DNA of 33,163 bases from Betaproteobacteria bacterium. GTDB lineage: Bacteria; Pseudomonadota; Gammaproteobacteria; Burkholderiales; Rhodocyclaceae. Positions 1-33,163 of the stretch are shown here, piece by piece. Within the stretch, counting starts at the first letter, position 1. Each line of letters begins with the position of its first letter. The DNA lies in NCBI GenBank assembly GCA_012026675.1, contig VEPA01000013.1, positions 1 to 33,163 on the forward strand, read 5' to 3'. A model generated the notes under the pieces. The model was not told the DNA's origin, made no database searches, and saw nothing but the letters and a program-made list of their open reading frames with translations. The position numbers and the translations under genes were made by a program.

Positions 1-115
1 CGTAGTTTTCCGAGGCGATCAGTTCGATGTGATCTTCCTGGCGACGATTTTCGTTCTGGATCGCGGTCCATAGATCGGGATCGGTCTTGGCGAGGGTGTT
101 CTTCTTCAGGAACAT
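1..115 (-). CDS. glyA: Serine hydroxymethyltransferase, N-terminal fragment (runs off window)
   Basis: Minus-strand translation from ATG at 115: [38 protein letters not shown]; the [14 protein letters not shown] motif is typical of the GlyA N-terminus. Confidence 0.93.
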
Positions 116-181
116 GGCGGGATCCGGAGAGAAATGGGAAGCGGGGGATTTTAGCACCCGAGCCCGGCCACCGACAGGCTG

Positions 182-850
182 CTAGCCCGTGACTTCGTCG
201 AGCGCCTGATTCAAATGCCGGCAATCTGCCCACGAAATCAGCCGCCAGCCGGCCGCGCCGTATTCCAGCCAGTTGCAGGCAGCATTCGGCAGCGAAAAGT
301 CGCGCGGCGCATCCAGCGCGCGGTCCGTGGCGGCACGATAGGCCACATCGAGCACGCCGCCGTGGGTGAAGGCCAGGACGTTCCGGCCCGAATGGCGCTG
401 TGCCATGCCTTCCAGCCCGGCCGTCACGCGCGCGGCGAAAGCGATCAGGGATTCGCCGGTCTCGTAGTCATAGTGCGGGGTCCGCGCCTGATGATGGCCA
501 TGGGCGTGCGGCCTCGCCAGGCGCGCTTCCGCAGCGGTAAGGCCCTGTATCACGCCGAAGTGGCGTTCGCGCAGAGTCGGCGCTGGCGAGACGGCAAGAC
601 CGAGGCCGGCCGTGGCAATTTGCGCCGTATTCCAGGCGCGCCGCAGATCGCTGCTGTAGACCGCCGCGAAGGACTGCCCGCGCAGGGCTTCCGCCAGCGC
701 CATTGCCTGCGCCTGCCCGGCACGGTTGAGATCGATGTCGATCTGCCCCTGGATACGCTTTTCGCCATTCCAGTCGGTCTCGCCATGCCGGATCAGGCAA
801 AAGCGCGTGGTCCTCAGCGCGGTCGGGTCGATGCCTGTCGTTGGGTTCAC
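182..850 (-). CDS. Histidine phosphatase family protein (phosphoglycerate mutase-like)
   Basis: RHGETDWN motif, ERHFG and FTHGG motifs. The ORF extends to 892, but GTG at 850 has a purine-rich GAGAAAGAG upstream and avoids overlap with livF. Confidence 0.85.
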   Translation of the reverse strand: MNPTTGIDPTALRTTRFCLIRHGETDWNGEKRIQGQIDIDLNRAGQAQAMALAEALRGQSFAAVYSSDLRRAWNTAQIATAGLGLAVSPAPTLRERHFGVIQGLTAAEARLARPHAHGHHQARTPHYDYETGESLIAFAARVTAGLEGMAQRHSGRNVLAFTHGGVLDVAYRAATDRALDAPRDFSLPNAACNWLEYGAAGWRLISWADCRHLNQALDEVTG

Positions 851-863
851 CGCAAACTCTTTC

Positions 864-1577
864 TCAACCGCCGAGATAGGCTTCGGCGACACGTGGATCG
901 TGCAGCAGATTGGCGCCCGAATCGGTCAGCACAATCTGCCCCGTCTCGATGACATAGCCGTGGCGGGCGATTTTCAGCGCCTGCCGCACGTTCTGCTCGA
1001 CCAGCAGCACCGTCAGCCCGGAGCGATTGATGTCGACCAGGGTCCTGAAAATCTCCTGCACCAGAATCGGCGCCAGGCCCATCGACGGCTCGTCGAGCAG
1101 CAGCAGGCGCGGCTTGGCCATCAAGGCGCGGCCGATGGCGAGCATCTGCTGCTCGCCGCCGGACAGGTTGCCGGCCAGCTGGTCGGCGCGATCCTTCAGG
1201 CGCGGAAAAAGATGGAAGACCTGTTCCAGGCTATCGGCGATGCCGGCCCTGTCGCGGCGGGTATAGGCGCCCAGTGCCAGGTTTTCGCTGACCGTCAGGG
1301 TGACCAGGATCGCCCGCCCTTCGGCGACCTGCACCACGCCGCGGCTCACGATCTGGTGCGGCGCGAGGCCGGTGATGTCTTCGTCCTCGAACAGGATGCG
1401 GCCGTGCGCGGGCTTCAGCAGGCCGGACAAGGCCAGAAGGGTGGTGCTCTTGCCGGCGCCGTTGGCGCCGACGAGGGCCGTGATTTCCCCCGTATTGAGA
1501 TGGAAGGTGATGCCCTTGACCGCCTCGATGTGGCCGTAGTTGACCGACAGATCCTGCACCCGCAACAGCACACTCAC
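864..1577 (-). CDS. livF: Branched-chain amino acid ABC transporter ATP-binding protein LivF
   Basis: Walker A GANGAGKST, signature LSGGEQQ, Walker B LLLLDEPSMGLAP; order livF-G-M-H. Confidence 0.93.
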   Translation of the reverse strand: MSVLLRVQDLSVNYGHIEAVKGITFHLNTGEITALVGANGAGKSTTLLALSGLLKPAHGRILFEDEDITGLAPHQIVSRGVVQVAEGRAILVTLTVSENLALGAYTRRDRAGIADSLEQVFHLFPRLKDRADQLAGNLSGGEQQMLAIGRALMAKPRLLLLDEPSMGLAPILVQEIFRTLVDINRSGLTVLLVEQNVRQALKIARHGYVIETGQIVLTDSGANLLHDPRVAEAYLGG

Positions 1578-1605
1578 GGGACTACCCTCCCCCGGCGCAC
1601 GGCGC

Positions 1606-2376
1606 TCACGACGCCTGCCCCTCGTCTTCGCGCCCGAGGTAGGCTTCGATCACGTCGGGATTGTTGCGAATCTCGTCGGGAGATCCCTCGGCGATGATGC
1701 GGCCGAAGTTGAGCACCGCAACGCGGTCGCACAGGCCCATGACAAAGCGCATGTCATGCTCGATGAGGAAGACGCCAAAACCGCGCTGGCAAATGTTGCG
1801 GATTTCTTCCATCAGCACGGTCTTTTCCGCCGGGTTCATGCCCGCCACCGGCTCGTCGAGCAGCAACAGCCTTGGCTTTGTGGCCAGCGCGCGGGCGAAT
1901 TCGAGCTTGCGCTGATCGCCGTAGGAAAGGTTGTCGGCAAGCATTTCGGCACGATGATCGAGACGCACCCAGGACAACAGCTCAAGCGCCCGCTGCCGCG
2001 CCTCCGCCTCGGCGGCGCGGCAGGCGGGGCTGTTGAGAAACAGCGCGACGGGGCCATAGGCCAGATGCTGGTGCATGCCGATCATGACGTTTTCCAGCAG
2101 CGTCATTTCCTTGAAGATGCGGATGTTCTGGAAGGTGCGCGCGATGCCCAGCCGCGTCACGCTGTGAGGCGCCAGTCCGGCCAGGTCGCGACCTTCGAAG
2201 GAGATGTTGCCGGCGGAGGGTTTGAGCAGGCCGGTGATGAGATTGAACACCGTGGTCTTGCCGGCACCGTTGGGACCGATGAGGCCGAAAATGCCGCCCG
2301 CCGGGACATCGAAGCTGACGTCCTCAAGCACCGAAAGCCCGCCGAAATGCTTGCCCAGCTTGCTTATAGCCAACAT
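1606..2376 (-). CDS. livG: Branched-chain amino acid ABC transporter ATP-binding protein LivG
   Basis: GPNGAGKTT, LSYGDQRKLE, LLLDEPVAGMNP; LivG-type. Confidence 0.93.
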   Translation of the reverse strand: MLAISKLGKHFGGLSVLEDVSFDVPAGGIFGLIGPNGAGKTTVFNLITGLLKPSAGNISFEGRDLAGLAPHSVTRLGIARTFQNIRIFKEMTLLENVMIGMHQHLAYGPVALFLNSPACRAAEAEARQRALELLSWVRLDHRAEMLADNLSYGDQRKLEFARALATKPRLLLLDEPVAGMNPAEKTVLMEEIRNICQRGFGVFLIEHDMRFVMGLCDRVAVLNFGRIIAEGSPDEIRNNPDVIEAYLGREDEGQAS

Positions 2377-2379
2377 GTC

Positions 2380-3237
2380 TCAGGCCCTGCCGCCGCGCGC
2401 GAACAGCGCCTTGATGCGACGCGGTTCCCAGAGGCCCTTGGGCAGGAAGAGCACCACGAGCACCAGCACGATGCCGTTGAACACGCCGCGGAATTCATGC
2501 AGGAAGCGCAGTAGTTCCGGCAGCAGGGTCAGGATGGTCGCTCCCCGCATCGGGCCGACCAGGCTGCCGATGCCGCCGAGTATCGCCATGGTGAGAATGT
2601 CCACCGCATTCTCGAAGCCGTATTCGCGCGGACTGATGAAGAAGGTGAAATGGGCGTTGAGGCCGCCGGCCACACCGGCGATGGTGGCACCGAGGACAAA
2701 GGCGAACAGCTTGTGGCGCGCCACGTCGATCCCCATCAGACTTGCCGCCACGTCGTCTTCGCGGATCGACTCGAAGGCGCGGCCGACCCTGGAGCGCCGC
2801 AAGCGCGCCAGGCCGTAAATCGTGAAGGCGAGGATGGCGAGGATGTGCCAGCCCTGGGTGCTCTGCGGAATGCCATTGAGGCCCTCCGGCCCGCCGGTGA
2901 TCTCCAGGTTGAGCACGATAATGCGCACGACTTCGCCGAAGGCCAGCGTCGCCATCGCCAGGTACACGCCGGACAGGCGCAGCGTGGGTATGCCGATGAT
3001 CAGGGCCACCAGCGCCGGAACCACGCCCGCGGCCGCCAGCACCGCGGCAAACGGCCAGCCGGCCTGGAGCGAGAGCAGCGCCGAAACATAGGCACCGATG
3101 CCCATGAAGGCGGCATTGGCCAGGGAAAGCAGGCCGCAGGCCAGCGTCAGCCAGATCGACAGGGCAAGCAGCGCATGCACGCCGATCGAGTACACCAGCG
3201 TGTTGTAGGTCGACCAGTAGTTATCCAGCCACTCCAT
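2380..3237 (-). CDS. livM: Branched-chain amino acid ABC transporter permease LivM
   Basis: Multi-TM permease with LivM-type GGPEGLNGIP and AILGGIGSLVGPMRGA. Confidence 0.92.
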   Translation of the reverse strand: MEWLDNYWSTYNTLVYSIGVHALLALSIWLTLACGLLSLANAAFMGIGAYVSALLSLQAGWPFAAVLAAAGVVPALVALIIGIPTLRLSGVYLAMATLAFGEVVRIIVLNLEITGGPEGLNGIPQSTQGWHILAILAFTIYGLARLRRSRVGRAFESIREDDVAASLMGIDVARHKLFAFVLGATIAGVAGGLNAHFTFFISPREYGFENAVDILTMAILGGIGSLVGPMRGATILTLLPELLRFLHEFRGVFNGIVLVLVVLFLPKGLWEPRRIKALFARGGRA

Positions 3238-3238
3238 G

Positions 3239-4120
3239 CTATGCCTTGCGCTCCAGCACCCGGCCGAACATGCCGGAAGGCCGCACCAGAAGGATCAGGA
3301 AAAGCAGGCCGAAGGCCACCGCGTCGCCCAGCTGGCTGGAAAGATAGGCCTTGCTCATGACCTCGGCGAAACCGAGAAACATCCCGGCAATCAGCGCGCC
3401 GCGAATGTCGCCCATGCCGCCGAGAATGATGACGGCAATACCCTTGTGCAGAATGGGCTGGCCCATCAGCGGTGTGATGGCGTTGAAGTCGAGGCCGATC
3501 AGCACGCCGGCCGCGCCGCCCAGCGCCGCGGCGACGAAGGAGGTGCCATGAAACAGTCCTTCGACGTTGATGCCGAGCAGGGAAGCCGCCTTCGGCGATT
3601 CGGCGATGGCGCGCAAGGCCCGCCCGAGCTGGGTGCGACGTATCGCCAGGAACAGCACCGCCATCAGCGTGAAGGCAATGCCGACGATGCCGATCTCGAT
3701 GGCGCGCACATGCACGTCGCCGATAATGAATTCGCCGGCCGGAATCGTTCCCTCCGGAAAGCGCAGGATCTCGGCGCCGAATATCCCCTGCGCACTGCTC
3801 GACAGCGTAATGGCAACACCGATCGTGGCGATCATCGGTATCAGGTGCGGGGCATTGCGGGCACGCAGCGGCTTGAGGATCAGCACATCGATCAGCAGTC
3901 CCAGCATGCCGCTCACCGCCATTGCCGCCAGCAGCGCAAGCCAGAGGGGCATCTCGAAACGGGTAACGAGAAACAGCGCGGCATAGCTGCCGACCATGAA
4001 GACGGCGCCATGGGACAGGTTGATCACCGCCAGCACGCCGAACACCAGGGTAAAGCCAAGCGCAAACAGGGCGTAGACGCTACCGAGCGTGAGGGCGTTG
4101 AGAAGCTGTTGGGAGAGCAT
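3239..4120 (-). CDS. livH: Branched-chain amino acid ABC transporter permease LivH
   Basis: LNALTLGSVYALFALGFTLVFGVL start and IILGGMGDIRGALIAG motif. Confidence 0.92.
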   Translation of the reverse strand: MLSQQLLNALTLGSVYALFALGFTLVFGVLAVINLSHGAVFMVGSYAALFLVTRFEMPLWLALLAAMAVSGMLGLLIDVLILKPLRARNAPHLIPMIATIGVAITLSSSAQGIFGAEILRFPEGTIPAGEFIIGDVHVRAIEIGIVGIAFTLMAVLFLAIRRTQLGRALRAIAESPKAASLLGINVEGLFHGTSFVAAALGGAAGVLIGLDFNAITPLMGQPILHKGIAVIILGGMGDIRGALIAGMFLGFAEVMSKAYLSSQLGDAVAFGLLFLILLVRPSGMFGRVLERKA

Positions 4121-4190
4121 GGTGGACTGTCGAAAGCAAAGGAGCGGTCAGGGGCGCTACGGCGCCCGCCGCCCCCTTGCGGATGCCAGC

Positions 4191-5348
4191 TTATTTCTTG
4201 CCGGTGTAGAGGGTGAACTTGCCGCCCTGGACAATGTAGATGAAAGGCGTCTGGTCCGCGTCAAACCCGCCCGGCTTGCCATCCTTGGTCACCGCCGGCC
4301 GGAACTTGAAGGGCCCGGTGGCGCCGCTGATGGAAACCTTGGGCAGGGCGTCGCGCAGGGCCTGCCGGGCGGCCTCCAGGTTGCCCGAGAGCTTCACCGA
4401 CTTCAGCGCCATGGCGGCGATATGCAGCGCATCGTAGGCCTGGGCCGCGAACTGGTTCGGATCGGCGTTGTACTTCTGCTTGTAGGCGTTGACGAAATTC
4501 ACATTGACCGGGGCCGGATTGACATTGGACCAGGGGCTGCCGACGAAGGTCCCCTCTCCGGCCAGTCGGGAGATTTCAAACAACTTCGGTGAATTGAAGC
4601 CATTGCCGCCGATGAAAGGCGCCTTGATGCCGAGGGAACGCGACTGCAGCATGATGTTTGCGGCCTCTTCGGCGAGACAGGAACAGACAACGGCATCGGG
4701 TTCGCCGGCCTTGATCTTGGTCAGCTGCGCCTTGAAATCCACGTCGCCCTTGACATAGGTCTCGGTGCTGGTCACGGCAAGCTTCTGATCGGCGAGCACC
4801 TTCTTGAATACGTCATAGCCGCTCTTGGTGAAGGCATCGTCGTTGCCGTAGATCACCGCCACCTTCTTGATGCCGTAGTGCTTGACGGCGGTGGCCACGG
4901 TGACCGGCAGCACGTCGGATTCCATCACCGAATTGCGGAAGATGTAAGGGCCGATGTCGGTGATGCCGCCCGCCGTGTTCGAGGTGCCGAAGGCCACGAT
5001 TTTCGCGCCGTTGGCGACGGGACCGGCAGCGAACATGGAATTGGACAGGGTGGGACCGAAAATCATCAGCACCTTGTCCTGGAAGATGAGCTTCTTGAAG
5101 ACGTTGATGGCTTCTTCCTTCTTGCCCTGTTCGTCCTCGATCACCAGCTGGATCTTGTTGCCGTTGACGCCGCCCTTGGCGTTGATTTCGTCGGCAGCCA
5201 CCTGAAAACCGTTGCGGATGGCAACGCCATATTGCGCCGCGCCGCCCGAGAGGGCTTCGGCGACACCGATCTTGATGTCGGCGGCAAGGGCACCGCCGGC
5301 CAGCATGGCAGCGGCGGCCAGGAACAGGGTCTTGCGCGGAAAACTCAT
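4191..5348 (-). CDS. Branched-chain amino acid ABC transporter substrate-binding protein (LivK-like)
   Basis: Signal peptide, then IKIGVAEALSGGAAQYGVAIRNGFQVAADEINAKGGVNG, typical of periplasmic Leu/Ile/Val-binding proteins. Confidence 0.92.
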   Translation of the reverse strand: MSFPRKTLFLAAAAMLAGGALAADIKIGVAEALSGGAAQYGVAIRNGFQVAADEINAKGGVNGNKIQLVIEDEQGKKEEAINVFKKLIFQDKVLMIFGPTLSNSMFAAGPVANGAKIVAFGTSNTAGGITDIGPYIFRNSVMESDVLPVTVATAVKHYGIKKVAVIYGNDDAFTKSGYDVFKKVLADQKLAVTSTETYVKGDVDFKAQLTKIKAGEPDAVVCSCLAEEAANIMLQSRSLGIKAPFIGGNGFNSPKLFEISRLAGEGTFVGSPWSNVNPAPVNVNFVNAYKQKYNADPNQFAAQAYDALHIAAMALKSVKLSGNLEAARQALRDALPKVSISGATGPFKFRPAVTKDGKPGGFDADQTPFIYIVQGGKFTLYTGKK

Positions 5349-5514
5349 GGATTCCTCCGAATATTTTCGAGATTAAGAGATTGGGGCAGGAAGGTGCGGT
5401 GGCCGGGCCCTCGCATTGGGCCGACCACAGTGCGTCTACAGGTGGCTACCTTACCAAAAGTCTGCCTGCTTGGGCAATTCATTGCAGCCGTGGCGCATAG
5501 TGCACGCTGCGCCT

Positions 5515-6651
5515 TCATCGGCGCACAGCCAGGCGCCAGAGCGAAGTCAGTTCCGCGGCACGCGCCGCATGCAAGGAATCACTTTTGTCCGCTGCCCGCG
5601 GATGGTCCGGCCTGGCATCGATCCGCCCCACCACCTCGAGCCCCGCCGCGTCCAGAGCGGCAAGCAGTTCGGTGCGCGTGCGCAAACCCAGGTGTTCGGC
5701 AAGATCGGAGAGCACCAGCCAACCCTCGCCGCCGGGTTCCAGGTGCGCGGCCAGCCCCTCGGTGAATCCCATCAGCATGCGGCTGTCGGGGTCATAGACG
5801 GCTCGCTCCAACGATGACGCGGCGCGCGCCGGAAGCCAGGGCGGGTTGCACACGATCAGCGATGCACGGCCCGGCGGAAACAGATCGGCTGCGAGCAGTT
5901 CGACGCGATCCGCCAGGCCCAGTCGTGCCAGGTTGTCCGCGGCGCAGGCGAGCGCGCGCGGGTCCTGGTCGGTGGCGACGATGCGTTCGATTCCGCGCCG
6001 CGCCAGAACCGCCGCCAGCACGCCGGTGCCGGTGCCGATGTCGAAGGCCAGCGTGCAGCCTGCCGGCAACGGAGCGGCGGCGACCAGGCCGACATACTCG
6101 CCACGGATCGGCGCAAACACTCCGTAATGTGGATGAATGCGCGCACCCAGTGCCGGGACATCGACACCTTTCTTGCGCCATTCGTGGGCGCCGATCACGC
6201 CCAGCAGTTCGCGCAGGGAAGCGACGAAAGGCCCGGCCGGCGGGCCAAAGGCCTCGACGCAGGCCGCGGCCACGTCGGGCGCGCGGCGCAGCGGGATCCG
6301 GTAGCCGTCGTCGAAAGGCAGCAACAGCATGCCCAGCGTGCGGACACGCTGCAACTGGGCCAGCCGATACAGATGGAAGGCCTCCGCGGGCGTCGCGGCC
6401 GGGGCTACCGACTTGCGGGGCTTGCGGTCGATGCGCCGGGCCATGGCCTGCAGCAACTGGCGGGCATTCTGGAAATCGCCGCGCCAGAGCAGGGCCGTAC
6501 CCTCGCAGGCCAGCCGCCAGGCCACGTCAGCCGTGATGCGATCATCGGCGACGACGAGTTTTTTCGGCGGCGGATTGCCAGCCTCCGATTGCCAGCGCAG
6601 CGAACGCATCTCGCCGTCTTCGGTCCAGACAAGGGCCGGCGGAACACTCAC
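5515..6651 (-). CDS. Class I SAM-dependent methyltransferase (small-domain/PrmC-like fold)
   Basis: LAFDIGTGTGVLAAVLARRG motif I and LIVCNPPWLPA (NPPW) motif. The ORF extends to 6882; GTG at 6651 (VSVPPALVWTEDG) is the chosen start, uncertain. Confidence 0.75.
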   Translation of the reverse strand: MSVPPALVWTEDGEMRSLRWQSEAGNPPPKKLVVADDRITADVAWRLACEGTALLWRGDFQNARQLLQAMARRIDRKPRKSVAPAATPAEAFHLYRLAQLQRVRTLGMLLLPFDDGYRIPLRRAPDVAAACVEAFGPPAGPFVASLRELLGVIGAHEWRKKGVDVPALGARIHPHYGVFAPIRGEYVGLVAAAPLPAGCTLAFDIGTGTGVLAAVLARRGIERIVATDQDPRALACAADNLARLGLADRVELLAADLFPPGRASLIVCNPPWLPARAASSLERAVYDPDSRMLMGFTEGLAAHLEPGGEGWLVLSDLAEHLGLRTRTELLAALDAAGLEVVGRIDARPDHPRAADKSDSLHAARAAELTSLWRLAVRR

Positions 6652-6895
6652 AAGGCTTTCCCGCCGAAAAACAGCTGGTCCTGCACCGGCACGATAGCCA
6701 CCTCGATGAACATGGAATGGATGCATGGTACGTTGCAGGCGATCGCCTGTAAATTTTCCGCGAGGCCGTCCATCGATCGACCTGCAGCCGTGCCGCCGGC
6801 GCCAGCGCTGTGCGTCCCTTTGGGAACTATTGGCGATGACGCTGCGCAAGGAGTCTTGCGGTAAAGTCGCGATCCCCGCCACCTCTCATCCCGCG

Positions 6896-8236
6896 ATGTC
6901 GCCACGCCTCCTCTTCACCATCGTTTTCATCGAGGGCTATTGTTCGCTCGGCGCCGAAATCATCGCCTTGCGCCGGCTGATACCGCACGTCGGCAGTTCC
7001 ATCGTGGTCACGGCGCCGACCATAGGCCTGTTCCTGCTGGCGCTGGCGCTCGGCTACCACTCCGGCAGCCGCGTCGAGGCCGACTACCGCGCCGTGGTGG
7101 CGCGCAACTTCCTGATCTCGGCGGCGCTGATGGGCGCAGGACTGGCAGGCGGCAGCGTCAATGCCATCTTCGCCGGAACGCAGGCGGGGCTGGCCTACCT
7201 GATTTTTGTCGGCGCCATCCTTTGCCCCCTGGCCTGGCTCCTGGGGCAGACGGTGCCGATCCTGACCAACCTGATGCGCGCGCAGCGCAGCGGCGAAGCC
7301 GCCGGACGCGCGCTCTATTGGTCTACCCTCGGCTCCTTTCTCGGTTCCGTCACGCTGTCGCTCGTGGTCATGCAACTCTTCGGCGTCTGGGCCGCGGTGC
7401 TGCTCGGCGCCTTGATGCTGGTCGCCGGCGCCGCGCTGGTGCAGCGCCCGCGCCCGCTGACGGCGACATTGCTGGTCGCCCTGACCGCGCTCAGCGCGGC
7501 GGCCAACCTCGGCGACCGCCAGCGCGCCGATACCGCCTACGCCGATTACGCGGTGGAACCCGTGTTGCGCGAAGGCATGCTGGCGCCGCGTGCCTTCGTG
7601 GTCAACAACCAGAATGCCTCGGTGATCGACGCCAGCGAACCGCCGCGGTATGCGCGCTATGTGCAGCACCTGCGGCGCATCCTGCTCGAGGACCTGCGCT
7701 TCAACAATCGCGACATCCTGGTGCTGGGCGCCGGCGGCTTCACCCTGTCGCACCGCGAAGCGCTGAACCGCTACACCTACGTGGACATCGACCCGGCCAT
7801 CCGCGCCATCGCCGAGCGCGACTTCCTGCGCGAAGCGGCCAACGGCGAATTCATTGCCACCGATGCGCGCCGCTTCGTGATCGACACCACGCGCCGCTTC
7901 GATGCGATCGTGGTCGACGTCTATAGCGCCCGCACCTCGATTCCCGGCCACCTGGTCACGCGCGAGTTCTGGCGCGACACGCGCCATGCCCTGAAGCCCG
8001 GCGGCGTCATGCTGGCCAACCTGATTCTCGACGGCAAACTCGCCAGCCCCTACGCGCGCAACCTGCTGGCCACCATCGAAGGCGCCTACGGCCGCTGCGC
8101 GGTCGAGGTGCTGTTCAAGTCGGCGCCAGCCAGCAACGTCATCGTCACCTGCTTCGCCGCGGAGAGCGGCGAAGCAGTCCGAGTCTATGTCGACGAACGC
8201 AATCTGGCCGACATCGACAGCGCCCGCTCGCCCTGA
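6896..8236 (+). CDS. Membrane protein with C-terminal spermidine-synthase-like domain
   Basis: N-terminal TM helices (MSPRLLFTIVFIEGYCSLGAEIIALRRL...), C-terminal VLGAGGFTLSHREALN..YVDIDPAIRAIAERDFL..DARRFV..DAIVVDVYS. ATG at 6896 preferred over the 6725 ORF start. Confidence 0.82.
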   Translation: MSPRLLFTIVFIEGYCSLGAEIIALRRLIPHVGSSIVVTAPTIGLFLLALALGYHSGSRVEADYRAVVARNFLISAALMGAGLAGGSVNAIFAGTQAGLAYLIFVGAILCPLAWLLGQTVPILTNLMRAQRSGEAAGRALYWSTLGSFLGSVTLSLVVMQLFGVWAAVLLGALMLVAGAALVQRPRPLTATLLVALTALSAAANLGDRQRADTAYADYAVEPVLREGMLAPRAFVVNNQNASVIDASEPPRYARYVQHLRRILLEDLRFNNRDILVLGAGGFTLSHREALNRYTYVDIDPAIRAIAERDFLREAANGEFIATDARRFVIDTTRRFDAIVVDVYSARTSIPGHLVTREFWRDTRHALKPGGVMLANLILDGKLASPYARNLLATIEGAYGRCAVEVLFKSAPASNVIVTCFAAESGEAVRVYVDERNLADIDSARSP

Positions 8237-8388
8237 CGCTGTCCCGCGCAGCGTAACGCGCAAGTAACAAATCCGGAAGTCGATGCACGAGAAAGTCGGC
8301 TCTGGCGGGACGGCGAAAGTCCCCTGCTGACAAGCATCAAGGATTCTTTAGTGCCCATTGCGGCCGGTCACTCTCTGAGAAAGCGGAT

Positions 8389-8456
8389 GCTCAGTGTTTG
8401 ACATGAGAGGCGTCGCGCAGCTTGCCAGGCGACGCCTCTCGATTGATGGGTTAGGC
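8389..8456 (-). repeat. attC-like (59-base element-like) site with perfect 12-bp stem
   Basis: GCCTAAC (8456-8450)...GAGAGGCGTCGC/GCGACGCCTCTC arms (8429-8440 and 8405-8416)...CATGTCAAAC + ACTGAGC in place of GTTRRRY. Confidence 0.6.
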
Positions 8457-8487
8457 GCTGGGCGCGACGGCGGTGGAAGTAGTGATT

Positions 8488-8889
8488 TCATGCGATTCGA
8501 TCTAGTGGATGATTCGCACCGTCGCTGACGCGAACGGGTTCGAGATCAAAGGGATTCACGCCTTCTAGGCACCCAACGTTGTAGCCGTACTCATTCGGAT
8601 TTGAGCGGCGTTGGTGATGGGTGTAGATGCCGCAGATTGAACAGAAGCAGTGGCTAGCTACTTTTGTATTGAACTGGTAGGTACTCAGTGATTCCTCACC
8701 TTGCACGACCTTGAGGCCACTCTTCGGGACGATGGCCATGATTGCGCCCCTTCGTCGGCACATGGAGCAGTTGCATCGAAGTGGATTGACGATTCCATCT
8801 GGAAGATCGAGCTCCAGTACCACAGCGCCGCAATGGCAGGACGCGCGATGTTTTGCTTGGATTTGCGTGCCTCCGACACTCTTGATCAT
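8488..8889 (-). CDS. GFA family protein (glutathione-dependent formaldehyde-activating enzyme-like, Zn-binding)
   Basis: ASCHCGAVVLELDLP, RCNCSMCRRRGA, FCSICGIYTHH cysteine motifs typical of GFA/CENP-V fold; ATG at 8889 preceded by GGAGG (ORF track start at 8901 is TTG). Confidence 0.9.
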   Translation of the reverse strand: MIKSVGGTQIQAKHRASCHCGAVVLELDLPDGIVNPLRCNCSMCRRRGAIMAIVPKSGLKVVQGEESLSTYQFNTKVASHCFCSICGIYTHHQRRSNPNEYGYNVGCLEGVNPFDLEPVRVSDGANHPLDRIA

Positions 8890-8924
8890 TGCGACCTCCA
8901 AACGGCGAGTTCTCTGGCGCCTAA

Positions 8925-9006
8925 CAGTTATTCAGACGCGGAAGCGTCCGGGTTATTGCCAATAATACGGACACGATCGAAATGCCTTTAAGCTATGGAA
9001 TAACTG
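8925..9006. repeat. 82-bp element with 9-bp terminal inverted repeats (CAGTTATTC...GAATAACTG)
   Basis: CAGTTATTC at 8925-8933, GAATAACTG at 8998-9006; internal imperfect palindrome at 8946-8972. Confidence 0.5.
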
Positions 9007-9060
9007 AGAGATTATCGGATACCGGTCCCCTTATCCATCAACCATCGTACGGATAGAGCA

Positions 9061-9108
9061 CGAACGTCTGCTTTTCGGACGGTTCGCGAGTGTCGGCTCA
9101 TGGCCGAC
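9061..9108. repeat. Two tandem stem-loops in the intergenic region
   Basis: CGAACGTCTG-CTTTT-CGGACGGTTCG (9061-9086, one bulge and one G-U) and GTCGGC-TCATG-GCCGAC (9092-9108). Confidence 0.55.
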
Positions 9109-9171
9109 TTTGCCCCAATAAAATCCCGTCGTCCCGCCAGCACCGACTTTCCACAAGCTGATTCAAATACG

Positions 9172-10509
9172 TCAGCTACCGGCAATCGTCATGCGCTCGA
9201 CCAGGATGGAACCGACCTGTTTCGAGCCTCGCACTTCGATGTCATTGCCGATGGCGGCAATGCCGCGCAGCATTTCGCGCAGGTTGCCGGCGATGGTGAT
9301 TTCCTCCACCGGATAGGCGATCTCGCCCTTTTCCACCCAGTAGCCCGCGGCGCCGCGCGAATAGTCGCCGGTCACGTAATTCACGCCCTGGCCGAGCAGT
9401 TCCGTCACCAGCAGGCCGCTGCCCATTTCGCGCAGCAACCCCTTGAGATCATGCCGGCCGGGTTGCACCAGCAGATTGTGGGCGCCGCCGGCATTCCCCG
9501 TGGTCTGCAGCCCGAGCTTGCGCGCGGAATAGGTGGACAGGAAGTAGCCCTGCAGCACGCCGTCCTTCACCACCTCCCGATCGTGCGTGGCGACGCCATC
9601 GTCGTCGAAGGGCGAAGAGGCGAATCCGCCGCGGAGATGCGGCCGTTCGCTGATCTGGACGAAGTCGGGAAACAACTGCTGGCCCAGGCTGTCGACGAGA
9701 AAGGAAGTCTTGCGGTAGAGCGCACCGCCTGAAATGGCATGCACGAAGCTGCCGATCAGGCCGGCGGCCAGCGGCGCTTCGAATATTACAGGACATTTGC
9801 GCGTCTTCAGCTTGCGCGCGCCGAGTCGCGAGAGGGCGCGCCGTGCGGCGTAATCGCCCACTGTCGCCGCATCGGGGAATTTCCGCGCATCGCGCTGCGA
9901 GACATACCAGTCGTCACGCTGCATGTCCTCGCCTTCGCCGGCGATCACCGAGCAGGACACGTAGTGCCGCGAGGTGGCGAAGCCGCCCATGAAGCCCAGG
10001 CTGTTGGCGGATACAAAGTGCGAGGTCTGCGCGGAAACGCTGGCGCCTTCGGAGTTCTTCACCAACGGACTGACGTCGAAGGCCGCCTGCTCGCAACGGC
10101 GCGCGGTTTCGATGGCGGCCTCCACCGAAATATCCCAGGGATGGAACAGGTCCAGATCCATGGTTCCGGTCGCCAGCAGTTTCGCGTCGGGCAGGCCGGC
10201 ACAGTCGTCCTCTGCGGTGAAGCGCGCGATCGACAGCGCCGCCTCGCCCGAGGCCTTGACCGCCGCCAGAGAGAAATCGGAGCTGCTGGCATGGCCGCGC
10301 CGCTGGCCGATGTACACCGAAACGCCGAGCCCCTTGTCACGGTTGTACTCGATGGTTTCGACTTCCTGCCTGCGCACGCTGACCGACTGGCCGAGACCCT
10401 CGGAAACATCCACCTCGCAGGCCGTGGCTCCCTTGGCGGCGGCGTGATCGAGGACAGTCTGTGCCAATGCACGCAGTGCTTGCTGGCTGTGGGCGAATCC
10501 TTGTGACAT
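9172..10509 (-). CDS. pmbA: Metalloprotease PmbA/TldE family
   Basis: MSQGFAHSQQALRAL...EVDVSEGLGQSVSVRRQEVETIEYNRDKGLGVSVYIGQRRGHASSSDFS, KEIAYPVEEITIAGNLREML C-terminus; adjacency to darP. True start taken at ATG 10509. Confidence 0.92.
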   Translation of the reverse strand: MSQGFAHSQQALRALAQTVLDHAAAKGATACEVDVSEGLGQSVSVRRQEVETIEYNRDKGLGVSVYIGQRRGHASSSDFSLAAVKASGEAALSIARFTAEDDCAGLPDAKLLATGTMDLDLFHPWDISVEAAIETARRCEQAAFDVSPLVKNSEGASVSAQTSHFVSANSLGFMGGFATSRHYVSCSVIAGEGEDMQRDDWYVSQRDARKFPDAATVGDYAARRALSRLGARKLKTRKCPVIFEAPLAAGLIGSFVHAISGGALYRKTSFLVDSLGQQLFPDFVQISERPHLRGGFASSPFDDDGVATHDREVVKDGVLQGYFLSTYSARKLGLQTTGNAGGAHNLLVQPGRHDLKGLLREMGSGLLVTELLGQGVNYVTGDYSRGAAGYWVEKGEIAYPVEEITIAGNLREMLRGIAAIGNDIEVRGSKQVGSILVERMTIAGS

Positions 10510-10549
10510 GCGGAAGAACCGGTCTGATGGCGAAGCTATAATCATAACC

Positions 10550-11092
10550 GTGGACGATATCGATAACGCGCCGGACGAGTATTCCGGTCCCAGTAAATCG
10601 CAGCGCAAGCGCGAGATGACTGCCTTGCAGGATCTCGGCGCGGAACTGGTGGCGCTGTCGAAGGAGCGCCTGACGAAGATCGACATGCCGGAGCGCTTGC
10701 GCGATGCCTTGCTCGAAGCCCAGCGCAAGACCAAGCACGAAGCCCGGCGGCGCCAGATGCAATATATCGGCAAGATCATGCGTGATGTCGATGCGACCCC
10801 CTTGCGCGCGGCCATGGACGAAATCAACGGGGTCTCGAAAACTGCCACCATCCGTCAGCACCAGTTGGAAAGATTGCGCACGCGCCTGATGGAAGACGAG
10901 GCGGTGTTCAGCGAAGTGGCCCGCGATTACCCCGGCGCGGACATGCAGCACCTGCGCCAGTTGCGCCGCAACGCGCTGAAGGAAGCCCAGCAGGGCAAGC
11001 CGCCGCGCGCCTACCGCGAGTTGTTCCGGGAGTTGCGCGCGCTTGAAGTCGCCGGCGAACCGGACGACACGGGCGACTTCGACGAAACCTGA
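10550..11092 (+). CDS. darP: Ribosome-associated protein DarP/YjgA (DUF615)
   Basis: SKSQRKREMTALQDLGAELVALSKERL, RRRQMQYIGKIMR; divergent partner of pmbA. GTG at 10550 preferred; alternative ATG at 10508. Confidence 0.88.
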   Translation: MDDIDNAPDEYSGPSKSQRKREMTALQDLGAELVALSKERLTKIDMPERLRDALLEAQRKTKHEARRRQMQYIGKIMRDVDATPLRAAMDEINGVSKTATIRQHQLERLRTRLMEDEAVFSEVARDYPGADMQHLRQLRRNALKEAQQGKPPRAYRELFRELRALEVAGEPDDTGDFDET

Positions 11093-11171
11093 GCGGTCTG
11101 CCGCCGGGCCGCCCCAAGGCAGGCCAGCCAAAAGCCTGCGAGCACAGCGAGCCTCAGTTACCCCGTAATCA

Positions 11172-11192
11172 CCCCTTCTCGCGGAGAAGGGG
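11172..11192. terminator. Intergenic hairpin between convergent genes (bidirectional terminator or REP-like)
   Basis: Perfect 9-bp stem CCCCTTCTC-GCG-GAGAAGGGG between convergent darP and 11217..11489. Confidence 0.5.
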
Positions 11193-11216
11193 CCGGGGGA
11201 TAAGTCCTTATTGCGG

Positions 11217-11489
11217 CTAGGCGAAATCCTTTTGCGCCGCGGCGGCGGGGCTGCTGCTCGAAGTGAGTATGGTCAGGGCGGCTTGTGCGTGTTCTGCCGC
11301 ATCGCGCCCCAGCCCGGTCAGGTAGCCGCCGTCGACCAGGGTCACCAATCCCTTGGCATGCAGACGCTGCGTCGCGGCAATGACGTCCGGATCGGCATTC
11401 TTGTGCACCTTGATTCCCTGCTGGCTGGTCGCCAGGTCGAAGCGGATCAGGGTATTCAGTTCATGGACAAGATCGGGCGTGTAGGGCAT
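11217..11489 (-). CDS. TIGR02647-like small conserved protein
   Basis: MPYTPDLVHELNTLIRFDLATSQQGIKVHKNADPDVIAATQRLHAKGLVTLVDGGYLTGLGRDAAEHAQAALTIL resembles the TIGR02647 family from memory. Confidence 0.65.
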   Translation of the reverse strand: MPYTPDLVHELNTLIRFDLATSQQGIKVHKNADPDVIAATQRLHAKGLVTLVDGGYLTGLGRDAAEHAQAALTILTSSSSPAAAAQKDFA

Positions 11490-11600
11490 GTCAAACCTCG
11501 CTCTGTGAAATGTTCGGCAAAACCGGACTGACTCCATTCTAGCTTCCCGATCCGGAAGCACGGACTTCTGGGCAAATGAAATATTCCCCGGTTCGCCGAA

Positions 11601-12542
11601 TCACAAACCCGGATCGGCGCCTTCGCCCTTCAGCGTCGCTTCGACCGTGCGCCGCGTCAGTTGCGGCGCCAGCAGTTCCATGAAATCGTAGTCGTAGCCG
11701 CGCAGCCAGGTATCGCGACGAAAGGCGAGGCGCGTGGTGTTGCCTTCGAACAGATGCTTGGCCGGCAGGGCAGCCAATGCGTCATCGCGCAAGGGATCGA
11801 AGGCCATTTCGGCGATGATGCCGACCCCCAGGCCGAGGCCGACATAAGTCTTGATCACGTCGGAATCGATGGCGGTCAGCATCACGTCGGGGCGCAAGCC
11901 CTGCCGCTCGAAGGCGCGATCGATGTGCGAACGCCCGGTGAATGTGGCGTCGTAGGTAATCAGGGGATAGTCGGCCAGTGCTGCCAGCGTAAGCGGCTGG
12001 CGCTCCAGCAGGGGATGGCCCTTGGGCGTAACCACCAGATGCGCCCACTGGAAGCAGGGCAGGGTCAGCAGTTCCTCATGCCGGTCCAGTGCCTCGGTGG
12101 CAATGCCCAGGTCGGCGCTGCCGTCCAGCACCCAGGCCGCCACCTGTAGCGGACTCCCCTGCTGGATGTGCAGCCGTATCTGCGGGTGCCGCTGGACAAA
12201 GCGCTGGATCACCGGCGGCAGGGTGTAGCGGGCCTGGGTGTGGGTGGTTGCGATGGCCAGGGTGCCGCTGCTTTCCGCGGCATAGTCCTCGCCAACGCGC
12301 TTCATGTTCTGCGCTTCGCTCAGCATGCGCCGGGCCATGGCCAGCACGATCCGGCCAGGGGCGGTAACAGCGGTGAGGCGCTTGCCGTTGCGCTCGAAGA
12401 TCGTAACTCCGAGTTCTTCCTCGAGCAAGCCGATCTGCTTCGAGACCCCCGGCTGGGAGGTAAACAAGGCGTCGGCGGCCGCTGACACGCTGAGGCCACG
12501 CCGCTCGACTTCGACCAGGTAACGCAACTGCTGAAGCTTCAT
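11601..12542 (-). CDS. cysB: LysR-family transcriptional regulator CysB
   Basis: MKLQQLRYLVEVERRGLSVSAAADALFTSQPGVSKQIGLLEEELGVTIFERNGKRL, CysB-type; adjacent to cys genes. Confidence 0.92.
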   Translation of the reverse strand: MKLQQLRYLVEVERRGLSVSAAADALFTSQPGVSKQIGLLEEELGVTIFERNGKRLTAVTAPGRIVLAMARRMLSEAQNMKRVGEDYAAESSGTLAIATTHTQARYTLPPVIQRFVQRHPQIRLHIQQGSPLQVAAWVLDGSADLGIATEALDRHEELLTLPCFQWAHLVVTPKGHPLLERQPLTLAALADYPLITYDATFTGRSHIDRAFERQGLRPDVMLTAIDSDVIKTYVGLGLGVGIIAEMAFDPLRDDALAALPAKHLFEGNTTRLAFRRDTWLRGYDYDFMELLAPQLTRRTVEATLKGEGADPGL

Positions 12543-12561
12543 GATTCCATTATATCTCTTT

Positions 12562-12601
12562 TAGTTCTATGCAAATACATATTAAGTATTTTCCAGAACT
12601 A
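12562..12601. promoter_or_regulatory. Nested dyad in cysB-tauE divergent intergenic region (candidate operator)
   Basis: TAGTTCT-atgc-AAATAC-atattaa-GTATTT-tcc-AGAACTA; outer 7-bp and inner 6-bp perfect inverted arms. Confidence 0.55.
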
Positions 12602-12616
12602 TATGGACTCGCTAGC

Positions 12617-13420
12617 ATGCATCCCATCATGGAATTCACTCTTAACCCCCTGCTCCCACTGTCCGGCTTTGTCATCGGCGTCCTGGTCGGCCTGACCGGC
12701 GTCGGCGGCGGCTCGCTGATGACGCCACTGCTGGTGCTGCTGTTCGGCTTCAAGCCGGCGACTGCAGTGGGCACTGACTTGCTCTACGCCGCGATCACCA
12801 AGAGCGGCGGTTCCTGGGTGCACCACCGTCACGACAACATCGACTGGGCCATCACCGGTCGCCTGGCGCTGGGCAGCGTCCCGGCCGCCGGCCTGACCCT
12901 GCTGCTGCTGGCGCAACTCGGTGTGCAGGGCCACGGTGCCACGGGTTTCATCTCGATCGTGCTCGGCTTTGCCCTGCTTCTCACCGCGGCGTCCCTGTTC
13001 TTCCGGCAGCGACTGCTTGATGTCGCAAAGCGCCGTAGCGCCAGCGCCGACTTTGCCCACCGGCATGTCGCCGGGCTGACCGTCGCGGTCGGTGTCGCCG
13101 TCGGCGTGCTGGTAACGATTTCCTCGGTCGGCGCCGGCGCCTTGGGTGTTACCGCACTGGCCTTCCTCTACCCGAATCTGGCCACGCGTCGCATCGTCGG
13201 TTCCGACATTGCCCACGCCGTACCGCTGACCCTGGTCGCCGGCCTCGGCCACTGGTGGCTTGGCACGGTCGATGTGGTGCTGCTGGTCTCGCTCCTTATT
13301 GGCTCCCTGCCGGGCATCGCGCTCGGCGCCCACTTCGCCGCGAAGGTTCCGGAACGCGCCCTGCGCGGCCTTCTCGCCTCCGTTTTGCTACTGGTCGGCA
13401 GCAAGCTGATCCTCGCCTAA
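12617..13420 (+). CDS. TauE/SafE-family sulfite exporter-like membrane protein
   Basis: GVLVGLTGVGGGSLMTPLLVLLFGFKPATAVGTDLLYAAITKSGGSWVHHR motif; start at ATG 12617 rather than 12569, which lies inside the dyad. Confidence 0.88.
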   Translation: MHPIMEFTLNPLLPLSGFVIGVLVGLTGVGGGSLMTPLLVLLFGFKPATAVGTDLLYAAITKSGGSWVHHRHDNIDWAITGRLALGSVPAAGLTLLLLAQLGVQGHGATGFISIVLGFALLLTAASLFFRQRLLDVAKRRSASADFAHRHVAGLTVAVGVAVGVLVTISSVGAGALGVTALAFLYPNLATRRIVGSDIAHAVPLTLVAGLGHWWLGTVDVVLLVSLLIGSLPGIALGAHFAAKVPERALRGLLASVLLLVGSKLILA

Positions 13421-13429
13421 GGAAACACC

Positions 13430-15112
13430 ATGTACAAATACGACGACTATGACCACGCCCTTGTCCAGGCCCGCGTCGCGCAGTTCCGCGGCCAGACCGA
13501 GCGCTATCTCGCCGGCAAGCTGAGCGATGACGAGTTCCGCCCGCTGCGCCTGCAAAACGGCCTCTACATCCAGCGCCATGGCCCAATGCTGCGCCTGGCA
13601 GTGCCTTACGGCCTGATCTCGGCCGCGCAACTGCGCCGCTTCGCCGACGTCGCGCGCCGCTACGATCGCGGCTTCGGCCACTTCACCACGCGCCACAACC
13701 TGCAACTCAACTGGGTCAAGCTGGCCGACGTGCCGCAAATCCTCGCCGACCTGGCGCAGGACGAACTGCATGCGATCCAGACCTCGGGCAATTGCATCCG
13801 CAACGTGACTACCGACCATTTCGCCGGTGTCGCCGCCGACGAGATCGCCGATCCGCGTCCCTGGGCCGAAATCCTGCGCCAGTGGTCGACTTTCCATCCC
13901 GAGTTCGCCTACCTGCCGCGCAAGTTCAAGGTCGCGATCTCGGGCGCCACTGAAGACCGCGCCGCAATCCAAGTGCATGACCTCGGCTTGCAGGTGGTGA
14001 AGAACGATGCCGGCGAGATCGGCTTCAAGGTCTATGCCGGCGGCGGCCTTGGCCGCACGCCGCTGCTGGGCCAGGTGGTACGCGAGTTCCTGCCCTGGCA
14101 GCACCTGCTGAGCTACACCGAGGCGCTGGTGCGCGTCTTCAACCGCTACGGCCGGCGCGACAACGCTTACAAGGCGCGCATCAAGATCCTGGTCAAGGCC
14201 CTCGGTCGCGAGGAGTTCTCCAAGCAAGTCGAGGAAGAATGGTCGCACCTGAAGGATGGTCCTTCGACTCTGACGGTCGCCGAAGTCGAACGCGTCGCCG
14301 CCCAGTTCGCGGCGCCCGCCTACGAAATCCTGGCGAGCGACGATCTGTGTCACCTCGCCCATCTGCGCGAAGACAAGGCCTTCTCGCGCTGGGTCGAGCG
14401 CAATGTGCAAAGCCACAAAGTGGCGGGCTACGCCGCCGTCACGCTGTCGCTGAAGAAGTCCGGCGCCGCGCCCGGCGACGCGACATCAGAACAGATGGAA
14501 GCCGCTGCCGACCTGGCCGAACGCTACAGCTTTGGCGAACTGCGTGTTTCCCATGAACAGAACCTGATCCTCGCCGACGTGCCGCAGCGCGAGCTCTACA
14601 CCGTCTGGCACCGCGCCAAGGCGGCTGGCCTTGCCGCGCCGACCGTGGGCCTGATCCAGGACCTGATTGCCTGCCCCGGTGGCGACTTCTGCTCCCTCGC
14701 CAATGCCCGCTCGCTGCCGATGGCCGCGGCGATCCAGGAACGCTTCGAGGATCTCGACTACCAGCACGACATCGGCGACCTGGAACTCAACATCTCCGGC
14801 TGCATGAACTCCTGCGGCCATCACCACCTCGGCGCGATCGGCATCCTCGGCGTCGACAAGAATGGCGAGGAGTGGTACCAGGTCACGCTTGGCGGACGCC
14901 AGGGCAATGACGCGCGCATCGGCGAAGTGATCGGGCGTTCCTTCGCCGCCGCCGAAGTTCCCCAGGCGATCGAACGCCTGATCGCCACCTATCTCGCGCA
15001 CCGTCATGCCGACGAGCGCTTCATCGACACCTTCGACCGCATCGGCGTCGAAGTCTTTCAGAACGCTGCATACCCGCATCCCCATCAATCAAGGAGAGTC
15101 GCAAATGGCTAA
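13430..15112 (+). CDS. cysI: Sulfite/nitrite reductase hemoprotein (CysI-type)
   Basis: Siroheme/[4Fe-4S] motifs ACPGGDFC and NISGCMNSCGHHHLGAIG. Confidence 0.88.
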   Translation: MYKYDDYDHALVQARVAQFRGQTERYLAGKLSDDEFRPLRLQNGLYIQRHGPMLRLAVPYGLISAAQLRRFADVARRYDRGFGHFTTRHNLQLNWVKLADVPQILADLAQDELHAIQTSGNCIRNVTTDHFAGVAADEIADPRPWAEILRQWSTFHPEFAYLPRKFKVAISGATEDRAAIQVHDLGLQVVKNDAGEIGFKVYAGGGLGRTPLLGQVVREFLPWQHLLSYTEALVRVFNRYGRRDNAYKARIKILVKALGREEFSKQVEEEWSHLKDGPSTLTVAEVERVAAQFAAPAYEILASDDLCHLAHLREDKAFSRWVERNVQSHKVAGYAAVTLSLKKSGAAPGDATSEQMEAAADLAERYSFGELRVSHEQNLILADVPQRELYTVWHRAKAAGLAAPTVGLIQDLIACPGGDFCSLANARSLPMAAAIQERFEDLDYQHDIGDLELNISGCMNSCGHHHLGAIGILGVDKNGEEWYQVTLGGRQGNDARIGEVIGRSFAAAEVPQAIERLIATYLAHRHADERFIDTFDRIGVEVFQNAAYPHPHQSRRVANG

Positions 15113-15632
15113 CAAACAGATCATCAAGGAACGTCGCCTGCAGGATGACGCATGGAAGGTCGTGACCCTGGTCGATGGCGAAGCGCCTTTCGACGTCTGC
15201 CTGCCGGTCGGGCCGCTGCTGGTGCCGGTGTCGGTCTGGAAGGCAAAGAAGGCCTGCCTGATCCATCGCGAGTACGAGCACGGCACGCCGCTCGGCATCT
15301 GGCTCGCGCCGGAGGACGGCCTTGCCGAAATCTCCGCCGACATCGACGACTTCACCGTGATAGCCGTGCATTTTCCCAAGCTGGCCGACGGCCGCGGCTA
15401 CTCGACCGCGCGCCTGCTGCGCGAACGCCATGGCTATGACGGCGAGCTGCGCGCCTTCGGCGACATCGGTCGCGACCAGATCTTCTTCCTCAATCGCGTC
15501 GGATTCGATGCCTTCGTGATTGGCGAGGGCAAGAGCGCGGAAGATGCGCTGGCCGCATTCGACGATTTTCCCGAGAGCTACCAGGGCGACGCGGTCCAGC
15601 CGCTGCCCCTGTTCCGCCGACGGGCCGCCTGA
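15105..15632 (+). CDS. DUF934 family protein
   Basis: MANKQIIKERRLQDDAWKVV...DGRGYSTARLLRERHGYDGELRAFGDIGRDQIFFLNRVGFDAF; located between cysI and cysH. Confidence 0.88.
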   Translation: MANKQIIKERRLQDDAWKVVTLVDGEAPFDVCLPVGPLLVPVSVWKAKKACLIHREYEHGTPLGIWLAPEDGLAEISADIDDFTVIAVHFPKLADGRGYSTARLLRERHGYDGELRAFGDIGRDQIFFLNRVGFDAFVIGEGKSAEDALAAFDDFPESYQGDAVQPLPLFRRRAA

Positions 15633-15655
15633 AAATAGACTGGAAGGAAGCTGTC

Positions 15656-16429
15656 ATGCTGCGCGAAAACCTGCCCGCCATCCCAGACCTCGCCGACCTG
15701 GAATTGGTCGCCGCCGTCGCCGAGAAAGCCGTCGGCGTCAAGCAACTGCTGCGCGACGTCGCGCGCGACTATGCGCCCGTCGTGTTCGCCAACAGCCTGG
15801 GCGCCGAGGACATGGTGCTGACGGACATGATCTGGATCGAGGGCACGCAGATCGGCATCTTCTCGCTCGACACCGGACGCCTGCCGGCCGAAACCTGTGA
15901 GCTGATGGCACGTGCCGAACGTCACTACGGCCGCCGCCTCGAGGTGTTTGCGCCGCGTCACGACACGGTGCAGGACTTCGTCGCCGGCTTCGGCATCAAC
16001 GGCTTTTACGACTCGGTCGAAGCGCGCAAGGCCTGCTGTCATGCACGCAAGGTCGAGCCTTTGCAGCGTGCCCTGGCCGGCAAGCAGGCATGGATCACCG
16101 GCCTGCGCGCGGCGCAGTCGGCGACGCGGGAAAAGCTGAAGACGGTGAGTTTCGACACAGCCAACAACCTGGTCAAGATCAGTCCGCTGGCGGACTGGAG
16201 CGAGCGCGAAGTCTGGGTTTACCTGCGCGCCAACCAGGTGCCCTACAACGCGCTGCACGACAGCAACTATCCGAGCATCGGCTGCGCCCCCTGCACCCGC
16301 GCGATACAGCCCGGCGAAGACGTGCGCGCCGGCCGCTGGTGGTGGGAAACCCCGGAGACAAAGGAATGCGGCCTGCATCTGGTGGATGGCAAGCTGCAAC
16401 GCATCGCAAAGCAGGGAGCGGAAGCGTGA
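15656..16429 (+). CDS. cysH: Adenylyl-sulfate (APS) reductase, [4Fe-4S] type CysH
   Basis: KACCHARKVEPL and GCAPCTRAI (CC..CxxC cluster ligands), ETKECGLH catalytic motif. Confidence 0.92.
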   Translation: MLRENLPAIPDLADLELVAAVAEKAVGVKQLLRDVARDYAPVVFANSLGAEDMVLTDMIWIEGTQIGIFSLDTGRLPAETCELMARAERHYGRRLEVFAPRHDTVQDFVAGFGINGFYDSVEARKACCHARKVEPLQRALAGKQAWITGLRAAQSATREKLKTVSFDTANNLVKISPLADWSEREVWVYLRANQVPYNALHDSNYPSIGCAPCTRAIQPGEDVRAGRWWWETPETKECGLHLVDGKLQRIAKQGAEA

Positions 16430-17349
16430 GTACCTTGGCACTGCAACAGCATGCGACGCTCTCGCACTTGGACTGGCTGGAATCCGAATCCATCCATATT
16501 TTGCGCGAAGTGGCCGGGCAATGCGCCAATCCGGCGCTGCTGTTTTCGGGCGGCAAGGATTCGCTGGTGCTGCTGCGCCTGGCGGAAAAGGCCTTTCGCC
16601 CGGGACGCTTCCCCTTTCCCCTGCTCAACATCGATACCGGCCATAACTACAGCGAGGTCATCGACTTCCGCGACTTTCGCGCCTGCCAGTTGAACGAGCG
16701 CCTGATCGTGCGCTCGGTCGAGGAGTCGATGCGGCGCGGTACCGTGGTGCTGAAGTCGCCCGGCGAATCGCGCAACAGGCACCAGTCGGTGACGCTGCTC
16801 GAAGCCATCGAGGAGTTCGGTTTCGACTGCTGCATCGGCGGCGCGCGGCGCGACGAGGAAAAGGCGCGGGCCAAGGAACGCATCTTTTCCTTCCGCGACG
16901 AGTTCGGCCAGTGGGACCCGAAGAACCAGCGCCCCGAACTGTGGGACCTGTTCAACGCCCGGGTGCACAAGGGCGAGAACATTCGCGCCTTTCCGATCTC
17001 GAATTGGACAGAACTCGACGTCTGGCAATACATCGAGCGCGAGGACCTGCAACTGCCTTCGATCTACTTCGCCCACCGGCGCGAGGTGATCCGGCGCAAC
17101 GGGTTGCTGCAACCGGTCACGGAACTGACGCCGGCGCGCGCCGGCGACGTGGTCGAAGAACTTACCGTGCGCTTTCGCACTGTCGGCGACATCACCTGCA
17201 CCGCACCTGTCGAATCCGATGCCGATACGGTCGCCCGCATCATCGAGGAAACGGCGACGACGACCATCACCGAGCGCGGCGAGACCCGCCTCGACGACCA
17301 GACATCGGAAGCCGCGATGGAGCAACGCAAGAAGGAAGGTTACTTCTGA
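16426..17349 (+). CDS. cysD: Sulfate adenylyltransferase subunit 2
   Basis: LFSGGKDSLVLLRLAEKAF..PFPLLNIDTGHNY..CCIGGARRDEEKARAKERIFSFRDEFGQWDPKNQRPELW; GTG start overlapping the cysH stop. Confidence 0.95.
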   Translation: MSTLALQQHATLSHLDWLESESIHILREVAGQCANPALLFSGGKDSLVLLRLAEKAFRPGRFPFPLLNIDTGHNYSEVIDFRDFRACQLNERLIVRSVEESMRRGTVVLKSPGESRNRHQSVTLLEAIEEFGFDCCIGGARRDEEKARAKERIFSFRDEFGQWDPKNQRPELWDLFNARVHKGENIRAFPISNWTELDVWQYIEREDLQLPSIYFAHRREVIRRNGLLQPVTELTPARAGDVVEELTVRFRTVGDITCTAPVESDADTVARIIEETATTTITERGETRLDDQTSEAAMEQRKKEGYF

Positions 17350-18629
17350 TGAGCGCGATCGAACACCTGCCCGGCACCGACAACGGCCTGCTGCGCTTTC
17401 TTACCTGCGGCAGCGTCGATGACGGCAAGAGCACGCTGATCGGCCGGCTGCTCTTCGACACCAAGACCATCCTCGCCGACACCCTGCACGCCATCACGCG
17501 CACTTCGGAGCGGCGCGGACTGGAGGCCGTCGATCTTTCGCTGCTGACCGACGGCCTGCATGCAGAACGCGAACAGGGCATCACCATCGATGTCGCCTAC
17601 CGTTACTTCAGCACCGGACGGCGCAAGTACATCATCGCCGATGCTCCGGGCCACGAGCAGTACACGCGCAACATGGTTACCGCCGCCTCGACTGCCAACC
17701 TGGCGATCATCCTGATCGATGCGCGCAAGGGCGTGCTGACCCAGACCCGGCGCCATTCCTACCTGGCGCACCTGGTCGGCATTCCGCACATCGTCGTCGC
17801 CATTAACAAAATGGACTTGGTTGGCTACGATCAGGCGACCTTCGAGCGCATCCGCGGCGAGTATCTGGAGTTTGCCGCAACGCTGGGCATCGGCGATGTG
17901 CGCTTCATTCCCCTGTCGGCGCTGAATGGCGACATGCTGGTCGAGCGCGGCGAGAATCTCGGCTGGTACTCGGGTCCGACCCTGCTCGACATGCTCGAGA
18001 ACGCGCCGACCGCGCACAGCGAACGGGACGAACGTTTCCGCTTCCCGGTGCAGTATGTCTGCCGCCCGCAAAAGTCCGGCGACCCGAAACTGCACGACTA
18101 TCGCGGCTTCATGGGGCGCGTCGAATCCGGCGAAATCGTGGTGGGCGACGAAGTACTGATCCTGCCCTCGGAAACGCGTACCCGCGTCAAGGCCATCGAA
18201 CTCCATGGTCGATCGCTGCCGCGCGCGATTGCCGAGCAATCGGTCACACTGCTGCTGGAAGACGAGGTCGACGTTTCGCGCGGCGACATGATAGTGCGGG
18301 CCCAAGAGTCGGCGCTGGTGACACGGCGCATCGAGGCCATGCTCTGCTGGCTGGGCGATGCTCCGCTCGATCCCCAGCGCAAATACCTGATTCGCCAGAC
18401 CACGCGCGAAACCAAGGCAGCGATCGCTTCCATAGACTATCGCCTGTACATCAATACGCTGCAGAAGATGCCGGCCGAACGCCTAGGCATGAACGACATC
18501 GCACGCGTGGCGTTCAAGCTGGCCCAACCGCTATGCGTCGATGCCTACGCCGATAATCGCTCGACCGGAGCCTTTATCGTGATCGACGAGAGCAGCAACA
18601 ACACGGTCGGCGCCGGAATGATTCTCTGA
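17349..18629 (+). CDS. cysN: Sulfate adenylyltransferase subunit 1
   Basis: FLTCGSVDDGKSTLIGRLL, IADAPGHEQYTRNM, INKMDLV GTPase motifs; ATG at 17349 overlaps the cysD stop; no C-terminal CysC kinase domain. Confidence 0.95.
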   Translation: MSAIEHLPGTDNGLLRFLTCGSVDDGKSTLIGRLLFDTKTILADTLHAITRTSERRGLEAVDLSLLTDGLHAEREQGITIDVAYRYFSTGRRKYIIADAPGHEQYTRNMVTAASTANLAIILIDARKGVLTQTRRHSYLAHLVGIPHIVVAINKMDLVGYDQATFERIRGEYLEFAATLGIGDVRFIPLSALNGDMLVERGENLGWYSGPTLLDMLENAPTAHSERDERFRFPVQYVCRPQKSGDPKLHDYRGFMGRVESGEIVVGDEVLILPSETRTRVKAIELHGRSLPRAIAEQSVTLLLEDEVDVSRGDMIVRAQESALVTRRIEAMLCWLGDAPLDPQRKYLIRQTTRETKAAIASIDYRLYINTLQKMPAERLGMNDIARVAFKLAQPLCVDAYADNRSTGAFIVIDESSNNTVGAGMIL

Positions 18630-18650
18630 TCGCGGATGGGCCAATAAGAC

Positions 18651-18677
18651 AAAAAGCCAGGCATTGCCTGGCTTTTT
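18651..18677. terminator. Bidirectional rho-independent terminator between cysN and rplQ
   Basis: AAAAAGCCAGGCATTGCCTGGCTTTTT: GC stem flanked by A5 and T5, between convergent genes. Confidence 0.85.
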
Positions 18678-18694
18678 GTTTTCGCCGCTACCGC

Positions 18695-19087
18695 TTATTC
18701 GGCTGCCGGAGCTTCGACCACTTCGCCTGCCGGACGGTCCAGCAGTGCGACAAAGGCCATCGGCGCAGTGGCGCCGACGCGGAAGCCCATCTTGAGGATG
18801 CGCAGGTAGCCGCCGTTGCGGGTTGCATAGCGCGGGCCGAGCACGTTGAAGAGCTTGCCGACGATGTCACGATCGCGCGTACGGTCGAAGGCTAGGCGGC
18901 GATTGGCCAGGCTGGGCTTCTTGCCCAGGGTGATCAGGGGTTCCACCACGCGGCGCAATTCCTTGGCCTTGGGCAGGGTGGTCTTGATGGCCTCGTGGCG
19001 CAACAGCGAAACCGCCATGTTGCGCAGCATTGCCTGGCGATGTGCCGAGGTCCGATTGAGTTTGCGAAGTCCGTTACCGTGACGCAT
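18695..19087 (-). CDS. rplQ: 50S ribosomal protein L17
   Basis: [45 protein letters not shown]. Confidence 0.97.
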
Positions 19088-19212
19088 TTTGATTCCCTCG
19101 TTTTTTGCGGCTACCGCGCAATGCAAGTAGCCGGTTAATGGTTATCGAGTATTGGTTTCAGTACAGCAAGTGAATCAGTATAACTCCGGGCTGAGGCCCG
19201 ACATTCAATCAA

Positions 19213-20190
19213 TCAGGACAACTTCTCGAGGCCGGCCGGCGGCCAGCTTTCGAGTTTCATGCCCAAGGTCAAGCCGCGCGAAGCCAGCACTTCCTTGATT
19301 TCGTTGAGCGACTTGCGGCCCAGGTTCGGCGTCTTCAACAGTTCGGTTTCGGTGCGCTGGATCAGGTCGCCGATGTAATAGATGTTCTCGGCCTTGAGGC
19401 AGTTGGCGGAACGAACCGTCAGTTCGAGATCATCGACCGGACGCACCAGAACAGGGTCAACCGAAGTCTGCTTCGGTGCTTCGGCGGACATCGGCGTGCC
19501 TTCAAGGTCGGCGAACACCGACAGCTGTTCCATCAGGATGCGGGCTGCGGTACGCACGGCCTCTTCGGCGTTATCGATGGCGCCGTTGGTTTCGATGTCG
19601 AGAATCAGCTTGTCAAGGTCGGTGCGCTGCTCAACGCGCGCCGATTCCACGGAATAGCTGACGCGGCGCACGGGGCTGAACGAGGCGTCGAGCATGATCT
19701 GGCCGATGGCGCGGTTTTCACGGGCGATTTCGCGCTGGGTGGCCGGTACATAGCCGCGGCCGGACTCGACGCGGATCTGCATGTTGAGCTTGCCGCCGGG
19801 AGCGATGTGGGCAATCACGTGATCGGGATTCACGATCTCGACGTCATGAGTGGTTTCGATGTCTCGCGCCGTAACCACGCCTTCACCGTTTCGAGAGAGA
19901 GTCAAGGTCGCTTCGCGACGGTTGTGCATCTTCAGCACCACGCCCTTGAGATTCAGCAACACATCGACCACATCCTCGCGGACACCGTCCAGCGTCGAAT
20001 ACTCGTGGAGCACGCCTTCGATCGATACCTCGGTCGGGGCGACGCCTTCCATCGAGGACAGCAGGATGCGACGCAGGGCATTGCCCAGCGTGTGCCCATA
20101 GCCGCGCTCGAACGGTTCCATGACCACACGGGCATGAAGCGGCGAAAGCTGCTGGACATCGATACTGCGGGGTTTCAGAAGTGTGTGCAT
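19213..20190 (-). CDS. rpoA: DNA-directed RNA polymerase subunit alpha
   Basis: [46 protein letters not shown]-type N-terminus and alpha-[27 protein letters not shown] precedes ATG at 20190 (ATG at 20196 also possible). Confidence 0.96.
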
Positions 20191-20882
20191 GTGCATTCCT
20201 TCGAATGGAATAACGCCTGGCGTCCGGTGGACGCCAGGCGCAAAACTACTTGATAGCGTGAATACAGTTCGACAACCAGACCTTCGCTGATTGACGGCGG
20301 CAGGTCTTCGCGTGCCGGATATGACTTGAAGATTCCCTTGCCGGCCTTGACGTCCACTTCGAGCCAGACGGGGAAGCCACGCGACTCGGCGGCTTCCAGC
20401 GCAGCCTTGGTGCGCAGGTGGCTGCGAGTGCTGTCGAGCAGCTGGATGACGTCGCCGGGACGCACGTTGTAGGACGGAATATCCACGCGCTTGCCATTGA
20501 TCAGCACGCCATTGTGGCGGACCACCTGCCGTGCTTCCGCGCGCGACACGCCGAAGCCCATGCGGTAAGCCACCGTGTCGAGACGGCCTTCGAGCAGCTT
20601 CAGCAGATTCTCGCCGGTCTGTCCCTTCTTGCGCTCGGCATCGCCGAACACCTTGCGGAACTGGCGCTCGAGAACGCCGTAAATGCGACGGATCTTCTGC
20701 TTTTCGCGCAGCTGCGTGCCGTAGCCGGACAAGCGCTGGCCGGACTTCTGGCCGTGCTGGCCGGGCGCGTAAGCGCGGCGCTCGACGGAACATTTGTCAG
20801 TGAAGCACTTTTCGCCTTTGAGGAACAGCTTCTCGCCCTCGCGGCGGCACTGGCGGCACTTGGCATCTAGGTTGCGGGCCAT
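20175..20882 (-). CDS. rpsD: 30S ribosomal protein S4 (C-terminally extended reading frame)
   Basis: [32 protein letters not shown] then 26 additional residues before the stop, overlapping the rpoA start. Confidence 0.95.
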
Positions 20883-20902
20883 GGTGTCGTATCCTTATTG
20901 CC

Positions 20903-21292
20903 TTAGATGCGGCGGCGCTTGGGCGGCCGGCATCCGTTGTGGGGAATCGGGGTAATGTCGGTGATGCTGGTGATCTTCATGCCAAGCGCATTGAGCGCCC
21001 TCACTGCCGATTCGCGCCCGGGGCCGGGACCCTTGATGCGAACTTCGAGATTCTTCACGCCACACTCCTGGGCAGCCTTGCCGGCGGCTTCGGCGGCGAT
21101 CTGCGCGGCAAACGGAGTCGACTTGCGCGAGCCCTTGAATCCGGCACCGCCGGAAGTGGCCCACGACAGGGCATTGCCCTGGCGGTCGGTGATGGTGATG
21201 ATGGTGTTGTTGAAGGAAGCATGAACGTGCGCGATGCCTTCGGCGACGTTCTTCTTGACCTTCTTGCGGACTTTGGTTGCGGTCTTAGCCAT
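20903..21292 (-). CDS. rpsK: 30S ribosomal protein S11
   Basis: [46 protein letters not shown]. Confidence 0.97.
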
Positions 21293-21307
21293 GTATTGGT
21301 TCCCGGT

Positions 21308-21673
21308 TTACTTCTTGCCCATCGAAATCGCCTTGCGCGGACCCTTGCGGGTTCGCGCGTTGGTGCGGGTGCGCTGACCGCGCACCGGCAGACCGCGACG
21401 GTGACGCACACCGCGATAGCAGCCAAGGTCCATCAGGCGCTTGATGTTCATCGTCGTTTCGCGGCGCAAATCGCCCTCGACAGCGAACTTGCCGACTTCC
21501 TCACGCAGGCGATCCAGTTCGCTGTCCGTGAGTTCCTTGACTTTAGCCGAACGCTTGACGCCGACGGCATCGCAGATTTTTCTTGCGCGGGTGCGGCCAA
21601 TACCGTAGATCGCGGTCAGAGCGATCTCCGCGTGCTGGTGATTCGGAATGTTGACGCCTGCTATACGAGCCAT
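21308..21673 (-). CDS. rpsM: 30S ribosomal protein S13
   Basis: [34 protein letters not shown]. Confidence 0.97.
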
Positions 21674-21740
21674 GTGCTTACCTGTTCGTCGCCGTTAGTT
21701 AATGCGGTATGGTGGGCTAGCTGAAAAACGCGAACCATAA

Positions 21741-21769
21741 ATTATATCTGATCGAAGTCGCTCTATCAA
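21741..21769 (-). promoter_or_regulatory. Predicted sigma70-type promoter of the alpha (rpsM) operon
   Basis: Minus strand TTGATA - 17 bp - TATAAT upstream of rpsM. Confidence 0.7.
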
Positions 21770-21879
21770 CCTTGACGCTGCTTGTGGCGCGGATCGGTAC
21801 AGATGACCCTCACCACACCCTTGCGGCGGATGACTTTGCAGTTGCGGCAGATACGCTTGACCGAAGCCAGAACTTTCAT
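21766..21879 (-). CDS. rpmJ: 50S ribosomal protein L36 (zinc-binding type)
   Basis: [37 protein letters not shown]; absent from the supplied ORF track because of its short length (37 aa). Confidence 0.97.
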
Positions 21880-21905
21880 AGGAGTTCTCCGGAAATGTTG
21901 CCAGA

Positions 21906-22124
21906 CTACTTGGCGCGAAACACGATACGGCCTTTGGAAAGATCGTAAGGCGTGAGTTGCACGGTGACCTTGTCGCCCGGAAGAATGCGGATGTAGTGCA
22001 TGCGCATTTTTCCGGAGATATGGCCAAGAACCACATGCCCGTTTTCCAGTTTGATCCGGAACGTGGCATTGGGGAGATTTTCGACGACCTCTCCCTGCAT
22101 TTCAATAACGTCTTCCTTGGACAT
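21906..22124 (-). CDS. infA: Translation initiation factor IF-1
   Basis: [53 protein letters not shown]. Confidence 0.97.
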
Positions 22125-22127
22125 GGG

Positions 22128-23453
22128 TCAGCGGGCCGGGAATCCGGCTCCCTTGAAATTGGCCTTTTTCAGAAGACTTTCATACTGATGCGACATGACG
22201 TAGGCCTGTACCTGCGACATGAAATCCATCGTTACAACGACAATAATCAACAAACTGGTTCCGCCGAAATAAAACGGCACATTCCATTTCAGAATCAGGA
22301 ATTCCGGCAGCAAACAGACGGCCGTGATGTAGATGGCGCCAGCCAGGGTCAGGCGGGTCAGGATCTTGTCAATGTAGCGGGCGGTCTGATCGCCGGGACG
22401 AATGCCGGGAACAAATGCACCGCTTTTCTTTAGATTGTCTGCTGTTTCCTTGGAATTGAAAACCAGCGCGGTGTAAAAGAAGCAGAAGAATACGATGGCG
22501 GTAGCGTAGAGCATCACATAGATCGGCTGCCCTGGCGATATCGTCGCGGCGATGTCCTTCAGCCATGTCATCCCTTCCCCGGCGCCGAACCAACCGGCCG
22601 CCGTGGCCGGGAACAAAATGATCGAGGACGCGAAAATCGGCGGAATGACACCCGACATGTTCAGCTTCAAAGGCAGATGCGAGCTCTGGCCGCCGTAGAC
22701 TTTATTGCCCACTTGGCGCTTGGCGTAGTTCACCAGAATCTTGCGCTGGCCCTTTTCCACGAACACCACGAAGCCCGTGACCAGAATAGCCACGGCACAA
22801 ATAAACAGTGCCGACAAGGCATGCATTGCACCGGTACGAACCAGTTCAAAGAGTCCGCCCAGCGCATTCGGCAAACCGGCAACGATACCGGCGAAAATGA
22901 TGATCGAGATGCCATTGCCCAGACCGCGTTCGGTGACCTGCTCTCCCAGCCACATCAGGAACATCGTGCCGGTAAGCAATGTAAGCACGGTAACGAAACG
23001 GAACATGAGGCCTGGATCAAGCACCAGCCCGGCCTGCGATTCGAGGGCGATTGCCATGCCCAGTCCCTGGAACAAGGCCAGGCCCACCGTACCATAGCGC
23101 GTGTATTGGGTAATCTTGCGTCTCCCGGCCTCACCTTCTTTCTTCAGCGCCTCGAGCGATGGCACCGCGACCGTCATGAGTTGCATGATGATCGAAGCCG
23201 AAATGTAGGGCATTATGCCAAGTGCAAACAGGGTAAAGCGCGACAAGGCGCCGCCCGAAAACAGATTGAAGACACCGAGAATCCCGCCCTGCTGCCCCTG
23301 GAACAACTCCGCCAGTTTTACCGGATCAATTCCGGGCACGGGAATATGTGCGCCGATCCGATAGACCACCAAGGCGCCCAGCAGGAACCAGAGCCGGCGC
23401 CAGAGGTCGCCAAACTTTCCGGTCTTGCCGAGAGTTGCTGCCTGGGTTGCCAC
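22128..23453 (-). CDS. secY: Preprotein translocase subunit SecY
   Basis: [31 protein letters not shown], SecY signatures. Confidence 0.97.
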
Positions 23454-23474
23454 GTGGTCCGTCCTCTTCCGCTA

Positions 23475-23927
23475 TCAGGCAGCGGCGATGTCCGCTACTG
23501 AGCCGCCGGCCGCTTCGATTGCGGCACGGGCACCCTTGGTCGCGCCGACGCCCTTGAGGGCAATCTTGCGATTAAGTTTGCCTGACAGAATAACCTTGGC
23601 AGACAGGGCATCTCCGGCAACCACGCCGGCCTGCTTCAGGACCAGCAGATCGACTTCTTCGACCGGAAGCTTGTCCAATTCGGAAAGACGCACTTCGACA
23701 TTGCGGCTGGCAGTCAAGGACACAAACCCTCTTTTGGGCAAACGACGCTGCAGGGGCATCTGGCCGCCCTCGAAACCGACCTTGTGGAATCCGCCGGCGC
23801 GTGACTTCTGGCCTTTGTGCCCACGACCGGCCGTCTTGCCAAGTCCGCTGCCAATGCCCCGCCCGACACGCTTGGAAGCGTGCCTGGAGCCTACGCCCGG
23901 CTTCAGATTGTTAAGTTCCATGCTCAT
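23475..23927 (-). CDS. rplO: 50S ribosomal protein L15
   Basis: [41 protein letters not shown]. Confidence 0.97.
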
Positions 23928-23939
23928 CGCAATATCCTT

Positions 23940-24122
23940 TTAGCCTTCGCACTTCAGCAGATAGCTGATCTTGCGGATCATGCCGCGTACCGCCGGGGTG
24001 TCCTCAAGGACGGCCGAACTGTTGAGCTTCCTGAGGCCAAGTCCGCGCACAGTGGCACGGTGATCCTGTTTGGTGCCGATGACGCTCTTTACCAGCGTGA
24101 CCTTGATCGTCTTGTCAGCCAT
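23940..24122 (-). CDS. rpmD: 50S ribosomal protein L30
   Basis: [31 protein letters not shown]. Confidence 0.97.
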
Positions 24123-24125
24123 GGC

Positions 24126-24653
24126 TTACTCCAGAATTTCTGCTAGGGCCTTGCCGCGCTTGGCAGCAATCTCGGCCGGTGTGCTCATGGCCAGCAAGCC
24201 ATGCAGCGTTGCGCGCACCACGTTGTACGGATTGGTGGAGCCGATGGTCTTGGCAACCACGTCGGTGATCCCCATGACTTCAAACACTGCGCGCATCGGA
24301 CCGCCGGCGATAACCCCGGTACCGGGAGACGCGGGAGACATCAGCACCGTGGTGGCGCCATGCTTGCCCTTGACTGTGTGGTGCAGAGTGCCATTCTTGA
24401 GGCTGATCTTGGCCATCTTGCGCCGAGCCTCCTCCATCGCCTTCTGCACGGCGACCGGAACTTCGCGGGACTTGCCTTTGCCCATGCCGATGCCGCCATC
24501 GCCATCGCCTACCACGGTCAGCGCAGCAAAACCAAGAATCCGGCCGCCTTTGACTACTTTGGTGACGCGATTGATGGAGACCATTTTCTCGCGCATGCCA
24601 TCGTCGCGTTCTTCCTGGACCTGCTGCTGCTTCCTGCCTTGCGGTTTAGCCAT
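24126..24653 (-). CDS. rpsE: 30S ribosomal protein S5
   Basis: [46 protein letters not shown]. Confidence 0.97.
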
Positions 24654-24664
24654 GTCCGTCTCGC

Positions 24665-25018
24665 TTAGAACTTGAGACCGCCCTCACGGGCGGCTTCGGC
24701 CAGCGCCTTGACGCGGCCGTGGTAATGAAAACCGGAGCGGTCGAACGCAACCTGCTCGATGCCGGCTGCCTTGGCCCGCTCGGCGAAGAGTTTGCCCACC
24801 GTCTTGGCGGCGTTGACGTTGCCGCCGTTCGGAACCTGGGTCCGAACTTCCGGCTCCATGGTCGAAGCAGCGGCGAGAACCCGGGTGCCGCAACCGGAGA
24901 AAATCTGCGCGGAGATATGCAAGTTGCTGCGATGCACCGCAAGGCGTACCACCTTGAGCTCCGCAATTTTGGCGCGGGTTTTGCGCGCCCTGCGCAGACG
25001 AGCCTGTTTCTTTTCCAT
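24665..25018 (-). CDS. rplR: 50S ribosomal protein L18
   Basis: [39 protein letters not shown]. Confidence 0.97.
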
Positions 25019-25033
25019 GATTCAGCGCCTCGG

Positions 25034-25567
25034 TTATTTCTTCTTTGTTTCCTTGATGACGACCACTTCGTCGGCATACCGTACACCCTTGCCCTTGTAG
25101 GGCTCCGGGGAACGGTAGGCGCGCACTTCAGCGGCCACCTGACCAACCACCTGTTTGTCGATCCCCTTGATCAGGATCTCCGTCTGGGTCGGTGTTTCAA
25201 CTTTGATGCCGTTCGGCATGTCGTGCGACACGGGATGCGAAAAACCCAGGGTCAGGTTCAACTTGGATCCCTGAGCCTGCGCACGATAGCCGACGCCGAC
25301 CAGAGTCAACTTCTTCTCGAAACCCTTGGTAACGCCGATAACCATGTTATTCAGCAGCGCGCGCATCGTGCCTGACATGGCTCCGGAATTCGGAGCACCC
25401 TCGACGGCACGGCAGAGCAGTTTTTCACCATCTCTCTCGATGGTCACAGCAGGCAGAAGAAATTGCTTCAATGTGCCCAGCGGACCCTTGACCGCAACGT
25501 CGGTGTCGGAGAGCGTCACTTCGACACCTTTGGGCACATCGACTGGATATTTTGCAATACGTGACAT
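25034..25567 (-). CDS. rplF: 50S ribosomal protein L6
   Basis: [48 protein letters not shown]. Confidence 0.97.
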
Positions 25568-25579
25568 GTCGGCGGCTCC

Positions 25580-25975
25580 TTAGGCGACGATGCAGAGAAC
25601 TTCGCCACCCATGTTGCCTGCCCGCGCGCGACGGTCGGTCATCACACCCTTCGGCGTGGAGACAATGGCAACACCCAGCCCGTTCATGACACGAGGCAAA
25701 TCGTCCTTGCCCTTGTAGACACGCAGGCCAGGCTTGGAAACGCGTTCGATGCGCTCGATCACCGGCTGCCCGGCATAGTACTTGAGCGCAATATCGAGTT
25801 CGGGCTTGGCGCCGTTCTCGCGGATAGCGAAATCATCGATGTAACCCTCATCCTTCAGCACCTTGGCAATCGCTACCTTGAGCTTGGAGGAAGGCATCGA
25901 AACAGAGAGTTTTTCCGCCATCTGCGCGTTGCGGATGCGGGTCAACATGTCGGCAACTGGATCGGTCATGCTCAT
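25580..25975 (-). CDS. rpsH: 30S ribosomal protein S8
   Basis: [33 protein letters not shown]. Confidence 0.97.
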
Positions 25976-25985
25976 ATCGCTCTCC

Positions 25986-26291
25986 TTACCAGCTGGCCTT
26001 GGTCATGCCAGGCACTTCACCACGCATGGCAACCTCGCGCAGCTTGTTGCGGCAAAGACCAAACTTGCGGAACACACCGCGTGGACGCCCGGTCAGTGCG
26101 CAACGATTGCGCTGACGGGACGGGCTCGCATTGCGGGGCAACTGCTGAAGTTTCAGGCGCGCATCCATGCGCTCCTCGTCCGACAGCTTGACGTTGTTGA
26201 TGACAGCAAAAAGTTCGGCGCGCTTGGCTGCATACTTCGCAACCATCTTGGCGCGCTTTTCTTCGCGGTTGATTAGAGCTATTTTCGCCAT
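25986..26291 (-). CDS. rpsN: 30S ribosomal protein S14
   Basis: [13 protein letters not shown]...[36 protein letters not shown]. Confidence 0.97.
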
Positions 26292-26298
26292 ACGTCCC

Positions 26299-26838
26299 TC
26301 AATTCTTGAAGGGGAACTTGAAAGCGGCGAGAAGAGCCTTCGCTTCCTCGTCGTTCTTCGCGGTGGTGGTGATACTGATGTTCATGCCACGCAATGCATC
26401 GATTTTGTCGTACTCAATTTCGGGGAAAATGATTTGTTCCTTGACCCCGACGTTATAGTTGCCGCGCCCGTCAAAGCCTTTGCCGGAGATACCCCGGAAG
26501 TCGCGGATACGCGGCATGGCAATCGTGACCAGACGATCAAGAAATTCGTACATCCGGTTTCCGCGCAAAGTCAGCATGCAGCCGATCGGATAACCCTCGC
26601 GAATCTTGAATCCGGCGATGGCCTTGCGTGCCTTCGTCACCACCGGCTTCTGGCCGGCGATCTTGGTCATGTCAGCAACGGCATGATCCAGCACTTTCTT
26701 GTCGCCGACCGCCTCACCCACGCCCATATTCAGGGTGATCTTGGTAATACGCGGGACTTCCATGATGGACTTGTAGGCGAACTTCTCGCGAAGCTCGGGA
26801 GCCACCGTCTGTTTGTAGTATTCCTGCAATCGAGCCAT
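26299..26838 (-). CDS. rplE: 50S ribosomal protein L5
   Basis: [43 protein letters not shown]. Confidence 0.97.
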
Positions 26839-26847
26839 GACTGATCC

Positions 26848-27165
26848 TTACGCGTCAACAACTTCGCCGTTCGACCTGAACACCCGTACCTTGCGGCCAT
26901 CGTCGAGCAGCTTGAAGCCGACCCGATCCGCTTTCTGGGTGGCGGGATTGAACAGCGCCACGTTGGAAATATTGATCGGCATTTCCTTTTCGACAATGCC
27001 GCCCTGATTACCCTTGAGGGGGTTAGGCTTGGTATGTTTCTTGACGCGATTGATGCCTTCGACCAGCAGGCGGCCCGCATCGAGGCAGTTCAGCACGACA
27101 CCGCGCTTGCCCTTGTCCTTACCGGTAGTAACGACAACATCGTCACCTTTGCGAATCTTGTTCAT
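26848..27165 (-). CDS. rplX: 50S ribosomal protein L24
   Basis: [25 protein letters not shown]. Confidence 0.97.
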
Positions 27166-27187
27166 GATCGAGTCCTCGAATGCCGGT

Positions 27188-27556
27188 TCAAAGAACCTCG
27201 GGAGCCAGCGAGACGATCTTCATAAATCGCTCGGTGCGCAGCTCGCGCGTGACCGGGCCAAAGATGCGCGTACCGATCGGTTCCAGCTTGTTGTTGAGCA
27301 ATACGGCTGCGTTGCCATCGAACTTGATCAGGGATCCGTCGGAGCGACGAACGCCCTTGGCTGTGCGCACCACGACCGCGCTATAGACCTCGCCCTTCTT
27401 TACACGACCACGCGGCGCGGCATCCTTTATGCTGACCTTGATGACGTCACCAATGCCGGCATAACGGCGCTTGGAACCGCCAAGCACCTTGATGCACATG
27501 ACCGAACGTGCGCCCGTGTTGTCGGCGACATCCAGCAGAGACTGCATTTGAATCAT
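27188..27556 (-). CDS. rplN: 50S ribosomal protein L14
   Basis: [27 protein letters not shown]. Confidence 0.97.
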
Positions 27557-27670
27557 TATTTCATCTCCAACTTAATCCGCGATTGACTCACGTCCCGCGA
27601 TCAGTCTTGGAGCCCGCTAGGGGCTGGAATGCCGGGAAGGGTGAACACCCCGGCGGAGCAAAGAGGCGAG

Positions 27671-27698
27671 ATTCTACAGCCCGCCACAATGTTGTCAA
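27671..27698 (-). promoter_or_regulatory. Predicted sigma70-type promoter of the spc (rplN) operon
   Basis: Minus strand TTGACA - 16 bp - TAGAAT in the rpsQ-rplN gap. Confidence 0.72.
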
Positions 27699-27741
27699 CC
27701 ACTATTTCTATATTGCAGAACTTCCTGCCATCAAGGCTCGA

Positions 27742-28014
27742 TCAGGCAGCGCGGGCCTTCTCGACAACTTTGGCGACACGCCAAGCCTTGGTCTTGGAGA
27801 TCGGAGCGCATTCCTCGATCTGAACCAGCTCGCCGGCCGCCGTCTCCATTCCTTCAACGTGCGCGTGGTATTTTTTCGAACGCGTCATGATCTTGCCGAT
27901 CACAGGGTGTTTGACCTTGCGCTCAACCAATACCGTAACGGTTTTCTGCATCTTGTCCGAAACAACGCGCCCCTGAAGGGTGCGCCGCACGGTTTGAGTG
28001 ATCGCATCCGTCAT
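27742..28014 (-). CDS. rpsQ: 30S ribosomal protein S17
   Basis: [31 protein letters not shown]. Confidence 0.97.
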
Positions 28015-28205
28015 TTCGCCGCCGCCTTCTCACGCTGAATTGTTTTGACGCGCGCAATATCCTTGCGCACCTTGCCGACCTGACTGGTATTGGTCAGCTG
28101 TTGTGTAGCCACCTGCATGCGAAGACCGAATTGCGCCTTGCGCAAATCCAGCAACTCCTTCTGCAGTTCCACATCGTTTTTAGCTCTCAGTTCAGTTGTC
28201 TTCAT
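28011..28205 (-). CDS. rpmC: 50S ribosomal protein L29
   Basis: [31 protein letters not shown]. Confidence 0.96.
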
Positions 28206-28208
28206 GAC

Positions 28209-28622
28209 TTATCCCAGATGGCGGGTAACGAAGGTGGTCTCGAGCGGAAGCTTGGCCGCTGCCAGGCGAAAAGCTTCGCGCGCCAACGTCTCATCCACGC
28301 CATCCATCTCATAGAGGACTTTGCCCGGCTGAATCTCGGCAACCCAGTACTCCGGGGAACCCTTGCCGTTACCCATCCGAACTTCAAGAGGCTTTTTGGA
28401 AATCGGCTTGTCCGGGAAAATCCGGATCCAAATGCGGCCGCCGCGCTTGATGTGCCGCGTCATGGCACGACGCGCCGCTTCAATCTGACGAGCCGTAAGC
28501 CGACCCCGGCCGATGGCCTTGAGGCCGTATTCGCCAAAACTCACCTTGGCGCCACGGGTAGCGAGCCCGGTATTGCGGCCCTTTTGTTCCTTGCGATACT
28601 TTCTGCGGGCAGGTTGCAGCAT
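28209..28622 (-). CDS. rplP: 50S ribosomal protein L16
   Basis: [36 protein letters not shown]. Confidence 0.97.
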
Positions 28623-28625
28623 GTT

Positions 28626-29516
28626 TTACTCCTTGCCTTCTTTCGCCGCGCTATCGCCACCCTCGGCCTTGGCCGGGGCCTTGCGAACACGCTTGACGGG
28701 TGTCTTGGGCTCTGCAGCAACGACTTCCGGCTTGGCGTCCGGCTTTGTCTCTTCAGCCTTCTTGGTGGAGGTCCGGCGCGCTGGCTTGGCTTCGCCCTCG
28801 CCCTCGACCTTCGGCTTGCCCGGGCTACGCCGTGGCTTGCGCTGATCGTCGACAGCCGGTTCCGGCGTAGCCAACAGGACTTCGCTGCGGGACAGAATCT
28901 CACCCTTGAAAACCCACACCTTGATGCCGATGACGCCATAGGTGGTCTTCGCTTCGGAAGTGCCATAGTCAATGTCGGCACGCAGGGTATGCAAAGGCAC
29001 GCGGCCCTCACGGTACCACTCGCGGCGTGCAATCTCGGCACCGTTGAGGCGTCCGGAACTCATGATCTTAATACCCTGGGCACCAAGGCGCATTGCATTC
29101 TGCATCGCGCGTTTCATTGCGCGGCGGAACATGATTCGCTTTTCCAACTGTTGCGCAATCGAATCGGCGATCAATTGGGCATCGGTTTCCGGCTTGCGAA
29201 TCTCTTCGATATTCACGTGTACCGGCACCCCCATCTTGCGCTGGAGATCCGCCTTGAGGTGCTCGATGTCTTCACCCTTCTTGCCGATCACCACTCCGGG
29301 GCGAGCGCTATACACCGTAACTCTTGCATTCTTGGCCGGGCGCTCGATGACAACACGGCCAACGGACGCGTGCGCCAGTTTCTTTTTCAGGTAGTCGCGA
29401 ACCTCAAGGTCTTCCTTGAGCATCTGTGGAAAAGTCTTGCTGCTGGAATACCAGCGCGAAGTCCAGTTGCGTGTGACCGAAAGACGAAAACCGGTCGGAT
29501 GAATCTTTTGTCCCAT
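28626..29516 (-). CDS. rpsC: 30S ribosomal protein S3 with long charged C-terminal tail
   Basis: [26 protein letters not shown] domain [14 protein letters not shown]; about 78-residue K/P/A/E-rich tail. Confidence 0.96.
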
Positions 29517-29525
29517 GTGCCCTCC

Positions 29526-29858
29526 TTAATCGCCAACGGTCACGAAAATGTGACAGGTAGGCTTGAGGATGCTGTTGCCGCGTCCCTTGGCTCGCGCGGT
29601 AAAGCGCCTGAGCACAGTGCCCTTTTCGACATAAATGCGCGTGATCTTCAATGCATCGATATCCGCGCCGTCATTGTGTTCTGCGTTGGCGATAGCCGAC
29701 TCAAGCACTTTCTTGATGATTCCGGCGCCCTTCTTGGGCGAAAATGCCAGAATGCTAAGTGCCTGATCTACCGGCTTGCCACGGACCAGATCGGCAACAA
29801 GACGGCCTTTTTGGGCGGAAAGTCGGACGCCGCGCAAGGTTGCGTTGGTTTCCATCAT
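29526..29858 (-). CDS. rplV: 50S ribosomal protein L22
   Basis: [32 protein letters not shown]. Confidence 0.97.
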
Positions 29859-29864
29859 CGTTCC

Positions 29865-30146
29865 TTACTTCTTGGCGACGGCTTTTTTGCCGCCCGTGTG
29901 GCCCTTGAAGGTTCGCGTCAGCGCGAACTCGCCAAGTTTGTGACCAACCATGTTTTCCGACACATATACCGGAATATGCTGCTTGCCGTTATGCACTGCG
30001 ATGGTCAGGCCCACGAAGTCCGGAAGAATGGTCGAGCGGCGCGACCAGGTCTTGATCGGGCGCTTGTCGTTGGAGGCGCGTGCTGCATCCACCCGCTTCA
30101 GCAGGTGGGCATCGATGAACGGGCCCTTCTTGATTGAACGTGCCAT
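29865..30146 (-). CDS. rpsS: 30S ribosomal protein S19
   Basis: [48 protein letters not shown]. Confidence 0.97.
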
Positions 30147-30149
30147 GTC

Positions 30150-30983
30150 TTACCTCTTACCTTTCGGCCTGCGTTGGACAATCATCACGTCCGTGCGCTT
30201 GTTGTTACGGGTACGGTAGCCCTTGGTCGGCTGACCCCACGGACTGACAGGAACGCGGCCCTCGCCGGTGCGCCCTTCGCCACCGCCATGCGGATGATCA
30301 ACCGGGTTCATGGCCACGCCGCGTACCGTCGGCCGAATGCCACGCCAACGCATTGCGCCAGCCTTGCCGATCTTGCGCAGGCTGTGCTCTTCATTACCCA
30401 CCTCACCAATCGTCGCGCGACACTCGACGTTGATGCGGCGGATTTCGCCGGAACGCAGCCTTATCTGCGCATAGGAACCTTCGCGCGCCAGAAGCTGAAC
30501 TGAAGTGCCGGCGGAACGGGCAATCTGCGCGCCTTTTCCAGGCATCATTTCGACACAATGAATTGTCGTTCCGACAGGAATGCTGCGAATCGGCAGGGCG
30601 TTGCCCGGCTTGATCGGAGCCTCGGAGCCGCTGATGATCTCCTGGCCGACGACCATACCCTTGATGGCAATGACGTAACGACGTTCGCCGTCGGCGTAGA
30701 GCACCAGCGCAATATTGGCCGAGCGGTTCGGATCATACTGAAGACTTTCGACCTTGCCGGGGATCCCGTCCTTGTCGCGGCGGAAATCGATCACCCGGTA
30801 AAGCTTCTTGTGACCGCCACCCATGTGTCGCGTGGTGATATGGCCGTGCGCATTGCGCCCGGCGGTCCGGGTTTTCGCTTCAACAAGCTTGTCGTGCGGG
30901 CGACCCTTGTGCAGAGCCGGGTTAACAACCTTGACAACACCACGACGACCAGGCGAAGTCGGTTTGACTTTTACGAGAGCCAT
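30150..30983 (-). CDS. rplB: 50S ribosomal protein L2
   Basis: [41 protein letters not shown]. Confidence 0.97.
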
Positions 30984-31298
30984 TTAAGCCGCCCCCCCTT
31001 CAGCAAAATTGATTTCCTGACCCGGCTTCAGGCAGACAAACGCCTTCCTGATGTCGCTGCGGCGACCGACATTGCGGCCGGCGCGCTTGACCTTGCCTTT
31101 GAGATTGGCAATCTGAACAGACTTGACCTCGACTTTGAACAGCATTTCCACGGCCGCCTTGACTTCGGGCTTGGTCGCGTCCGGCGTCACGATGAACACG
31201 ACTTGTTCGTTCTTGTCGGCAATATAGGTGGCTTTTTCCGAAATCTGCGGAGCTACCAGCACCTGCAGCAAACGCTCCGGATTGAAATTCTTGCTCAT
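30984..31298 (-). CDS. rplW: 50S ribosomal protein L23
   Basis: [42 protein letters not shown]. Confidence 0.97.
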
Positions 31299-31915
31299 GC
31301 CAGCATCTCCTCGATTTTGGCTACGGCGCCCTTGGTGAACAGCACCTTGGGAAAACGTACAAGGGATACCGGATCAGCCTGATGTGCTTCCAGCACCAAG
31401 ACATTCGGCAAATTGCGGGATGCCAGCGCCAAGTTGTCGTCCAGACTGTCCGTCACGAGCAGCACGGAATCCAGACCCATGGCTTTCAGTTTCTGGGCAA
31501 ACAGGCGCGTCTTCGGTGCCTCGATGGCGAAGTCATCAATCACGACCAGTTTGTCTTCGCGGGCCAGTTGGGACAGAATCGCCGCCAAACCTGCGCGATA
31601 CATCTTGCGATTGACTTTCTGGGTGAAGTTCTCTTCCGGCGTGTTCGGAAAAATACGGCCACCGCCCCGCCAGATGGGCGAGGATGTCATACCGGCACGC
31701 GCACGCCCCGTTCCCTTTTGGCGAAACGGCTTCTTGGTGCTGTGATGTACTTCTTCGCGGTCTTTCTGCTTGCGATTACCGGCACGGGCATTGGCCTGGT
31801 AGGCGACGACCACCTGGTGCACCAGCGCCTCGTTGAATTCGCGGCCAAACAGTGCGTCTGACGCTGTCACGGTAGATGCGGCCTGACCTTGGGCATTGAT
31901 TAGTGTAAGTTCCAT
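31295..31915 (-). CDS. rplD: 50S ribosomal protein L4
   Basis: [54 protein letters not shown]; true start ATG 15 codons into the supplied ORF. Confidence 0.96.
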
Positions 31916-31916
31916 T

Positions 31917-32570
31917 TCAACCCCGCTCTTTCGACGCCTTGATGGCCGGAGCGACAATCACATCGCCTCCCTTGGCGCCTGGTACCGCACCCCTGACCAG
32001 CAGAAGTTGGCGCGCCTCATCAATGCGGACGACTTCCAGATTCTGCGTCGTGCGCGCGACATCACCGAGGTGTCCGGCCATTTTCTTGCCGGGAAACACG
32101 CGACCAGGATCCTGCGCCATGCCGATGGAACCGGCAGAGTTGTGCGACAAGGAATTGCCGTGGGAGGCGCGGTTCGACGAAAAATGATGTCGGGTAATGG
32201 CACCCGCAAACCCCTTGCCGATCGATGTGCCGCTGACATCAACTTTCTGACCAACGCTGAAAATGCTTGCAGCCACCACATCGCCCGGCTTGAATCCAGC
32301 CAGTTGATCGGGTGCAACACGGAATTCCCTAAGAACTTCCCCGGCTTCGACGCCGGCCTTGGCGAGATGCCCCGCCGCGGGCTTGCTTACCCTGCTTGCG
32401 CGACGCTTGCCGAAGGTCACCTGAACGGCGGCATAACCATCCACCTCAGGTGTCTTTAATTGTGTGACGCGGTTATTCGACACATCGAGCACTGTCACCG
32501 GGATGGAAGAACCATCTTCGGCGAATACGCGCGTCATGCCGACCTTGCGTCCAACAAGGCCTAGACTCAT
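31917..32570 (-). CDS. rplC: 50S ribosomal protein L3
   Basis: [40 protein letters not shown]. Confidence 0.97.
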
Positions 32571-32674
32571 TTTATTCTCCTAAACCCCGGCTACGATTGG
32601 CCGGGCCGACTTCGAAAATTCAGCGGCAAACATCCCCGCGACAGACGCCAAAAAACAGGCACCCCTGATACGAA

Positions 32675-32986
32675 TTACTGCAACTTGATCTCGACATCCA
32701 CACCAGCAGGAAGATCCAGCTTCATCAATGCGTCGACCGTCTTGTCGGTCGGATCGATGATGTCCATCAGGCGCAGATGGGTACGAATCTCGAACTGGTC
32801 CCGCGACGTCTTGTTCACGTGCGGCGAGCGCAATACGTCAAAACGCTCAATACGCGTTGGCAGCGGTACCGGGCCACGTACCACGGCACCAGTTCGCTTG
32901 GCCGTCTCGACAATTTCAAGCGCCGACTGATCAATCAGTCGATAGTCGAACGCCTTGAGGCGGATGCGTATCTTCTGGCTTTGCAT
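32675..32986 (-). CDS. rpsJ: 30S ribosomal protein S10
   Basis: [34 protein letters not shown]. Confidence 0.98.
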
Positions 32987-33030
32987 GACAAATCCTTAAA
33001 GAGCAGGGTCGCAAATCGCGAAAGGGCGAG

Positions 33031-33059
33031 ATTTTATCGCCGTTTTCGCTGTATTGCAA
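33031..33059 (-). promoter_or_regulatory. Predicted sigma70-type promoter of the S10 (rpsJ) operon
   Basis: Minus strand TTGCAA - 17 bp - TAAAAT in the tuf-rpsJ gap. Confidence 0.6.
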
Positions 33060-33065
33060 TAAAAG

Positions 33066-33163
33066 TTATTCGATGACCTTGGCCACGACACCGGCGCCGA
33101 CGGTACGACCGCCTTCACGGATGGCGAAACGCAGACCTTCTTCCATCGCGATCGGGGCGATCA
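33066..33163 (-). CDS. tuf: Elongation factor Tu, C-terminal fragment (runs off window)
   Basis: Minus-strand translation [31 protein letters not shown]. Confidence 0.96.

Follow-up and report, generated by a model that had tools for sequence, protein, structure and literature searches.

How does a short gene packaged like a mobile integron cassette come to stand in a chromosome where no integrase is seen beside it? The question is raised by a GFA-family gene on the minus strand of the window, that is, the whole stretch of 33,163 nucleotides analysed here. All of the parts that the original prediction had read by eye (GTTAGGC, an ATG with GGAGG upstream, one short CDS, GCCTAAC and a 12-bp stem) are present. 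The ATG at 8889 lies 29 nt past GTTAGGC, the stop codon occupies 8490-8488, and GCCTAAC at 8456-8450 follows 31 nt past the stop; the features are collected in Table 1. The family assignment stands as well, with a Pfam score of 50.9 bits against a curated gathering cut-off of 24.3. The translation carries the cysteine motifs CHCG, CNCSMC and CFCSICG and has a relative in the PDB (3fac, E=2e-45); the predicted gene product is a GFA/CENP-V-fold zinc protein. The drop in GC content that had been suspected is real: values are 0.53-0.56 across 8251-9250, compared with 0.62-0.70 just before this interval and 0.60-0.66 just after it. Core heptamers by themselves are weak evidence of a cassette, because the window contains 25 occurrences of GTTRRRY and three of GTTAGGC. 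If the GTTAGGC before the gene is the core site, crossover would be expected between G8925 and T8924.

Table 1. Features of the GFA cassette and its surroundings, with positions in the window.
Feature	Position	Strand	Sequence or remark	Basis
REP-like repeat	9127..9151	minus	GAAAGTCGGTGCTGGCGGGACGACG; genus-wide; native sequence of the site, beyond the platform	
Left end (LE-outer), ~51 nt	9057..9107	minus	TCGGCCATGAGCCG...AAAGCAGACGTTCG	alignment of integrase-less congener copies
attI-like core, 134 nt	8923..9056	minus	ends ...GAATAACT/GTT	model R2
Promoter-like motif, window copy	9037-9032 and 9016-9011	minus	TGGATA and GATAAT	consensus columns TTGATA-N15-GATAAT
Putative L box, 1-nt spacer, R box	8919..8933	minus	GAATAAC-T-GTTAGGC	direct reading
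Core site	8925-8919	minus	GTTAGGC	sequence
Ribosome-binding site	8895..8899	minus	GGAGG, 5 nt upstream of the ATG	sequence
GFA-family (PF04828) CDS	8488..8889	minus	133 aa	Pfam
attC-like hairpin of the GFA cassette	8390..8456	minus		covariance model R3
R'' box	8456-8450	minus	GCCTAAC; part of the GFA cassette attC	
Perfect 12-bp stem	8440-8429/8416-8405	minus	within the GFA cassette attC	
L' tail	within attC 8390..8456	minus	CATGTCAAAC	
Right end (RE)	8348..8395	minus	CTGAGCATCCGCTTTCTC...CCGCAATGGGCAC; aligned with 14 other right ends	model R1
Second, inverted REP-like copy	8291..8315	plus	native flank common to G012 and G017	
Neighbours of the cassette locus in this lineage			pmbA/tldD on one side, a spermidine-synthase-like gene on the other	

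A scan for strictly paired RYYYAAC and GTTRRRY boxes missed the attC of the window, since its R' box is lost, and a covariance model (R3) was used instead. Its training set comprised 15 attCs, taken from congeners and from a class 1 integron, and did not include the window; the consensus structure of the model shows compensatory changes in 47 cells compared with 16.8 in shuffles. The model matches 8456-8390 with 36.6 bits and E=1.9e-8 in a search space of 50.6 kb, covariance E-values being rough. Across the genome of the window's own assembly (G000), E<=0.001 is reached by this hairpin alone, with E=1.3e-6. As folded DNA, the hairpin exceeds each of 200 shuffles in stability (z -4.2). A search of the window at the Rfam gathering threshold returned nothing. 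Sequence alignment with the attCs of the aac(6')-Ib and dfrB10 cassettes reveals the same R''/L'' GCCTAACCC.TC.ATCGAG and the same L' CTCATGTCAAAC, but the attC of the window differs from them in having neither GTTRRRY nor the bulged base. Its R' box, the impropriety of which the original prediction had overlooked, reads CAAAC/ACTGAGC where CAAAC/GTTRRRY is expected, and the conserved bulged (extrahelical) base is deleted. These two losses point to a degenerate attC rather than to a structure of another kind. With ACTGAGC as R' and the conserved unpaired base missing, the site would be expected to have little or no recombination activity.

The cassette appears foreign to the place where it stands. 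No orthologue of the GFA gene is found in the 30 congeners, where the best match is a 38% paralogue in G012. The flanking genes are separated by ~20 to 110 bases in G019, G022, G029, G015, G005 and G002, compared with 935 in the window. Other congeners carry unrelated insertions at this locus, and G017 and G012 have a weak right-end-like sequence there, with no attC and no attI. The closest GFA homologue found, with 88% protein identity, lies at the contig edge of a Methyloversatilis MAG (L041), thus in another genus and in a different context, and is bounded by GTTAGGC on both sides. Similarity between the two loci starts exactly at GTTAGGC and the upstream sequences are not clearly alignable, as is expected if one cassette entered different sites in two loci. 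The gene start directly after the core site, at a G/TTRRRY boundary, is common to another cassette. A dN of 0.06 and a dS of 0.68-0.77 between the window gene and its Methyloversatilis orthologue indicate that the GFA gene is under purifying selection. In the Methyloversatilis locus (L041, 1-560), the second GTTAGGC lies 15 nt past the GFA stop and is not accompanied by an attC. That cassette has apparently been fused to the next one and has lost its own attC.

The same observations bear on the simplest reading of the locus, namely a vertically inherited GFA gene whose downstream hairpin is like a rho-independent terminator and only by chance similar to an attC. The 12-bp stem past the stop is indeed strong and heptamer matches are cheap, but this reading is already refuted by the covariance match, by a scan of the window in which no terminator was found, by the absence of the gene from the congeners, and by a boundary that matches a foreign cassette. 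We give it practically no credence. Neither of the outcomes that the original prediction had named as refuting it was seen: the attC covariance model gives a match, and the congeners have not retained the gene. By these features the GFA gene is the occupant of a genuine integron gene cassette, where cassettes, here and below, are called from sequence only.

The sequence that the cassette adjoins upstream is not particular to this locus. A plain DNA search with the 150-nt flank before GTTAGGC found matches in many congeners with 73-98% identity, and nearly all of the strong ones stop at base 8926, immediately before GTTAGGC. In the congener copies, GTT or a close variant of it comes after the element, and the gene beyond differs from locus to locus. 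A 134-nt model of this attI-like core (R2) gives 115.5 bits and E=3e-33 on the window copy, which was in its training, and finds a total of 24 copies distributed in 16 of the 31 congeneric genomes. Outside the genus, the core was found in 16 genomes of ten other genera (299 genomes of the family scanned). The alignment of 16 copies reveals a mean column identity of 90%, with TTGATA and GATAAT among the columns; these two lie 15 nt apart and look like a promoter. A promoter scan of the window at standard threshold gave no sigma-70 site; the spacer of the motif is 15 nt and the window copy reads TGGATA. At its end the core reads GAATAAC-T-GTT, similar to L and R boxes as they occur in a simple site. 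The first ORF usually lies 7-29 nt beyond the attI end, and the products of the first cassettes vary across copies, with BrnT/BrnA, FRG, GNAT, GGDEF, HEPN and others. As a further candidate, the upstream side had been considered as the attC of an older cassette; this was rejected, as it shows no hairpin (z -0.37) and proved to be the attI-like element.

Outside the core, a left end of ~51 nt is common to most of the integrase-less copies in the genus, and the one copy that bears intI is without it. In the fetched loci, a left-end HMM matches only beside the attI core, apart from a pair of matches with E near 0.3; one of the pair belongs to a degenerate second unit in G000. This unit (L269, G000:C205:4844-4947, minus strand) possesses a weak second attC and a right end; its left end is degenerate, no attI is recognisable in it, and it stands behind two membrane-protein-like ORFs of 125 and 165 aa. 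A shortened platform was found in G008:C34 (L233, 6478-6757), where the promoter part is missing and there is no ORF of at least 60 aa before the right end. The promoter part has apparently been lost by deletion between two TGTCCGTAT repeats of the attI-like element.

On the other side of the cassette, a conserved sequence of ~50 nt, G/TTCCTGARCGTCCGCTTTC...GGGCAC, follows the last attC of most units and constitutes the right end. Model R1, which had the window in training, gives 39.2 bits and E=1.9e-9 on the right end of the window, where the preceding GTTC has been lost. The same loss of GTTC is seen before the right end of a second solitary cassette, located in G028:C18 (L173, 199-1229, minus strand). 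That cassette carries a 293-aa ORF, starts with GTTAGGT, and has the same attC type and the same right end; its R' box is degenerate (GCTGAAC) and no attI-like element was detected. Right ends in the same orientation lie 0.2-4.3 kb downstream of 18 of the 24 attI-like copies, compared with ~0.04 expected by chance, a pairing that is partly circular in that the model was built mostly from copies downstream of attI. Five pairs stand outside R1 training (G021, G022, G027:C14, G029:C267 and G030), as does a locus in another genus, L288, with a complete attI, attC and right end in order. Two of the six attI-like copies without a right end run into contig ends. The left and right ends have only the short inverted motif GAACGTCYGCTTT in common. 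A search for empty platforms, with attI joined straight to the right end, found none, and no clean target-site duplication was found at the platform ends; orthologous flanks are too diverged, and the comparison of G026:C492 with G008:C34 is only suggestive.

Inverted REP-like repeats at 8291-8315 and 9127-9151 had also been considered as transposon ends. The two copies form a 25-nt inverted repeat with 88% complementarity. However, same-orientation copies are native to this intergenic region in several cassette-free congeners, and the repeat, GAAAGTCGGYGCTGGCGGGACG, is genus-wide, with many copies per genome and at many congener loci; the candidate was therefore rejected. The flank at 8291..8315 aligns with G012 and G017.

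Insertion at a secondary site, which the original prediction had offered as one origin of the locus, can be weighed against these elements. A one-off insertion at a non-attI site of the attG type (non-classical) would leave a solitary cassette outside an integron, with the integrase acting in trans, and it would agree with the lack of a nearby integrase, the non-canonical R' side and the empty regions in relatives. However, the upstream sequence is a conserved element with many copies in the genus and more widely, and the complete copies end at the cassette junction. An attG site is a minimal G-T site that shares neither a 134-nt sequence of this kind nor a right end with others, whereas here the same left and right sequences recur with different cassettes. 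We regard the attG-type insertion as very improbable. The target is better described as a conserved attI-like platform, recurring in the genus and in other genera, with left and right ends of its own.

One homologous copy connects the element to an integrase. In G013 the attI-like copy (C15:18931-19063) has on one side an integron integrase, which scores 387 bits against a cut-off of 265, and on the other a BrnT/BrnA toxin-antitoxin cassette, which carries an attC and is followed by a right end. An attI lies between intI and the first cassette, as does this homologous copy, but not the window copy. The G013:C15 locus (L194, 12191-14076) is a complete integron, with a single BrnT/BrnA cassette plus right end. 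Because only this copy adjoins intI, the remaining ones are putative attI sites, named by homology. No intI was found in the fetched flanks, some of them short, of the window, of 17 other copies in the genus and of 14 copies in other genera. As originally noted, the window has no intI-like ORF, and none above the TIGR02249 cut-off was found in the G000 assembly. The G000 assembly is a draft MAG of 86% completeness in 267 contigs. Since integron arrays are hard to assemble, the cell may possess an intI that the assembly has missed. The genus is integron-rich. Genes for intI above the cut-off were found in 23 of the 31 congeneric genomes, several of which have two or three, and from 1 to 40 attCs at E<=0.001 in 30 of the 31, many of them on contigs without a detected intI. 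An integrase acting in trans would therefore be available to most members of the genus, though it is not visible in G000.

The orphan platforms could alternatively be ordinary chromosomal integrons, each of which has independently lost intI by decay. In favour of this, degradation of integrons is the common reading of CALINs (PMC9024848), both intI and attC are plentiful in the genus, and the complete form is seen in G013:C15. However, separate losses would leave differing remnants, whereas most integrase-less copies of the congeners possess one left end outside attI, which is absent from the intI-bearing copy. Independent decay also sits badly with G011, which has four platform copies, two of them in tandem and separated by a right end and a left end; the order on C55 is RE-LE-attI-cassettes-RE-LE-attI-cassette-RE. 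The shared left end and this tandem argue that the integrase-less unit itself was copied, and we consider independent decay unlikely. The tandem platforms (L223, G011:C55, 5279-8885) display three right ends; the first has four attCs and the second one gene.

Comparison with known systems places the locus near, rather than within, the described classes. The CALIN-like remnant of the original prediction holds in so far as the window has an integrase-less cassette with an attC, and the CALIN class of IntegronFinder likewise consists of one or more attC-bearing cassettes without an adjoining intI. The one attC of the window falls below the default threshold of two in IntegronFinder 2 (PMC9024848). 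The window differs from a CALIN in the flanks of its cassette, which stands between a conserved attI-like site bearing a promoter-like motif and a conserved right end, elements that are copied to many loci; the label omits this site and these ends, and the conserved repeated elements on both sides of the cassette had been overlooked. A sedentary chromosomal integron likewise has an attI-like site and attC cassettes, the first of them next to attI, and G013:C15 is the platform with intI. However, such an integron has one array beside intI, whereas many small platforms are present per genus here and no intI is found at the locus. A complete integron needs intI adjacent to attI, and the window locus is without one in an incomplete assembly. 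In Delta-attI-type cassettes of class 1 and 2 integrons (PMC12901181), attI sequence likewise stands away from its usual place, as a short fragment that substitutes for the attC at the 3' cassette end. Here, instead, the attI-like site of 134 nt lies ahead of the cassette and recurs at scattered chromosomal positions.

The reading that we prefer, and hold to be quite likely, is that of an integron platform without integrase, which holds one cassette that was loaded in trans and is now probably fixed. The platform would be a dispersed family-level repeat composed of the ~51-nt left end, the 134-nt attI-like site with its promoter-like motif, and the ~50-nt right end. An integron integrase supplied in trans would have inserted the circular GFA cassette at G/TT of the attI-like site through attI x attC recombination. 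After such an insertion the GFA gene would start ~36 nt past the junction and would be transcribed from the platform promoter. Later decay of the attC, in the R' box and the bulge, may then have left the cassette in place, kept for the GFA gene product. The cassette is probably fixed now, because no integrase is seen in G000 and the attC has neither R' box nor bulge.

Integron tools look for intI and attC. The attI sites beyond class 1 integrons are poorly described, and IntegronFinder does not search for them (PMC9024848), so that orphan platforms of this kind would escape notice. In the literature searched, which mostly lacks subscription papers, nothing was found that describes orphan attI platforms in dispersed form, and the novelty is provisional; that IntegronFinder passes over such attI sites would account for this silence. 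For the family as a whole, we see about an even chance that the platform is a dispersed integrase-less mobile unit, a 'satellite integron', which would spread as a unit, have its cassettes loaded in trans by a resident integrase, and provide several separate expression sites per cell. The platform reading explains some single-cassette loci other than by decay or random insertion. If it is true, captured genes would not be confined to one array under one promoter, and the copies would allow one attI family to be compared, in nature, with its integrase and without it.
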